From contig JADZCY010000175.1 in NCBI GenBank assembly GCA_020851325.1, forward strand, positions 1-59,576: a DNA stretch of 59,576 bases, read 5' to 3'. This DNA comes from Acidobacteriota bacterium. GTDB lineage: Bacteria; Acidobacteriota; Vicinamibacteria; Vicinamibacterales; UBA2999. A program made the position numbers and the translations under genes. Of the stretch, positions 1 to 59,576 are shown in pieces. Numbering within the stretch: the first letter of the stretch is position 1; each line of letters opens with the position of its first letter. The notes under the pieces are model-generated. The model was given only the letters and a program-made list of their open reading frames with translations. It did no database searches and had not been told where the DNA came from.

Positions 1-1491
1 GACGTCGCCGCCCCCGACTCGCCGTCCAACGCCAGCGGCAATGTCACACCTTCCACCAGCACCGTCGAGGAATTCACGATCGCCGCGGGTTCGCCCGCTG
101 CGGTGGCGTCGCGCTTGTCGCCCTCCACCGCGATCGCCGCCGTATGGCTGGCCGGCACCGTGATCGGCATCGTGTGGTTGATGCTGGGTCTGCGGCGCTT
201 ACGCCGAGTTCGTGCGGGAGCGCGAGAAGACAGTAACGAGTGGAGGCGTGACGCGCAGATCCTAGGCGAGCGTCTCGGCTTGCGACATCCAGTGCGCGTG
301 CTGCACGGCTCACACCCGGCGCTGCTCATTGCGTGGGGCTGGCGGACGCCCACCATCCTGCTGCCGTCGGGCGCCGAGCACTGGCACGACGATCGTCGTC
401 GCGTCGTCCTGGCACATGAACTCGCGCATCTTGCCCGTGGCGACTGGAGCGCGCAACTGGCGGGCGAAGTGCTGCGCACGCTCTACTGGTTCAACCCGTT
501 GACGTGGATCGCCTGCCGCTGGCTGCGCCTCGAGAGCGAGTGCGCGTGCGACGACCACGTGCTCGCCGAAGGGATTTCCGCGCCGGACTACGCCACGCAT
601 CTGCTCGATATCGCCCGCACCCTGCACGCTCATCGCCATCCGGCTTTGCCTGCGCCGGCCATGGCCCGTCCCACCAGCCTTGAAGGGAGAGTTCGCGCCA
701 TGCTGAATCACCGCCGCAACCGCCGTCCGTTGTCCTCGTCATTGCGCCAGGCCATCATCGTTGGCGGCCTCGCGCTCACGCTGCTCGTCGCCGGCGCCCG
801 CGCGCAGGCGCAGTTCTATCCGGTCACCGGCACCATCATCGACCCGACCAATCGTGTCTTGCCGAACGTGCAGGTGTCGCTGGCGGACCGTGCCAGTCAG
901 GCGCGCTATGAAGTGCGCACCGACAGTTCCGGCCGCTACACCTTCGCCGGCGTGCCGGTGGCCGACTACACGCTGGAAGCCCGCACGCCAGGCTTCGCGC
1001 CGTCGACGCAGGCCATCCGTGTCGAGGGTCAGACGACCAGGGACCTCCGCATGGAAGTGGGCACGCTGGAGGAGACGATCACGGTGAAGAACGCGCCGCC
1101 TGACGCCGGCAATCAGCCTCCCCTGGCGCAGCGTCGCGCCGAGGCCCTCGTCAAGTTCGAGGAACTGGCTGAACGCGCCGGCGCGCCGTGCCGCGCCGCC
1201 CAACCGCCGGCGGTCGGCGGCAACATCTTCGCGCCGCGCAAGCTGTTGCACGTGACGGCGGTCTATCCCGAAAGCCTACGTAACACGGCGACGGGCGGCA
1301 TCGTGACGATGAAGGCGGTGATCGGCACCGACGGCACGGTGCGCGACATCCAGGCGCTGGAGGGTCCGCATCCCGAGTTGGAAGCCGCCGCCGCCGACGC
1401 CGTGCGGCAGTGGCAGTTCAGCGCCACCTACCTGAACTGCGAACCGATCGAGGTGCAGATGAAGGTGACGACCAACTTCGTCCCGCAATAG
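1..1491 (+). CDS. M56 (BlaR1-like) sensor peptidase fused to carboxypeptidase-regulatory and TonB C-terminal domains (5' partial)
   Basis: The frame is open from base 1, so the start lies outside the window. A GTG at 103 would remove visible N-terminal sequence and is not preferred. The visible part holds one membrane helix (about residues 41-64) and the M56 zinc site HELAH near residues 139-143, followed by a cysteine-containing ECACDDHVL stretch. A carboxypeptidase-regulatory beta-sandwich domain follows (about 274-365). The C-terminus (about 415-495) resembles the TonB energy-transducer domain. M56 peptidases of the BlaR1/MecR1 type sense envelope signals and inactivate BlaI-type repressors; the usual BlaI partner would lie upstream, outside the window. 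The fused outer-envelope domains suggest a span across the periplasm. The family call is firm, the signal is unknown. Confidence 0.85.
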   Translation, partial: DVAAPDSPSNASGNVTPSTSTVEEFTIAAGSPAAVASRLSPSTAIAAVWLAGTVIGIVWLMLGLRRLRRVRAGAREDSNEWRRDAQILGERLGLRHPVRVLHGSHPALLIAWGWRTPTILLPSGAEHWHDDRRRVVLAHELAHLARGDWSAQLAGEVLRTLYWFNPLTWIACRWLRLESECACDDHVLAEGISAPDYATHLLDIARTLHAHRHPALPAPAMARPTSLEGRVRAMLNHRRNRRPLSSSLRQAIIVGGLALTLLVAGARAQAQFYPVTGTIIDPTNRVLPNVQVSLADRASQARYEVRTDSSGRYTFAGVPVADYTLEARTPGFAPSTQAIRVEGQTTRDLRMEVGTLEETITVKNAPPDAGNQPPLAQRRAEALVKFEELAERAGAPCRAAQPPAVGGNIFAPRKLLHVTAVYPESLRNTATGGIVTMKAVIGTDGTVRDIQALEGPHPELEAAAADAVRQWQFSATYLNCEPIEVQMKVTTNFVPQ

Positions 1492-1499
1492 AAGTGCTT

Positions 1500-1656
1500 G
1501 GGGTCAGGTCACGATTCGTGAGCCACCGGCAATATGTTGGGGATGACTCGATGGTCACCCCCAGGTGTGGCACCCGATGAACCGTGAACTCACGAATCGT
1601 GACCTGACCCCTCTCTGCCGACCCCTCTCCGAACTCACGAATCGTGACCTGACCCC
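1500..1656. repeat. REP-like triplet, locus 1
   Basis: Three identical 23-bp units, one inverted (1500-1522) and two direct (1589-1611 and 1634-1656). Each has a hairpin core TCACGA(A/T)TCGTGA next to the tail CCTGACCCC. The same units recur at 46892-47071 with the same order of one inverted and two direct copies. The form resembles bacterial REP sequences mobilised by Y1 (RAYT-type) transposases; no such transposase is present here. The last copy ends 22 nt before the next gene's start. Confidence 0.85.
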
Positions 1657-1664
1657 AAGGCTGC

Positions 1665-1670
1665 TACGAT
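1665..1670 (+). promoter_or_regulatory. Candidate -10 box of a leaderless promoter
   Basis: TACGAT lies 8 nt before the ATG at 1679. There is no Shine-Dalgarno sequence in the gap. No good -35 is visible; the REP unit occupies that position. Confidence 0.4.
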
Positions 1671-1678
1671 CGCGAAAG

Positions 1679-2311
1679 ATGCTCGACGCCGAGCCCTCCC
1701 GCGACGTGTTTCTGCTTTCTCCCGCGCACTGCGGCGGACGCCGCGCCGGCATGCTGCTCAGGCCTGGCGCCACTTCTTCCCTCGCCGTGCGTCTCCGCGA
1801 GGGCACGCTGACGCTCGGCGAAGCGTTCAGCTTCATGAGCGGCCTCTACTTCCGCGGCAAGCTGGCCTACGCGCGCGCCTTCGCGCCCGATCGCACGCTG
1901 GTGATCACGCCCACGCGCGGACTATTGCCGCCGGACACGCTCGTCGACATCGCCGTGATTCAGGAGTTCGCGACGGTGGACATCGCCGACGGCGGCAATC
2001 GCTTCAGCGCGCCGCTACGCCGCGACGTAGAGGCGCTGCTCGAGCGCGCCGGAAGCAGCGCGCGCTTCGTGCTCCTCGGCAGCATCGCCACCGGCAAGTA
2101 CGTCGACGTGCTGGCGCCGGCGCTGGGTCCGCGGCTGCACTACCCCATCGACTTCATCGGCCGCGGCGACATGAGCCGCGGCGGCCTGCTGCTGCGAAGC
2201 GCCGCCAGCGGCGACGCGCTCAGCTACGTGCCGCTCGACGCCACCGCGCCGCGCCGTGGCACGCGACCCGCCAAGCTGCCGCCGCTGCCACGACGAGGGG
2301 TCCTGTCATGA
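1679..2311 (+). CDS. Conserved hypothetical protein coupled to a DNA ligase
   Basis: 210 aa, not recognised. It begins with a Ser/Asp-rich stretch and has two glycine-rich segments, LLGSIATGKY near residue 135 and GRGDMSRGG near 160. It is soluble, with no signal peptide or membrane segment. The reading frame also extends upstream through the REP units, but the ATG at 1679 follows a -10-like box and starts the protein-like sequence, so I use it. The stop overlaps the ligase start as ATGA, so the two are almost certainly cotranslated and a role in DNA processing is possible. That role is inference from position only. Confidence 0.7.
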   Translation: MLDAEPSRDVFLLSPAHCGGRRAGMLLRPGATSSLAVRLREGTLTLGEAFSFMSGLYFRGKLAYARAFAPDRTLVITPTRGLLPPDTLVDIAVIQEFATVDIADGGNRFSAPLRRDVEALLERAGSSARFVLLGSIATGKYVDVLAPALGPRLHYPIDFIGRGDMSRGGLLLRSAASGDALSYVPLDATAPRRGTRPAKLPPLPRRGVLS

Positions 2312-3405
2312 GCGACACGCCGTTCGCCGGCTTCGTCCTGCCGCCACCGATCGAACCGATGCTGGCGAAAATCAGCGAGACGATTCCCGGCGGCCCCTTC
2401 CTGTACGAACCGAAGTGGGATGGCTTTCGCGCGATCGTGTTTCGTCACGGCGACGAGGTCTACATCCAGAGCCGCGACTCGAAGCCGCTGAATCGCTACT
2501 TCCCTGAACTCTGCGCCGCGCTGATTGCTGCCCTGCCCTCCGGCGCTGTGGTCGACGGCGAAATCGTCATCGCCACGCCGGACGGCCTGGACTTCGATGC
2601 GCTGCAGATGCGCCTGCATCCGGCGGCGTCGCGCGTCGCGAAACTGGCGGCGGCGATCCCGACCTCGTTCGTGGCGTTCGACCTGCTGGCGGTGAACGAC
2701 ACCGACATCCGTGAGTCGCCGCAGCGCGAGCGGCGGGCTCGGCTCGAACAGTTACTGCGCGATGTGCAGCGCCCCGTGCACCTGACGCCGATGACACGCG
2801 ATGCCGCGCTGGCCACCGACTGGCTCAATCGTTTCGAAGGCGCAGGACTCGACGGCGTGATCGCGAAGCCGGAGGATGGCACGTATCAGCCCGGCAAACG
2901 CGCCATGTTCAAGATCAAGCACGCCCGCACCGCCGACTGCGTCGTCGCCGGATTCCGCTGGCATGTGAAGGGGCCGAACGAACTGGTGGGATCGCTGCTG
3001 CTCGGGCTGTACGACGCGCAAGGCGTGCTGCAGCACGTCGGCGTCACCTCGGCGTTCACCACCGTGGTGCGGCGTGAACTCGCGCGTGAGCTCGAGCCGT
3101 TGCGTAAGGACGCGCTGAAGGATCATCCGTGGCGGGCCTGGGCGTCGAGTGAGGTGACCTCGCGCATGCCGGGCGGACAGAGCCGCTGGAGCAGCGGCAA
3201 GGACTTGTCGTGGGAACCGCTGCGCATCGAGCGCGTGTGCGAGGTGAAGTACGACCACATGCAGGGTGATCGCTTCCGGCATGCGGCCGTCTTCCAGCGC
3301 TGGCGGCCGGACAAGCCGCCGTCGGCCTGCGGCTACGATCAGCTCGAGGTCACGACGCCGTACGAGCTTTCGAAGGTCTTCGGCGCCGGCCAGTCTCCGG
3401 ATTGA
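2308..3405 (+). CDS. ligC: ATP-dependent DNA ligase, LigC-type
   Basis: 365 aa. The ligase motif I EPKWDGFR carries the AMP-accepting lysine at residue 36. VDGEIVIA is motif III, GVIAKPED is motif IV and FKIKHARTADCVV is motif V. A C-terminal OB-fold region follows, with a basic cluster near KYDHMQGDRFRH. It joins nicked DNA using ATP. Length and N-terminus match the short LigC ligases rather than full three-domain LigD. The start overlaps the upstream stop (ATGA). The 3' end overlaps the convergent LigD-type polymerase gene by 56 bp. No Ku gene is visible in the window. Confidence 0.9.
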   Translation: MSDTPFAGFVLPPPIEPMLAKISETIPGGPFLYEPKWDGFRAIVFRHGDEVYIQSRDSKPLNRYFPELCAALIAALPSGAVVDGEIVIATPDGLDFDALQMRLHPAASRVAKLAAAIPTSFVAFDLLAVNDTDIRESPQRERRARLEQLLRDVQRPVHLTPMTRDAALATDWLNRFEGAGLDGVIAKPEDGTYQPGKRAMFKIKHARTADCVVAGFRWHVKGPNELVGSLLLGLYDAQGVLQHVGVTSAFTTVVRRELARELEPLRKDALKDHPWRAWASSEVTSRMPGGQSRWSSGKDLSWEPLRIERVCEVKYDHMQGDRFRHAAVFQRWRPDKPPSACGYDQLEVTTPYELSKVFGAGQSPD

Positions 3406-4681
3406 CGTCCGCCCATTCGTTGGGCGTGTCGTCGGGATCGAGCGCTTCCTGCGGGGGACGCAGATCGTCCGGCACGTGTTCGAGGTTGATCCGCACGCGC
3501 GTCCACGTGGTGAATCGGCCGCGCATGGCATCGACCAGCACGTCGGCCTCTTGCAGGTGCGCGGCAGCCTCGGGGTGCCGCGCCTTCCAGCGATCGACAC
3601 CGGCCAGTGCCGCGTCCTTCGACGCGGACCGCGCGATCTCGATGAGCGGCTTCGTCGGCACGCGCCGCTTCGTCGATGCGCGCCGTTTCGACGGCTGCAC
3701 GCGCGGTGGCTCACCGGACTGCTTGCGATAGTGCAGCGGCCACGGTGCGTCGCCTTGACCTTCGCGTTCCTGCCGCGCCGACAGTTCCAGCGCGCGTTCG
3801 AGCGAACCGGCGTGCGCATCGATGCCGGCGTGACGATCGCCCACCGCTGCAAACCGCGCCGGCATCGTCTTCAGCGTGAAGTCCGCGGGGTCAGCGTCGT
3901 TCACTTCGTCCCACGTGAGCGGTGCCGACACGCGCGCGTCGGGCTTGGGCCGCACGGAATACGCCGCGGCGACGGTGCGATCCTTGGCGTTCTGGTTGTA
4001 GTCGAGGAACACGCCATGACGTTCCTCCTTCCACCACTTGCTGGTGGCGAGTGTCGGTGCACGACGCTCCACGTCCCGCGCGATCGCCAGCGCGGCTCGG
4101 CGCACCTCGTCGAAGCCCCATCGTCGTTCGATGCGCACGTTCACATGGATGCCGCGCGAACCGGACGTCTTCGGCCAGCCGACCAGCCCCAGATCGTCGA
4201 ACGTTGCCTGCACCACGCGCGCGACATCCTGGATCTGCGTCCATGCCACGCCGGGCACCGGATCGAGATCGATGCGAAGTTCGTCTGGATGATCGAGGTC
4301 ATCAGCGCGCACCGGATGCGGGTGCAGTTCGAGGCACGCGAGGTTGGCCATCCACGCAAGCGTGGCGGCGTCTCGAGGAACAACTTCTTCGGCGGTGCGT
4401 CCGGATGGAAACTGCAGCGCCACCACGTCCACCCACTCCGGCCGCGACGCAGGCGCGCGTTTCTGATAGAAGAACTCGGCACCGATGCCGTTGGGATAAC
4501 GCACCAGCACGTTCGGTCGATCGCCAGCGGCGCGCAAGGCGCCATCCGCCACGGCCAGGTAGTAATACACGAGGTCGCGTTTGGTCACGCCGGCGTCGGG
4601 GAACAACACCTTGTCGGGGTTGCTGATCGACACCTCGCGTCCCGCGACGTTCACCAACTCTGCTTCAGCCGCGGGCGCCAC
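3350..4681 (-). CDS. ligD: LigD-type polymerase/primase (PolDom) protein
   Basis: 443 aa. Residues about 15-300 match the LigD primase-polymerase domain. The metal-binding pair is in RIDLDP (Asp138 and Asp140), and the nucleotide-binding SGxxGxH motif lies in KTSGSRGIHV (about 171-180). The C-terminal 130 residues are basic and lower in complexity (KRRASTKRR region) with a helical segment, and no ligase or nuclease domain is present. Such enzymes fill or extend ends, often with ribonucleotides, during non-homologous end joining. Here the polymerase is a separate gene that converges on, and overlaps, a separate ligase. Confidence 0.9.
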   Translation of the reverse strand: MAPAAEAELVNVAGREVSISNPDKVLFPDAGVTKRDLVYYYLAVADGALRAAGDRPNVLVRYPNGIGAEFFYQKRAPASRPEWVDVVALQFPSGRTAEEVVPRDAATLAWMANLACLELHPHPVRADDLDHPDELRIDLDPVPGVAWTQIQDVARVVQATFDDLGLVGWPKTSGSRGIHVNVRIERRWGFDEVRRAALAIARDVERRAPTLATSKWWKEERHGVFLDYNQNAKDRTVAAAYSVRPKPDARVSAPLTWDEVNDADPADFTLKTMPARFAAVGDRHAGIDAHAGSLERALELSARQEREGQGDAPWPLHYRKQSGEPPRVQPSKRRASTKRRVPTKPLIEIARSASKDAALAGVDRWKARHPEAAAHLQEADVLVDAMRGRFTTWTRVRINLEHVPDDLRPPQEALDPDDTPNEWADVNPETGRRRRPSKARTAS

Positions 4682-4703
4682 GGCTCATCTTACGACGGCG
4701 GAG

Positions 4704-4761
4704 AAGGACCGCCGCTTCGCGGCGTTGGGGGCATCAGGACCGCGCTTGCGCGCGGTGGGAA
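4704..4761 (+). repeat. Double-hairpin interspersed element, copy 1
   Basis: Begins AAGGACCGCC, then a small GC hairpin, a GGCATCAGG-like linker, then the perfect stem-loop ACCGCGC-TTGC-GCGCGGT (4739-4756) and GGGAA. A closely matching copy lies inverted at 11052-11113. Both copies sit at gene boundaries. Confidence 0.8.
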
Positions 4762-4779
4762 ATCAACAGGCTTAGCCCT

Positions 4780-4872
4780 TCAAGCCCCAAGCCCTTCAAG
4801 CCGTTCAAGCCCTCCAAGTCGTTCAAGCCCTCCAAGTCGTTCAAGCCCTTCAGGCCTCCAGTCCCCCAGTCC
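4780..4872. repeat. Low-complexity CTTCAAGCC/CTCCAAGTC array
   Basis: Imperfect 9-bp tandem units such as CCTTCAAGC and CCTCCAAGT fill the gap between the polymerase gene and the next small gene. The minus strand is G-rich. Related arrays occur at 12265-12358, 13669-13695, 40383-40523 and 48085-48182. Confidence 0.85.
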
Positions 4873-4907
4873 TCCGTGTCGGCATACGTGTTGCTGCCTG
4901 CCCCGCC

Positions 4908-5159
4908 ATGGCTGAACAACATCGTCGTCCAGACCCCGATGCGGTCGAGAGTGGGAACACGGCTACACAGGAAGAACGAGTCTCGGGCGGGCCGCAGCCG
5001 ACGACCGGCCCGGGCGAGGTGCGCACCGAGCGGCCGTCGTTTGCGAAGCTGAAGGACGATCCGCTCGCCACCGCCGGGACCGGCGGCAGCGAGGAACCGA
5101 AGGGACGTCAACGGCCGGGGTTGGCCGCGAACCGCACGGACAACAAAGCCGGCGGCTGA
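4908..5159 (+). CDS. Small hydrophilic hypothetical protein
   Basis: 83 aa, rich in Gly, Pro, Glu and Arg, with no hydrophobic core, so probably disordered. It includes a TGPGEVRTERPSFAKLKDDP stretch. It starts with ATG just after the repeat array and ends 4 bp before the convergent M14 peptidase stop. There is no clear Shine-Dalgarno sequence. It is the only plausible gene in this gap; it could be spurious given the high GC. Confidence 0.45.
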   Translation: MAEQHRRPDPDAVESGNTATQEERVSGGPQPTTGPGEVRTERPSFAKLKDDPLATAGTGGSEEPKGRQRPGLAANRTDNKAGG

Positions 5160-5163
5160 TCAC

Positions 5164-7878
5164 TCACTCGTTGGTCATCGCGCGCGCCATCTCGGCGGCC
5201 GAGACCGGCGTCGACGGGCCATGGAACATCCCGTTGAAGATGAGGCGGAACGTCGCGCGCGGTTGCGTGCGGAAGTCGACCTGCGATCCGTAAGCGACGA
5301 CGTAGCCCTTGCCGACGCGGAAGGACAACACGTTCGCCTGGTCCTTCAGGTATTCCTCACCGAGCAGCCAGCCGCTCTGCAGGATGTTCTCGCGCGGGTA
5401 GCGCGAGACCACCTTGGTCTCGATGCCGAAGCCGGGGCGCAGGCGATACGCCTGATCGCTCTCGAAGAAGATCGGCCACTGCTCCGGCATGCCCCACGCC
5501 ACCGGGTTCGTGGTGTCGAACTCGTTCAACAGCAGCGAGCCCGGGCAATAGAACAGCGACGTCGGATCCGCGACGCGATCGCGCAGCGTCTGCATCAGCC
5601 GCGCCGGGCTCGAGAAGGCGTCACGCAGCGTGCGGTCCACCGTGCTGGCCGGCACCTGCGCGCCGGCGCCGGATGCCGGCGCACCAAACCGCGGCGGCGC
5701 TTCGGGCAGCGCCTTCTCGATCGGCAGATCGAGGAGTTCGCGCGCCGTCTCCACCGACGATCCGATGGCGAGTAGCGTGCCGCCGTTCTCGACAAACGAC
5801 TTCAGCTTCGTCCACCCCGCCTCGCCGACACCGAACGCCCACGACCACTCCGCCGCGTCATGCTGCTTCGGGTTCAGTCCATTGACGATGCGCGCACGGG
5901 TGGTGTTGGTGGGGAGGAGGATGACGTCGTACTTCTGATTGAGGTCGCCGGTGAAGTCCTGCGACTTCACGATCTCGTGCGAGATGCCGTACTGCTCGAG
6001 CAGCCACATCAGCCAGCCGCCCGGCATGTTGTTGGCGCCCTTCCACAAACCAACCTTCGTCCCCGGCTTCAAGCGGAAGCCATCCACCGACGGCATCTGG
6101 TCGGCGCCCTTCACGACCAGGCCAAGGCTCGCCGCCGCCTTCTCCACGATCGGCTGCGAGGCCGCGGTCGACGGAATGATGAACGTGCCTGGCGCGTGGC
6201 CGTCGAAGGCCGCGCTGGCGCGGAAGGTCGGGATGTTCGCCTTCTGCAGTTCGGCGACAAGCTTGAACACGCCGTAGGACTCTGGACCAATCAGATACGC
6301 CGCCTTCGGACGCGCCGGCGCCGGCGTGATGATCGGCGCGACGGCCTTCACCAGTTCGAGCGGCGCCTCGAACGCCTTGTCCACCGAATCGACGGTGACG
6401 CCCATCAGCATCCACAGCGTGTGACCAGTAACGTCGTACGGCGGCTCCGGCGGTCCACCGGGGAACACGCGCAGGTCCGGATAGATCTGTTTCTCGAGCA
6501 GCGTCTTGGCAAACGCGCCGTAGGGCTGCGCCGTCTTCACCACATACGACCCCGCCGGATACTGCCTGCCGTTGGCCGAGAACGCCGCCGTCGCGCGATG
6601 GATCTCGACGTCACCGAGTTCGAGGATCTCGAGCATCTCGTAGGTGGCGAACTGATCACGCTGCGTCGACGGAATGACGAACGCGAACGGGCCCTTGTCG
6701 TAGTTCACCCAGTCGCGGTGCACCGTGTAGAAGTTGTAGAGCCACTCGCGGCCGTACTTCGCGACGTGCGAGATGCCGGCGAGCGCCGCGGTAACGCCGT
6801 AGTCCACCTGCTGCCCCAGCGTCCACGTGTCCTTGCTGTACGGCACGGGGAAACTCCAGCGCGGCTCCTGCGGTCCGAGCGGCTGTCCCTTCTGCGGATT
6901 GACGAACGGATCGGCGAGGTTCGGTCCCGAGCTGGCAATCTCGGTGAGGATGCGCGGCTGCCCGTGGTAGACCATGTACTGACGCGCCGGCGTCCACATG
7001 TCGTAGCCCTCGTTCCACGCCACGCCTTCCTTGCCTTCGGCGATCAGCGCCGACGCCATCGCCTGACCGACCGTCGCCTGCCCCAGCGCCAGCACGGGAT
7101 GGATGTTGACGTCGAACGGATCGGTGAACGGCGGCACGAAGATGCGCGAGCCGGTGGCACCCTGCTGGTGCATGTCGTGCGAGATGATCGGCCGGTACTT
7201 GTTCTGCACCAGCTCGATGTTCATGCGCGTCTCTTTCTGCGTCAGCATGAACCAGTCGCGGTTGTCGTCGTGGCCGACGTACTTGTGATACAGGTCCGGG
7301 TAGACGCGGTTGTACGGCGTGCCCTTGGTCTTGTACCAATGATCGATCACCAGGTGCTGACCGTCGGGATTGACCGACGGCACCAGCAGCACCACCGAGT
7401 TGTCGAGGATCTCGCGGATGAACGGCGAGTTCTCGGTCGCCAGCCGATGGACGATGTTGATGATCGCCTGGCCGTTCGAGACTTCAGTGGAGTGAATGGT
7501 GGCGTAGAGCAGATAGAACGGCTTGCCTTCGGCGGCCAGCTTCTGCGCTTCGCCGTCCGACAACCCGCGCGGATCCGCCAGACGCCGATTGATCGTGACG
7601 AGGCGATCGAACCGGGCGAGGTTCTGCGGCGAACTGATCCTGAGCAGCGCGTAGTCGTGCCCCATCGTCGTCTTGCCGAGGACCTCGAACTTGACGCGGT
7701 CGGTCTGCTTGGCGAGCAGCGCGAAGTACTCGAGGATCTTCGGATAGGCGGCGAGCTCGCCATCGGCGCCGATCGTGAAACCGAAAAACTTGTCGGGCGC
7801 GGGCACGGTTTGCGCGCCGATGGTCGGCGCGGTGACGAGCGCGAAACAGAGTGCAACGGAGAGAGCTGCGAATCGCAT
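5164..7878 (-). CDS. Secreted M14 zinc carboxypeptidase
   Basis: 904 aa. A signal peptide ends near residue 23 (TIGAQT). The M14 zinc motif HxxE is present as HSTE (His129, Glu132), NRDW at 206-209 matches the substrate-binding region, and SHDMHQQGA near 233-241 supplies the third histidine ligand. It would act in the periplasm or outside the cell to remove C-terminal residues from peptides. The C-terminal half (about 480-900) has no recognised catalytic motif. The start is preceded by AGAGGAA at a suitable distance, and a TAAGAT hexamer lies further upstream. It stands alone between a small gene on each side. Confidence 0.9.
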   Translation of the reverse strand: MRFAALSVALCFALVTAPTIGAQTVPAPDKFFGFTIGADGELAAYPKILEYFALLAKQTDRVKFEVLGKTTMGHDYALLRISSPQNLARFDRLVTINRRLADPRGLSDGEAQKLAAEGKPFYLLYATIHSTEVSNGQAIINIVHRLATENSPFIREILDNSVVLLVPSVNPDGQHLVIDHWYKTKGTPYNRVYPDLYHKYVGHDDNRDWFMLTQKETRMNIELVQNKYRPIISHDMHQQGATGSRIFVPPFTDPFDVNIHPVLALGQATVGQAMASALIAEGKEGVAWNEGYDMWTPARQYMVYHGQPRILTEIASSGPNLADPFVNPQKGQPLGPQEPRWSFPVPYSKDTWTLGQQVDYGVTAALAGISHVAKYGREWLYNFYTVHRDWVNYDKGPFAFVIPSTQRDQFATYEMLEILELGDVEIHRATAAFSANGRQYPAGSYVVKTAQPYGAFAKTLLEKQIYPDLRVFPGGPPEPPYDVTGHTLWMLMGVTVDSVDKAFEAPLELVKAVAPIITPAPARPKAAYLIGPESYGVFKLVAELQKANIPTFRASAAFDGHAPGTFIIPSTAASQPIVEKAAASLGLVVKGADQMPSVDGFRLKPGTKVGLWKGANNMPGGWLMWLLEQYGISHEIVKSQDFTGDLNQKYDVILLPTNTTRARIVNGLNPKQHDAAEWSWAFGVGEAGWTKLKSFVENGGTLLAIGSSVETARELLDLPIEKALPEAPPRFGAPASGAGAQVPASTVDRTLRDAFSSPARLMQTLRDRVADPTSLFYCPGSLLLNEFDTTNPVAWGMPEQWPIFFESDQAYRLRPGFGIETKVVSRYPRENILQSGWLLGEEYLKDQANVLSFRVGKGYVVAYGSQVDFRTQPRATFRLIFNGMFHGPSTPVSAAEMARAMTNE

Positions 7879-7983
7879 GGTGAGATTCCTCTGAACGCGG
7901 GGATCTTAGCACCGGGGGCGAGGCCAGCTCGGCACTACGCGCGAGCGGTTCCACCGGCACCGGCTGGCGCTAGGATAAGGAGC

Positions 7984-8160
7984 ATGAGCGATCGCGTTGT
8001 CGTCCATCTGCCGCCGATGCCTCAGCCCAAGGATTTCGGTCTCGATGCCAAGACTCCCAACGACAGTCCCGCCGCCGAGCGCTACACGCATGCGCTGAGC
8101 GTGTGGGAACGGGTCGTCGATGGCATTTCCGAGCGCGTCGGCCCGCGCAAGAAGCGCTGA
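7984..8160 (+). CDS. Small hypothetical protein
   Basis: 58 aa, MSDRVVVHLPPM at the start and a basic GPRKKR end. A good ribosome site, AAGGAGC, sits directly before the ATG and a TAGGAT -10-like box lies just upstream, both of which support expression. No family is recognised. The same frame runs open for a long way upstream as the mirror of the M14 gene, but the ribosome site fixes this start. Confidence 0.6.
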   Translation: MSDRVVVHLPPMPQPKDFGLDAKTPNDSPAAERYTHALSVWERVVDGISERVGPRKKR

Positions 8161-8242
8161 TCGGCCTCCGGCTCACTTGACTCCGCAAGTGGATTGAGGG
8201 GGTTCATCGGCGCCGACCGCCAACGTCCCCAGGGAGGTCCGG

Positions 8243-8611
8243 ATGATTCCGTCATCACGCCGCGACCTGGCGCTCGCCGCCAGCGTCGTGTTGTTTGCGT
8301 CGTTCACCGCCGGCTGCGCGGGAGGCGGCGCTCCTGCCGACAAGCAGCCGCACGTCGAGCATCTCAGCCTGTCGGCGCACCGGCAATGGCGCATCGTCTC
8401 GGTGCAGCCGTATGCCGGGCTCGAGGATGTCGAGCTCGTGCGCGTCGACTGGCCGACGGCCGACAGCCCGCGGCTGGCCTTTGCGCTGACGCGTGAGGAC
8501 CTCAAGGCGGGCGATCCCATCTGCCTCGACCACATCATGGAGATCGACACGCTGTGGGCGCACCCGATGCCCGAAGGGGGATGCGCGGCTCGACCAGCCG
8601 TCGGCAAGTAG
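8243..8611 (+). CDS. Small lipoprotein, function unknown
   Basis: 122 aa with a lipoprotein signal; the lipobox is FTAGC with Cys at residue 25. The mature part contains two further cysteines (ICLDH and EGGCAA). The start has an AGGGAGGTCCGG ribosome site. The mature domain of about 95 residues is not recognised. It lies between a small gene and a large inverted repeat and shows no operon partner. Confidence 0.7.
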   Translation: MIPSSRRDLALAASVVLFASFTAGCAGGGAPADKQPHVEHLSLSAHRQWRIVSVQPYAGLEDVELVRVDWPTADSPRLAFALTREDLKAGDPICLDHIMEIDTLWAHPMPEGGCAARPAVGK

Positions 8612-8714
8612 GCGCGACGGCCGCCGTGCCGACCCGTGTGGCGACTGGCCTGCACAGTCGATCGCGCTCATCCGTTGACGCCCGGCACGTCGCGGCGATA
8701 CCCTCGGCGGCCTG

Positions 8715-8825
8715 GGTCTCAGGACGTCCTAGGTCCTAGGTCTTAGGTCTTAGGTGGTCTTAGGGCAAGCGCTTGTGCCTAGGACTTGGGACCTAGGACT
8801 TAGGACCTAGAGGACTTAGGACTTG
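8715..8825. repeat. TAGGTCT inverted array with palindromic hinge, copy 1
   Basis: The left arm holds repeated CCTAGGTCT/TTAGGTCT units, and the right arm holds their complements (AGGACTTAGG, GGACCTAGG). The hinge is CAAGCGCTTG at 8766-8775 within GGGCAAGCGCTTGTGCC. A second copy with the same plan is at 50943-51034. Both could extrude as a long cruciform or form a long RNA hairpin. Confidence 0.9.
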
Positions 8826-8881
8826 ATTTGGCCTGTCGCGCGGGACGCTTCTTCGCGAGTCCGGCATCCAAGAGGACACGT

Positions 8882-10318
8882 ATGAGTCTGCCGGTGTTTG
8901 CCAACGTTCTGGTGTTCGCCCTTGTCATCGCCTGGCTGGCCCGGCGGCGGCAGCGGGGCGGCGCCGTCTCGACCAACGTCCTGCTGGCCGTCGTGCTCGG
9001 CGTCGGCCTCGGCGCGGCGCTTCAGGCCGTCTACGGACTTGGGACACCGACGCTCACCGGGACGCTCACCTGGATCGGGGTGGTGGGCAGCGGCTATGTC
9101 CGTCTGCTGCAGATGGTCATCGCACCCCTCGTGCTCATCTCGATCCTGGCGGCGATGACCAAGCTCGACAACGCGCGCGCGCTGGGCGGCATCAGCGCCG
9201 GCGTGATTGGCCTGCTGATGGTCACCACGGCGATCTCCGCGTTGATCGGCGTCGGCATGACCGAACTGTTCGGCCTGCGCGCCGACGCGCTCGTGCAGGG
9301 CGCGCGTGAACTCGAGCGCGGCAACGCGATGGAGGCACAGGTGGCCGAGGCAGCGCGCCTCACCATCCCGGCGCTGCTGCAGTCGTTCATCCCGAGCAAC
9401 ATCTTCGCGGACCTCGCCGGCACGCGCTCCACCTCGGTCATCGGCGTCGTCATCTTTGCCGTGCTGCTCGGCATCGCCGTGCTCAGCCTGCGGCGCGAGA
9501 ATGCCGAACTCGGTGATCGCCTCGTCAAGGGCATCGAGACCTTCCAGGCGCTCATCATGCGCCTCGTCCGCATCGTCATTCGCCTGACGCCGTACGGCGT
9601 GCTGGCGCTGATGACGCGCGTCGTGGCGACGTCGAACGTCAACGACATCGTCAATCTGGGCGGCTTCGTCGTCGCGTCGTACATCGGTATGGCGCTGATC
9701 CTGCTGGTGCACGCCGGCATCATCACGCTGGCGGGGCTCAGCCCGGTGCGCTTCTATCAGAAGATCTGGCCGGTGCTGACCTTTGCGTTCACGTCACGAT
9801 CGAGCGCCGCGACGATTCCGCTCAGTGTCGAGACGCAGGTGACGCGACTCGGCGTCGCGCCGGCCGTGGCCAACTTCGCGGCCAGTTTTGGCGCCACCAT
9901 CGGGCAGAACGCCTGCGCGGGTCTCTACCCCGCCATGCTGGCGGTGATGATTGCGCCGTCGGCGGGCGTCGATCCCTCGTCGTGGTCGTTCATCGGTTCG
10001 GTGGTCGGCATCGCGACGATTGGTTCGGTCGGCATCGCCGGCGTCGGCGGCGGCGCGACGTTCGCGGCACTTGTCGTACTGTCGGCGATGAACCTGCCGG
10101 TGGCGCTGGCGGGACTGCTCATTTCGGTCGAGCCGCTGATCGACATGGGCCGCACGGCGGTGAACGTCAGTGGTTCGATGACCGCCGGGACCGTCACGAG
10201 CCGCCTGCTCGGACAGACCGACATGGCGGTGTATGCCGCCGGCCATCCGATCGCGCCTGAAGGCGTCGAAGACGATAACCACGCCGGCGAAGCATCGCCG
10301 GTGCCGGCCGCCGGCTGA
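8882..10318 (+). CDS. tcyP: TcyP-like dicarboxylate/amino acid:cation symporter
   Basis: 478 aa with about ten hydrophobic segments. Family features of the dicarboxylate/amino acid:cation symporters are clear: a serine-rich hairpin (FTSRSSAATIPLSVE) and GATIGQNACAGLYPAMLAVM, which closely resembles the L-cystine importer TcyP/YdjN. It would take up an amino acid, probably cystine, with Na+ or H+. I chose the ATG at 8882, which follows GAGGACACGT; an earlier in-frame codon at 8828 lies at the repeat edge. It is monocistronic. The substrate is inferred from sequence resemblance. Confidence 0.85.
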   Translation: MSLPVFANVLVFALVIAWLARRRQRGGAVSTNVLLAVVLGVGLGAALQAVYGLGTPTLTGTLTWIGVVGSGYVRLLQMVIAPLVLISILAAMTKLDNARALGGISAGVIGLLMVTTAISALIGVGMTELFGLRADALVQGARELERGNAMEAQVAEAARLTIPALLQSFIPSNIFADLAGTRSTSVIGVVIFAVLLGIAVLSLRRENAELGDRLVKGIETFQALIMRLVRIVIRLTPYGVLALMTRVVATSNVNDIVNLGGFVVASYIGMALILLVHAGIITLAGLSPVRFYQKIWPVLTFAFTSRSSAATIPLSVETQVTRLGVAPAVANFAASFGATIGQNACAGLYPAMLAVMIAPSAGVDPSSWSFIGSVVGIATIGSVGIAGVGGGATFAALVVLSAMNLPVALAGLLISVEPLIDMGRTAVNVSGSMTAGTVTSRLLGQTDMAVYAAGHPIAPEGVEDDNHAGEASPVPAAG

Positions 10319-10349
10319 TCGACGCCGCGCCGCGTGTCGCGGCTTGGGG

Positions 10350-10355
10350 TAGCAT
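10350..10355 (+). promoter_or_regulatory. Candidate -10 box of a leaderless promoter
   Basis: TAGCAT is followed by 6 nt (GCCGCC) and the ATG of the ferritin-like gene at 10362. There is no Shine-Dalgarno sequence, so the mRNA could begin at or next to the start codon. Confidence 0.45.
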
Positions 10356-10361
10356 GCCGCC

Positions 10362-10835
10362 ATGCCGATCATCGCTGACAAGAAGAAGCGCGAACGCATC
10401 ATCGCTCTGCTCGAGAAGGCGTACTGGATGGAAATGGAGACGGTGATGAACTACATCGCCGCGTCCACCAACCTCGACGGCGTGCGGGCCGAGGAGATCA
10501 AGAAGAGCCTGGCCGCCGACGTCACCGCCGAACTCGGACACGCGCAGCTGTTCGCCAAACGGATCAAGACGCTGTCGGGCATCGTCCCGGGCAGCCAGGG
10601 CTTCGAGGCCGAGCAGAGCTTCCTGCAGCCGCCGAAGCGCACCACCGATGTCGTCTCGATCATCAAGGGCGTGATTGCCGCCGAGGAATCGGCCATCGCG
10701 CACTACAACACGGTCATCAAGGAATGCGACGGCATCGACTACGTCACGCAGGACATGGTGATCACGATCCTCACCGATGAACAGGACCACCTGCGCGAGT
10801 TCGAAGGGTTTCTGAAGGAGTATGAAACCAAGTAG
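10362..10835 (+). CDS. Ferritin-like diiron protein
   Basis: 157 aa, all helical. Diiron ligands of a four-helix ferritin-like fold can be placed: Glu24/Glu26, ExxH at Glu57-His60, Glu108/Glu109, and Glu140 with His143 (DEQDH). Length and spacing fit bacterioferritin-like proteins. It probably stores or oxidises iron in the cytoplasm, or detoxifies peroxide. No haem-binding Met is evident. It is a single gene with no Shine-Dalgarno sequence but a -10-like box next to the ATG. Confidence 0.85.
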   Translation: MPIIADKKKRERIIALLEKAYWMEMETVMNYIAASTNLDGVRAEEIKKSLAADVTAELGHAQLFAKRIKTLSGIVPGSQGFEAEQSFLQPPKRTTDVVSIIKGVIAAEESAIAHYNTVIKECDGIDYVTQDMVITILTDEQDHLREFEGFLKEYETK

Positions 10836-10840
10836 AGATC

Positions 10841-10945
10841 GGGAGACGGGAGGCGGGAGACGGGAGGCCCTTCGACTTCGCTCAGGGCAAGCGGGAGGTG
10901 GGAGGCGAACGCGAAGGCGCGCGCCGGGAGGGGGATCGCGGGAGG
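10841..10945. repeat. GGGAGACGGGAGGC array (G-quadruplex capable)
   Basis: GGGAGAC and GGGAGGC units give four or more G3 tracts with loops of 4 nt at 10841-10868. A CCCTTCGACTTCGCTCAGGG inverted unit interrupts the array, and further GGGAG units follow. A CCCTTCGACAAGCTCAGGG variant lies at 48013-48038. The array sits just after the ferritin-like gene stop. Confidence 0.85.
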
Positions 10946-11025
10946 GACGGAAGAACGCTCGGGACAGCTTTCGCTTGCCGGGAGTGTCTGGCCCTCAGCT
11001 TTGCTCGCCACCAAAAACGAAGATC

Positions 11026-11113
11026 GATGGGCGGAACACTCTCCGCCCATCTTCCTACCGCGCGCAAGCGCGGTCCCTGAATCCCACCGACGCCGAAGGC
11101 GGCGGTCCTTCCT
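11026..11113 (-). repeat. Double-hairpin interspersed element, copy 2, with an extra hairpin
   Basis: 11052-11113 is the inverted copy of 4704-4761, including the perfect stem ACCGCGC-GCAA-GCGCGGT (11057-11074). Next to it is a 10-bp perfect stem, GATGGGCGGA and TCCGCCCATC with a 6-nt loop (11026-11051). The element touches the stop codon of the minus-strand NHL gene and may act as its terminator. Confidence 0.8.
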
Positions 11114-12251
11114 ACCGCTTCAGCCTCGGCACGTATTTCGTGACGCCCTGCACGGGACCGACTTCGCCGGCGTAGACGTTGCCGGCCGCGTCCACCGTGA
11201 CGCCCTCGCCCATCGATCCATACCCGCCCATACCCGACGCCTGCTTCGACACGTGCTCGGGGACGAAGAACCACACCTCGCCCGTGCGCGCGCTGCCGAC
11301 GCGCAGGCCCTTGCGCCAGCCGGCGTTGTAGTTGTCGTCACTTTCCGAATCGATCGCGTAGAGCGTGTCGTCGGCGGTGATCGCCAGCCCGCTGATGCGG
11401 CTGAACTGATACCACGTATCGAGCAGCTTGCCTTCCTGATCGAAGATCATCAGCCGCCGATTGCCGCGGTCGGCGACAAACAGCCGTCCCTTCGAGTCGA
11501 ACGCCAGCGCGTGCGGGCCGCGGAACTCGGACGGGCCGTAGCCGTAGGCGCCAAAGGTCTTGATGAACTTGCCGTCGGCCGAGAACTTCGAGATGCGGCC
11601 GATGCCGTTCGGCGGATTCTGATCGAGGTACTGCGCGTTGTGCGCCTCGGCGACGAAGATGCTGCCGTCGGCCGCGATGGCGACGTCGTTCGGTTCGGTG
11701 AACGCCTCGGGCGGATTGCCCGTCTTGCCCGGCGTGCCGAGCACCAGCAGCACCTTGCCGTCCGGACTGAACTTCGTCACGGTGTGGCCCTTCCCCGCCG
11801 CGTCGGGGAACTGCTTCAGTTCGGCATCGGTGGCCGAGCGCGCGTCGACGATCCACACGTTGCCCTGGCGATCGACGTCGATGCCGTGCGGCCACAGGAT
11901 CTGTCCGGCGCCAAAGCTTCTGACCACCTTGCCGTTCGGATCGAGCTTGACGATCGGATCGACTTTCGATCCGGCGCACGAATTTGTGCCGCAGCGGTCA
12001 CCCGCCCAGATGGACTTGCCGTCGATGTCCACGGCGACGGCACTCACCGATCCCCATTTGCGGCCGTCGGGCAGCGTGCCGAAGTTGCGCACGGTCTCGT
12101 ACGGGTTGGGCAGGTTGTTGATCGGCGCGACTTTGGCTTGCTCCGGTGGACCCGACGCGCCACGCGGCGGTTGCGCCGGCGCCTGGGCTCCAACGGTGAC
12201 GGCCGCGCCGACAAAGGTAAATGCAAGCAAGGAACGGAATGAAATGCGCAT
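11112..12251 (-). CDS. Secreted NHL-repeat beta-propeller protein
   Basis: 379 aa with a signal peptide ending near VTVGAQA. It has repeated blades of the NHL type, for example GPHALAFDSKGRLFVADRGN and KFSADGKFIKTFGAYGYG. This is a six-bladed propeller like those of peptidyl-glycine lyase-related proteins, and no catalytic domain accompanies it. It is likely a periplasmic or extracellular binding protein. The frame stays open upstream through the repeat array, but ATG at 12251 begins the signal peptide and follows a TATACT box. The ligand is unknown. Confidence 0.85.
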   Translation of the reverse strand: MRISFRSLLAFTFVGAAVTVGAQAPAQPPRGASGPPEQAKVAPINNLPNPYETVRNFGTLPDGRKWGSVSAVAVDIDGKSIWAGDRCGTNSCAGSKVDPIVKLDPNGKVVRSFGAGQILWPHGIDVDRQGNVWIVDARSATDAELKQFPDAAGKGHTVTKFSPDGKVLLVLGTPGKTGNPPEAFTEPNDVAIAADGSIFVAEAHNAQYLDQNPPNGIGRISKFSADGKFIKTFGAYGYGPSEFRGPHALAFDSKGRLFVADRGNRRLMIFDQEGKLLDTWYQFSRISGLAITADDTLYAIDSESDDNYNAGWRKGLRVGSARTGEVWFFVPEHVSKQASGMGGYGSMGEGVTVDAAGNVYAGEVGPVQGVTKYVPRLKR

Positions 12252-12258
12252 GGCGGGA

Positions 12259-12264
12259 GTATAC
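12259..12264 (-). promoter_or_regulatory. Candidate -10 box (TATACT) of a leaderless promoter
   Basis: On the minus strand TATACT ends 7 nt before the ATG at 12251. The gap has no Shine-Dalgarno sequence. The position where a -35 would lie falls inside the G-rich repeat array. Confidence 0.5.
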
Positions 12265-12358
12265 GAGGACTGGGGGACTGGAGGGCTGGTGGGCTGGTGG
12301 GCTGGAGGCTCGACGGCTTGAACGGCTTGGAGGGCTTGGAGGGCTTGGAGGGCTTGGG
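12265..12358. repeat. GGGCTGGTG/GGCTTGGAG low-complexity array
   Basis: Units such as GGGCTGGTG and GGCTTGGAG run between the NHL gene and the glycosyltransferase. Runs of three to five G at 5-6 nt spacing fit the G-quadruplex pattern. It is the same family as the CTCCAAGCC arrays, read from the other strand. Confidence 0.85.
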
Positions 12359-12363
12359 ATCGA

Positions 12364-13533
12364 TCAGATTTCGACTTGCCGCAGCTTGCCGCCGAGGACG
12401 ACCGGACGCCGAGCGACGTCGGGCGTGGGGGGGACTTCGGCGCGGAGTGGTTCGTACTCGCGACCGTCGGGGAGGCGTTCGAGTGCGAGGCCGGTGGCAT
12501 CGGTGAGATAGTCGTAGCCGGCCTTCTGCCACTGCCGCTCCGGATCGAGCGACTGGTAGCGGCGCAGGCGACGATCACGATCGGTGGCGTGGATCATCTT
12601 CAAGTGGTAGATGACGAGATCGGCGAGGAAGAAACCGCCGTGCGCGCCGCGACTGTTTTCGGGCGCCCAGTGGCCGTGCAGCGCGCCGGCGCCGAAGTCG
12701 TGGTCGCGCCGCAGACGAAAGAACCTCGCGATGCGCTTCTTCGCCCACACACCGTCCATGCGGTACTGGTCGGGCCGGTCCCAGAGTTCGCGCAGCGTCA
12801 CGCCGTACGCCAGCGGGCCGTCGGGGCCAGCGTCCTCGATGATCCGTTCGGCACGCGCACGAAACCCGCGTTCGATGCGCTCGTCGGCGTCCAGCGCCAG
12901 CGCCCACGTCGCGCCGTGACGCGCGGCGGCGTTGACGAGCAATCGACGATGCATCACGCCATTCCAGTGGTGCGGCTGCCGCGGCGCCAGGCGCAGCACC
13001 TCACGCACCGCCGGGTGCGCGGCGACGATCGCCCCCGACCCATCCGACGACCCATCGTCCAGCGCGACGATGCCATCGACCTGTGCGGCGACGTTGGTGA
13101 GGTAGTCGGGCAGGTGGCGCGCTTCGTTGCGAAACGTCACCATCGCGAACACGCGCATGCGGCCGTCGGCGATCGTGCTGGCCTCTTCGAACGCGCCGAC
13201 CGCGGCGACGTCGGCGCGATCGGACTCACCAATCACGCGAGGTGAACCATCGGGGACGGCCTGCACGAACCGCACGCGATCGGTCGATGCCGCGGCAAGA
13301 CCGATGTTGCGCGCGGTGCCGAGCGACAGCGCCTGCTCCGTCTGAACGACGGCAATGCCAAGCTGCGGCGCAAACAACTGGCGGTCGCGCGCCACCTCAC
13401 TCGATACGACGACCATCGCCGGAGCGTCGGGCTGCGCGACACCGGCGAGCGCGCCTCGGAGCGTGGCGGGATGTCCGCCGCGATCGAGCCAGACGAGCGT
13501 CGTACCGGATGGAGGGAGCTCGGGGACGTTCAC
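12364..13533 (-). CDS. Glycosyltransferase family 2-like protein
   Basis: 389 aa. The C-terminal part, from about residue 155, is a GT2 domain: VTFRNEARHLPDYL, the donor-binding VALDDGSSDGS, then LALDADERIE in place of the DxD region and the strong motif LRELWDRPDQYRMDG. It is closely related to the last domain of the protein at 28031-31393. The first 140 residues look like a reduced second GT2 domain (LGTARNIGLAAAS). The start is taken as GTG at 13533 because upstream codons lie in repeat DNA. It likely transfers sugars to a cell-surface polymer; donor and acceptor are unknown. Confidence 0.75.
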   Translation of the reverse strand: MNVPELPPSGTTLVWLDRGGHPATLRGALAGVAQPDAPAMVVVSSEVARDRQLFAPQLGIAVVQTEQALSLGTARNIGLAAASTDRVRFVQAVPDGSPRVIGESDRADVAAVGAFEEASTIADGRMRVFAMVTFRNEARHLPDYLTNVAAQVDGIVALDDGSSDGSGAIVAAHPAVREVLRLAPRQPHHWNGVMHRRLLVNAAARHGATWALALDADERIERGFRARAERIIEDAGPDGPLAYGVTLRELWDRPDQYRMDGVWAKKRIARFFRLRRDHDFGAGALHGHWAPENSRGAHGGFFLADLVIYHLKMIHATDRDRRLRRYQSLDPERQWQKAGYDYLTDATGLALERLPDGREYEPLRAEVPPTPDVARRPVVLGGKLRQVEI

Positions 13534-13582
13534 GCTGACAGGGTATCGCGAACGCTGAACTGTACCGGGAAGGGATCGGCTG

Positions 13583-13695
13583 CGGGAGGCGGGAGACGGG
13601 AGACGGAGAGGCATTGGGTGATTGACGAATCGAGAGATCGGGCGCCGATTCGTCAATCCGTCAATGCCCCAAGCCCTCCAAGCCCTTCAAGCCGC
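13583..13695. repeat. G-rich arm, palindromic hinge and C-rich arm
   Basis: GGGAGGC/GGGAGAC units (13583-13605) are followed by a perfect 12-bp stem, ATTGACGAATCG with CGATTCGTCAAT (13621-13632 and 13646-13657, loop 13 nt), extended imperfectly by GGCATT/AATGCC. CCAAGCCCT units follow (13669-13695). The plan matches the arrays at 40383 and 8715. Confidence 0.8.
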
Positions 13696-13697
13696 GG

Positions 13698-16106
13698 CTA
13701 GAACGAGTAGGCGGCCGACAGCCAGAGGCGGCGCGGTTCCTGGAGGTTGTTGTAGCGGCTCGCGTACGACGTCACGTTGTTGAGGACGTACGGCTCGTAG
13801 GAGAGAAAGTCGGTGTCGAGCAGGTTGTAGACGGTGGCGTTCAGCGTCAGACCTTCGGTGACCTTATAGCCGGCGCCGAGGTGCGCCAGGCCGTAGGCCT
13901 TGAACGAACCGATCTGCTGCGTCGCCGCGACGGCGGCGGCGCTGGTGCCGCGCGTGCGGCTGCTGCGCGCCTCGACACGCACCCACGTGTTCAAGCGGCT
14001 GGTCGCCGCGTAGCGGAGATTCGCGTTGAACATGTGCTTCGGCGTGTTGACCAGCGGCTGACCGGCCTGCGTGCCGCTGCGCTGTTCGCTCTCGGTGTAG
14101 GTGTAGTTGTGCATCAGGTTCCAGCGGTTCAGGAACGACAGCCGCAGCGACGCCTCGACGCCGCGCGTCACCGCCTCGTCGACGTTGATCTGCTGGCCGA
14201 AGAGATCGACGTTGGGCCAGTTGCCGTAGTCGGCGCAGCCGGGACGATCCGGCGAGAGACGGAACGAGCAGTTCTCGAGGCCGGGGCCCGACGCGATCTT
14301 GTCCTGGAACTCGTTGTTGAACACCGTGACGTTGGCCTGCACGGGACCGTGGTTCATCCACGCGCTCAGCTCGGTGCTGGTGCTGGTTTCCGGCTTCAGG
14401 CCCGGGCTGCCGATCAGCGGGATGGTGCCCTGGCCACCGAACCCGGTGATGCCTTCCGCCAGCTGATTGAGCTGCGGCGTCCGGAAGCCGCGGCTGATGC
14501 CGCCCTTGATGGTGAAGATGCGCGACGGGTTGAACACCAGATACGCGCGCGGGCTGAGGTGACCGCCGAACGTGCTGTGGCGGTCGTAGCGCGCGCCCAG
14601 CGTCATCGACAGCAGGCGTGCCAGGCGCCACTCGTCTTCCGCGTACAGCGCGCCCTGGCCGTGGTCGTACGGCAGCGGCGCTACCGCGTCCACCATGTGC
14701 GCGTCCCACCACTGGCCACCGACCGACAGCGTGTGCCGGCCGAGCGCGGTGACGAGCTTGGAGTCGATGATGGTGTTGGTCGCTTCCAGCGTGCGCGGAT
14801 CACCGGCGACACGCCCCGGCGTCCCCGGCGGAATCGTGCGGCCGATCGTCTCGGTGGTGTTGCGCGTGATGCTGGAGTCGAGCAGACCGAAGGAGAAGCG
14901 CCCGGCGTGCGCGACGAGGAACTGCTGGCGGTTGAATTTCAGCTCTTCGGCGTAGCCCCCCTGGACGCCGACGGTGCCGAGCTGCCGTTCGCTGTTGTCG
15001 TAGGCCTGCCACGCCATGTCGACATCGGCGTAGATCTCGTGATTGCGCCGCGGCAGATAGGTGACGCGGCCGCCGGCGGTGCGGATGTCGCCGCGCGTCG
15101 GGCTGAGGCCGAACGCGGTGATCGGCACCTGTTCGCCGTTGACCGTCTCGTAGCGCAGCGCCGCCGCTTCGCGGCGAAACACACTGCCGCGCACCGCCAC
15201 GCCGAGCATGTTGGCGACGACCGGTCCGGTGAGATACGCGTTGACCTGGCCGGTGTTGCCGTAGTCGCTGTTGCCCTGCAGCGTGCCGTCGGTGGCCAGC
15301 GATCCCGTCCAGCGCGTGCCCACCTTGCGGGTGATGACGTTGACGACACCGCCCATGGCGTCCGAGCCGTAGAGCGTCGACATCGGTCCGCGCACCACTT
15401 CGATGCGCTCGATGGCGCCCATCGGCGGCATGAAGCTGGTGGCCGTCTCGCCGAAGCCGTTCGGCGTCACGCTGCCGGCGGGATTCTGTCGACGCCCGTC
15501 GATCAGCATCAGCGTGTAGTCGGCCGGCATGCCGCGCATGCTGATGGTGAGGCCGCCGGTCTTGCCGACGTCCTGGCCGACGTCGACGCCTTCGACGTCG
15601 ACGAGCGCCTGCGCCAGGCTGGCGAACCGCTTGGTCGCCAGTTCCTCGGCCGGCAGCACGCTGACGCTGGCCGGCGCGTGGCGGACCGCCTGCTCGAAGC
15701 CGCCGGCGGTTACCGTCACCACGTCGGTGAACGTCGCAACGTCGAGCTGGATGTCGGCGAGGTTGGCCGGCGCGGCGCCGACGCGCACCACCTGGTAGCC
15801 GGGCGAGAAGCCCGGCTTCTGCACGTGCAGGTTGTAGGAGCCGGGATCGATCTCGAGGACGAAGCGGCCCTCGCCGTCGGTCGCGGTCTCGAACACGGTG
15901 CCGGCGCACTCGGCCAGCACGACAGCGTCAGTAACGGCGGCCTGCGTCGGGTCGAGGACGCGGCCACGCATGGCCACCGCTTCCCCACCGGTCGAGCCGG
16001 TGCAGGCGGCGGGTTGCGCCGCCGCAACGGCAGGCGCAGCAAGGGCGATGAGCAGAACGGCGATTGAGCGAATGAGGATGATTGCGCGGACGAGGTAGGA
16101 AGACAC
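13698..16106 (-). CDS. TonB-dependent outer-membrane receptor
   Basis: 802 aa. Signal peptide, then a carboxypeptidase-regulatory domain (about 38-110), a plug domain (ALVDVEGVDVGQDVG, then IERIEVVRGPMSTLYGSDAMGGVVNVIT, about 130-240) and a 22-strand-type barrel ending in an aromatic terminal residue (AAYSF). It imports a ligand, perhaps a siderophore or cofactor, using TonB energy. I chose GTG at 16106 because AAGGAG lies 9 nt before it; a TTG at 16127 is in frame but would place that ribosome site inside the gene. The dyad TTGAGA-N5-TCTCAA lies just upstream. Confidence 0.9.
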   Translation of the reverse strand: MSSYLVRAIILIRSIAVLLIALAAPAVAAAQPAACTGSTGGEAVAMRGRVLDPTQAAVTDAVVLAECAGTVFETATDGEGRFVLEIDPGSYNLHVQKPGFSPGYQVVRVGAAPANLADIQLDVATFTDVVTVTAGGFEQAVRHAPASVSVLPAEELATKRFASLAQALVDVEGVDVGQDVGKTGGLTISMRGMPADYTLMLIDGRRQNPAGSVTPNGFGETATSFMPPMGAIERIEVVRGPMSTLYGSDAMGGVVNVITRKVGTRWTGSLATDGTLQGNSDYGNTGQVNAYLTGPVVANMLGVAVRGSVFRREAAALRYETVNGEQVPITAFGLSPTRGDIRTAGGRVTYLPRRNHEIYADVDMAWQAYDNSERQLGTVGVQGGYAEELKFNRQQFLVAHAGRFSFGLLDSSITRNTTETIGRTIPPGTPGRVAGDPRTLEATNTIIDSKLVTALGRHTLSVGGQWWDAHMVDAVAPLPYDHGQGALYAEDEWRLARLLSMTLGARYDRHSTFGGHLSPRAYLVFNPSRIFTIKGGISRGFRTPQLNQLAEGITGFGGQGTIPLIGSPGLKPETSTSTELSAWMNHGPVQANVTVFNNEFQDKIASGPGLENCSFRLSPDRPGCADYGNWPNVDLFGQQINVDEAVTRGVEASLRLSFLNRWNLMHNYTYTESEQRSGTQAGQPLVNTPKHMFNANLRYAATSRLNTWVRVEARSSRTRGTSAAAVAATQQIGSFKAYGLAHLGAGYKVTEGLTLNATVYNLLDTDFLSYEPYVLNNVTSYASRYNNLQEPRRLWLSAAYSF

Positions 16107-16129
16107 GACCAAACGCTCCTTGAACAATC

Positions 16130-16146
16130 TTGAGACCGAATCTCAA
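16130..16146. promoter_or_regulatory. Candidate operator upstream of the TonB receptor
   Basis: Perfect dyad TTGAGA-CCGAA-TCTCAA, centred 32 nt before the GTG start at 16106. Its position suits a repressor site. It does not match a full Fur box. Confidence 0.4.
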
Positions 16147-16221
16147 CAATGTTTCGATGGTAGGAGCGCAATCGCCGACCCGTCAAGTCGGATATTGTCT
16201 TTGATGGTAACGGTCGAGACA

Positions 16222-16281
16222 GGGACGGGAGGCGGGAGACGGGAGGCGGGAGACGGGAGGCGGGAGACGGGAGGCGGGAGG
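16222..16281. repeat. GGGAGAC/GGGAGGC array
   Basis: About nine G3 tracts separated by 4-nt loops, a strong G-quadruplex pattern on the plus strand. It lies just downstream of the minus-strand MFS gene and upstream of the TonB receptor gene. Confidence 0.9.
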
Positions 16282-16291
16282 CCCGAGCTGT

Positions 16292-17566
16292 TCAGGAGAC
16301 GGCGCGGCGCCAGCGGGTGCCGAGCCACACGGCGTTCACCACCGACAGCACCGCCAGCACGACGCCGACGGCGGAGATCCCCGGAATGCCCAAGCCAATG
16401 GCCGCCATCGGCGCGTAGGCCCAGGCGCCCAGCTGATCGCCGGCACGGTAGACGAACGTGTCGATGAAGCCCTTCGTCTTGTAGCGGTCTTCCGACGACA
16501 CCACGGTGAACAGCACCTCGCGCGCCGGGCGGTTGATGGCGAAGTTGCCGGCCCGCCGCAGCACCTGGAACGCCATCAGCACGCCAATCGACGGCGCCAG
16601 CCCCAGCGTGCTGAAGCCGAGCACGCTCAGCGCCGGCAGGAAGGCCAACGCCGCCACGATCCCGAACGCGCGCATGAACCAGCCGGTCGCGAACATCTGC
16701 GTCGTCAGGGTGATGAGGTTGACCAGGAGATCGATGTTGGCGAAGAAGCGCGTGCGCTCGGCGCTGTCGGTCATCGCCACGTCGACCAGCGCCGCCTGCT
16801 GGAAATACAGGAACGTCGTGAGGATGGTGAACAGCAGCATGTGCAGCGTGATGTTGACGAAGTAGGCGCTGGTCAGCGTGCGCCGCATCCCTTCCCAGAC
16901 GCTGCCGCCCATGCCGGCCGCCTGCTCTTCCTCGGTGAGGCGCGGCGCCGCGCCCGCCTCGCCCACCGCCGCGAAACGCAGCAGACGGCGCGCCGACAAC
17001 GCCGCGACTTCGAGCAGCACGACCGACACCAGCATCAGGTTCATGCGCCCGAGCGGCGCGATCAGCAGCGAGGTGGTGGCCGCGCCAGTGACGGCGCCAA
17101 TGGTGCCGGCCGCTCCGACGAGGCCGAACAGCCGCTGTCCCTGCTCGGCGGTGAACGCGTCCGCCATCACCGACCAGAAGATCGAGACGACGAACATGTT
17201 GAAGACGGAGAGCCACACGAAGAACACGCGGGCCACCCAGATCTGCTGCTCCGGCGCCACCAGGTGCAGCGCGACGAAGAAGCCGATCAGGTTGAGACTG
17301 AAGAAGCGGTAGGCGGTGGAGACGAACACGCGCCGGGGCAGGCGCGCCGCCAGGAACGCGAACGGCGGGTTGGCCAGCAGCATCCCGACGAGGGACGCCG
17401 TGAACATCCACGGCAGGTTCTGGACGCCCCCGGCCACCCCGATGTCGTCGCGGATCGGCCGGAGGACGTAATACGCGGACAGGACGGAAAAGAAGAACAG
17501 CCACGACCAGGCGACGGCCGTGGCTTCCTTCGGTTTGATCCCGAACCTATGCGCCAGGAAGGGCAT
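16292..17566 (-). CDS. MFS / ATP:ADP-antiporter-like membrane protein
   Basis: 424 aa with about 12 membrane helices. The first helix region has the signature SAYYVLRPIRDDIGVAGGV, typical of the NTT/Npt1-like branch of the major facilitator superfamily. FAINRPAREVLFTVVSSEDRYKTK near the C-terminus is also characteristic. The closely related gene at 18543 lies on the other side of an aldo-keto reductase. The ATG is inside the reductase reading frame, overlapping by 20 bp, so translation is probably coupled. Whether it moves nucleotides is unproven; many bacterial members have other or unknown substrates. Confidence 0.8.
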   Translation of the reverse strand: MPFLAHRFGIKPKEATAVAWSWLFFFSVLSAYYVLRPIRDDIGVAGGVQNLPWMFTASLVGMLLANPPFAFLAARLPRRVFVSTAYRFFSLNLIGFFVALHLVAPEQQIWVARVFFVWLSVFNMFVVSIFWSVMADAFTAEQGQRLFGLVGAAGTIGAVTGAATTSLLIAPLGRMNLMLVSVVLLEVAALSARRLLRFAAVGEAGAAPRLTEEEQAAGMGGSVWEGMRRTLTSAYFVNITLHMLLFTILTTFLYFQQAALVDVAMTDSAERTRFFANIDLLVNLITLTTQMFATGWFMRAFGIVAALAFLPALSVLGFSTLGLAPSIGVLMAFQVLRRAGNFAINRPAREVLFTVVSSEDRYKTKGFIDTFVYRAGDQLGAWAYAPMAAIGLGIPGISAVGVVLAVLSVVNAVWLGTRWRRAVS

Positions 17567-18497
17567 CGACGAACGCAGCCATGCGCTTCCTCAGCTCCTG
17601 GCTGGGCAGACGGCCGATGCCGCCGCCAAGGTTGTCGAGCATGTTCTTCGGCTGGCTCGTCGCCGGCGTGACGGCGGTGATCGCCGGGTGGCCAACCACC
17701 CACTTCAGGAAGACCTGCGCCCAGCTCTTCGCGTCGATCTCGGCCGCCCAGTCGGGCAGCGGCGTGTTGCCGACGCGCTTGAACAGCCGCGTGCGGCCGA
17801 ACGGCGCGTAGGCCAGCACCGCGATCTTCTTCTCCTGCGCCAGCGGCAGGATCTCGCTCTCGACGTCGCGGCCGTCGATGGCGTAGTCGATGCCGATGAA
17901 GTCGAGCGGCTCGTTGCGCATGATCTTGATCAGCTCCGGATACTGCTGATCGAAGGTCGTGGTGATGCCCATGTAGCGGATGCGGCCCTGCTTCTTGAAC
18001 TCGCGCAGGATCGGCAACTGCGTCGCCGGATCGCCGAGGTTGTGCACCTGGATCAGATCGATCTTCGCCTTGCCGACGCGCTGGAACGAGGCTTCCACCT
18101 GCGCCTTCGCCGCCGCCGGATCCGCTGACGACCCGCCGCGGCCGGCGACGTTCAGCTTCGTCGCCCAGAACACGCGGTCGCCCCACTTCTGTTCCCTGAT
18201 GATGCGGCCGGCGACTTCTTCGGACGCGCCGTAGCTCGGCGCCGTGTCGAACAGCGTCGCGCCGCCATCGAGCATCGTCTTGAAGACGTCGCGGAGCGCG
18301 GTGACGTCTTCCTGCCGCGCCACCTGCGAGAACGTCGCCGAACTGCCGAGGCCGATGACGGGAAGCTGTTCGCCGGTGGACGGAATGGCGCGCGTGATGA
18401 TCTTGCCCTGCGCGAACAGGTCGCGACCGCCAAGGGCCAGAGCGGCGGTAGTGCCGAGAGTCATGGACAGCATGTCGCGGCGCGTGATGGTGAACAC
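17547..18497 (-). CDS. Exported aldo/keto reductase
   Basis: 316 aa. The N-terminus is a twin-arginine-like signal (TRRDMLSM, then a hydrophobic run ending at DLFAQG), so it is probably exported to the periplasm. The AKR catalytic tetrad is complete: Asp84, Tyr89, Lys114 and His152. The GTG start follows AGGAGG by 8 nt. Its gene sits between two paralogous MFS transporters in the same direction. It reduces a carbonyl, or works in reverse, with a nicotinamide cofactor. An exported AKR is odd because NADPH is cytoplasmic, unless it folds with its cofactor before Tat export. Confidence 0.85.
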   Translation of the reverse strand: MFTITRRDMLSMTLGTTAALALGGRDLFAQGKIITRAIPSTGEQLPVIGLGSSATFSQVARQEDVTALRDVFKTMLDGGATLFDTAPSYGASEEVAGRIIREQKWGDRVFWATKLNVAGRGGSSADPAAAKAQVEASFQRVGKAKIDLIQVHNLGDPATQLPILREFKKQGRIRYMGITTTFDQQYPELIKIMRNEPLDFIGIDYAIDGRDVESEILPLAQEKKIAVLAYAPFGRTRLFKRVGNTPLPDWAAEIDAKSWAQVFLKWVVGHPAITAVTPATSQPKNMLDNLGGGIGRLPSQELRKRMAAFVDALPGA

Positions 18498-18542
18498 GAT
18501 AAGAACCTCCTGTAGAGTCGAACGGACTGGCGGCCGGCGGGG

Positions 18543-19868
18543 TTACGACGCCGTGGCGGGGACCACGGTGCCGCGCGTGCCGGTCTCTTCCTGTCGACGC
18601 CCGAGCCACAGCGCCGTGGCCACCCAGGCCATCCCGAGCGGCACGGCCGCCCAGGCGATGGCCCCGGCGCCAAGGCCCAGCATGGCAATGCCGCTGGAGG
18701 CCCACGCGCCGACCTGGTCGCCAAACCTGTAGACCACGGTGTCGATGAAGCTCTTCGCTTTGTACTTGTCCTCGCGGCTCACCGATGTGAACAGCACTTC
18801 ACGGCTCGGTCGCGCGAAGACGAAATTACCGGCGCGCCGCAGCACCGTGAAGCCGACGACGATGGCGGCGGTGGGCATCAGGCCGAGCAGCAGGAAGCCG
18901 ACGGCGGTGACGACCGGCACGACGGTCAGCGTGAACGTGATACCGGCCGACTTCATGATGCGTCCGGTGAGGAACAACTGGCCGCCGAGCGTGAGGGCGT
19001 TCACCAGCAGATCGATGCGCGCGAAAAACGCCGTGCGCGCGCCGCGATCGGCGAAGGTGCGATCGACGATCTCGGCCTGCTGGAAATACAGGAACGTCGA
19101 CAGCACCGTGTAGAGCAGCATGTAGGTGGCGATGCCGAGCAGATACGGCGACGACAACGCGTGCGTCAGGCCCGCCATCACGCCGCCGCCAATCGGCGCC
19201 GCGTCGCTTGACACCGCTGCCCCACCCGCCGGGCGATTGAACGCCTCGGTCAGCGCGCCAAGCCGCTTCGACGCCTGCACGCCGAACTCGAGCAGACCGG
19301 CCGACACCAGCAGCAGCATCGGCACGCCGACGCTCTGCACCGTGGTGGCGGTGATCCCCGAGCCGAGAATGCCGCCGAGCGTCGCCGCCGCGGCGATGAA
19401 GCCGAACAGCCGCTTGCCCTGCTCGCTGCTGAAGACGTCCACCATGAACGCCCAGAACACCGAGACGACGAACAGGTTGAACACCGACGTCCAGATGAAG
19501 AACGCGCGGCCCACCCAGACGTTGGCCTCGCCGCTCACCGAGCGGAACAGCACGAGGAACAGCAGCAGGTTGAGGATGAAGAAGCGGTAGGTGATGCCGA
19601 TGAACTTGCGCCGCGGCAGTTCCTTGACAAGCGCCGCGAACGGCGCGTTGACCGCCATCATCGCCAGCAGCGTGCCGGTGAACAGCCACGACAGGTTGTT
19701 GACGCCGCCGGCGACGCCGGCTTCGTCGCGAATGGGACGGATGACGGAATAAGCGCTGAAGACCGCGAACAGATACAGGAACGCCCAGGCCACGAGGCGG
19801 CCTTCACCGGGCTTCATCGATACCAGGCGGCTCATCAACGAATCGGGACGGTCGGCCGGGGCGGTCAC
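18543..19868 (-). CDS. MFS / ATP:ADP-antiporter-like membrane protein, paralogue
   Basis: About 441 aa, 12 predicted helices, with the same marks as the gene at 16292: SAYSVIRPIRDEAGVAGGV in the first helix region and FARPSREVLFTSVSREDKYKAK late. The start is uncertain: GTG at 19868, TTG at 19877 and ATG at 19835 are all in frame and none has a clear ribosome site. It is the first gene of a three-gene set with the reductase and the second transporter, probably an operon that imports a compound and processes it. The substrate is unknown. Confidence 0.8.
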   Translation of the reverse strand: MTAPADRPDSLMSRLVSMKPGEGRLVAWAFLYLFAVFSAYSVIRPIRDEAGVAGGVNNLSWLFTGTLLAMMAVNAPFAALVKELPRRKFIGITYRFFILNLLLFLVLFRSVSGEANVWVGRAFFIWTSVFNLFVVSVFWAFMVDVFSSEQGKRLFGFIAAAATLGGILGSGITATTVQSVGVPMLLLVSAGLLEFGVQASKRLGALTEAFNRPAGGAAVSSDAAPIGGGVMAGLTHALSSPYLLGIATYMLLYTVLSTFLYFQQAEIVDRTFADRGARTAFFARIDLLVNALTLGGQLFLTGRIMKSAGITFTLTVVPVVTAVGFLLLGLMPTAAIVVGFTVLRRAGNFVFARPSREVLFTSVSREDKYKAKSFIDTVVYRFGDQVGAWASSGIAMLGLGAGAIAWAAVPLGMAWVATALWLGRRQEETGTRGTVVPATAS

Positions 19869-19961
19869 AGTTGCCAATACTGTAACCGCGCCGGCGGCAT
19901 TTACCGCGGTTGGCTTTGCGATCGCCCGGGGACCAGCCGGCCATGCGGTCGCACGCGACGC

Positions 19962-21848
19962 CTACACGACGAAATCGAGGTTCTCTGTCACACGCGCGTT
20001 ACCGCTGCTGAACGTCGTCGCCAGATGACCGATGCGCCGCTCGGCCTCGGCGAGGTCGGTGACGCTCAGCGTGGCGTTCAGCAGGTCGATGTACCACGGC
20101 AGCTTGACGGGATCGTTGACGTAGGCGTCCACTATCGCCCGTGCAATCGGCACGGTGGTGCGCTTCGAGTCGTCGTGCACATCGCGGTTCGAGGCGGCCA
20201 GGAGCTTCCGATATTCCTCGTCGAGCAATCGCGCGAAGAGCGCCTGCGTGAACACGTCACCGGTCTTCACGCCCGTCGCCGCGTCGTCTTCGGTGAGCGT
20301 CGCGCCCTTGTGCAGCCATTCCCACAGGATGCTCAGGCGAATCTCGCCCGTCGCCATATCTTCCATCAGATACAGCACGTCGTCGTTGCCGAAGAAGTCG
20401 GCGGGCTTGAGCGCCGCCGCCTGCATGCCCTGGAGGAAGGCGTTGCCGTACTGCACGCCGACGCTGATCAAGTCGCGCGCCCCGCGAATCGTCCGCGGGG
20501 CCGGTTCGAGCGCGGTCAGGCCGGCCGCAGCGGCGGCGTCGTACTCGAGCGGCGTGAAGGCGCGCCCCAACTGATTCGCGTCGCCCACCTTCTCCCACAC
20601 GGGCCGGACGATGTGCACCATCTTCCAGTGCGCCACCCACTTGCCACTGGCGCCGGCGGCTTGTTCACGCGTGGCACCCGCAACCGCGCGCGTCATGCCG
20701 GCGGCCACGCCTGCCGCCGAACCCACGGGGATGTTCGGCTCCATGCCGCCTTGCCACAACGCGCACTGCCCTGCCTCGTCCGGTGTGTTCACCGCACGCC
20801 GGACGCGGTCCTCGTAGGCGCGCATGTAGCCGTAGGTCATCGTCACGGCGTCGATGTTGGGATTGATGAACGACGGGTTCCATGCCAGCGCGTCGGAGAC
20901 GCTGTTGATGTAGTCCCAGCGGCCGGTGTTGAAGCCGACGAAGCGCGGCCCCAGCGCGGCGCGGATCTCCATCAACTGGAAGCACGCCTCGACCTGCTCG
21001 ACGAGCACGTAGGTCTTGATGGTGCCGATGAAGAGGCCGACATGCCGCTCGAGCGCCGTCAGGATCTCGTGCCACAGTGCCGCTTCTTCCGCGGTCTGAA
21101 TCTTCGGCAGATAGAGCACGATCGAGGCGCCACGCGCGCGCAGCGCCTCGTGGTTGTGCACCACGTAGAGCGCGGCATCGACGATGGAAGCGGAGAAGCC
21201 GCCGCCGTGCAGCCAGCGCACGTGACGATCGTCGAGGTGCAGACCACGGGCGCGGAAGATCACCGTCGTCACATCGAGCTGCGTGCGCCAGTCGCTGACG
21301 ATGTCGCGGCCGAAGAAGCCATCGGACCAGCGATTCATCTCGCCGGCCACCTGTTCGGCGACACTCATGAACGCGGCGTCACGCGCGATCGCCAGCCGCA
21401 GGTTGCGCTGGTTGTCGAGCGACATCGTCCCCAACTGGCCGAGCGCATCTTCGCCGTCGAACATCCAGCCGTCGGCGCCGGAGAGCAGCGCGTAGGCGAC
21501 GTTGCGAATGCTGCGCTCGAGCGGCTCGCGCGGTTTCGCCGCGGGGCCGGTGCCCTGGATCCACTGTCGCTGCAGGTCGGCGGGAATGGTGCTGCCAGTG
21601 AATCGTCCGGCGCGGGCATCGCGGACGACAATGCCGGTACGTGGAATCACGCCGTCGGCGGCAAGGAAGTCGAGCGGTTGGCGGCTGTCGGCACGACGGC
21701 GGCGGCGGTCGAGACGCGACGCCATCACGGCCTGACGGGCGGCGTCGAGCGGCGCCAGGTCGTTCAGCGCGGCCAGCGCCGCGTCGGTGAACACATCGGG
21801 ATACATCTCGGCCGCGGCGCGGCTGACTTGCAGGGACGGATCAGGCAT
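19962..21848 (-). CDS. Malate synthase
   Basis: 628 aa. Clear malate synthase A-type motifs: RARGLHLDD (active-site arginine region), LPKIQTAEEAALWHEIL, TYVLVEQVEACFQLMEI, FNTGRWDYINS and LMEDMATGEI with the catalytic aspartate near residue 493. It makes malate from glyoxylate and acetyl-CoA. It is longer than the usual AceB of about 530 aa, the extra length lying mainly at the N-terminus. ATG at 21848 lies 4 bp after the patatin stop; a GTG at 21863 would overlap it. No isocitrate lyase gene is in the window. It is the last gene of an operon with a caspase-like and a patatin-like protein. Confidence 0.85.
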   Translation of the reverse strand: MPDPSLQVSRAAAEMYPDVFTDAALAALNDLAPLDAARQAVMASRLDRRRRRADSRQPLDFLAADGVIPRTGIVVRDARAGRFTGSTIPADLQRQWIQGTGPAAKPREPLERSIRNVAYALLSGADGWMFDGEDALGQLGTMSLDNQRNLRLAIARDAAFMSVAEQVAGEMNRWSDGFFGRDIVSDWRTQLDVTTVIFRARGLHLDDRHVRWLHGGGFSASIVDAALYVVHNHEALRARGASIVLYLPKIQTAEEAALWHEILTALERHVGLFIGTIKTYVLVEQVEACFQLMEIRAALGPRFVGFNTGRWDYINSVSDALAWNPSFINPNIDAVTMTYGYMRAYEDRVRRAVNTPDEAGQCALWQGGMEPNIPVGSAAGVAAGMTRAVAGATREQAAGASGKWVAHWKMVHIVRPVWEKVGDANQLGRAFTPLEYDAAAAAGLTALEPAPRTIRGARDLISVGVQYGNAFLQGMQAAALKPADFFGNDDVLYLMEDMATGEIRLSILWEWLHKGATLTEDDAATGVKTGDVFTQALFARLLDEEYRKLLAASNRDVHDDSKRTTVPIARAIVDAYVNDPVKLPWYIDLLNATLSVTDLAEAERRIGHLATTFSSGNARVTENLDFVV

Positions 21849-21852
21849 GCCA

Positions 21853-24800
21853 TTAGGTATCACATTGGTCGTGCAGCACCTTCCATTTCTCGAGATCGAG
21901 CACCATCACGGTGTCGTGCGGCGTGGTGCGGAAGTCCAGCGCCTCGAGCATCGCGGCCGGCACGGTGTCTTCGGCACCGGCGGCAATCTGCTGGAAGTGC
22001 TGCGCGCGATACTGGGCGACGAAGTTGCGTTCGTCCTCCCGGGCGATGCGGTGACTCCCGGCCTTGTCCGGCTTGCCGACGACGACGTAGCAGGTGTGGC
22101 ACGTGCGCGCGAGTTCGCAGAGCGCGCCTTCGAGGAGGAGGCGGCCCAGTCCCGCGCCCCACAGTGACGGCGGCACGAAGAAGTCGTCCGATCGCCAGCC
22201 GGCGATGTCGCCGTGAACGGTGACGGCGTGCAGGCCGAGATCGAGCGGCAGGCGATCCTCTTCGTCGCGCAGCCGCAGGACGAAGTAGGTGAAGGCCGAC
22301 GGATCGTTCACCCAGCGCGGCCGGCCGGGCATGCGCTCCTGCCACCAGTACGACGCCAGTCCCACCGGCGCCACGCTCAGGCGATTCACCATCACGCGCT
22401 GGAACGCCGCCTGCGCCTGCGACGCGTCCTCGCCGTTGGCGTGCGCGGCTTCTTTGGCCATGCGCGACTGATCGATGCCGATGCCAAGCCGGTGACGCAG
22501 GAAGCGCTGGAAGCCCGGGCTGTAGAGCGGCGCCAGAATCGGCCACCAGAGCCTGAAGGTCGGCGCCGTGGTCCAGCGGGCGAACAGATTGACCCAGCCG
22601 GTGTTGAGCGGATGTCCCCAATGCCGGTCGAGCGCGCAGGCCGTCCACACGTCTTCCATCGCCTGGGTCACGCGCAGCATGAACGCGAGGTCGGCGGCGG
22701 TGACCGTGGCGGCGCGGTGCGGCGACGGCGGCCCGATGTCTCGTACCATGGCGCTGACCTCGGGGAACACTTCGGCGATCAGGTGACTGTCCTTCTCGTG
22801 CCGCAGTTCGCGCTCGAGTTCGCCGAAGCGCGCCGTCATCGCCAGCACCTGGTCCTGCAATCCCGGCGGCGTCGGATACCACGCATGCCGCGCGCTGGTG
22901 AACAGCCAGTCGCCGGTGATGATCGCCGGTTCGCCGACTTCGCGCATGAAGCCGAAGGCGCGCTCACCGACGTGATGGCCGAGGCGTCGATAGGACTCCC
23001 ACTGCGCCTCGTCGTAGAACTGATCGGTCGTGCCCTCGTGCGGGAAGGCATGGTTGCGCGTCTTGTACTGCCGCACGTCCGGCGGCTCGTCACCGGTCAA
23101 GGTCGGCTTGAGGTAGATGAGCACGCCGTGATCGACATCCGAATAGTCGATCGAGCCGACGACGACGTGCTGCAGCGAGCAGCCCTTGTCGTCCGGACGC
23201 AGCGGCGCGACATCGAGCTGGATCTCGACGCCGAAGTCCTCGCGGATGCGCCGGAGCGCGTTGCCGAGATCGTCGAACGCCACATCGGGGTCGGCGCCGC
23301 AGTCCGAGACGATGATGTAGCGGCAGTGCCGGCGCACCAGTTCATAGAGCCCGAGGTTTTCGAAGTGGCCGCCGTCGGACAAGTGCACGTCGCGCTGCAG
23401 CACGCCGGGTGTGATCACGCCGTCGACGCCGACCTTGTAGGCGCTTGCCGCCGTCATGCCGAAGAACTCGCGATAGAGCAGCACGCCGGGCCAGCGCCGG
23501 CCCGACACTGCGGCCGCGCAGGGGTGACGCACCCACAGCCCGAGGCGCAGGTTGAGCGCGGTGACGAGAAACCCGACCACCGGCCCGAAGCGGATCGAAT
23601 GCGCGCCCATCGCCGAGTTGAACGCCGCCGCCGAGGCGGTGACGGCAGCGCCGAGCGTGAGATCCCCCGGACCCTGATGATCGCCCGCGATCGTGAAGCC
23701 GTGTCTCGATAGCGTCGCGCTGCGCGCGCCGCGGGTGAGCGTTTCGACAGGATCACCCTTCAGATCGTTGGCGGCGCAGCACACCAGGTGCAGCGGCCGA
23801 TCGACAAGCGCGGCCAGCGGCACGTCGTCGCCGGGTGCACCGTCGGGCACCGTGGGCCTCGACTCGGCGGAGCGATTCTTCGCGGCTTCGGATTCCAGAC
23901 GCGCACCGAGATAAGCGCGGCCGATTCGCTCGCGATAGAACGCATGCAGGCCGACATGCGCCGGATCGATCAGCAGGCCGACGGCAAGCACACCGGTCAT
24001 CACCGACGCGGCGCGATACCACGACATCCAGTCGTCCTGGTTCCAGTCGAGGAGCGCGCTGCCGACGGCGCCGATCGTCAGCAGCAGCGTCAGGTACGCC
24101 AGCCCCTGCGGCGCGAACTCCTGCACGCGCGCCCAGATCGAGGACGCCCCCGCCGGCGGACGCACGACCTGCAGCATCCAGCGGCGGGTCGCGGCGAAAC
24201 CGGCGCCGGAGAGCAGCGTCGGCGCGAGGAGTTCCCAGACGAAGCCGACATTGGCGCAGAGATGCCACACCGCGCCGAGGGCCAGCCACACCAGCCCGAG
24301 GCCGAACAGGCGCATCGTCACGCGGTCGAACGCCGAGACGCTGACGAGCGACCACGGCCGCGGGTTCACCGCATGCCAGAGTCGCACGACGAGCAGCGCC
24401 AGGCCCGCCGCGATCCACGTGAACGCGAACTCGAACAGGCGCGGGCTGAAGAACCACGTGCGCGGCAGCTCGCCTTCCTGCTCGCCACGCACGCGATCGA
24501 CGGCGCGCCGCGTCCCGACCAGGTGCCACCAGCGATCGTACGGCGCGTCGCCGGCGAGGTCGATGAAGCGATGCGAAAGGCCGGTGTCGCCCGGCATTGG
24601 CGGCCCGACCTCGGCTTCGTACACCGTCCAGCGATGCTGGAAGCGCCACTCGATGAGCGACGGCACCCACGCCTGAATCAGGGCGACGAGCACGAGCGCG
24701 AGCACCGCCGTGCCGCGATCGGCCCACCACGGCGGCGTGCGTCCCGGCACCGGCGCCGAAGCCAGACCCGGCAGGCCTTCCTGCTGCCGCCACGAATACT

Positions 24801-26145
24801 CCAGGACCGCCAGCGTCCCGGCCGTGAACACCACCGCGACAACGACGCTGGCCACCCAGTGGTCGTAGGCGTAGACGAACGTCAGGACCAGCCAGGTGAT
24901 CAGCGCCAGGCCGATCATCGACAGCGCCATCAGCAGCGCCGGCAGCAGTCCCGCGAGCAACGCCACGACGGCGCGCCACATCTCCACTTCGAAGAGACCG
25001 CGGCGCGGCACGAGGAACTCCGAGAACTCGCGCAGGTGACGGACCTCGCCGGCTTCGGCGTGCTGACGGGCGCGGCCCTCCTCGTTGACGGGAAACAGTT
25101 CGTCATCAGGCACCGCGCGCGGACGGACCGGCACGGCATCCGGTGGGACGTCGGAGGCCACGACGGCGGGAAGGGTTGCGGCGTCGCGTTTGTCGGCCTG
25201 GCTCGACAACCACGCCGACAGGAAGCCGCCGACGTAGCCGCCGCCGGAGACCGTCGAGATGTAGTCGATCACCGGCAGGATGCGTCGCGCGTGCAGTTCC
25301 TGCAGCAGGCCGAGATTGAACGTCGCCGATCTGATTCCGCCGCCCGACAGCGCGAGTCCGACGATGTCGGCGGAGCGGAACGAGACGCGCGGCTCTTCCG
25401 ACGGATGCGTGGTGGTGCGGAACTCCGTCTGCGAGCCGCTGCCCTTGGTCGATCGCGCGTTGAAGATGGCGTCGGTCTCGATCGCCATCAACCGATCGAA
25501 GGTCGTCGGACGTGCCGGCATCACGGCGATGTTGCGCCGCGTCCGCAGTCCGCCGCCGCTGAGGACCACCGCCGCCGCCGCGGCGCCGAGCAGGAAGAAG
25601 AACTTGAATTGCGCGTACAGCCGCACGCGCTGCACGTCATCCGGATCGACGGACGTCGACGACAGCAGGCGCAACAGATGATGATTCTCGCCAAGGTCGA
25701 AGGCAACCGCCGCCAACGGCAGCACGAGCAGCGGCACGAAGAACCTCGGCCGCAAACGGCTGGCCGCGCCGCCCCACGAAATCAACAGCGTGAGCCCGAT
25801 GCCGTAGAGCAGGATCAATCGGTTATCGGCGTGGACCAGGCCAATCGCGGTCTGGATCGCGGGCACGCGAGACACGTCCACCGTCGTCCGCCAGGCGTCG
25901 ACGATGTCCTGCGCGTGCGTGACGCTGAACGGAATCTGAAGGCTGACGATGCCGTGACGGGCGAGCGGCGCGCCGACCGTATCGGTGGGCACACGCAGGA
26001 TCGCGGAGTCGCACCACTGGCCGTAGGCGGTGAAGCCCGCCATGGCTAGGGCGACGACGCCGATGGCCGCGATCCACCACTGCCGAGCCAGCCAGTTGGC
26101 AACGGGTCCGCGCGCGTCCTGTGTCCCGCCGGCATCGCGATCCAT
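21853..26145 (-). CDS. Membrane patatin-like phospholipase with GNAT-like C-terminus
   Basis: 1430 aa. Four membrane helices lie in the first 200 residues. The patatin core starts with LALSGGGIRSATFNLG (oxyanion loop, about residue 265) and STVSGGGY carrying the nucleophile serine (about 300). The catalytic aspartate motif SDGGHFENLGLYE comes only near residue 920. In between are about six more hydrophobic helices (roughly 400-770), so a membrane domain interrupts the hydrolase. The last 120 residues include WGAGLGRLLLEGAL, a GNAT-type acetyl-CoA loop. It would hydrolyse membrane lipids from within the membrane. The start overlaps the caspase gene stop (ATGA). Confidence 0.8.
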   Translation of the reverse strand: MDRDAGGTQDARGPVANWLARQWWIAAIGVVALAMAGFTAYGQWCDSAILRVPTDTVGAPLARHGIVSLQIPFSVTHAQDIVDAWRTTVDVSRVPAIQTAIGLVHADNRLILLYGIGLTLLISWGGAASRLRPRFFVPLLVLPLAAVAFDLGENHHLLRLLSSTSVDPDDVQRVRLYAQFKFFFLLGAAAAAVVLSGGGLRTRRNIAVMPARPTTFDRLMAIETDAIFNARSTKGSGSQTEFRTTTHPSEEPRVSFRSADIVGLALSGGGIRSATFNLGLLQELHARRILPVIDYISTVSGGGYVGGFLSAWLSSQADKRDAATLPAVVASDVPPDAVPVRPRAVPDDELFPVNEEGRARQHAEAGEVRHLREFSEFLVPRRGLFEVEMWRAVVALLAGLLPALLMALSMIGLALITWLVLTFVYAYDHWVASVVVAVVFTAGTLAVLEYSWRQQEGLPGLASAPVPGRTPPWWADRGTAVLALVLVALIQAWVPSLIEWRFQHRWTVYEAEVGPPMPGDTGLSHRFIDLAGDAPYDRWWHLVGTRRAVDRVRGEQEGELPRTWFFSPRLFEFAFTWIAAGLALLVVRLWHAVNPRPWSLVSVSAFDRVTMRLFGLGLVWLALGAVWHLCANVGFVWELLAPTLLSGAGFAATRRWMLQVVRPPAGASSIWARVQEFAPQGLAYLTLLLTIGAVGSALLDWNQDDWMSWYRAASVMTGVLAVGLLIDPAHVGLHAFYRERIGRAYLGARLESEAAKNRSAESRPTVPDGAPGDDVPLAALVDRPLHLVCCAANDLKGDPVETLTRGARSATLSRHGFTIAGDHQGPGDLTLGAAVTASAAAFNSAMGAHSIRFGPVVGFLVTALNLRLGLWVRHPCAAAVSGRRWPGVLLYREFFGMTAASAYKVGVDGVITPGVLQRDVHLSDGGHFENLGLYELVRRHCRYIIVSDCGADPDVAFDDLGNALRRIREDFGVEIQLDVAPLRPDDKGCSLQHVVVGSIDYSDVDHGVLIYLKPTLTGDEPPDVRQYKTRNHAFPHEGTTDQFYDEAQWESYRRLGHHVGERAFGFMREVGEPAIITGDWLFTSARHAWYPTPPGLQDQVLAMTARFGELERELRHEKDSHLIAEVFPEVSAMVRDIGPPSPHRAATVTAADLAFMLRVTQAMEDVWTACALDRHWGHPLNTGWVNLFARWTTAPTFRLWWPILAPLYSPGFQRFLRHRLGIGIDQSRMAKEAAHANGEDASQAQAAFQRVMVNRLSVAPVGLASYWWQERMPGRPRWVNDPSAFTYFVLRLRDEEDRLPLDLGLHAVTVHGDIAGWRSDDFFVPPSLWGAGLGRLLLEGALCELARTCHTCYVVVGKPDKAGSHRIAREDERNFVAQYRAQHFQQIAAGAEDTVPAAMLEALDFRTTPHDTVMVLDLEKWKVLHDQCDT

Positions 26146-27920
26146 CAGTCACTCCACGGCACGCGGGCCCCGACAATCGCGCCGGGCCCGAGGATTTGCG
26201 GCTGCTGAGCATAGCCCAGGTCGGCCAGCGTGTCGCGCGTCACTTCGACGAGCCGCTCGAATGTGATGCGCTTGCGGCGCCGCAGTTCCTGACACAAGGC
26301 AAACGTGAACGCACCGTAGCTGGTGACGCCGTGCCGGTATTCGTACGAGAACTCGTTTTCCTGACACGCTTCGATGATGAGCGGCAGGTAAGGACCGATC
26401 TTCGTCGAGCCGGCGCGGCGCTTGCGGCGCTTGTATTCCTCTTCGCTCTGCTGGCGGACGAGCGAGGCGCGGCCGAGGCGCGTCATCGCACCGTCTTCGC
26501 CGAAGAACGCGGCGTTGACGTCCGGCTGCGACGAGAAGCGGCGGTTCAGCGGCTTGAAGTCGCGCGCCACCCACATGTCCGTCTTCGCGTCCCACTTGAT
26601 CTCGCGGTGACGGATGTCGTCCGGCGGGTTGATCCCGCGCACGCGCGCGCCGCCCTGACGGTGCATGCCGCCCGAGTGGCAGCAGTCCATGATCATCCCG
26701 AAGCGCACGGCATAGGGAAGCTGGCTGTAGAGCGCGAAGATCTGGTCGTCGATGATGCCGGTTTCCGGCGACCAGTCGAAGTCGTAGGGCACCAGCGTTT
26801 CGGTCTTGCGATCGGGTTCGAGATCCTCGCCGTACTCGGGGATCACGGCGCCGTGGCCGCTGTAGTAGAAGAGCCGCTCGTCGCCGTCGCGCGGGTCGTC
26901 GAGCAGCCACTTCAGACGCTCGGTGATGGTGGCGGCCGTGGCCCGTTCGTCGAGGCAGACGCGAATGCTCTCGGGGCGGAAGCCGCACTCCTGCAGCGTC
27001 GAGCTCATGAGGAACACGTCGTTGACGCAGCCCTCGAGACGATCCTGCGGATTCGGATAGTTGTTGATGCCGACGAGGAGCGCGCGCCGGGGATCGCGAC
27101 CCTGTTTCGCCAGCACCGCCGCGCTCTCGCGTCGCGGCGCCCGTGCCGCGCCGAATGCTCGCGCGTTGATGCGCTGCTCGGCGATCGGCCGCCACACGTT
27201 CTCGACGGTCTGCAGGTGCGTCAGGTATTCCACCGCCGAGTGATCGGCGAAGCCGTCGATGTCGAACGGCGTCTCCACCTGCCGGAAGCTCGGCATCGTC
27301 CACAGCTTGATCGGCGCCGTGAAGACGTCGTCTTCCTTGTTGTAGAGGTGGTGCCACGACTTCAGCGGCAGCGGTTCGATGCGTCCGTTGGTGAGGTTGC
27401 CGACGACGAAGGCGTTGCCGATCTGTGAACCGAGCGTCACGTAACGGACACCAGCCAACACCTCCGCCACCGTGCCCTTCTTCGCATCGTCGTGACAGAA
27501 GGCGTTGTAGGTGACGAGCGATCCCAGGCTGTGCGCGACGACGATGTCGGGCTGTTCGGTGGCGATGGCGTCGAGCACGCGCGCGCGCGTCTTCGTCTTG
27601 AAGGCGTCGTCTTCCACCCAGGCGACGACGTAGCCGGCGGTCCAGCGAACGCGATCGGAGATGTCGCCGATGACGTCGCGACGACGGCCGAGCGCGGTGT
27701 CGGCGCCCGAGCGCGCCAGCTTCCAGACGGCCTGCATCGTCTCCCACGCCGAGAGATCGACGGTCTCGAAGATGTCGTCGTAGCTGAGGAACGCGCACTC
27801 CAGTTGCAGTGAGTCCTGGCCCGGGACGACCAGCTTCAGCGCCTCCTGCCAATCGTGTTTCCAGGTGCTGTTGCGATGATCACCGAGACCGTGCACGCCG
27901 AGAACCTTGATGGTTTTCAT
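26145..27920 (-). CDS. Alpha/beta hydrolase fused to caspase-like (C14) peptidase
   Basis: 591 aa. The N-terminal half is an alpha/beta hydrolase: VLGVHGLGDH oxyanion region at 6-15 and the nucleophile elbow AHSLGS near 130. The C-terminal half is a caspase-like domain with ALLVGINNYP opening, YYSGHGAVIP (catalytic His about 356) and IMDCCHSGG (catalytic Cys about 412). KTETLVPYDFDW between them is typical of metacaspase-type p20 domains. No signal peptide. ATG at 27920 has GAGG 5 nt upstream; the open frame further upstream lacks a ribosome site. It is the first gene of a three-gene coupled operon and faces away from the glycosyltransferase. Confidence 0.85.
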   Translation of the reverse strand: MKTIKVLGVHGLGDHRNSTWKHDWQEALKLVVPGQDSLQLECAFLSYDDIFETVDLSAWETMQAVWKLARSGADTALGRRRDVIGDISDRVRWTAGYVVAWVEDDAFKTKTRARVLDAIATEQPDIVVAHSLGSLVTYNAFCHDDAKKGTVAEVLAGVRYVTLGSQIGNAFVVGNLTNGRIEPLPLKSWHHLYNKEDDVFTAPIKLWTMPSFRQVETPFDIDGFADHSAVEYLTHLQTVENVWRPIAEQRINARAFGAARAPRRESAAVLAKQGRDPRRALLVGINNYPNPQDRLEGCVNDVFLMSSTLQECGFRPESIRVCLDERATAATITERLKWLLDDPRDGDERLFYYSGHGAVIPEYGEDLEPDRKTETLVPYDFDWSPETGIIDDQIFALYSQLPYAVRFGMIMDCCHSGGMHRQGGARVRGINPPDDIRHREIKWDAKTDMWVARDFKPLNRRFSSQPDVNAAFFGEDGAMTRLGRASLVRQQSEEEYKRRKRRAGSTKIGPYLPLIIEACQENEFSYEYRHGVTSYGAFTFALCQELRRRKRITFERLVEVTRDTLADLGYAQQPQILGPGAIVGARVPWSD

Positions 27921-28030
27921 ACGGGCCTCTAGTGAACGCGCGGCGGCGTTCGTTACAGCACGCGACAAACTGCGTGCGGAATTCTGTTGGCGAAGCGCAC
28001 CCGGACGCTTCAAGATGTGCGGCAACCCCC

Positions 28031-31000
28031 GTGCGTGTGCTCTTCACCAACGTCGCCCTCGAGACGCGGGGCGGCAGCGAACTGTACGTCCTCGACGTCG
28101 CCCGGTGGCTTCGTGCGTCCGGGCACCGGCCTGTGGTGTATTCAGCGCGCCTCGGCGAACTGGCCGAGACGTTCCGGCGCCACGCGATTCCGGTGATCGA
28201 CGATCTGACGCGCCTCGGTGAACCGCCCGATGTCATTCACGCGCAGCACCATCTGCCGGCGATCAGCGCGCTGGCGCGCTTTCCGTCAACGCCGGCCGTG
28301 TATGTCTGTCATGGCTGGCTGCCGTGGGAAGAAGCGCCGCTGCGGCATCCGGGGATCCGCGCGTATGTCGGTGTGAGCACGGCCACCGCCGAGCGCTTGA
28401 TCGCCGAACACGGTATCCCGCCGTCGCTCGTGCACCGCCTGCCGAACTTCGTCGACACGGCGCGGTTCACGCCTCGCGAGCCGCTGCCGTCGCGGCCGGC
28501 GCGCGCGCTGCTGTTCAGCAATCAGGCGGAAGACACCGGGTGGAGCGCGGTGGTGGCGGCGGCGTGCGCGGATCGCAACATTCCGCTCGACATTGCCGGA
28601 TGGCGATCGGGTCGGCCGCTGGACGATCCCGCCGCGGTACTGCCCGGCTACGACCTCGTCTTCGCGCGCGGACGCTCGGCTCTCGAGGCGATGGCGGTGG
28701 GCTGCGCGGTGATTCTGTGCGACGCCGAAGGACTGGGGCCGATGGTGAGGCCCGCCAATCTGGAGGCGCTGGCCGACGGCAACTTCGGCATCCAGATCCT
28801 GACGCAGACGCATCGCGTGGACCATGTCGTCGCCGAGATCGACGCCTACGATCCAGCGGCCACGACGGCGGTCGCCGCTGCCGTGCGCCAACACCGGACT
28901 CTCGACGTCGTCGCGCCGCGATTGCTGGCGTTGTACGAGCAGGCGATGGCGGATGCCGCGGCCCGGCCGACCGATGACGCGGCCGGACGTGCCGCCGTGG
29001 TGGACTATCTCGCCTGGCTGCACGGCGAGTTCCCGGTGCCGGCGCTGAAACAGCGGCAGATGTACGCCGGCACGTTGACGCGTCTCGAACAACAGGTGCG
29101 CGACGGGCATCATCACCTGACGGCGACGCAGCGAACGCTCGCCGACGTCATCGCCACGCACCAGCGCGAGTTGGCGGATCTGCGACAACACGCATCGGAG
29201 GAGCGAGCCGCGCTCGATGCGCACGCGCAGACGATCGATGCCGAACGCACGGCGCTGCAGGTCACGCTGGATCGGACGATTGCCGCGGCGGCAGACCAGG
29301 CGACGGCGCTCGACACCGCCGAGACGCGCGCGCGTGAGGCGCTGCTGGCATCGGATGCGCATGCGGCGGCGCGGACGGCCACGGACGCGACGATCCGTGA
29401 TCTTCAGACGCGTCTCGACGCGGAGCACGCCCAGGGCGCCGCACTGGCTGAACGGTTGCGTGTCATCGAAGGGGGATTCCTCTACCGCCGCGTGCTGCCG
29501 CTGCTGTGGCGCGGGCGCCTGGCCCTGCTGCCCGACGGCTCGCGACGGCTGGCGTTGTTCAAGCGACTGCGCTCGCCGGGCGGTCGCGTGCTGATTCGCC
29601 CGGGACGTCCGCGGCCGGCCGTGGATGTCGATGATCCGGCTGAGTGCGCCACTGCCATCCCGCCGGACACGCTGCTTGGCGTTGTCGTCATGGACATCAA
29701 CGCGCAGCCGACGCTGCCGGCGGCCGTGCGATCGCTGCTCGATCAGGTGCCGCAACCCGAGGTCGTGGTGGTCACATCCGGCGCGGGACATGCCAGCGAC
29801 CTGCTGGCGCGCGAGGGGATCGACGTCCCCGTGATCCATGTCTCGACGCGGTTGCTGCCCGGCGGCGCGCGCAACGCCGGCATCGCGGCGACGCGCGCAC
29901 CCTTTGTCGCCTTCCTCGCCAGCGACAGCGTCGCGCAGCCGGGATGGGTCGCCGGTCGGCTTGCCGCACATGCCGCGGGCGCGGATGTCGTGTCGTCGCC
30001 GGTGGTGAACCTGACACCGGCCAACCCGTTTGCGAGCGCGATGCACACGCTGCTCTATCCGGCGCGGCTGCCCGAGACGCCGCGTCACGCCCGCCTGCAC
30101 TACGGCGTATCGCTGGCGCGAACCGTCTTCACGCGCCTCGGCGTCTATCGATCTGACTTGCGCACTGGTGAAGACACGGAACTGCGTGAACGTGCCGGTG
30201 GACGCCTGCGCATGGTGTATCGCGCCGACGTCCGCACGGCGCACCGCAATCCGACGACGCTGGGTGCGTTCCTGCGGGATCAGCAGTCCCGCGGCGCGTT
30301 GAGCGTGCAGGCGCGCGATGAACTCTACGGCGGCTCGTCGCGACGGCTCGTCGTCCGCAACAGCCTGCGGCGCGTGCGTGCGTCCGTGGCGCTCGCGCTG
30401 GAAAGTACGCCGCCGAGCGAACGGCTCAACGTGTGGCTTGGTCTCCCATGGGTGTTGCCGGGTGCGCTGGCGTACGCGTGGGGCGCCGCCAGGGGCGCTG
30501 TTGCGAGGGACGCGCCGATCCGCCCGTTGACCGATCCGGCGCCCGTCGTGCCGGCGGCGCGCGTCGCGCCGTTACCGGCGGCCGCGCGCACGCGACTGCT
30601 GGCGGTGGTGAGTTTCCGCAACGAACGCCACTATCTGCCTGGCCTGCTCGACAACCTGTCGCCGCAGGTGGACGGCATCATCGGGCTTGACGATGGGTCG
30701 TCCGACGGCTCGGCGGAGATTGCGGCGGCGCACCCGGCGGTGATTGAAGTGATCCGCTGCTCGCGTCGCGAACCGCATCGCCTCGACGAACGGCGCAATC
30801 GTCGTCTGCTGATCGACGCCGCCGGCCGGCACGGTGCCGAGTGGGTGCTGGCGGTGGACGCCGACGAACGCATCGAAGACACGTTCCGCGATGGCGCCGA
30901 ACGTCTCATCCGCGACAACGGCGCCGAGGGACCGCTCGCTTATTGGCTGGTGCTGCGCGAACTCTGGGATCGGCCCGATCAATACCGCGTCGACGGCATC

Positions 31001-31393
31001 TGGGGACGCAAGCAGGTGGCGCGACTGTTCCGCTGGCGCGCCGATCACGACTTCGGTCCGCCGCGCGCGCTGCACGGTCACTGGGCGCCGGAGAACAGCC
31101 GGCTGCCCGGCGACTGGTTCGCCCACTCGGGCCTCGTCGTCTATCACCTGCGGATGATTCGCGAGGCCGACCGGGTGCGCCGACGTGACCGCTACGCCCG
31201 TCTCGATCCACACAACGAGTGGCAGGCGATCGGCTACGACTACCTCGTCGACACCGACGGGCTCGGGCTGGCGCCGCTGCCCGCCGATCGTGGCTACACG
31301 CCGATGCCGGCGGTCGATGCCGATGCGCCGCCGCCGCTGGCCGAACCTGTCGGTCTCGTTGGCGCCCGCGTTGGTTCGCGGCACGGGGATTGA
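28031..31393 (+). CDS. Multi-domain glycosyltransferase (GT-B, coiled coil, two GT2-like domains)
   Basis: 1120 aa. Residues 1-320 look like a GT4-type GT-B domain (ETRGGSELYVLDVARWL, VHRLPNFVDTARF). Residues 338-480 form an Ala/Glu/Arg coiled coil. A GT2-like domain follows (about 547-790, with GGARNAGIAATRAPFVAFL), and a second GT2 domain at about 855-1080 (SFRNERHYLPGLL, GLDDGSSDGS, DADERIE, LRELWDRPDQYRVDG). The last domain is paralogous to the protein at 12364. The start is GTG at 28031, since upstream codons look random. It likely builds several linkages of a surface glycan in one polypeptide. Confidence 0.85.
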   Translation: MRVLFTNVALETRGGSELYVLDVARWLRASGHRPVVYSARLGELAETFRRHAIPVIDDLTRLGEPPDVIHAQHHLPAISALARFPSTPAVYVCHGWLPWEEAPLRHPGIRAYVGVSTATAERLIAEHGIPPSLVHRLPNFVDTARFTPREPLPSRPARALLFSNQAEDTGWSAVVAAACADRNIPLDIAGWRSGRPLDDPAAVLPGYDLVFARGRSALEAMAVGCAVILCDAEGLGPMVRPANLEALADGNFGIQILTQTHRVDHVVAEIDAYDPAATTAVAAAVRQHRTLDVVAPRLLALYEQAMADAAARPTDDAAGRAAVVDYLAWLHGEFPVPALKQRQMYAGTLTRLEQQVRDGHHHLTATQRTLADVIATHQRELADLRQHASEERAALDAHAQTIDAERTALQVTLDRTIAAAADQATALDTAETRAREALLASDAHAAARTATDATIRDLQTRLDAEHAQGAALAERLRVIEGGFLYRRVLPLLWRGRLALLPDGSRRLALFKRLRSPGGRVLIRPGRPRPAVDVDDPAECATAIPPDTLLGVVVMDINAQPTLPAAVRSLLDQVPQPEVVVVTSGAGHASDLLAREGIDVPVIHVSTRLLPGGARNAGIAATRAPFVAFLASDSVAQPGWVAGRLAAHAAGADVVSSPVVNLTPANPFASAMHTLLYPARLPETPRHARLHYGVSLARTVFTRLGVYRSDLRTGEDTELRERAGGRLRMVYRADVRTAHRNPTTLGAFLRDQQSRGALSVQARDELYGGSSRRLVVRNSLRRVRASVALALESTPPSERLNVWLGLPWVLPGALAYAWGAARGAVARDAPIRPLTDPAPVVPAARVAPLPAAARTRLLAVVSFRNERHYLPGLLDNLSPQVDGIIGLDDGSSDGSAEIAAAHPAVIEVIRCSRREPHRLDERRNRRLLIDAAGRHGAEWVLAVDADERIEDTFRDGAERLIRDNGAEGPLAYWLVLRELWDRPDQYRVDGIWGRKQVARLFRWRADHDFGPPRALHGHWAPENSRLPGDWFAHSGLVVYHLRMIREADRVRRRDRYARLDPHNEWQAIGYDYLVDTDGLGLAPLPADRGYTPMPAVDADAPPPLAEPVGLVGARVGSRHGD

Positions 31394-31400
31394 AAGACCG

Positions 31401-31448
31401 CAGCCACAGATGGCGCAGAGGCCACAGATTGCACTGATGGCACAGATG
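31401..31448. repeat. CACAGATGGC short repeat
   Basis: Degenerate CACAGATGG / CACAGATTG units run up to the start codon of the next gene. The same unit occurs at 43757-43783, inside a lipoprotein signal peptide. Confidence 0.6.
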
Positions 31449-32861
31449 AGGCAGCAACACCTCCTCGTCTTGACGGTCGCCTACCTGGCGTCGCGGGCGG
31501 TGCTGCATTACGCCGGCTTGCGATTCGCGTTCAGTCTCGACTGGATGTGGATGGCCGACGCCGGCGACCTCGAGGATCGGCTGGCCGAGACGCTCTACTA
31601 CTTCCATGCGTTTCCGCCGGGCATGAATGTGCTCACAGGGCTGTTGCTCAAAGCCAGCGAGACGCATGCCGGCACGCTGGCCTGGTTGGTCTTCCTGGCG
31701 CTCGGTGTCGCCCAAGTGAACGGTATTGCCTACCTGGCCACTGCGCTCGGCGTGCCTCGCTGGCCGTCTGCCGCGCTGGCGTTGGCGTTCTCGCTGACGC
31801 CGCCGGCGATCTACTTCGAGCACCTGTATCTCTACGAATGGCCCGTCACCACGCTGTTGGTGTTCGCGCTCGTCGGCGCGCATCGCGCCGTGGTCACCGG
31901 CTCCACGGCGTGGTGGTGCGCCGCCTTTGCCACGACGGCCGCCGTCGGCGCCACGCGCAGCACTTTCCACCTGGCGTGGATGATCCTCATTGTCGTGATG
32001 GCCGCGGCGATGGTGCCGGCGCAGCAGCGGCGCCGCGTGCGCAACGCCGCGCTGATTCCGCTCGCCGTGCTGACGCTGCTCTACGCCAAGAACGAGTGGC
32101 TCGTCGGCGAGTTCGCGGCATCGACGTTCGGTCCCGCGAGCTTCCATCTGGTCACCGTGGATCGGCTGCCGAAGGCGGAGCGGGACGCCGCCATCCGTCG
32201 CGGTATGTTGTCGCCGTTTGCGGCCATCAGCGCCTACGCGCCGCCGCGGCGTTATCTGCTTTTCTTCGCCTCGCCCGACTTGCGCGGCTGGCCGGCATCG
32301 ATCACGCGACTCGATCAGGTGCGCGTCAAGGCGCCGAACTTCAATCACTGGTTCCTGCTGAAGGTGCACGACGCCCGCCGGCGCGACGCCGCCCGCGTGC
32401 TGGTCGCCTATCCGCTCAATTACATCCGCAGCGTGGTGGCCGGCCTGCTCGCGTTCAGCAGCCCGTCGACGATGTGGCATCCGGCAACGGGAACGTCGCG
32501 TTCGCCGCACGCGCAACACCGGGCCGTGCTTGGCGCGTATGAAGACCGCTACAACGCCGTCGTGCACGGTGGACCGTTGGCGCCGGTCGGTCTCTACGCG
32601 CTGGTTCCCCTGCTGCTGCTCTGGGGCGTGTGGCGCACGGTGACATGGTGGCGACGCGGCGGCAGAGACACGGCGCGCGCGCTCCTGCTGGCGCTGCTGC
32701 TCTTCCAGATCGCCTACGTCACCGCCGCCAGCACGATGCTGACGTTTCTCGAATCGTCACGCTATCGCTTCCAGATCGAGCCGTGCCTGTGGCTGCTGGC
32801 AGCCGCCGCGGTCGCGGATGCGCTATCGTCGTGGACCGAGCGACGATGGACATCTACCTGA
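31446..32861 (+). CDS. Polytopic membrane protein, glycosyltransferase-like
   Basis: 471 aa with about ten hydrophobic helices. An acidic loop after the first helix (WMWMADAGDLEDRLAE) precedes YYFHAFPPGMNVL, an arrangement like the DD/DE loop of GT-C membrane glycosyltransferases. The ATG at 31446 is chosen because upstream in-frame codons encode the CACAGATG repeat. It follows the large glycosyltransferase closely and probably belongs to the same surface-glycan locus. Its end overlaps the exonuclease gene by 16 bp. The GT-C call is inference from topology. Confidence 0.7.
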   Translation: MRQQHLLVLTVAYLASRAVLHYAGLRFAFSLDWMWMADAGDLEDRLAETLYYFHAFPPGMNVLTGLLLKASETHAGTLAWLVFLALGVAQVNGIAYLATALGVPRWPSAALALAFSLTPPAIYFEHLYLYEWPVTTLLVFALVGAHRAVVTGSTAWWCAAFATTAAVGATRSTFHLAWMILIVVMAAAMVPAQQRRRVRNAALIPLAVLTLLYAKNEWLVGEFAASTFGPASFHLVTVDRLPKAERDAAIRRGMLSPFAAISAYAPPRRYLLFFASPDLRGWPASITRLDQVRVKAPNFNHWFLLKVHDARRRDAARVLVAYPLNYIRSVVAGLLAFSSPSTMWHPATGTSRSPHAQHRAVLGAYEDRYNAVVHGGPLAPVGLYALVPLLLLWGVWRTVTWWRRGGRDTARALLLALLLFQIAYVTAASTMLTFLESSRYRFQIEPCLWLLAAAAVADALSSWTERRWTST

Positions 32862-33751
32862 TCGACGGCACCTACGAACTGTTCCGGCACTACTTCGCGG
32901 TGCCGAAGGCAAAGGACGCCAGCGGCCGCGAGGTCGGCGCCGTGCGCGGCGTGCTGACGTCGCTGCTGATGCAGATGAAAGCCGGCGACACGTTCATCGG
33001 CGTCGCCACCGATCACGTGATCGAGTCGTTCCGCAACGAGATGTGGCCGGGCTACAAGACCGGCGCCGGCATCGAACCCGATCTGCTCTCGCAGTTCCCG
33101 ATCCTCGAAGACGCGCTGACCTCGCTCGGCGTCGTCGTCTGGCCGATGATCGAGGTGGAAGCGGACGATGCGCTGGCGTCGGCGGCGGTGGCTGCGGCGG
33201 CGGATCCGCGCGTGGAGCGGGTGCTGATCTGCACGCCGGACAAGGACCTCGCGCAGATGGTGCGCGGCACGCGCGTGGTGCAGATGGACCGCCGACAGCG
33301 GACGATTCGCGACGAGGCGGGCGTGGTGGCGAAGTTCGGCGTGCCACCGGCGTCGATTCCCGATTACCTCGCCCTGGTTGGCGATTCGTCGGATGGATAT
33401 CCCGGCCTGCCTGGCTGGGGCGCCAAGTCCGCGGCGGCCGTCCTCGCGCGCTTCGGGCACCTCGAAGCCATCCCCGACGATCCGCTGACCTGGAACGTGA
33501 AGGTCGCCCGCGCCGGCGCGCTGGCCCACACCCTGGCCACCCAGCGCGAGCAGGCGCTGCTCTTCCGGCAGTTGGCCACGCTGCGCACCGACGTGCCATT
33601 GTTCGAATCCGTCGACACCCTGCGCTGGCAAGGACCGACACCGGCATTCGAGACTCTCGGCCCGCGACTTCAATCCGCCGTTCGACGCGGTCCCGAAAGT
33701 GGATCCGGTCCCGAAGGTGGATCCGGTCCCGAAAGCGGCTCTGTCCCGTGA
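32846..33751 (+). CDS. 5'-3' exonuclease (FEN-like)
   Basis: 301 aa. It matches the 5'-3' exonuclease domain of DNA polymerase I: IDGTYELFRHYF at the N-terminus, EADDALASAA, CTPDKDLAQMV and a helix-hairpin-helix region GDSSDGYPGLPGWGAKSA near 177-195. It would cleave flaps or single-stranded 5' ends, using metal ions. No polymerase domain follows. ATG at 32846 lies inside the end of the membrane protein gene. The C-terminal tail (about 280-301) is encoded by an 18-bp tandem repeat and reads as GPESGSGPEGG-like units, a likely disordered addition. Confidence 0.9.
   Translation: MDIYLIDGTYELFRHYFAVPKAKDASGREVGAVRGVLTSLLMQMKAGDTFIGVATDHVIESFRNEMWPGYKTGAGIEPDLLSQFPILEDALTSLGVVVWPMIEVEADDALASAAVAAAADPRVERVLICTPDKDLAQMVRGTRVVQMDRRQRTIRDEAGVVAKFGVPPASIPDYLALVGDSSDGYPGLPGWGAKSAAAVLARFGHLEAIPDDPLTWNVKVARAGALAHTLATQREQALLFRQLATLRTDVPLFESVDTLRWQGPTPAFETLGPRLQSAVRRGPESGSGPEGGSGPESGSVP
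33690..33743 (+). repeat. 18-bp tandem repeat within the exonuclease tail
   Basis: Three units: 33690-33707, 33708-33725 and a diverged 33726-33743, consensus GTCCCGAAAGTGGATCCG. It encodes a Gly/Ser/Pro/Glu repeat at the protein end. Copy number could vary without changing the frame. Confidence 0.9.
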
Positions 33752-33775
33752 GCGCGTTCGGCGGCGTCGGCACTC

Positions 33776-33862
33776 CGTCTCCCGCCTCCCGCCTCCCGTC
33801 TCCCGCCTCCCGTCTCCCGTCTCCCGTCTCCCGTCTCCCGCCTCCCGCCTCCCGCCTCCCGT
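33776..33862. repeat. CTCCCGTCTCCCGC array (GGGAG family, other strand)
   Basis: About a dozen C3 tracts with 3-4-nt spacing between the exonuclease and coaA. The G-quadruplex pattern is on the minus strand, the i-motif pattern on the plus strand. A TATCTT -10-like box for coaA follows at 33870-33875. Confidence 0.85.
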
Positions 33863-33889
33863 TTCCTGCTATCTTCCCCCTTAGCCCTG

Positions 33890-34840
33890 ATGACGGCCAC
33901 CGCCACCGCTCCCCTGTCGAGATTCCTCACCTTCGAGCGCGACGACTGGGCGCGGCTGCGTGACAACACCCCGCTGACGCTCTCGGAAGCCGACCTCGAT
34001 TCGCTGCGCGGCCTCAACGAACAGCTCTCGCTGGACGAGGTGGTGCGGATCTATCTGCCGCTGTCACGCCTGCTCAACCTGCACGTCCGCGCCGTGCAGG
34101 CGCTGTATCGCGCGCAGCAGACGTTTCTCGGCAATCACACCGACAAGGTGCCGTTCATCATCGGCCTCGCCGGTAGCGTCGCCGTCGGCAAGAGCACGAC
34201 GGCGCGTGTGCTGCAGGCGCTGCTGGCGCGGTGGCCAAGCCATCCGTCGGTGGCACTGGTTACCACCGACGGGTTCCTGTTCCCGAACGCGGTGCTCGAG
34301 GAACGCGGCCTGATGCACCGCAAAGGGTTTCCGGAAAGCTACGATCGCGCCGCGCTCGTGCGCTTTCTCGCCGACGTGAAGGCCGGCTATCCGGAAGTGC
34401 AGGCGCCGGTCTATTCACACCAGCGCTACGACATCGTCCCCGGCGCCGCGCAACTGGTCCGCCATCCCGACGTCGTCATCGTCGAAGGGTTGAACGTGCT
34501 GCAGGGACCGCCGGTGGCGCAGTGGGAGGCGCAGCTCTTCGCGTCGGACTTCTTCGACTACTCCATCTACGTCGACGCCGACGAAGCGCACATCCAGTCC
34601 TGGTACGTCGAGCGCTTCCTGCGTCTGCGCGATACGGTGTTCCAGGATCCGCAGTCCTACTTCCATCGCTACGCGGCACTCAGCGAAAGCGAGGCGCGGC
34701 AGACGGCCGGCGAGATCTGGGCGCGCATCAACGGCGTCAACCTGCGCGAGAACATCCTGCCGACGCGCATGCGCGCGCACCTGATCCTCCAGAAGGGCGC
34801 GGACCACCACGTCGAGCGCGTGCAACTGCGCCGCGTGTAA
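33890..34840 (+). CDS. coaA: Type I pantothenate kinase
   Basis: 316 aa, the usual length. The P-loop GSVAVGKS spans residues 95-102, preceded by [35 protein letters not shown] and VEGLNVLQ are hallmark CoaA stretches. It phosphorylates pantothenate, the first step of coenzyme A synthesis, in the cytoplasm, and in many bacteria is feedback-inhibited by CoA. The gene appears monocistronic. There is no Shine-Dalgarno sequence before the ATG. Confidence 0.95.
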
Positions 34841-34903
34841 CGCACGCGTCCAGGCGTCTCGCGCCAGCGGAGCGATAGGGACTGCGGTCCCGGCGGTCTT
34901 GCG

Positions 34904-34909
34904 TATAAT
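34904..34909 (+). promoter_or_regulatory. Consensus -10 box (TATAAT), leaderless start
   Basis: Perfect TATAAT, ending 8 nt before the ATG at 34918, with no Shine-Dalgarno sequence. There is no convincing -35 at 16-18 bp. The position implies transcription begins at the start codon. Confidence 0.6.
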
Positions 34910-34917
34910 GGCGGCCC

Positions 34918-35559
34918 ATGTCAGCCACCCGCTCCACGTCCCGTCGCGGCCGCCGCACCATCCTCACCGGCCTTGGCGCCGCCGCCACGGCCGCCGCCCT
35001 TGGTCAGCGCAGCGCCGCCGCGCAGTCCGCCACGCCGTTTCAGCCGCTGCTGCACGCTGAGGACGACTGGATGGAGCTGAAGGGCCGGCACCGCATCGTC
35101 CTCGACGTGACGTCGCCGGAGGGCGTGCCGGATGCGATTCGCTTTGCCGGCAACCTGTTCAACGGCAACAAGTCGGGCTACGGCGTCGAGGAGTCGGACG
35201 TCGCGATCCTGATGTGCATGCGGCATTCGGCCACGGCCTATGCCTACGGCGACGGTTTGTGGTCCAAACACGGCAAGGCGCTCGACAGCAAAGCCGCCAC
35301 GCCGCCGACGCAGAATCCCTTCAACACGACTGAACGCCCGCAGCTGTCCGGCCTCGTCAAGCGCGGCGTGCACTTCATGGTCTGCGGCACCGCCAGTCGC
35401 GGCATTGCCGGACGCCTCGCCGGACAGGGCGGCGACGCGGACGCGATGCTGAAGGAGATGGTGACGCACCTTCTTCCCAATGCACGGCTCGTCTCGGCCG
35501 GCGTCGTCGGCGTGACCCACGCGCAGGAACGCGGCTTCAGCCTGCTCTTCGTCGGCTAA
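34918..35559 (+). CDS. Tat-exported DsrE-like protein A
   Basis: 213 aa. A twin-arginine signal (SRRGRRTIL, then an Ala-rich run to about residue 36) points to the periplasm. The mature domain of about 170 residues looks like the DsrE/DsrF fold: a central strand region ending in FMVCGTAS with Cys156, the usual place of the active cysteine; a second cysteine is at 100. DsrE-type proteins carry sulfur or act as small sulfur relays. It is followed by a related protein and a cbb3 oxidase operon. The family call is moderate, the sulfur role inferred. Confidence 0.7.
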   Translation: MSATRSTSRRGRRTILTGLGAAATAAALGQRSAAAQSATPFQPLLHAEDDWMELKGRHRIVLDVTSPEGVPDAIRFAGNLFNGNKSGYGVEESDVAILMCMRHSATAYAYGDGLWSKHGKALDSKAATPPTQNPFNTTERPQLSGLVKRGVHFMVCGTASRGIAGRLAGQGGDADAMLKEMVTHLLPNARLVSAGVVGVTHAQERGFSLLFVG

Positions 35560-35698
35560 CAGCGGCGACCGACACACGACAGCGGCCACCTCGGCCGCCT
35601 GAAACGGATCGAGCGCCGCGAACACTCGTATCTCGGTGGCGTTTTCGTTTCTCGGTTCCCCCAGGCCAGCCATTGCACTGGTCTGGACAGGAGGTCGC

Positions 35699-36406
35699 AT
35701 GTCGACATTGGCTCACTCGGATCGGCGTGGATTCGTGGCGCGTGGTCTGGCGGTGGTGGCGGCGGCGGGTTGGACGACAACCGCACTCGGGACATCGGTG
35801 GCAGCAGCCGACCAGGCCGGCGACGATGCGGCGTGGGTGAAGGAGGTGCCGGGGGCGCGGCGCTGCTTCTTCGATTGTCCGCAGCACATGAACGGCTTCG
35901 GTCTGCTGCACATCCTCAACTACCTCTCCGCGTATCCGCTCGGTCAGGCCGGTGCGGTCAGTTCGTTCTACAGCGTCGGTCCGGCGTCCAGCATCGCCCT
36001 CGGGTTCAACGACGCGATGTGGGCGAAGTACGGACTCGGCGAGATCCTCCAGTTGCAGGATGCGGACGGCAAGCCGTACACGCGCAACGTGTTCGCGAGT
36101 CCGACACGAGCCGATGGGCATCTGCTGGCGCGGCGGGCGCAGATCCCGCCGAGCATCGGCGTCCTCGGCGACGCCTTCGTCGGGTCGAGCATCCCGGCGC
36201 TGCAGAAGATGGGCACCAAGTTCCTGGTCTGCGGCAACGCCCTCGGGCTGTGGACGCTGGAACTGGAAGCGCGCGGCAAGGGCGCGGCGGCCGCGATCGA
36301 CAAGGACCTGCGCGCGAACCTGCTGTCCGGCGTCACCATCGTGCCGGCGATGGTCCGCGCCATCGAGCAGGCACAGGCGGCGGGCATCAGCTACAACCGG
36401 CAGTAG
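35699..36406 (+). CDS. Tat-exported DsrE-like protein B
   Basis: 235 aa. Twin-arginine signal (DRRGFVARG, hydrophobic run to about residue 36). The mature part resembles the preceding gene, including FLVCGNALGLW with Cys178 at the matching place; Cys56 and Cys60 form a CxxxC near the mature N-terminus. A strong GGAGGTCGC ribosome site before ATG 35699 fixes the start. A GC hairpin (35582-35598) lies in the gap after protein A. Together the two could form a periplasmic sulfur-handling pair for the downstream respiratory genes. Confidence 0.7.
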   Translation: MSTLAHSDRRGFVARGLAVVAAAGWTTTALGTSVAAADQAGDDAAWVKEVPGARRCFFDCPQHMNGFGLLHILNYLSAYPLGQAGAVSSFYSVGPASSIALGFNDAMWAKYGLGEILQLQDADGKPYTRNVFASPTRADGHLLARRAQIPPSIGVLGDAFVGSSIPALQKMGTKFLVCGNALGLWTLELEARGKGAAAAIDKDLRANLLSGVTIVPAMVRAIEQAQAAGISYNRQ

Positions 36407-36526
36407 CTGGAGGTCGGCATCGTTCAGGCACAGGTGGCGGGTGGCGCCTGGCCATCCCCACCTGCGCGGATGCCTCACGCACGCGGCGTCGTGACGAACG
36501 GAGAAATATCCGGCTCGACAGCCGGG

Positions 36527-36548
36527 TATGATGGCCGACAAGAAGGAG
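36527..36548 (+). promoter_or_regulatory. -10 box and ribosome site deciding a CTG start for ccoN
   Basis: TATGAT (36527-36532) is a -10-like hexamer. AAGGAG (36543-36548) lies 7 nt before CTG at 36556. A stop at 36529-36531 closes the frame upstream, and no ATG, GTG or TTG occurs before the first membrane helix. Confidence 0.55.
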
Positions 36549-36555
36549 TGCTGCG

Positions 36556-37995
36556 CTGTCTACGCGTCTTCACACCCCCACCGTTCACCGGGACCTCGTC
36601 CGGGCGCACGGTCTGGCCGCGCTCGTCACGCTGCTCGTCTCGGTCGCTTTCGGTCTCGTCGTCGCGGTGCAGTTCATCGCGCCGGACTTCGGGCGCAACT
36701 ATGCCTGGATGAGTTGGGGCCGCCTGCGTTACGCGCACACGCAGGGGATTCTCTTCGGCTTCCTCACCAACGCGTTCTTCGCGTTCCTCTATCACGCGGT
36801 GCCGATCCTGAGTGGCCGGCCGGTGACCAGCGCGCGCCTTGGACTGTGGCTGTTCGGATTGTGGAACGGCGCGGTGATGATCGCGGGCTGGGGATTGGTG
36901 CTCTCCGGCGTGAGCCAACCGCTCGAGTGGGCCGAGTTCCCGCTCGTGGTCGATGCGCTGATCGTGCTGGCGCTGCTGATGGCGGCGGTGCAGTTCCTGC
37001 CGGGATTCTTCCGTCGCGGCTTCGACAGTCTCTACGTGTCGAGCTGGTACATCCTCGGCGGCCTGGTGTTCACGCTGCTGTCGTATCCGATGGGGAATGT
37101 CGTGCCGGAGTTCGTTCCCGGCGCGAGTGGCGCGGCATTCAGCGGGTTGTGGATTCACGACGCCGTCGGCCTGTTCGTCACGCCGATGGCGCTGGCCATC
37201 GCCTACTTCGTCATCCCCGCGGTGATGGGACGGCCCGTCTACAGCCACTTCCTCTCGATGCTCGGCTTCTGGCTGCTGTTCTTCCTCTATCCGCTCAACG
37301 GCACGCACCACTACGTGTTCTCGGTGATTCCGATGAGCGCGCAGTTCAGCGCCATCCTCGCCTCGGGACTCCTCGGCATCGTCGTCGTCATCGTCGTCTT
37401 CAACCTGTTCATGTCGATGCGCGGCAGCGGCTGGCTGCCGCGCGATCTCGGCCTGCGGTTCATCGGCACGTCGACGCTGTTCTACCTTGTCGTCAGCCTG
37501 CAGGGATCGATGCAGGCGCAGATGTCGGTGAACCAGGCGGTGCACTTCACCGACTGGGTGGTCGCGCATTCGCACCTTGCCATGCTTGGGTTCGCGGGCT
37601 TTGCCGCCATCGGCGGCCTGGTGCACGCGTGGCAGCGCATTCCGGGCGTGGCATTCAATGCGCGCGCCGTCGCCTGGGCCTACTGGCTGCTCACGATCGG
37701 CCTGGTGACGATGGTGGTGGACCTGACGATTGGCGGCGTGCAGCAGGGCAACCTGTGGGCGTCGAGCGCGCCGTTCATGGAATCAGTCACGGCGTCGCGG
37801 CCCTACTGGGTGGCGCGCGTCCATGCGGGGAGCATCCTGACGCTGGGGTTCATCGCGCTGCTGATTGGATTGACGACGCGCGGTCGTGAGGCGCGCGTGC
37901 CGGAGCGCGATGCCGTCGCCGTTCCCGCCGACGCGCCAGCGAGCGATGGCGTGCTGGTACCCGCCAACGAGATCGCGCGAGGCTCGACGTCATGA
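36556..37995 (+). CDS. ccoN: cbb3-type cytochrome c oxidase subunit I
   Basis: 479 aa with about 12 helices, normal for CcoN. Haem and copper ligands are visible: His61 (RYAHTQG), His201 (WIHDAVG), His251-His252 (THHYVFS), and His338 and His340 (AHSHLAML). It reduces oxygen at the haem b3-CuB site in the inner membrane with high affinity. A GTG at 36667 would remove the first helix, so I use the CTG at 36556, which has an AAGGAG site 7 nt upstream. First gene of a four-gene operon with the fused cytochrome subunit, a ccoQ-like gene and a TsdA-like cytochrome. Confidence 0.9.
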   Translation: MSTRLHTPTVHRDLVRAHGLAALVTLLVSVAFGLVVAVQFIAPDFGRNYAWMSWGRLRYAHTQGILFGFLTNAFFAFLYHAVPILSGRPVTSARLGLWLFGLWNGAVMIAGWGLVLSGVSQPLEWAEFPLVVDALIVLALLMAAVQFLPGFFRRGFDSLYVSSWYILGGLVFTLLSYPMGNVVPEFVPGASGAAFSGLWIHDAVGLFVTPMALAIAYFVIPAVMGRPVYSHFLSMLGFWLLFFLYPLNGTHHYVFSVIPMSAQFSAILASGLLGIVVVIVVFNLFMSMRGSGWLPRDLGLRFIGTSTLFYLVVSLQGSMQAQMSVNQAVHFTDWVVAHSHLAMLGFAGFAAIGGLVHAWQRIPGVAFNARAVAWAYWLLTIGLVTMVVDLTIGGVQQGNLWASSAPFMESVTASRPYWVARVHAGSILTLGFIALLIGLTTRGREARVPERDAVAVPADAPASDGVLVPANEIARGSTS

Positions 37996-38014
37996 CGCGC
38001 TTCGGAGTCTGGCG

Positions 38015-39250
38015 ATGAGCGACACATCCTCCAGCGTGCGCACGGCGTATCTCGTCGCCATCGTCGGCGGTGTGTTGTTCTTCGTACTGTCGGTGGGATT
38101 GCTCGGCGTGTGGCCGGCGCGCGTGATCGACGCGCAGACGCGCGCGATGGCGCCGGAGCATCCGCTGCCGCGGACGGCGGCCGAGCAGCGCGGTCGCGTG
38201 ATCTACGGGCGTGAAGGCTGCGCTTCGTGTCACACGCAGCAGATCCGCTACCTGCATCAGGACATGGCGCGCTTCGGCGCACCGACGCTGGCGTGGGAAA
38301 CGCATCTCGACACGCCGCACCTGTGGGGCACGAGACGCGTCGGCCCTGATCTCTCGCGCATCGGCGGCACGCGCAGCCTCGACTGGCAGTACACGCACCT
38401 CTTCGCGCCGCGCAGCGTCGTCACGGGCTCGGTGATGCCGGCATATCCGTCGCTCTTCGATGGCGCACCGGATCGCCCGCGTCAGGAGGCGCGCGATCTC
38501 GTCGCCTATCTGGACTCGCTTGGTCGCGCGCGTGAACTCGCCGCTCCCGAAGGCGAAGCGCGCGCTCGCGACGCCTGCAACTGCCCGGACGATGAGATGG
38601 CGCAGATGGCGTTTGCGGGAACGATGAACACGCACCCGGCGCGAGCGCGACGGACCGATGAGGCGCCGCGGCTGCCGGCTGGCACACTGCCGCGCGGACA
38701 GCAGTTGTATGCCGCGCACTGCGCGACGTGTCATGGCGAACGTGGGCTCGGCGACGGTCCTGGTGCAGCCGGTCTGCTGCCGAAGCCGGCGAATCTCGCG
38801 GAGCACGAGTACGCGGAGGAACGCGTGGCGGCGGCGCTGTGGAATGGTGTGTCGGGCACGGCGATGCCGGCGTGGCGAGATCTGGCGCCGGAGGATCTGG
38901 CGTCGATCAGCACTGCGGTACAGAACCTGTCCGTCGCACAGGGAGACCCGCCGGTGCCGGAGCATCTGACCACGCTGGGCGCGCGGGTGTTTACCGCCAA
39001 CTGCGTGCAGTGCCATGGCGAACGCGGCGACGGTCGAGGACCGGCGGCGGAGTCGTTGCTGATGGCGCCGAAGAATTTCGTGCGGCAACGCGTGAGCCTG
39101 GCCGAAGGCGTGCGCGTGCTGCGATCGGGCGTTGCGGGATCACCGATGGCGCCGTGGACCGCGCGATTGACCGACGCCGAACTCGTGGCGGTGGCGCACT
39201 ACGTGCGCGAGTTGTACGCGCCGGCGCCGCAGGGAGACATCCGCCGATGA
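38015..39250 (+). CDS. ccoO: Fused CcoO-CcoP cytochrome c subunit
   Basis: 411 aa. One N-terminal membrane anchor (residues 11-33). The first 185 residues match CcoO, with haem site CASCH (69-73) and the CcoO-like stretch WGTRRVGPDLSRIGG. Two more haem c sites follow, CATCH near 236 and CVQCH near 330, as in the dihaem part of CcoP. Cbb3 oxidases normally encode CcoO and CcoP separately; here three haems are on one chain. It would carry electrons from a soluble donor to CcoN. Its stop overlaps the next start (ATGA). Confidence 0.85.
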   Translation: MSDTSSSVRTAYLVAIVGGVLFFVLSVGLLGVWPARVIDAQTRAMAPEHPLPRTAAEQRGRVIYGREGCASCHTQQIRYLHQDMARFGAPTLAWETHLDTPHLWGTRRVGPDLSRIGGTRSLDWQYTHLFAPRSVVTGSVMPAYPSLFDGAPDRPRQEARDLVAYLDSLGRARELAAPEGEARARDACNCPDDEMAQMAFAGTMNTHPARARRTDEAPRLPAGTLPRGQQLYAAHCATCHGERGLGDGPGAAGLLPKPANLAEHEYAEERVAAALWNGVSGTAMPAWRDLAPEDLASISTAVQNLSVAQGDPPVPEHLTTLGARVFTANCVQCHGERGDGRGPAAESLLMAPKNFVRQRVSLAEGVRVLRSGVAGSPMAPWTARLTDAELVAVAHYVRELYAPAPQGDIRR

Positions 39251-39414
39251 CGGCCCTGGCCGACCTCATCGTCTGGGCGAGCGTCGTGCTGGCCGCGGTG
39301 TATGTCGCGGTGTGGGCGTGGTCGCCGCGCTGGCGACAGACCATCGAGCGTCCGAAGTACGAGTTCCAGGACGCGCTTGGTACCTTCGAGGAGAACCGCG
39401 ATGAGCGCTCGTGA
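39247..39414 (+). CDS. CcoQ-like small membrane subunit
   Basis: 55 aa. One membrane helix (about residues 6-26) then a charged tail (RWRQTIERPKYEF). Position and size fit CcoQ, the small subunit that stabilises cbb3 oxidase, though the order here puts it after the cytochrome subunit. It overlaps the gene on each side (4 bp before, 14 bp after), so it is translated as part of the operon. Confidence 0.7.
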   Translation: MTALADLIVWASVVLAAVYVAVWAWSPRWRQTIERPKYEFQDALGTFEENRDERS

Positions 39415-40381
39415 CTCGATGCTCCGGCGCTACGCCGTGCCGCTGGCCGCCGGCGTCGGCGTGGGCGTGGCGGTGCTCGTGGCCGGCGTGCGTCTGTCTC
39501 CTTCAATCGGATCTGCGAGCGGCGCCGCGAGCGCGCCCAGTGCGGTTCCCGCCGAAGCCACTGAAGAGTACGGCCGCCGCCTGATCGCGCACACCGCCGA
39601 ACTGCTCGGGCCGGATCAAGGTGATCCCGATCGCCGCTTCATGGACAGCCGTTTGAACTGCGCCTCGTGTCATCTCGCTGTCGGCACGGAGCCTGGCACG
39701 CTGACGCTGCTGCAGACGCGTGAGCACTATCCCCGCTTCTCGGGACGTGCCGGCGGCATGACCGAGATCGAGGACCGCATCAACGAGTGCATGCAGCGCA
39801 GCATGAACGGCCGGCCGCTGCCGGTGGACAGCGTCGAGATGAAGGCGATGGCGGCCTACCTGCGCGGGCTGGGCGGGCAGTACGACGCGATGAGCGCGTC
39901 TAGTCGCAAGACGGACGAGCCGCCGCCATTTGCGACGCCGCCGCGCGCCGCCGATCGCCAGGCGGGTCGCGAAGTGTTCGAGAAACGCTGCGCCATTTGC
40001 CATGGCGGCGATGGTCTTGGTCTGCTGGCGAGCGGCGACAAGGCAAAGGGCTATTTGTTCCCGCCGCTCTGGGGGCCGGACAGCTTCAACACCGGCGCCG
40101 GCATGCACCGCGTGCTCACCGCCGCGCGCTTCATCAAGGCACGCATGCCGCTCGGCGAACCGACGCTGACGAACGACGAGGCGTTCGACGTCGCCGCGTT
40201 CATCAACGATCAGCCGCGCCCGGTGATGGCCGCGCTCGAGAACGACTACCCGGATCGATCAGCGAAGCCGATCGACAACGGCTACGGCCCCTTCGCCGAC
40301 GACTTCCCGCTCGAGCAGCACCGCTTCGGCCCCTTCGCGCCGATTGAGGCGTACTACAAAGCCCTGCGGGAGAAGAAATAG
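39401..40381 (+). CDS. TsdA-like dihaem cytochrome c (thiosulfate dehydrogenase family)
   Basis: 326 aa with an N-terminal membrane anchor or signal (PLAAGVGVGVAVLVAGV). Two haem c motifs, CASCH (87-91) and CAICH (197-201). LNCASCHLAVG and EDRINECMQRSMNGRPLP match the TsdA thiosulfate dehydrogenase/tetrathionate reductase family. It would oxidise thiosulfate, or another sulfur compound, in the periplasm and pass electrons to the fused CcoO/P. The start overlaps the ccoQ-like gene. Being in one operon with an oxidase, and after two DsrE-like proteins, supports a sulfur-oxidation role. The substrate is inferred. Confidence 0.8.
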   Translation: MSARDSMLRRYAVPLAAGVGVGVAVLVAGVRLSPSIGSASGAASAPSAVPAEATEEYGRRLIAHTAELLGPDQGDPDRRFMDSRLNCASCHLAVGTEPGTLTLLQTREHYPRFSGRAGGMTEIEDRINECMQRSMNGRPLPVDSVEMKAMAAYLRGLGGQYDAMSASSRKTDEPPPFATPPRAADRQAGREVFEKRCAICHGGDGLGLLASGDKAKGYLFPPLWGPDSFNTGAGMHRVLTAARFIKARMPLGEPTLTNDEAFDVAAFINDQPRPVMAALENDYPDRSAKPIDNGYGPFADDFPLEQHRFGPFAPIEAYYKALREKK

Positions 40382-40382
40382 A

Positions 40383-40523
40383 GGGCTGGAGGGCTGGAGG
40401 GCTGGGGGACTGGAAGGCTGGAGGGCTGGAGGGACGCGGTTGACCGCGTCAGCCCTCCAAGCCTTTCAAGCCCTCCAAGCCTTCCAAGCCCTCCAGCCAG
40501 TCCCCCAGCCCCCCAGTCCGCCA
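40383..40523. repeat. GGGCTGGAG / CCTCCAAGC inverted array with palindromic hinge
   Basis: The left arm (40383-40432) holds GGGCTGGAG units, a G-quadruplex pattern. The hinge is GACGCGGTTGACCGCGTC (40433-40450), a near-perfect hairpin. The right arm (40451-40523) holds CCCTCCAAGC/CCCCAG units that complement the left. It lies between convergent genes (TsdA-like, plus; LVIVD, minus), where a two-way terminator would be useful. Confidence 0.9.
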
Positions 40524-40526
40524 GCC

Positions 40527-42401
40527 CTATCTCAGTTGCCCGGCTCGTCCGCGGACGGTTTCCGCCATCGCGCGCATGCGGGCGGCATTTCGCGCATCGG
40601 CGCCGGCGGCATCACGTTCCAGTTCGGTCGCCAGCGTCGTCAACTCGGTGGCCACGGTCGATGCAGCCTTGTCGCGTGACGTCGTCTGATCGGCGCGCTG
40701 CAGCGTGGCGCTGATCGTGTCGGCGCGCGCGGCGGTCACGGCGTTGCCGCGCTTCAACTGATCGAGATACGCTCGGGCGACGACCGTGGTGGCCGGCCAC
40801 GCTACCTTCGGCTGCTGCTGCGAGTTGAACTCTTCCCAGCGCACCTGTGCCGCCGCGTCGAGTTCGTTCTGCGTCAGGTAGTCGCTCGGCAGCAGGCGGA
40901 AGATGTCGATGCCGCGGGCAATCTCCGCCGCGTAGATGAAGCCGTTGTAGTAGTAGCTGGACCAGTAGCCGCCGGAGATCAGCTTGTCGCCGTCCACGGG
41001 ACCGCGATCGAAGAACGCGATCTCGACCGGCCTGGTCGAGTCGGTGAAGTCGAACACCGACACGCCGCCCTGATACCACGACTGCACCATGATGTCGCGG
41101 CCCGGCACCGGGATCAGCGAGCCGTTGTGCGCGACGCAGTTCTCCTGCTCGCTCTGCGCCGCCGGCATCTTGTAGTAGCCCTTGAATACCAGCTTCTTGT
41201 CGACGATGTCGAAGATGGCGTCGGCGCCCCACGTCAGCGGATCGCTGGCACGGCAGCGCGGCCGCGAGCCACCGCCCCACTCGTCGGTGAACACCACCTT
41301 GGTGCCGTCGTTGTTGAACGTCGCCGAGTGCCAGTAGGCGAAGCTCTTGTCGACGACGTGATCGAGGCGTTTCGGATTCTCGGGATCGGCGATGTCGAGC
41401 AGGATGCCGTTGCCCGAGCAGGCGCCGGCGGCCAGACCGATCGCCGAATACACCGTGATGTCGTGGCACTGGTTGGTCATGCGCGAGGTCTGCGTGCCCT
41501 CGCCGTGGTTGCCGCCCTGCCACAGCCCGGCGAGGTTCCCCGTCGTCTCGTCCATGAAGATGCGCGGCTGGTTGACGATCTTCGCGTTCTGCGGCGCGCC
41601 CAGCGGCACTTCGATGACGTCGATGCTGAAGAGCGACGTGTTGGGATCTTCCTTGGCGTCCTTGCCCGAGCAGCCGGAGAGTTCCTCACCGGGGCGCACC
41701 GTGCTGGTGCCGGAGCCGTAGACGAAGATGCGGCTCGGGTTCTTCGGATCGGGCACCAGCGTGTGCGTGTGCGAACCGCGGCACGTCTGCACGGCGGCCA
41801 CCTGGCGCGGCTTCTGGATGTCGGTGATGTCGAAGATGCGCACGCCGCGGAAGCGTTCCTTGCTCACCGTCTCGTCGATGCCCTGCAGGCCGCAATCGAG
41901 ACGGCCGCGCGTCTGCTCCACCGACATGAACAGCAGGTGGCCCCACACCGACACGTCGCCCTGGCCGCCGGGGCACACCACTGAGGTCATCAGCCGCGGC
42001 TTGCGCGCGTTCTCGACGTCGTAGATGTTGAAGCCGTGATAGTTGCCGACGACAGCGTGGGTGCCGAAGAAGGCGAGGTCGGAATTGGTGAAGCCGCCGC
42101 CACGCGGTGCGGGCGGCGCCGGCGTGCCGGGGGCCGGCGGAGGTTCGGGCGGGGCACCAGCCGGGCGTTCGGGCGGAATCGGCGCACCGGCGGGCGCTTC
42201 GGGATCGAAGAAGCCTTCCGGTTTCGGCAGGTTGGCCGTCAGTTCCATGTGACGCGCGGCCACGGCGGCGTCACGCAGGCCGCCCTTCAGGCCGATGCGC
42301 GGATCCTTTGGATCCGGCGCCGGCTGCTGCGCCGCGGCCAGCATTCCCCACGACGCCGCGCCCGCGAGCGCCGCGCCCACGATGAGTCGATTGAGCTGCA
42401 T
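40527..42401 (-). CDS. Secreted LVIVD-repeat protein 1
   Basis: 624 aa. Signal peptide to about residue 24, then a Pro/Ala-rich linker and LVIVD-type beta-propeller repeats (GFNIYDVENARKPRLMTSV, GVRIFDITDIQKPRQVAAV, GVSVFDFTDSTRPVEIAFF). Paired cysteines occur in CPGGQGD, NQCHDIT and ENCVAH. The last 100 residues are helical. Function unknown; such propellers are often surface or periplasmic binding proteins. ATG 42401 has AGGAGG upstream. Closely paralogous to 51033-52964. Confidence 0.85.
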   Translation of the reverse strand: MQLNRLIVGAALAGAASWGMLAAAQQPAPDPKDPRIGLKGGLRDAAVAARHMELTANLPKPEGFFDPEAPAGAPIPPERPAGAPPEPPPAPGTPAPPAPRGGGFTNSDLAFFGTHAVVGNYHGFNIYDVENARKPRLMTSVVCPGGQGDVSVWGHLLFMSVEQTRGRLDCGLQGIDETVSKERFRGVRIFDITDIQKPRQVAAVQTCRGSHTHTLVPDPKNPSRIFVYGSGTSTVRPGEELSGCSGKDAKEDPNTSLFSIDVIEVPLGAPQNAKIVNQPRIFMDETTGNLAGLWQGGNHGEGTQTSRMTNQCHDITVYSAIGLAAGACSGNGILLDIADPENPKRLDHVVDKSFAYWHSATFNNDGTKVVFTDEWGGGSRPRCRASDPLTWGADAIFDIVDKKLVFKGYYKMPAAQSEQENCVAHNGSLIPVPGRDIMVQSWYQGGVSVFDFTDSTRPVEIAFFDRGPVDGDKLISGGYWSSYYYNGFIYAAEIARGIDIFRLLPSDYLTQNELDAAAQVRWEEFNSQQQPKVAWPATTVVARAYLDQLKRGNAVTAARADTISATLQRADQTTSRDKAASTVATELTTLATELERDAAGADARNAARMRAMAETVRGRAGQLR

Positions 42402-42738
42402 TCGGATCCCCCTCCTGACCCCACAATTCGCTTGGCCTTGGTGTCCGCCTGCTCGAACGACCCCGGGTTGTGCCGGTATCGGTCGGATGAGCGGATGGAT
42501 GGACAGTACACCCAAGTGAGCTGAGGGGCTTAAGTCAACGGCCGGGAGGATTGTAGCGTTAACGCCGGTCCCGGTGACAACGACGAGAGACGCCGCCAGC
42601 CGAACCGTAGCCACGTGCGTCCGTGCACCGCTGGATCGCCACAGAGATCGTCAGCGCGATCACCAGATAGATCGCCAGATCGCTACGTCTTCCGATCGAT
42701 CACCAGCTCACCACCTCACCAGATCACCAGATTCGCCA
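42402..42738. other. 337-bp gap with a GATCACCAG repeat
   Basis: Upstream region of LVIVD protein 1. A possible minus-strand promoter is TTGTCA (42575-42580) and TACAAT (42550-42555), but the 19-bp spacer is long. From 42655 to 42735 it holds degenerate GATCACCAG/GATCGCCAG units. No gene is seen. Confidence 0.5.
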
Positions 42739-43398
42739 TCAGTACCTTCTCCCCCGTTGCCGTGACATGTCGAACCTGGCGGTGTCGGCAATCGCCATCA
42801 CCGCCATGACGCCGGCCTGAATGGGATCCGAGACGACCAGATCCGCGGCGTCGCGAACGCTGCCGACCATGTTGAGCGCGATCACCTTGACGCCCTGCGC
42901 CTGCAGATCGCGCACGGCCTGGGTGATGGCACCGCCCATGATGGCGCCGGCGAGTACGAGGATCGACGCGCGCGGCAGACGCGCCACGGCGCGGACGGCG
43001 TCGGCCAGCGCCTGTTCGCCGACGAGCGGGATGGTGTCCACCGAGATACGTTCGCCGCGGATGTTGTGGCGATCGGCTTCGCTGATGGCGCCGACGGCCA
43101 CCTGCCCCACTTGCGCGCCGCCGCCGATGATGATGACGCGCTTGCCGTAGATGCTGAGCAGCGACGGCTGCACCGACACGCCGTGGACGTGCGCCAGCGC
43201 GGAGAGATCGCCGGTGAGGGCGGCCACCTCGGCGTCGATCGCCACTTCCAGACCGATGCGGCTGCGATCGGTCGGACTCGGCAGCGTCTGGATGCCGGCG
43301 ATGTTGACGCCGTGTGCGGCGAAGACGCCGGCCACCGCCGACAACACACCCGGCAGGTCGTCGGCGTCGATCAGGATCGTCCGCGTCGCCGTCGTCAG
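42739..43398 (-). CDS. ACT-domain protein with a Rossmann-like C-terminal domain (DUF5612-like)
   Basis: 219 aa. Residues 5-70 form an ACT domain (ILIDADDLPGVLSAVAGVFA, VNIAGIQTL), the ligand-sensing fold common in amino acid regulation. The C-terminal domain begins KRVIIIGGGAQVGQVAVGA and continues with NIRGERISVDTIPLVGE and LVVSDPIQAGVMAVM, which I associate with DUF5612. No ATG, GTG or TTG precedes the ACT core; CTG at 43398 overlaps the upstream stop as CTGA, 5 nt after GTGAGG, so I place the start there. Ligand unknown. Confidence 0.7.
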   Translation of the reverse strand: MTTATRTILIDADDLPGVLSAVAGVFAAHGVNIAGIQTLPSPTDRSRIGLEVAIDAEVAALTGDLSALAHVHGVSVQPSLLSIYGKRVIIIGGGAQVGQVAVGAISEADRHNIRGERISVDTIPLVGEQALADAVRAVARLPRASILVLAGAIMGGAITQAVRDLQAQGVKVIALNMVGSVRDAADLVVSDPIQAGVMAVMAIADTARFDMSRQRGRRY

Positions 43399-43844
43399 GG
43401 TTGCCTCACCACGAACGCCGCAAGTCCGGATTCGGCCACCGGCACATCGCCGCGCATGCCGACGACGGCCCAGAAGTAGGTGCCGGCCGGCATCTGACTG
43501 TCGGACGGGAACTCGATGTCCGTCTGCAGCAGGCCGGACTCCGAGACGACGCGGACGTCGGCTTCGTTCCAGATGCGGAAGGTGTAGCTGTCGGCTTCCT
43601 TCACCGGCGACCAGGCGAAGTGCGAGGGCTGCGGCCCGATGCTGTCGGGAGCGGGGTGCAGGTGCTTGATGTCGGCGATGGCGGCGGCCGTCTCGGCGGC
43701 GGCGGGTGCGGCGGCCACCGTGCCGCTGTCGGCGCGGCAGCCGGCCAGCCCGGCGCCACAGATGGCGCAGATGGCACAGATGCGTGCCGGCCGGGCCAGC
43801 GCGACGGCCAGCACGGCGGCGAGACGAGTCACGGCGAACATCAT
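43395..43844 (-). CDS. Lipoprotein with fibronectin III-like domain
   Basis: 149 aa. Lipobox LAGC with Cys at residue 36, after an unusually long signal that contains ICAICAICG, encoded by the CACAGATGG repeat. The mature part has an immunoglobulin/fibronectin-like pattern (HFAWSPVKEADSYTFRIWN, GTYFWAVVGMRG). It is likely a periplasmic or surface lipoprotein. The stop overlaps the start of the ACT-domain gene. Confidence 0.65.
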   Translation of the reverse strand: MMFAVTRLAAVLAVALARPARICAICAICGAGLAGCRADSGTVAAAPAAAETAAAIADIKHLHPAPDSIGPQPSHFAWSPVKEADSYTFRIWNEADVRVVSESGLLQTDIEFPSDSQMPAGTYFWAVVGMRGDVPVAESGLAAFVVRQP

Positions 43845-43899
43845 CCGCTCAGCTTACCCCCAGCGTTCGCCGGAGGGAAAGCGCGATCCGAAGTGGACT

Positions 43900-43927
43900 G
43901 CGCGACGGGCCGCCCCGCCCGTCGCGC
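43900..43927 (-). terminator. Stem-loop downstream of the Oar-like receptor gene
   Basis: Perfect 11-bp stem GCGCGACGGGC / GCCCGTCGCGC with a 6-nt loop, starting 9 nt after the stop of the minus-strand receptor gene. There is no U-tract, so it may pause polymerase, protect the 3' end, or work with Rho. Confidence 0.55.
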
Positions 43928-43936
43928 GAGCCATAC

Positions 43937-46801
43937 TCAGAACCGATAGCGCACGCTGAGGCGGAACACGCGCGCGGCGGGGATCGGGTTGGCCGACGCC
44001 GCATCGATGCCGCCCGTCGACAACGGCTTGAAATAGTTCGGTCCGTTCGTCGTCACGCGCCGCAGGACGACGCTGGAGTTGAGCAGGTTGAAGCAGTCGA
44101 CCATGCCTTCGAGCGAATGCGAGCCGCCGAGGCTCATCGTCTTCGACCAGCGCAGGTCCATCAGCTTCACCCAGTCGTAGCGGCCGGCCTGCCCTTCCAC
44201 CGTGACGTTCACCAGCGTATTGAGCGCGTCGCGCACCTGCACGACGCGGTTGTAATACTCACCCGCCTGCGCCGTGAAGGTGGAGGCCAGCAGCATCTTC
44301 CACGGCAGCTCGTAGGTGCCGCTCAGGCGCACGCCCTGATACACCTCGGGCAGCGCCCACGCGCCCGCCTGGCCGGGCTGCGACTGGATGCCATACAGCG
44401 CCTCGTTGGGATTGCGCGGGTTGATGTTGCGCACGACGCGACGGTCCGCGGTGTAGGACGCCAGCAGCGACCAGCCGTTCGAATAGCGCTTGCTCAGCGT
44501 CGCCTCGAACGCGGTGTAGTGATCGTTGCCTTCATCGCCCTCGGTGTTGACGAAGAGCGACTGGATCTGTCCGAACGTCGGATAACTGCGCGGCACCGAC
44601 CACACCTGAATGACGCCATCGTCTGCCGTGCCGGCGATGTTGTCGCGGCCGGGATCGACGCCGGTGACCATGTCGCTGAAGGCTTCGTACGGCTGCGCGA
44701 GGTTCAGTTCCTTGTTGCCGCGATAGTCGTACTTGCGCACCAGATTGAAGCGCATGGTGACGTCCGAGCCGATGCCGACGTCGAAGCCGGCGGTGTACTC
44801 GTCCATGTATTCGCCCCGGAGATTCGGATCGAGCCGGCTGTCGCGCGAGGCGCCTGTGACCGACGCGAGGTTCTCCGGCACGGGCACGTAAGGGATGCTG
44901 CCGTCCCAGCGGTTGTAGGTGTAGACGAGCGTCGCGGCCGGATTCACCTGACTCGCCACGGGACCCGCGGCGGCCGTGACACCGGACCCGGCGGCCGAAT
45001 AGCGGCCGTAGCTGAACTTCACGGCGTAGCGTCCGGAGCCGGTGATGTCGTACACCGCCGACACGCGCGGTGACCACGCGTTGTAGGTCGGGAAGTTGCG
45101 ATCCTCGGGATAGATGCGCGGCGTCGCGAAGGGACCGGTGCCGGGATTGCCCTGCTCGGGCAGGAACGACGAATAGCGATCGAAGCGCACGCCGGCGTTA
45201 AGCGTCAACTGACGTGTGAGGTTGACGCTGTCGTTCACGTACCACGAGTTGTAGATGACGCCGGCGTTGGTGTTGTTCGGATACTCGAACACCTGCACCG
45301 AGTCGGGCCGCGCGAAGAAGTCGGTGTCGCCCGCAAGGCTGCGGTAGCGATACACCTGCTGATTCGGATAGCCGTAGGTTTCGACGAAGTTCTCACTGTG
45401 GTAGCCGAGGAAGCCGGACTTGATTTCGTGGTTCATCGAACCGATGGTGCGGAACCACGACCACGTGCCGTTCCAGCCCCAGCGCGCCGGTTCACGATTC
45501 AACTCCAGATACGCGCCGCGCGTCTGCGTCGTCGTCAGATCGGTGCGGCGGACGTCGTCGGTCCACGCCTTGTCGGGCCACCAGTAGCCCGAGCGATTGA
45601 AGCTGGCGTCGAAGGTCATGCTCTGGCTCATGACGCGCGTCCATTTGAGCGCGGGGCCGATCGCCGTCCACGCGATCTGGTTCTGCGACGCCTCGAGCGG
45701 CACGAACGTGCTGGCGGTGCGATACGGCTGCCACTTGCGGTTGAACTGCTGGCTGAGCTCGAACTTGTTGTTCTGCGACGCCTGCCACGTGAGCTTCAGC
45801 GTCGGATTGTCGAGACGCGTGAAGAACTCCACCTGCTCGCCGGTGCGCTCGGAGATGAAGCCGGGGATGAGCAGGCCGGAGTAGTTGTAGCCGTAGGCGC
45901 CGTAGAACCACAGCCGATCGCGAATGATCGGTCCGCCGAGATCGGCGCTGGCGTCGTTGTAGCGCGTGAACTTGTTGTTGCCGGAATCGAAGCCCTGATC
46001 GCGCAGCGACTGCGTGACGTTGTTGCCCTGGAAGGCGCCGTCCTGCCACGCCAGCAGGTAATGGCCGGCAAAGCGGTTGCTGCCGGATTTGATGACGAAG
46101 CTGAGCGTCGCGCCCGGGCTCTGCGCTTCGGCGCCCTTCGCCGCCGCCGACACCTGAACCTGGTCGTAAGTGTTGTAGTCGCCGAAGAACTGATCCCAAA
46201 CGACGCCGTCGAACTTGATCAACTCGCCGCCGGGGCGGCCGTAGGACCGCGCGCCGGTCGTGGTCGATCCGCCGACGGTGTTGCCGCCGACGTCGAACTG
46301 CGTCGGCGCCAGGCCGGGGACGAGCCGCGCCAGTCCGCGAATGCCGCGGCCGTACGGCAGGTCCTCCATCTGCTGCTCGCTCCAGTTGACGCCGATCTGC
46401 GTCGCCTGCAGGTCGATCGTCGGCGTGCTGCTGGTCACCGTCACCGACTCGGACAGCGTGTCGAGTTGCAGCGGCGCGTTCACCGTCGCGGTCGCGTTGG
46501 CGGTGACGACGACGCCTTCGACGGTGAGCGTGCGGAAGCTGTCGAGGCTGAAGCTGACCTGATACGTGCCCGGCGGCACCTGCGCGAAGCGATACGAACC
46601 GAGCGCATCGGTCACCGCCTGACGCGCGCCGCCGATCATCGCCGGACTGGTGATCGAGACGGCGACGCCGGGCAGCAGCGCATCGCTGCTGTCGGTGGCG
46701 CGCCCCGTGATGGTGCCGGTCGTCGATTGCGCGAAGCCGTGCACGGGCAGCGCGCATGTCAAGAGGGCGAGCAGCAACAGGGTCAGACGACGGGTAGACA
46801 C
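43937..46801 (-). CDS. Oar-like TonB-dependent receptor
   Basis: 954 aa. Signal peptide, then a carboxypeptidase-regulatory domain (TGTITGRATDSSDALLPGVA, about 28-110), plug and beta barrel (PGGELIKFDGVVWDQ, SPGATLSFVIKSGSNRFAGH), ending in a terminal Phe (VRYRF). This is the large Oar-type receptor common in Acidobacteriota and Bacteroidota; it takes up an unknown polymer or ligand. GTG 46801 follows AGGAGG by 5 nt, better than a start at 46840. An AT-rich dyad upstream resembles the PadR-type site at 53875. Confidence 0.9.
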   Translation of the reverse strand: MSTRRLTLLLLALLTCALPVHGFAQSTTGTITGRATDSSDALLPGVAVSITSPAMIGGARQAVTDALGSYRFAQVPPGTYQVSFSLDSFRTLTVEGVVVTANATATVNAPLQLDTLSESVTVTSSTPTIDLQATQIGVNWSEQQMEDLPYGRGIRGLARLVPGLAPTQFDVGGNTVGGSTTTGARSYGRPGGELIKFDGVVWDQFFGDYNTYDQVQVSAAAKGAEAQSPGATLSFVIKSGSNRFAGHYLLAWQDGAFQGNNVTQSLRDQGFDSGNNKFTRYNDASADLGGPIIRDRLWFYGAYGYNYSGLLIPGFISERTGEQVEFFTRLDNPTLKLTWQASQNNKFELSQQFNRKWQPYRTASTFVPLEASQNQIAWTAIGPALKWTRVMSQSMTFDASFNRSGYWWPDKAWTDDVRRTDLTTTQTRGAYLELNREPARWGWNGTWSWFRTIGSMNHEIKSGFLGYHSENFVETYGYPNQQVYRYRSLAGDTDFFARPDSVQVFEYPNNTNAGVIYNSWYVNDSVNLTRQLTLNAGVRFDRYSSFLPEQGNPGTGPFATPRIYPEDRNFPTYNAWSPRVSAVYDITGSGRYAVKFSYGRYSAAGSGVTAAAGPVASQVNPAATLVYTYNRWDGSIPYVPVPENLASVTGASRDSRLDPNLRGEYMDEYTAGFDVGIGSDVTMRFNLVRKYDYRGNKELNLAQPYEAFSDMVTGVDPGRDNIAGTADDGVIQVWSVPRSYPTFGQIQSLFVNTEGDEGNDHYTAFEATLSKRYSNGWSLLASYTADRRVVRNINPRNPNEALYGIQSQPGQAGAWALPEVYQGVRLSGTYELPWKMLLASTFTAQAGEYYNRVVQVRDALNTLVNVTVEGQAGRYDWVKLMDLRWSKTMSLGGSHSLEGMVDCFNLLNSSVVLRRVTTNGPNYFKPLSTGGIDAASANPIPAARVFRLSVRYRF

Positions 46802-46851
46802 AGGGACCTCCTGCCGACGATCAAAGCCGTCGCGCAGCAAGAGGCTACTGC

Positions 46852-46870
46852 ATATAACGATCGCTTATAT
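46852..46870. promoter_or_regulatory. Candidate AT-rich operator upstream of the Oar-like receptor
   Basis: ATATAA-CGATCGC-TTATAT: 6-bp arms and a 7-nt centre, in otherwise GC-rich DNA. The same arm/centre geometry occurs before the PadR operon at 53875-53895. The core overlaps -10-like hexamers of the minus-strand promoter, consistent with repression. Confidence 0.45.
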
Positions 46871-46891
46871 TGCTATTGGGGTCGTGCTATT

Positions 46892-47071
46892 GGGGTCAGG
46901 TCACGATTCGTGAGCCGCCACGCCAGATTCCGCGATGGAGAGGTGCAAGTCTTGCGACGTGGAACGAGAGATTCACGCCAAGATGAAGCTGGGCCCGCGC
47001 ATCTCAGCCGTTCGGCTCACGAATCGTGACCTGACCCCAAGGATGCGGCTCACGAATCGTGACCTGACCCC
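46892..47071. repeat. REP-like triplet, locus 2
   Basis: Units at 46892-46914 (inverted), 47016-47038 and 47049-47071 (direct) are identical to those at locus 1. The last unit ends 17 nt before the DUF1028 start, and its end is followed directly by a TATGAT -10-like box. Confidence 0.85.
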
Positions 47072-47074
47072 AAG

Positions 47075-47080
47075 TATGAT
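47075..47080 (+). promoter_or_regulatory. Candidate -10 box of a leaderless promoter
   Basis: TATGAT, 8 nt before ATG 47089, directly after a REP unit, just as at locus 1. No Shine-Dalgarno sequence. Confidence 0.45.
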
Positions 47081-47088
47081 GTTGCGCC

Positions 47089-47997
47089 ATGCGCACACCT
47101 CTGCTGGTCCTCGCTCTCGTGCTCGCGTCCTTCTCACCGGCATTCGCCACCTGGTCCGTGATCGCGCTCGACGCGAAGACAGGACAGGTGATCATCTCGT
47201 CGGCCACCTGCGTCCGGCAGGCCGGCTTCCCCTCGCGCAAGCCGAACGGCGCGCGTGATCTCATGGACGTGCAGGCGGTGATCGTCCCCGGCCTCGGCGT
47301 CGCCGCCTGCCAGGCCGGCGTCGACAACACACGCGAAGATCAGATGCTCGTCTACGAGGAACTGAAGAAGGGCACGCCGCCGGCGGAGATCATCGAGAAG
47401 CTCAAGGCGCACGAGGCGGCGCGCAAGCCGGAAGACCAGATGCAGCGCCGGCAGTTCGGCATCATCGCCATGCCGAACGGCACGACGGTCACCGAGCGCA
47501 ACAACCGCGCCGGCTTCAACGGCACCGGCAACTCGCAGTCGTCGCTCTACTGGGGCGGCCAGGTCGGCGACATCTACTATCAGGTGCAGGGCAACACCCT
47601 TCTCGGCGACGACGTCGTGGTGAAGGCGGCGCTGGCCTTCACGCGCGCGTCGGGGACGATGGCCGACCGCGTGATGGCGGCGATGGAAGCGGCGGATGCC
47701 AACGGCGGCGATCATCGCTGCAACTGCGGCAACAATCCACTCGACTTCGTGCCGTGCGACAACAAGACCTCGCACGTCGCCTACATCGCCATCGCCGAGA
47801 AGACCGACGCACCGGGCGTCACCCACAACGACGGCAAGTACTCGGTGTTCATCAGCGTCACCGACGACAACACCGTGAAGGGCGAGAGCGGCAACCCGGT
47901 GAAGACGCTGCGGATGCGCTACGATGCATGGAAGAAGGCTGGCTCGAAGCCCACCGCGCCTCCCCAGCCGTCGCTGTACAGGGGAACGGGGAAGTAA
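47089..47997 (+). CDS. Secreted DUF1028 protein (Ntn-hydrolase-like)
   Basis: 302 aa with a signal peptide ending at FATWS. TWSVIALDAKTGQVIISSATCV at the mature start, GLGVAACQAGVDN and DNTREDQMLVYEELKKG match DUF1028, an Ntn-hydrolase-type fold of unknown activity. After cleavage the N-terminal residue could be the catalytic one. A CNCGNNPLDFVPC stretch may bind metal or form disulfides. It is monocistronic and follows a REP triplet. Confidence 0.85.
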   Translation: MRTPLLVLALVLASFSPAFATWSVIALDAKTGQVIISSATCVRQAGFPSRKPNGARDLMDVQAVIVPGLGVAACQAGVDNTREDQMLVYEELKKGTPPAEIIEKLKAHEAARKPEDQMQRRQFGIIAMPNGTTVTERNNRAGFNGTGNSQSSLYWGGQVGDIYYQVQGNTLLGDDVVVKAALAFTRASGTMADRVMAAMEAADANGGDHRCNCGNNPLDFVPCDNKTSHVAYIAIAEKTDAPGVTHNDGKYSVFISVTDDNTVKGESGNPVKTLRMRYDAWKKAGSKPTAPPQPSLYRGTGK

Positions 47998-48004
47998 GAA
48001 CCTG

Positions 48005-48182
48005 GCGGGAGGCCCTTCGACCCTTCGACAAGCTCAGGGTCGGGAGACGGGAGACGGGAGGCGGGAGGCGGGAGGCGGAACGTTGCAGGCCTTCCAAGCC
48101 CCAAGCCTTTCAAGCCTTTCAAGCCTTCCAAGCCCTTCAAGCCCCAAGCCATTCAAGCTCTCAAGCCCTCAAGCCCTCCAAG
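48005..48182. repeat. GGGAG array followed by CTTCAAGCC array
   Basis: G-rich GGGAGACGGGAGGC units (to about 48078), with CCCTTCGACAAGCTCAGGG-type units at its start, then AACGTT at the turn, then CCTTCCAAGC/CCTTTCAAGC units to 48182. This is another G-rich arm and C-rich arm pair. It occupies the whole gap between DUF1028 and the HMA gene. Confidence 0.85.
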
Positions 48183-48198
48183 GCCGAGATCGCAAAGT

Positions 48199-48432
48199 AT
48201 GACCAAATCCTTCACCGTCAAAGGCATGACCTGCGGCAACTGCGAACGGCACGTGCGTGAAGCCGCCGAGAAGGTCGCCGGTGTCACCAGCGTCACCGTC
48301 GATCGTCCCGGCGAAAAGGCGACCGTGTCGTTCGACGAGTCGGTGACCAACGCCGGCGCCATTGCCGCGGCGATCACCGACGCCGGTTACGACACGACGC
48401 CACACGGAGGCGGCGCCACCGGGCACTGGTGA
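48199..48432 (+). CDS. HMA-domain metal chaperone, CopZ-like
   Basis: 77 aa, a single HMA fold. The metal site is GMTCGNC (the usual GMTCxxC), followed by ERHVREA. Such proteins carry Cu+ in the cytoplasm. The C-terminus adds a short His/Gly tail (HGGGATGHW). It overlaps the NCS1 permease start (GTGA), so they are coupled. No copper ATPase is nearby, which is unusual. Confidence 0.85.
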   Translation: MTKSFTVKGMTCGNCERHVREAAEKVAGVTSVTVDRPGEKATVSFDESVTNAGAIAAAITDAGYDTTPHGGGATGHW

Positions 48433-49670
48433 ACGCCGTCGACCTGCGGCCGATTGCCGCCAACGAACAGCAGCAGTCGCCCTTCGACCTCTTCCTCATC
48501 TTCGCCGGCGCCAACATCGTCGCGACGACGCTGCAGGTGGGCGCGAGCCTGCCGGCGTCGCTCGCGCCGAAGACGGCGATGGCCGTCATTGCCGCCGGCG
48601 CGGCCGGCGGCGCGCTGCTCACCGCGCTGCTGGCGCCCGTCGGCAGCCGCCTTCGCCTTCCGTCCATCGTCGCGGCGCGGGCGGCGCTCGGCACCTCCGG
48701 CGCGCAGGTGCTGGCGCTGCTGCTCTTCCTCACCAACTTCGCCTGGATCGCGCTGAACAACGTCATCGCCGGATCGATCGGCGCACGCGTCACCGGCCTC
48801 GGTGCGCCGGGGCTGTGGGCGGCAGTGCTCGGCCTGATGGCCACGCTCGTCGTGCTCGGTGGACCACGACTCGCCGCGCTCGTCGATCGCGTCGCCGTGC
48901 CGCTGATGCTGGCCTCGGGCTCGGTATTCACCTGGGCGTGCATCCGCCACGGCTGGCCGGCGGCGTCCGCCGCAACAACCGCGCCCGGCGATCTCGCCCG
49001 CGGTCTGGACCTGGTGATGGGGTATCAGGTGTCGTGGCTGCTGATGTTCGCGGACTATCCGCGCTACGTGCGATCGGCGCGCGGCGCGGGCATTGCCGTG
49101 TTCTTCGGCCTGGCGCTCACGGCGCTGTGGTTCATGGCGCTCGGCCTGGTGGCCGCGGCAGCGGCGGGATCGTCCGAGCCCGGCGCCATGGTGGAGGCGC
49201 TCGGCCTCGGCTGGTCGGCGGCGCTGCTGCTGACGCTGGCGACCTTCACCACCAACTTCGTCAACATCTACATGTCGGCGCTGGCGCTCAGAAGCCTGCG
49301 CCCGCAGACGACCGATGCGGCGGCGGTGTGGCTGATCGGCGGCATCGGCGCGGCGCTCGGTCTGCTGTCGACGCGATGGCTCGATCAGTTTGCCGGTTTC
49401 ATGATCGTGCTGGCGACGACACTGGTGCCGGTCGGTGGACTCCTGCTCGCGCGTTACGTCGTGCGCCCGCGCGCCGTGAACATCGACGCGCTCTACCCGG
49501 AGTCCGGCGCGGCGCCCTTCGCTCGCTGGTATCTCCCCGGCATCGTCGCGTGGATCGCCGGTGCGGTGGTCTATCAGGTCTCGACGAGCATTGGCGGCAC
49601 GCTGCCGAGCCTCGTGACGGCGATCGTGACCTTCGTCACGCTGGATTACGTCGTCAACCGGCGGGACTGA
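48429..49670 (+). CDS. NCS1-family permease
   Basis: 413 aa, about 12 helices. The first helix has the family-like PFDLFLIFAGANI. GYQVSWLLMFADYPRYVRSARGAG is a clear NCS1 mark (purine, cytosine, thiamine or related importer). The GTG start overlaps the stop of the chaperone gene. The 3' end overlaps the convergent GT1 gene by 25 bp. The substrate is unknown; coupling to a metal chaperone suggests a metal-linked substrate, or only shared expression. Confidence 0.8.
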   Translation: MNAVDLRPIAANEQQQSPFDLFLIFAGANIVATTLQVGASLPASLAPKTAMAVIAAGAAGGALLTALLAPVGSRLRLPSIVAARAALGTSGAQVLALLLFLTNFAWIALNNVIAGSIGARVTGLGAPGLWAAVLGLMATLVVLGGPRLAALVDRVAVPLMLASGSVFTWACIRHGWPAASAATTAPGDLARGLDLVMGYQVSWLLMFADYPRYVRSARGAGIAVFFGLALTALWFMALGLVAAAAAGSSEPGAMVEALGLGWSAALLLTLATFTTNFVNIYMSALALRSLRPQTTDAAAVWLIGGIGAALGLLSTRWLDQFAGFMIVLATTLVPVGGLLLARYVVRPRAVNIDALYPESGAAPFARWYLPGIVAWIAGAVVYQVSTSIGGTLPSLVTAIVTFVTLDYVVNRRD

Positions 49671-50941
49671 GGTGTCGCTGCGTTGCGGTCCGCCAGCAAC
49701 GCGTCGATCGCATCGGCTGCTGTCACAGCGCCGCTCTCGTCACGAACGGTTGCTCCCACCGCTTCGGCGCGACGCGCATAGTCGCCAGTCAGCAACGCGC
49801 GCAGTTCGTGTGTCAGGCGATCCACCATGTAGCGGCGCGGCGTCAGCACGCGCGCCACACCGAGATCGACGAGTCGACGCGCGTTGTCCGGTTGATCGTG
49901 CGCGAAAGGCACCGCCAGCATGGGACGGCCGGCCGCCAATGCCTGATGCAGCGTGCCGGCGCCGCACTGGTGCACGACGACCGACGCGCGTGGAAAGAGC
50001 GCTGCATGCGGCGCGTAGTCGACGGCGAGGATGCTGCGGTCCCGCACGTCCGGACGATTCCGCGCATGACGTCCAACGAGCATCACGGCACGCACGCCGA
50101 GGCGCAGCGCGGCGTCGGCGCTGACGCGGAAGAAATCGCCGGCGGCTTCAACAGCGGACGTGCCGAGAGTGAACATCACGGGCGGCGGTCCCGCGGACAG
50201 GAACGCGTCGAGTTCCGCCGAGATCGCCGGCGCCGCGGGGCCGTTGTAGAGCACGGCGCCGGTGACGCGCACGTTGCGCGGCCAATCGGGTTGCGGAGTC
50301 GCCAACACGTTCGAGAACATCGCCAGCACGAGCGACGGCGAGTGCTGCGCCTCCATCAACGGATTGCCGCCAACCGGTAGTCCCAGCGACGCACGGAAGG
50401 TCCGCACGGGTCGCGCCCAGCGATCCGTCACGCGGCGCGCCAGCCACAGGAAGGCGCGGCTCAATGACGGCCAGCGTTTGAGCGAGGTATAGAGCCACGG
50501 CGCCGCCGGCGGCACCATCGGATCGAACACCGAGAACATCGACAGCGGCGCCAGCACGCTCGACGCCCATGGCAGGCCGAGTTGTTCGGCCACGATCGGC
50601 CCGGCGAGCATCGCCGGATGGGTAACGAGGAGATCCGCGTCACGCGCGGCGTCACAGAGGTCCGCGTGCGACTGCGCGAGCGATGGGATCAGGATCTCGC
50701 CGAAGAGCGCATCGGTGCCGCGCGCCGGATCCATGATGCGCCGAATGAGCCCGGCGTCGTCGACGTCGAGATCAGGACGGATGGCATGCAGCCGCAGCCC
50801 TTCGCGCTCCACCGCCTCGCGAAAGATCGCCGGCATCGCCAGCACCGGCGTGTGCCCGCGCCGCTGCAGTTCGATGCCGAGTCCGATGTAGGGGTTGACG
50901 TCGCCGAACGATCCGAAGGTGGTGATGAGGATGCGGGACAT
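49646..50941 (-). CDS. UGT/MGT-type glycosyltransferase (GT1)
   Basis: 431 aa. GT-B fold of family 1: ITTFGSFGDVNPYIGLGIELQRRGH at the N-terminus and HQCGAGTLHQALAAGRPMLAVPFAHDQPDNARR at about 330-362, the usual nucleotide-sugar binding block. It glycosylates a small molecule, lipid or sterol-like acceptor. It is a lone gene, flanked by a convergent permease and the second TAGGTCT inverted array. Confidence 0.9.
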   Translation of the reverse strand: MSRILITTFGSFGDVNPYIGLGIELQRRGHTPVLAMPAIFREAVEREGLRLHAIRPDLDVDDAGLIRRIMDPARGTDALFGEILIPSLAQSHADLCDAARDADLLVTHPAMLAGPIVAEQLGLPWASSVLAPLSMFSVFDPMVPPAAPWLYTSLKRWPSLSRAFLWLARRVTDRWARPVRTFRASLGLPVGGNPLMEAQHSPSLVLAMFSNVLATPQPDWPRNVRVTGAVLYNGPAAPAISAELDAFLSAGPPPVMFTLGTSAVEAAGDFFRVSADAALRLGVRAVMLVGRHARNRPDVRDRSILAVDYAPHAALFPRASVVVHQCGAGTLHQALAAGRPMLAVPFAHDQPDNARRLVDLGVARVLTPRRYMVDRLTHELRALLTGDYARRAEAVGATVRDESGAVTAADAIDALLADRNAATPQSRRLTT

Positions 50942-50942
50942 G

Positions 50943-51034
50943 AGTAAGGTCTTAGGTCCTAAGTCTTAGGTCTTAGGCAAGAGCTCTTGCCCAAGACCCA
51001 AGACCCAAGACCTAGGACCTAGGACCTGAGACCT
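50943..51034. repeat. TAGGTCT inverted array with palindromic hinge, copy 2
   Basis: The left arm has TAGGTCT/AAGTCTTAGG units (50945-50975). The hinge is the perfect palindrome GGCAAGAGCTCTTGCC (50976-50991). The right arm has CAAGACC/CTAGGACCTA units to 51034. Same plan and near-identical hinge as 8715-8825. It separates the GT1 start from the LVIVD 2 stop, both on the minus strand. Confidence 0.9.
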
Positions 51035-52964
51035 ACTTCAACCGTGCCGCCCGTCCCTTGAGCGTTTCGGCGAGGGCCTTCAGGCGTTCCTGATCGCGGC
51101 CCGTGGCGCCAGCGGCGTCCGACTCGAGCTGCGTTGCCAGCGTCGTCAACTGCTCCACCGACTGCGCGGCGTTGCGATCGCGCGGCGAGCGGATGCCTTC
51201 GGCGCGGTCCATCGCGCTGGCCACCGCCTTGGCGCGTTCCGGCTGGATGGCGCGCGAGCGGTTCAGCTGATCGATGTACGCCTTGGCGACGACGGCCGTT
51301 GCCGGCCACACCACTTCGGGCTGCTGCTGCGCGTTGAACTCTTCGTAGTGAATCAGCGCCGCCGCATCGAGCTCGTTCTGCGTCAGGTACTCACTCGGCA
51401 ACAGACGGAAGATGTCGATGCCGCGCGCGATCTCGGCGCCGTAGATCTGGCCGTTGTACCAGTAGGTCGACCAGTAGCCGCCGGTGATCAGGTTCTTCTC
51501 GTCGAGCGGACCGCGATCGAAATACGCAATCTCCACCGGCTTGGCCGAATCGGTGAAGTCGAACACCGACAGCCCGCCCTGATACCACGCCTGCACCATG
51601 ATGTCGCGGCCCGGCACCGGAATCAGCGAGCCGTTGTGCGCGACGCAGTTCTCCTGCTCGGTCTGCGGCGCCGGCAGCTTGTAGTAGCCCTTGAACACCA
51701 TCTTCTTGTCGACGACGTCGAAGATGGCGTCGGCGCCCCAGGTGGGCGAATCGGTGGCGCGGCACCGCGGCCGCGTGCCACCGCCCCACTCGTCGGTGAA
51801 GATCACCTTGGTGCCGTCGTTGTTGAACGTCGCCGAGTGCCAGTAGGCGAAGTTCTTGTCGAACACGTGATCGAGCCGCTTCGGGTGCACCGGATCCGAG
51901 ATGTCCATCAGGATGCCGTTGCCCGAGCAGGCGCCGGCAGCCAGGCCGGCGGCCGGATACACGGTGATGTCGTGGCACTGGTTGGTCTCGGCCGTGCGCT
52001 GCGTGCCGGGACCGCTGTCGCCGCCGCGCCACAGCGCCGCGATCGACTTCTCGTCGCCGAAGATGCGCGGGCGGTTGACGACCTTGGCATCCTGCGGCGC
52101 CGCCAGCGGCACTTCGATGACGTCGATGCTGAAGAGCGCGGTGTTGTCGTCTTCTTCCGGCTTGGCGTTGACGCAGCCGTCGAGTTCCTCGCCGGAGCGC
52201 ACCGTGCTCGTGCCCGAGCCGTAGACGTAGATGCGCGACGGATCGCCGGGCACCGGCACCAGCGTGTGCGTGTGCGAGCCGCGGCACGTCTGCACCGAGG
52301 CGACCTGGCGTGGCTTGCGGATGTCGGTGATGTCGAAGATGCGGACGCCGCGGAAGCGTTCCTTGCTCACCGTCTCGGCAATGCCCTGCACGCCGCAGTC
52401 GACGCGGCCGCGCGTCTGCTCCACGGACATGAACAGCAGATGGCCCCACACCGACACGTCGCCCTGGCCGCCCGGGCAGACCACCGAGGTGACCAGCCGC
52501 GGACGCCGTGCGTTTTCGATGTCGTAGGTGTTGAAGCCGTGGAAGTTACCCACCCACATGTGGGTGCCGGCAAAGGCCATGTCGGAATTGGCGAAGTCGA
52601 GACCACCGGGACGCGGCGGCGTCGCCGGCCTGGCGGGCGCGCCCGGCTGTCCGGCCGCGGGCGCCGCGGGTGCGGCGGCGGGCGCGGGTGGAGTCGCGGC
52701 GGCCGGCGGTGGTGCGCCAGGCGCCCGCTCGGGCGGCGACGGCGGACCGGCCGGCGCTTCCGGATCGAAGAAGCCTTCGGGCCGCGGCAGCGTCGAGGTG
52801 AGCTGCATGTTCTTCGCGGCGACGCCGGCGTTGTGCAGGCCGCCCTTCAGGCCGACGCGCGGATCCGTCGATGCCGTTGCCGGGCGGTCCTGCGCGCCAA
52901 CCTGTCCGGTCAGCGCCACCGCCACCATCGTCACTCCGATCCCCCAGCGCAATACGGATCTCAT
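51033..52964 (-). CDS. Secreted LVIVD-repeat protein 2
   Basis: 643 aa. Signal peptide to about residue 24, a longer Ala/Pro linker than its paralogue (about 60-105), then the same LVIVD propeller (GFNTYDIENARRPRLVTSV, GVRIFDITDIRKPRQVASV) and helical C-terminus. Conserved cysteines match those at 40527-42401. The start overlaps the DUF305 stop (ATGA) and has GGAG 8 nt upstream. Coupling to a His-rich lipoprotein suggests a shared metal-related or surface role. Confidence 0.85.
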   Translation of the reverse strand: MRSVLRWGIGVTMVAVALTGQVGAQDRPATASTDPRVGLKGGLHNAGVAAKNMQLTSTLPRPEGFFDPEAPAGPPSPPERAPGAPPPAAATPPAPAAAPAAPAAGQPGAPARPATPPRPGGLDFANSDMAFAGTHMWVGNFHGFNTYDIENARRPRLVTSVVCPGGQGDVSVWGHLLFMSVEQTRGRVDCGVQGIAETVSKERFRGVRIFDITDIRKPRQVASVQTCRGSHTHTLVPVPGDPSRIYVYGSGTSTVRSGEELDGCVNAKPEEDDNTALFSIDVIEVPLAAPQDAKVVNRPRIFGDEKSIAALWRGGDSGPGTQRTAETNQCHDITVYPAAGLAAGACSGNGILMDISDPVHPKRLDHVFDKNFAYWHSATFNNDGTKVIFTDEWGGGTRPRCRATDSPTWGADAIFDVVDKKMVFKGYYKLPAPQTEQENCVAHNGSLIPVPGRDIMVQAWYQGGLSVFDFTDSAKPVEIAYFDRGPLDEKNLITGGYWSTYWYNGQIYGAEIARGIDIFRLLPSEYLTQNELDAAALIHYEEFNAQQQPEVVWPATAVVAKAYIDQLNRSRAIQPERAKAVASAMDRAEGIRSPRDRNAAQSVEQLTTLATQLESDAAGATGRDQERLKALAETLKGRAARLK

Positions 52965-53611
52965 TTCTGCAGCTCCTTCAGCAAAGCGCCCATCCGATCG
53001 ATCTCCATCTGCTGATCGGCCTCGACGTCCGAGGCAAACGCGAAGATGTCGCCGTCCTGCCCGGCGCCCGCCGTCCCGAACAACTCGCGCACCATCACCA
53101 GGGCGCCGCCGTGGTGCTTGATCATGCCGAGCAGGAACTGTTTGTCGAACTCGACGCCGGTGGTGAGTGACAGCTTCATCATCTCGTCCTGCGTCAGCAT
53201 GCCCGGCATCAGCGTCGCGCCGTGCTGGTGATGCGCATGTGGATCGGGCAGCGCCTGGCCGCGCGCCTTCAGCCACTCCTGCATCATCTGAATCTCGTCG
53301 AGCTGCGACACCTCGATGCGCTTGGCCAGCAGCTTCATGTCGTCGCGGCTCGTGCGCTCGGGCAGCAGCGCCGCCATCTCCAGCGCCTGCTGGTGATGGC
53401 CGATCATGCCCTGCATGAACTTCACGTCCGCTTCGGTGTACTGGACCTTCGAGAGGTCGGTGGCCTGCGCCGCACTGACGACGCGGTTGTCCTGACCCGG
53501 CGCGCCGGGCTGGATGATGGCCGGGCCGCCGCTGGCGACCTGCGAACTTCGACAGCCCGCGGCCAGGGCGGCCAGCAGGCACAGCGCGGCACGAAAGACA
53601 GTTGGTGACAT
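52961..53611 (-). CDS. DUF305 lipoprotein
   Basis: 216 aa. Lipobox AAGC, Cys at about residue 19. Two DUF305 halves carry paired histidines, MIGHHQQALEMA and MIKHHGGALVMV, and HAHHQHG lies between them, suggesting metal binding. DUF305 proteins are often found with copper-resistance genes. Coupled to LVIVD protein 2. The frame stays open upstream through the GGTGCTCCAC repeats, but ATG 53611 begins a proper lipoprotein signal. Confidence 0.85.
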   Translation of the reverse strand: MSPTVFRAALCLLAALAAGCRSSQVASGGPAIIQPGAPGQDNRVVSAAQATDLSKVQYTEADVKFMQGMIGHHQQALEMAALLPERTSRDDMKLLAKRIEVSQLDEIQMMQEWLKARGQALPDPHAHHQHGATLMPGMLTQDEMMKLSLTTGVEFDKQFLLGMIKHHGGALVMVRELFGTAGAGQDGDIFAFASDVEADQQMEIDRMGALLKELQK

Positions 53612-53637
53612 GGCAGGTATCAGGATACACCCGGGAC

Positions 53638-53760
53638 GGAGGTGCTCCACGGGGGTGCTCCACCGGGGGTGCTCCACGAAGGTGCTCCACGGAGGTGCTC
53701 CGCGAGGGTGCTCCACGGAGGTGCGGCACGGAGGTGCTCACGGACGTGCCGCACGGAGGA
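53638..53760. repeat. GGTGCTCCACGGA 15-bp-type array
   Basis: Eight or so units of GGTGCTCCACGGA with small changes. The distal part contains a perfect 10-bp stem GTGCGGCACG / CGTGCCGCAC (53721-53730, 53745-53754). A related array with GGTGCTACACGA ends the window. Units have no spacers, so this is not a CRISPR array. Confidence 0.85.
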
Positions 53761-53874
53761 GCCTACAGGATTCTGTGTGGTTGGAGATTGGACCGTGCCG
53801 TTGATCGCCACCATGTTGATGAAGAACACGCTGGTCGAACCACGGCGCCACAGGCGCAGAGGCGAGCCCAGGCC

Positions 53875-53911
53875 ATATATCATTGACCGATATATCCAGA
53901 GCAAGTATATC
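53875..53911 (+). promoter_or_regulatory. Promoter and probable PadR operator
   Basis: TTGACC (53883-53888) and TATATC (53906-53911) are 17 bp apart, an ideal sigma70-type pair. The -35 lies in the centre of the dyad ATATATC-ATTGACC-GATATAT (53875-53895). The -10 repeats one half-site. ATG 53918 is 6 nt after the -10, so the mRNA is probably leaderless. A PadR gene in the operon suggests autoregulation. Confidence 0.7.
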
Positions 53912-53917
53912 TTTCGA

Positions 53918-54409
53918 ATGAGCACGAGCCACGCACTGGCGACACTCGTCATCACGGTCGGGATGCTGGTCTCAGGAATCACCGACAGTGCTGCCCGACA
54001 GAAGCCAAACTTCTCCGGCACGTGGGTGCTGAATCGCCAGGCGAGCAGCCTGCCGCCCCCCGTGTCCGCAGTGGAGAGCGGCGTCGTTCGCATTGAGCAC
54101 CGAGAGCCGTCGTTCAGTTTTCGTCGCACCTACGTCATCAGCGGCGCGTCGCGGGAGGCCAGCTTCACGGCATCGACGGACGGGCGAGAGACGACGGACA
54201 CGGGCGCCAGAGGGGAGACTATCACCCTCACCATGAAATGGGCGAGCGACGTTCTGGTGCTCGCGATGCGAATCCAGGGTCCGGGGTTCAACGCCACCAA
54301 CGACGTGCGCTACGAGCTCCTGAACGGCGGCACGCGCTTGCGCGCCACGGAGCAAGGGCGCAGCCCGCAGGGCGATCACGACGCCGTCTGGATCTACGAT
54401 CGCCAGTGA
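53918..54409 (+). CDS. Secreted small protein of the PadR operon
   Basis: 163 aa with a signal peptide (to about residue 27). FSGTWVLNRQAS near the mature start resembles a lipocalin-like or related beta-barrel protein family common in Acidobacteriota; I cannot name the family with certainty. It lies just downstream of a strong promoter and 2 bp from the PadR gene, so it is probably its main target. Function unknown. Confidence 0.7.
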   Translation: MSTSHALATLVITVGMLVSGITDSAARQKPNFSGTWVLNRQASSLPPPVSAVESGVVRIEHREPSFSFRRTYVISGASREASFTASTDGRETTDTGARGETITLTMKWASDVLVLAMRIQGPGFNATNDVRYELLNGGTRLRATEQGRSPQGDHDAVWIYDRQ

Positions 54410-54411
54410 CC

Positions 54412-54759
54412 ATGGCCGCCTATCAGCCGCTGGCCCCCGCGGTGTTCCACATCCTTCTGGCTCTCGCCGACGGCGAGAAGCACGGGTACGGGGTCATGAA
54501 GAGCATCGAAGATCACACAGCAGGCGCGCTGAAGATGGGTGCCGGCACCCTGTACAGCAACCTGCTACGCCTGACCGAAACCGGCTGGGTCGTCGAAGTG
54601 CCGGCGCCGCAGGCTCGATCGGCCCGCGACGAACGCCGGCGCTTTTACGGACTCACTGACGACGGTCGGCTGGCGCTCGACGTCGAGGTGCGGCGGCTCG
54701 AGTCGCTTGTGCGCCTGGCCAAACGCCCGCACCTCCGGCCACGAGCGACGAGCCGTTAG
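54412..54759 (+). CDS. PadR-family transcriptional regulator
   Basis: 115 aa. Winged-helix PadR pattern: FHILLALADGEKHGYGVMKSIED, then LKMGAGTLYSNLLRLTETGWV. ERRRFYGLTDDGR is the usual wing end. It binds operators, often to repress, with a small-molecule ligand. Two starts compete: ATG 54412 or a GTG at 54406 overlapping the previous stop. It probably controls its own operon at the dyad 53875-53895. Confidence 0.9.
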   Translation: MAAYQPLAPAVFHILLALADGEKHGYGVMKSIEDHTAGALKMGAGTLYSNLLRLTETGWVVEVPAPQARSARDERRRFYGLTDDGRLALDVEVRRLESLVRLAKRPHLRPRATSR

Positions 54760-54772
54760 CCGGGAGAACGCC

Positions 54773-55222
54773 GTGCACCATGTCTACAAGCTGTTCCTGC
54801 GCCTCCTGCCCGAAGACTTCCATCGTCGATACGGGGTGGAGATGGCACTCGACTTCGAAGACGGCTGGCGCGAAGCCGCGGCGGGTGGCTGGCGGCGAAG
54901 AGTCGAATTCGGCGTGCGCGCGAGCGGAGATCTGGCCGTGAGCCTTCTCCGCGAGCGGACACGCGGTGCGCACCTGGGCGTGGTGGCGGCCACGGTGAGC
55001 GTGACCACGCTGCTCTGGGGACTGGCGCTTCGGCCCTGGTCGTGGCCCTGGGAGGCCTTGCCGAGACCGCGGCAAGCCGAGGTCGTCCCCGTGAGCGAGG
55101 CAGAGCTGCTCGGGCTGGCGGCGGCCGCCGTGCTGCCTGTGCTTGTCGTGCTGTTGTTCGGGAGCCGTCTGGTCCAACGGCGCGCGTTCCGTCGACACTG
55201 GCCGCGCGGAGGCATCATGTAG
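54773..55222 (+). CDS. Membrane protein with permease-type N-terminus
   Basis: 149 aa. The first 50 residues (YKLFLRLLPEDFHRRYGVEM, DFEDGWREA) are the cytoplasmic opening typical of acidobacterial duplicated orphan permeases, but the protein ends after two or three membrane helices. It may be a truncated remnant or a free-standing domain. GTG 54773 has GGGAG 7 nt upstream. Third gene of the PadR operon. Confidence 0.6.
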   Translation: MHHVYKLFLRLLPEDFHRRYGVEMALDFEDGWREAAAGGWRRRVEFGVRASGDLAVSLLRERTRGAHLGVVAATVSVTTLLWGLALRPWSWPWEALPRPRQAEVVPVSEAELLGLAAAAVLPVLVVLLFGSRLVQRRAFRRHWPRGGIM

Positions 55223-55289
55223 CGCTCGAACGGACGCCGCGCGTCGGCATTCCAGCGTTGTCGGCATCGAGCATCAGATTCAGTGCGAA

Positions 55290-55295
55290 TATAAT
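55290..55295 (+). promoter_or_regulatory. Consensus -10 box for the toxin-antitoxin operon
   Basis: Perfect TATAAT, ending 9 nt before ATG 55305 (6 nt before an in-frame GTG at 55302). No Shine-Dalgarno sequence, so the transcript is probably leaderless. No -35 match is seen. Confidence 0.6.
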
Positions 55296-55304
55296 GTTGA
55301 CGTG

Positions 55305-55586
55305 ATGCTGGACCTGGCCAACGACATCCGTTCGCTCTCCGATTTCAAGCGAAATACCGTCGACCTGCTGGAGCGCATCCGGAAGACCGGCAATCCGATG
55401 GTCCTGACCATTAACGGCAAGGCCGAGCTTGTGGTTCAGGACGCCGAGGCGTACCAGGCACTGCTCGACCGGGTTGAGGCAGTGGAAGGAATTCAGCGCG
55501 GCCTGGCCGACGTGAAAGCCGGACGCACGAGGGCTGCCGCCCCGGTCTTCGATCGGCTGCGCCGCAAACATGGCATACCGCGTTGA
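55305..55586 (+). CDS. Phd/YefM-type antitoxin
   Basis: 93 aa. N-terminal DNA-binding fold DIRSLSDFKRNTVDLLERI, then PMVLTINGKAELVVQDAEAYQALLDR, classic of the Phd/YefM family. The C-terminal helical part (after about 60) would bind the toxin. It overlaps the toxin gene by 17 bp. It neutralises the ParE-like partner and likely represses the operon. Confidence 0.9.
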   Translation: MLDLANDIRSLSDFKRNTVDLLERIRKTGNPMVLTINGKAELVVQDAEAYQALLDRVEAVEGIQRGLADVKAGRTRAAAPVFDRLRRKHGIPR

Positions 55587-55902
55587 GATTGCGCGCCGTG
55601 CCGAAGCCGAGCTCGAAGAGATCTACCTTTGGGTGGTGGCGCGCGCCCCGCAGCAGGGAGCGAGGTGGTTCAACGGGCTCGAACGCGCGGTCCTGTCGCT
55701 GGACGAACACCCGAAACGATGTCCGGTGGCGCCTGAGAGCTTCGACCCTCGACTGCCCGTGCGCGTGTTGAGCTACGGGCGGAAGCCTCACATCTACCGC
55801 ATCTTCTTCACCGTGGACGACGAGTTCCACGTCGTCTACGTCGTGCACATCAGGCGCGGAGCGAGGCGTTCGGCTACGCCTGAGGAACTGAAGGGCGAGT
55901 AG
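55570..55902 (+). CDS. RelE/ParE-family toxin
   Basis: 110 aa. VEIARRAEAELEEIYLWV at the N-terminus, then PVRVLSYGRKPHIYRIFFTVDDEFHVVYVVHIRRG, typical of the ParE branch. ParE toxins block DNA gyrase, RelE toxins cut mRNA on ribosomes; the sequence looks closer to ParE but this is not certain. Its start lies inside the antitoxin gene. Confidence 0.9.
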   Translation: MAYRVEIARRAEAELEEIYLWVVARAPQQGARWFNGLERAVLSLDEHPKRCPVAPESFDPRLPVRVLSYGRKPHIYRIFFTVDDEFHVVYVVHIRRGARRSATPEELKGE

Positions 55903-55935
55903 CGCGTCAGCGGGCCAGCCGTCCCGTGCGTGTTT

Positions 55936-56406
55936 TTATCTTCCCGTCACGGACGCTGGCGCGACCAGCGGCGGGGCGTTGGTTTGCGGGACGTGGCAGG
56001 CGGTGCAGTTCCAGCGCGAGGAGGCCAGTTGCGGCTTGGCCGTCGCCGCGGCGTCGCCGGTGGCGGTCGTGAAGTGACTCGCCGGTGCCGCCGGCGGGCC
56101 GGTGGTGGCGCCGGCACGACCGTGACAGCCGATGCAGGCATTGCGCTTGGCGGTCACCGGGGTCAACCCCTTCAGCGCATGGGGAATCAGCGCTGGCGCC
56201 CCCTCCCACTCACGCGGGAAGCGGGCGCTCTGGCCCGGCCGCTTGTCCCCGTGGTCGTAGACGGCCGCGGCGCCGTCCGCGGCCGGCGCCGGCGACGTGG
56301 CTGTCGCGGGTGCAGCCGGAGCGGGAGCGGCCGCCTGCGCACCGGCCAACGCCGGCACGCCGGCCAGCGCCAGCAACAGCCCGAATGTGGGAATTCGCCG
56401 CATCAT
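55936..56406 (-). CDS. napB: Periplasmic nitrate reductase small subunit (dihaem cytochrome c)
   Basis: 156 aa. Signal peptide, a Pro/Ala-rich linker, then two haem c sites: CIGCH (91-95) and CTACH (134-138), with His76 and His111 as likely distal ligands. PALIPHALKGLTPVTAKRNAC and WNCTACHVPQTNAPPLV are NapB hallmarks. It passes electrons to NapA. Its start overlaps the NapA stop (ATGA). Confidence 0.93.
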   Translation of the reverse strand: MMRRIPTFGLLLALAGVPALAGAQAAAPAPAAPATATSPAPAADGAAAVYDHGDKRPGQSARFPREWEGAPALIPHALKGLTPVTAKRNACIGCHGRAGATTGPPAAPASHFTTATGDAAATAKPQLASSRWNCTACHVPQTNAPPLVAPASVTGR

Positions 56407-59180
56407 CAGCCTCCGGCGGCGGTGTCACTGGCGACCCGAGTCACCTTCACCGCGCACTTCTTGAAATCGGTCTGCTTCGAGATCGGGCAGGTGGCGTCGA
56501 TCGTCACCACGTTGATGAAGATCCGCTCGTCGAACCACGGCACGTAAACCAGACCGCGCGGCACACCGTAGCGGCCCTCGGTCTCGACGCGGATCCGGAT
56601 GCGACCGCGGCGCGATTCAATCCACGCCGCGTCGTGACGCGCCAGCCCGCGCGCCCTGGCGTCCTCCGGATGCATGTAGAGCAGCGCGTGCGGCACGGCG
56701 CGATGCAAGGACGGCACGCGGCGCGTCATCGTTCCGGAGTGCCAGTGCTCGAGCACGCGACCCGTGCTCAGCCACAGGTCGTAGGTCTTGTCCGGCACCT
56801 CGGGCGGCGCCGCATACGGACGGAAGAAGATCTTCGCCTTCCCCGCCAGCGACACCGGCGGCCCCGCTGCAGGCGCGTGCTGCGTGCCGGTCGGCAGCGA
56901 CTTCATCGCCGGGCCATAGAACTCGAACGGCGCGCCGGACTTCACATACGGATCGTGCTCGGCGTTGAACCGCCAGCGCGTTTCCTTGCCGTTCACCACC
57001 GGCCACCGCAAGCCGCGCACGTCATCGGCCAGGTAGGTGTCGAAGGGCGCCAGGTCGTGCGCGTGTCCACGTCCGAACGCCGCATATTCCTCGAAGAGCG
57101 CCTTCTCGACGAACCACCGTTCGCCGAGGTGCGTCACCGTGTCGTTCGCCTGTCCCTTCGCGATCGGATCCGGCCACGCCACTTTCTTGTTGGCCGTCGT
57201 CGCGAACAACACGTCGTACAGCGTCGTCTGCGGCGAGTAGCCGAGCGCCTTCGCGGCGCCGACGACATCGGGCAGCCGCCCGTCGGTGAAGCCCGCCGCC
57301 GCCAGGCCCGGTACCGTCTGCTCGCTCCACACGTCGGCCAGCGTGAAGCGCTTCGAGAACTCCAGCATCTGCCAGACGTCCGACCGCGCCTCGCCCGGCG
57401 CCGCCACCTGCTGCCGCCACAACTGCGTGCGGCGCTCGCTGTTGCCGTAGCCGCCCCACTTCTCGAAGATCATCGACGACGGCAGCACGAGATCGGCGAC
57501 GCGCGTCGACAGCCCCGGGTAGACGTCCGACACGACGATGAACGCGTCGAGCTTGCGGGCGGCCTCGACCCAGCGACCGGCGTTGGCCGTCGACTGGAAC
57601 GGATTGGTGACCTGCACCCACAGCCACTTGATGCGGCCGTCTTCGAGGTCGCGCATCATCTGCGTGATGTGGCTGCCGGTCTTCGGGTTGATGGTGCCGG
57701 CCGGCAGCGCCCACATCTCTTCGGCGCGTTTGCGATCGGCGGCGCTCTCCACGCTCATGTCCGCCGGCAGGCGATGCGCGAAGGTGCCCACTTCGCGCGC
57801 GGTGCCGCACGCCGAGGGCTGACCGGTGAGCGAGAACGCGCTGTTCCCCGGCTTCGCGTACTTGCCGGTGAGCAGGTGCACCATGTACGCCTGCTCGTTC
57901 ACCCACGTCCCGCGCGTGCTCTGGTTGAAGCCCATCGTCCAGAACGAGACGACCTTCTTCGCGCGATCGGCGTAGACGTCGGCCAGGGCGACAAGCTTGG
58001 CCTTGAACGCGTCGAGCGGCTCGTCGGCGAGCCCGCGCGCGAGTTCGGCGACGAGGTCGAGCGTGTAGGGCTCCACCGCCTGCTTGAACGCCTCGAACGT
58101 GATCAGCCACTGGTCGTTGGCCTGCGCGCGACGATCCTGCGGCACGGCACGGCCGGCGTCGCCGGCGCGCCCCTGCAGGATGGCCTCCTCGCGCGTGAGG
58201 ACGTGGGAGCGCTGCTCCGAGCGCGTGTCCTGCTCCGCGGGAGACATGCCGCGATCGTCGTCACGCAGGCCATACCCGATGTCGGTGTAGCCGGTGGCGA
58301 AGACACAGTACTGATCGACGAACGCCTGGTCGACCGCGCCGCGCGCCAGAATCTCGCGGGCGAGGTAATTCCAGATCGCCATGTCCGTCTGCGGCTTGAA
58401 GACGATCTCCACATCGGCCATCGCCGAAGTCGGCGTCGTGTAAGGCGTGAGATGGAAGATGCGATAGTCCGCCGACGCCAGGCGCTTCGCCGTGACGCGC
58501 GCCCACAGCATCGGGTGCATCTCGGCCATGTTGGCGCCCCAACTGACGATGGTGTCGGTGAGTTCGATGTCGTCGTAGCAGCCGGCGGGCTCGTCGATGC
58601 CGAAGGTCTGCATGAAGCCGGCGACGGCCGAGGCCATGCAGTGACGGGCATTGGGTTCGAGGTTGTTGCTGCGCCAGCCGGCCTTCACGAGCTTCGAGGC
58701 CGCGTACCCTTCCTGGATCGTGTACTGCCCGGATCCCATCACGGCGATACCGGTGGGTCCGAGTTCCTTGTGCGCGCGCTTGAATTGCGCGGCCATCTCG
58801 TCGAACGCGCGCGCCCACGACACCGGCGTGAACTCGCCGTTCTTGTCGAACTTGCCGTCCTTCATCCGGAGCAGCGGTCGCGTGAGGCGGTCCGGCCCGT
58901 AGAGGATCTGCGTGTTGGCGTAACCCTTCACGCAGAGCAGGCCGCGATTCACCGGCGAATCCGGATCACCCTTGACGGCGACGACCTTGCCTTCGTGCGT
59001 GGCGATCTGGAGACCACAGCCCGTGCCGCAGAAGCGGCACACGCCCTTGTCCCAGCGCCAGTCCGGCTGCGTATCGCGCGTCAGCGCGGCCAGTGGCGCC
59101 GGCAGCGGCAGTCCGGCCGCCGCGGCGGTGGCAGCGGCGGCACTGGCCCGCAGGAAATCGCGGCGACTGGTCCCGCTCAT
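56406..59180 (-). CDS. napA: Periplasmic nitrate reductase catalytic subunit
   Basis: 924 aa. Tat signal ([10 protein letters not shown]). The 4Fe-4S cluster cysteines are 48, 51, 55 and 83 ([20 protein letters not shown]). The Mo ligand cysteine is Cys181 in [24 protein letters not shown] ends the protein. It reduces nitrate to nitrite with bis-MGD molybdenum in the periplasm. It is longer than usual (about 830 aa): an extra charged insertion of about 50 residues lies at 306-356, after YTDIGYGL. NapD comes first and napB last; no NapC or NapGH is seen. Confidence 0.95.
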
Positions 59181-59446
59181 GACGCCCGCTCCTCGTCCAC
59201 GTAGTCGCACGTCAGGGCCAGCGACTGCACGCCCGGCAGCGCCGCCAGAGTGGCGCACGCCGATTCGAGGTCGCGACGGGTATCGGTCTCCACCGTGATC
59301 ACCAGACGCCCGCCGGCCTCGTCCTGGAGGTGCACATCGACGCCCGGGACGGCAGCGGAAAGGCGGGCGACGGCCGGCAGACAGCCGGGCGAGACGGTGA
59401 GAAGGAGACCGGAGACGTGTGTGACGGATTCGGGAGCGGCGGGCAT
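59177..59446 (-). CDS. napD: NapA signal-peptide chaperone
   Basis: 89 aa, ferredoxin-like fold ([51 protein letters not shown]). NapD binds the Tat signal of NapA and holds it until maturation is complete. The stop overlaps the napA start. It is first in the operon; the ATG lies 43 nt from the centre of an FNR-type dyad. Confidence 0.9.
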
Positions 59447-59481
59447 CGCTCCGATTCTGATTCGATTCAGTTGCGGTGCCG

Positions 59482-59497
59482 TATGACGGATGTCATA
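59482..59497. promoter_or_regulatory. FNR/NnrR-type dyad before napDAB
   Basis: TATGAC-GGAT-GTCATA, perfect 6-bp arms with 4-nt centre, the geometry of CRP/FNR-family sites. A class II site at -41.5 would put the transcription start at 59448, two bases before the napD ATG. Confidence 0.6.
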
Positions 59498-59500
59498 GAC

Positions 59501-59510
59501 GGGGGGGGGG
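59501..59510. repeat. Ten-G homopolymer
   Basis: A run of ten G directly upstream of the nap dyad. It could vary in length by slippage, or be a sequencing artefact. Confidence 0.7.
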
Positions 59511-59518
59511 CGGCACGA

Positions 59519-59576
59519 GGGTGCTACACGATGGTGCTACACGAGGGTGCTACACGAAGGTGCTACACGAAGGTGC
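59519..59576. repeat. GGTGCTACACGA array (reaches window end)
   Basis: Four 15-bp-type units and part of a fifth, a variant of the 53638-53760 family. It continues out of the window. Confidence 0.85.

Follow-up and report, generated by a model that had tools for sequence, protein, structure and literature searches.

Bacterial caspases encoded beside a second protein have been described, and two such systems resemble the locus analysed here. In VMAP conflict systems, a caspase domain never occurs without an accompanying alpha/beta-hydrolase gene (Kaur et al. 2020, PMC7159879), and the two partners have been proposed to act together in VMAP/MoxR-vWA ternary systems (PMC7159879). Activation of partner effectors by proteases, among them caspases, is also known in bacteria; in the canu (caspase–nuclease) antiphage loci, the effector is a gated MBL-type nuclease (PMC12799240). 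Phospholipase effectors, in turn, are borne by CARD-NLR variants (PMC13236601).

Here, we describe a hydrolase–metacaspase fusion (CASP) and a membrane patatin (PAT) from the window, i.e., the whole analysed stretch of 59,576 nucleotides from an Acidobacteriota bacterium. CASP shares with the VMAP/MoxR-vWA ternary systems the combination of a caspase and an alpha/beta-hydrolase, but both domains are encoded in one ORF rather than in neighbouring genes, and no MoxR AAA+, vWA, or VMAP gene occurs among the genes flanking CASP and PAT. Since the hydrolase–caspase pairing has already been published for VMAP systems, this type of combination has a precedent. As in canu loci, the caspase lies beside a candidate pro-effector. 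The canu effector is a nuclease, whereas the candidate here is a patatin, and Pfam found no MBL-type nuclease domain in the three genes of the locus. These genes are tightly packed ORFs on the minus strand (19962-27920), all present as described in the first-pass annotation:

26145..27920, minus strand: alpha/beta-hydrolase–metacaspase fusion (CASP), 591 aa, with an ATG start at 27920, full-length homologues, and an AlphaFold2 model
21853..26145, minus strand: membrane patatin with a GNAT-like tail (PAT), 1430 aa, defined by ORF, Pfam, alignment, and hydropathy
19962..21848, minus strand: 628-aa malate synthase that diverges from the malate synthase A model, a resident gene not included in the pair

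The junctions differ in part from those first annotated. A 4-nt gap does separate the TAA stop of PAT (21853-21855) from the malate synthase ATG at 21848, but the reported ATGA overlap between CASP and PAT is instead a single shared base, in which the TGA stop of CASP runs into the ATG of PAT (TGATG at 26145).

The N-terminal half of CASP was initially described as an alpha/beta hydrolase and the C-terminal half as a caspase-like protease with both catalytic residues; this description holds for the caspase half and is probable for the hydrolase half:

27156..27920, minus strand: alpha/beta-hydrolase domain, aa 1-255, from conservation in 28 aligned sequences, the secondary structure of the model, and a sub-threshold Pfam match
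27528-27530, minus strand: codon of Ser131 (HSLGS), forming the hydrolase triad with Asp197 and His227
26148..27098, minus strand: metacaspase domain, aa 275-591, from Pfam C14 and structure matches to Arabidopsis metacaspases 4/9
26853-26855, minus strand: codon of the caspase His356
26679-26681, minus strand: codon of the caspase Cys414

Peptidase_C14 is matched well above the Pfam cut-off (8e-28), the SGHG and DCCHSG motifs for His and Cys are present, and His356 and Cys414 are invariant in 28/28 aligned fusion sequences. The hydrolase half falls under the cut-off (Abhydrolase_6, E=0.02); its catalytic residues are kept in 27/28 (Ser131), 28/28 (Asp197), and 25/28 (His227) of the same sequences. 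The AlphaFold2 model (pLDDT 82, pTM 0.82) places the C-terminal half close to Arabidopsis metacaspases 4 and 9 (Z about 25-26), and the matches listed by Foldseek are caspases that cover the caspase half only. Metacaspases cleave after Arg or Lys. AtMC9, AtMC4, Yca1, and Geobacter GSU0716 share the caspase fold and His-Cys dyad with CASP, but it differs from all four in its N-terminal alpha/beta-hydrolase domain and its context.

The second gene, read as a patatin inside a multi-helix membrane protein, retains that identity and is split by its membrane segment:

25156..25383, minus strand: patatin N-part with the SGGGIRSA oxyanion loop and VSGGG nucleophile, from Pfam Patatin (aa 264-319), alignment, and motif positions
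25246-25248, minus strand: codon of the nucleophile Ser300
23947..24969, minus strand: about seven hydrophobic helices between the catalytic Ser and Asp, aa 393-733, from a Kyte-Doolittle scan
22966..23946, minus strand: patatin C-part with the SDGGHFEN motif
23374-23376, minus strand: codon of the catalytic Asp924, invariant in 8 aligned sequences
21871..22248, minus strand: weak GNAT-like tail, aa about 1300-1425

The Patatin domain scores 30.2 bits against a cut-off of 27.7 (6e-7), and four more hydrophobic helices precede the patatin motif in the Kyte-Doolittle scan. Sequences of the aligned family that include the region show conservation of the oxyanion loop, Ser300, and Asp924. PAT shares the SGGG oxyanion loop, the catalytic Ser, and the DGG Asp with the patatin-like phospholipases VipD and cPLA2, to which it is linked by a remote profile match; it departs from both in the membrane helices that separate Ser from Asp, in the replaced first Gly of GxSxG (TVSGG), and in its GNAT-like tail. 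The AlphaFold2 model of PAT (pLDDT 36) is not usable. The GNAT assignment is weak, with Acetyltransf_7 at E=0.057, three PDB profile matches at E 0.4-1.6 (two to named acetyltransferases, the third to an uncharacterized protein), and a WGAGLG motif; the tail put forward by the first-pass annotation is thus retained as a weak resemblance.

The third gene is a malate synthase, as annotated, with MS_TIM-barrel at 3e-45 and the active-site Arg, Glu, and Asp motifs kept in alignment to E. coli malate synthase A (3cuz), relative to which it is about 100 residues longer. It scores 238.7 bits against TIGR01344, the malate synthase A equivalog, for which the cut-off is 594.5, and so represents a divergent malate synthase subfamily. 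Members of this family, at 69-74% identity, occur in many genera of the order (59 nearest genomes) with other neighbours, and neither CASP nor PAT lies beside them in the neighbourhoods read among those genomes. Three syntenic markers and one upstream element place the gene relative to its congeners:

17547..18497, minus strand: aldo-keto reductase, 83% identical to the gene next to the G002 malate synthase and 88% identical in G003
33890..34840, plus strand: CoaA-like kinase (PRK family), 76% identical to the gene 57 bp upstream of the G002 malate synthase
32630..33751, plus strand: 5'-3' exonuclease, 80% identical to a gene on the G001 malate-synthase contig
21846..21864, minus strand: malate-synthase 5' element TGTGATAC(N8)ATG, the same upstream of the G001 and G002 malate synthases

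Congener G002 features a divergently oriented CoaA-like kinase, malate synthase, and aldo-keto reductase in that order, without CASP or PAT; in the window, the kinase and reductase counterparts lie on opposite sides of the trio. In congener G001, the exonuclease homologue lies upstream of a malate synthase that starts at the end of its contig, and a PAT-GNAT homologue (49%) is on a separate short contig; a search of this genome gave no full-length hydrolase–caspase fusion. Congener G003 has the aldo-keto reductase next to an MFS gene (87%), as in the window, and no malate synthase was found there. A second malate synthase, G000:C415, was rejected as a native copy, as it groups with genus g21 and has neighbours in common with G034; it is likely a contaminant contig or a transfer.

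The boundary between PAT and malate synthase is informative in its own right. The malate synthase start sequences are TGTGATACCTAATGGCATG in the window, TGTGATACCAAGCGGCATG in G002, and TGTGATACGAAACAGCATG in G001, and in each of them the same distance separates TGTGATAC from the ATG. The window's copy of the element doubles as the last codons of PAT (Cys-Asp-Thr-stop), and homology of PAT to its G001 counterpart reaches DLE(K/Q)W, about nine codons before that end. The congeners also conserve an in-frame GTG, at 21863 in the window, which would give an 11-nt overlap with PAT if used as the start. The element may be an alternative GTG start or a leader/promoter element. Most simply read, the pair came to rest directly against a 5' element that belongs to malate synthase. 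Because TGTGATAC is conserved in congeners, where the syntenic malate synthase lacks the pair, the stretch that holds CASP and PAT is a variable one, upstream of a gene that is resident at the site. We infer the direction of this change (insertion in the window versus loss in the others) from three congeners. GC and GC3 of the pair are the same as those of its neighbours, so base composition shows no sign of recent transfer, and a chimeric contig is argued against by flanks that match the genus on both sides of the pair.

The first-pass annotation had joined all three genes in one defence or cell-death system, in which malate synthase and the GNAT tail would read acetyl-CoA or glyoxylate and control a protease-gated phospholipase. 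While the three are closely spaced on one strand and each protein keeps its active-site residues, we now consider this arrangement very improbable; besides the faint GNAT call, malate synthase in congeners occupies the syntenic site with no pair beside it, has its own conserved 5' element, and was not found within about 9 kb of any of 38 other fusion loci. Synteny, the 5' element, and this absence all argue that malate synthase is not a component, and it is a conserved, normally solitary resident gene of the order at its ancestral site. The idea of acetyl-CoA or glyoxylate sensing loses its basis once malate synthase is an unlinked bystander. What survives of the proposed system is the coupling and linkage of CASP with PAT: in gene order, malate synthase is unlinked in close relatives (G002 and G001), an outcome that the first-pass annotation had itself named as counting against the system, and the fusion and patatin families are linked again elsewhere. 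The other outcome named there, a regular pairing of malate synthase with isocitrate lyase as in the glyoxylate shunt, is not seen; a search of the window's genome (assembly about 90% complete) gave no isocitrate lyase. The locus illustrates how a three-gene operon can be imitated where variable DNA adjoins a resident gene.

With malate synthase and metabolite sensing removed, a smaller claim is left, namely that a caspase may switch on a membrane phospholipase. Our preferred reading, for and against which we judge the balance to be about even, is that CASP and PAT form a two-gene coupled unit, a putative protease–phospholipase cell-damage pair beside a resident malate synthase. The two genes, in variable DNA flanked by conserved housekeeping genes, would be translationally coupled. 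A trigger signal would activate the caspase domain of CASP, which would cleave the membrane patatin and so switch on or release PAT; PAT would then hydrolyse membrane lipids, leading to cell damage or death. The hydrolase domain of CASP could provide a second lipid- or ester-cleaving activity, or sensing, and malate synthase would rely on the conserved 5' element in front of it for expression and serve ordinary glyoxylate metabolism. Caspase-controlled PAT activation and membrane damage are steps that we infer by analogy with the described systems. If true, a bacterial caspase with a phospholipase partner would be a counterpart of the caspase-gated membrane killing known from animals. The pair is plausible as a two-gene unit, and a defence role for it is conjectural. 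The flanking genes of the trio encode glycosyltransferases, the exonuclease, the CoaA-like kinase, an MFS protein, the aldo-keto reductase, and a TonB receptor; ten neighbours include no recognised defence gene and no PADLOC match, and none of the genes beside the pair was recognised as a sensor.

A serious rival to the pair is that two hydrolases are simply adjacent. CASP and PAT may be independently useful enzymes of lipid or protein turnover, or of scavenging, that became neighbours by chance in an accessory stretch, a possibility to which we give real but lesser weight. The TonB receptor, MFS, and glycosyltransferase genes nearby would suit such a role, the fusion and the patatin each occur alone in most genomes, and their adjacency is not conserved even among congeners. 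The 1-nt coupled overlap of the two genes speaks against chance, as does the repeated linkage of both families in other lineages. Among 38 further fusion loci from one genome-collection scan, nearly all full length, a clear split patatin was identified in 12/38 of the fusion-carrying genomes (eleven of the fusion loci plus one more checked separately). It lies on the same contig and strand, no more than 15 kb from the fusion, in four of the 38, at distances of 0.8 kb (G352), 5.4 kb (G342), 10 kb (G339), and 14 kb (G350). The four compare with 0.08 expected within 15 kb (P about 2e-6), a limit set after the distances were seen, and two with 0.05 expected within the 9 kb set beforehand (P about 1e-3); both are Poisson values that ignore relatedness, and the fusions in two of the four linked genomes are closely related (86% identical). 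No patatin was found near the closest fusion relative (L105, 72% identical) or near most others. Overall, these counts support a genomic linkage of the fusion with split membrane patatins elsewhere that is non-random, loose, and recurrent, and they favour the coupled pair.

In G339 and G342, two of the linked clusters, genes for an astacin-like protease and an Amidase_2 protein are present as well; in Ramlibacter and Nitratireductor, the fusion is followed after about 60 bp by an astacin-like metalloprotease, and split patatins lie beside a lysozyme in Rhizobium and a muramidase in Hymenobacter. These associations raise a further alternative: the pair could be the reduced form of a larger envelope-degrading cluster for programmed lysis or attack on other cells, composed of the caspase fusion, an astacin-like protease, a peptidoglycan amidase/lysozyme, the split patatin, and cytochrome/peroxidase-like genes. 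We consider this unlikely, as examples are few and without fixed gene order, no secretion gene was seen, and no homologue of the metalloprotease was matched in the window's genome. Returning to the two-gene unit, we tentatively suggest a wider but rather doubtful generalisation, in which fusions and split membrane patatins would constitute a module, present in several phyla and so far undescribed, whose protease gates a phospholipase to bring about programmed destruction of the envelope, sometimes with an astacin-like protease and a peptidoglycan hydrolase, and the window would represent its minimal two-gene form.

Finally, both gene families extend beyond this locus. A single-sequence query of viral_contigs, a weak test, returned no viral relatives of PAT. 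The split-patatin family is known from some members of the order and from rhizobial plasmids, on two of which (Sinorhizobium and Mesorhizobium) it lies among TIR genes; it occurs near a di-haem peroxidase in Rhizobium and Methylobacterium, and relatives of PAT with the GNAT tail are also present in genomes without the fusion. The TIR and lysozyme neighbours, like the protease–amidase clusters of G339 and G342, count in favour of the pair. The hydrolase–metacaspase fusion is a widespread family, and the 38 loci span Acidobacteria, Proteobacteria, Planctomycetes, Nitrospira, Gemmatimonadetes, and Verrucomicrobia. Plasmid relatives match the caspase half only, one fusion is followed by a clostripain protease gene in place of the patatin, and two Pseudomonas fusions carry an extra N-terminal phosphoesterase domain (Pfam run on one of them).

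The source genome carries a second malate synthase on another contig (G000:C415), which groups with genus g21 and has neighbours in common with the compared genome G034. This contig is likely either a contaminant or the product of a transfer.

G000:C415:2910-4772 (locus L081): second malate synthase, 73% identical

In the window, the aldo-keto reductase gene is bracketed by two related transporter-like genes. The homologue of the second in congener G003 is 50% identical to the first.

16292-17566: first MFS/ATP-ADP-translocase-like gene
18543-19877: second MFS/ATP-ADP-translocase-like gene

The hydrolase–caspase fusion also occurs in extended form, as a triple fusion of ~1150 aa in Pseudomonas rubra and P. 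putida (L137 and L138).

L137:7363-10818 (also in L138): Phosphoesterase (PF04185)–alpha/beta-hydrolase–caspase fusion

At L149 (G339:C17) and L115 (G342:C3), the fusion, an astacin-like metalloprotease, an amidase, the split patatin and further enzymes cluster on one strand; the former additionally features RoxA-like cytochrome c genes and the latter a C70 cysteine protease. At L101:11231-12487 (G230), a clostripain-family (C11) protease gene comes immediately after a fusion homologue. In Bradyrhizobium, fusion homologues appear frameshifted or interrupted at L111, L117, L139 and L141, and transposase-like genes lie close to that at L139.

In congener G001 (C40, L094:6188-12441), a 1081-aa caspase-family gene overlaps another large gene, of 1003 aa, whose beginning resembles a caspase. 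Finally, at least three TIR-domain genes surround the split membrane patatin on plasmids of Sinorhizobium chiapasense and Mesorhizobium (L151, L153).
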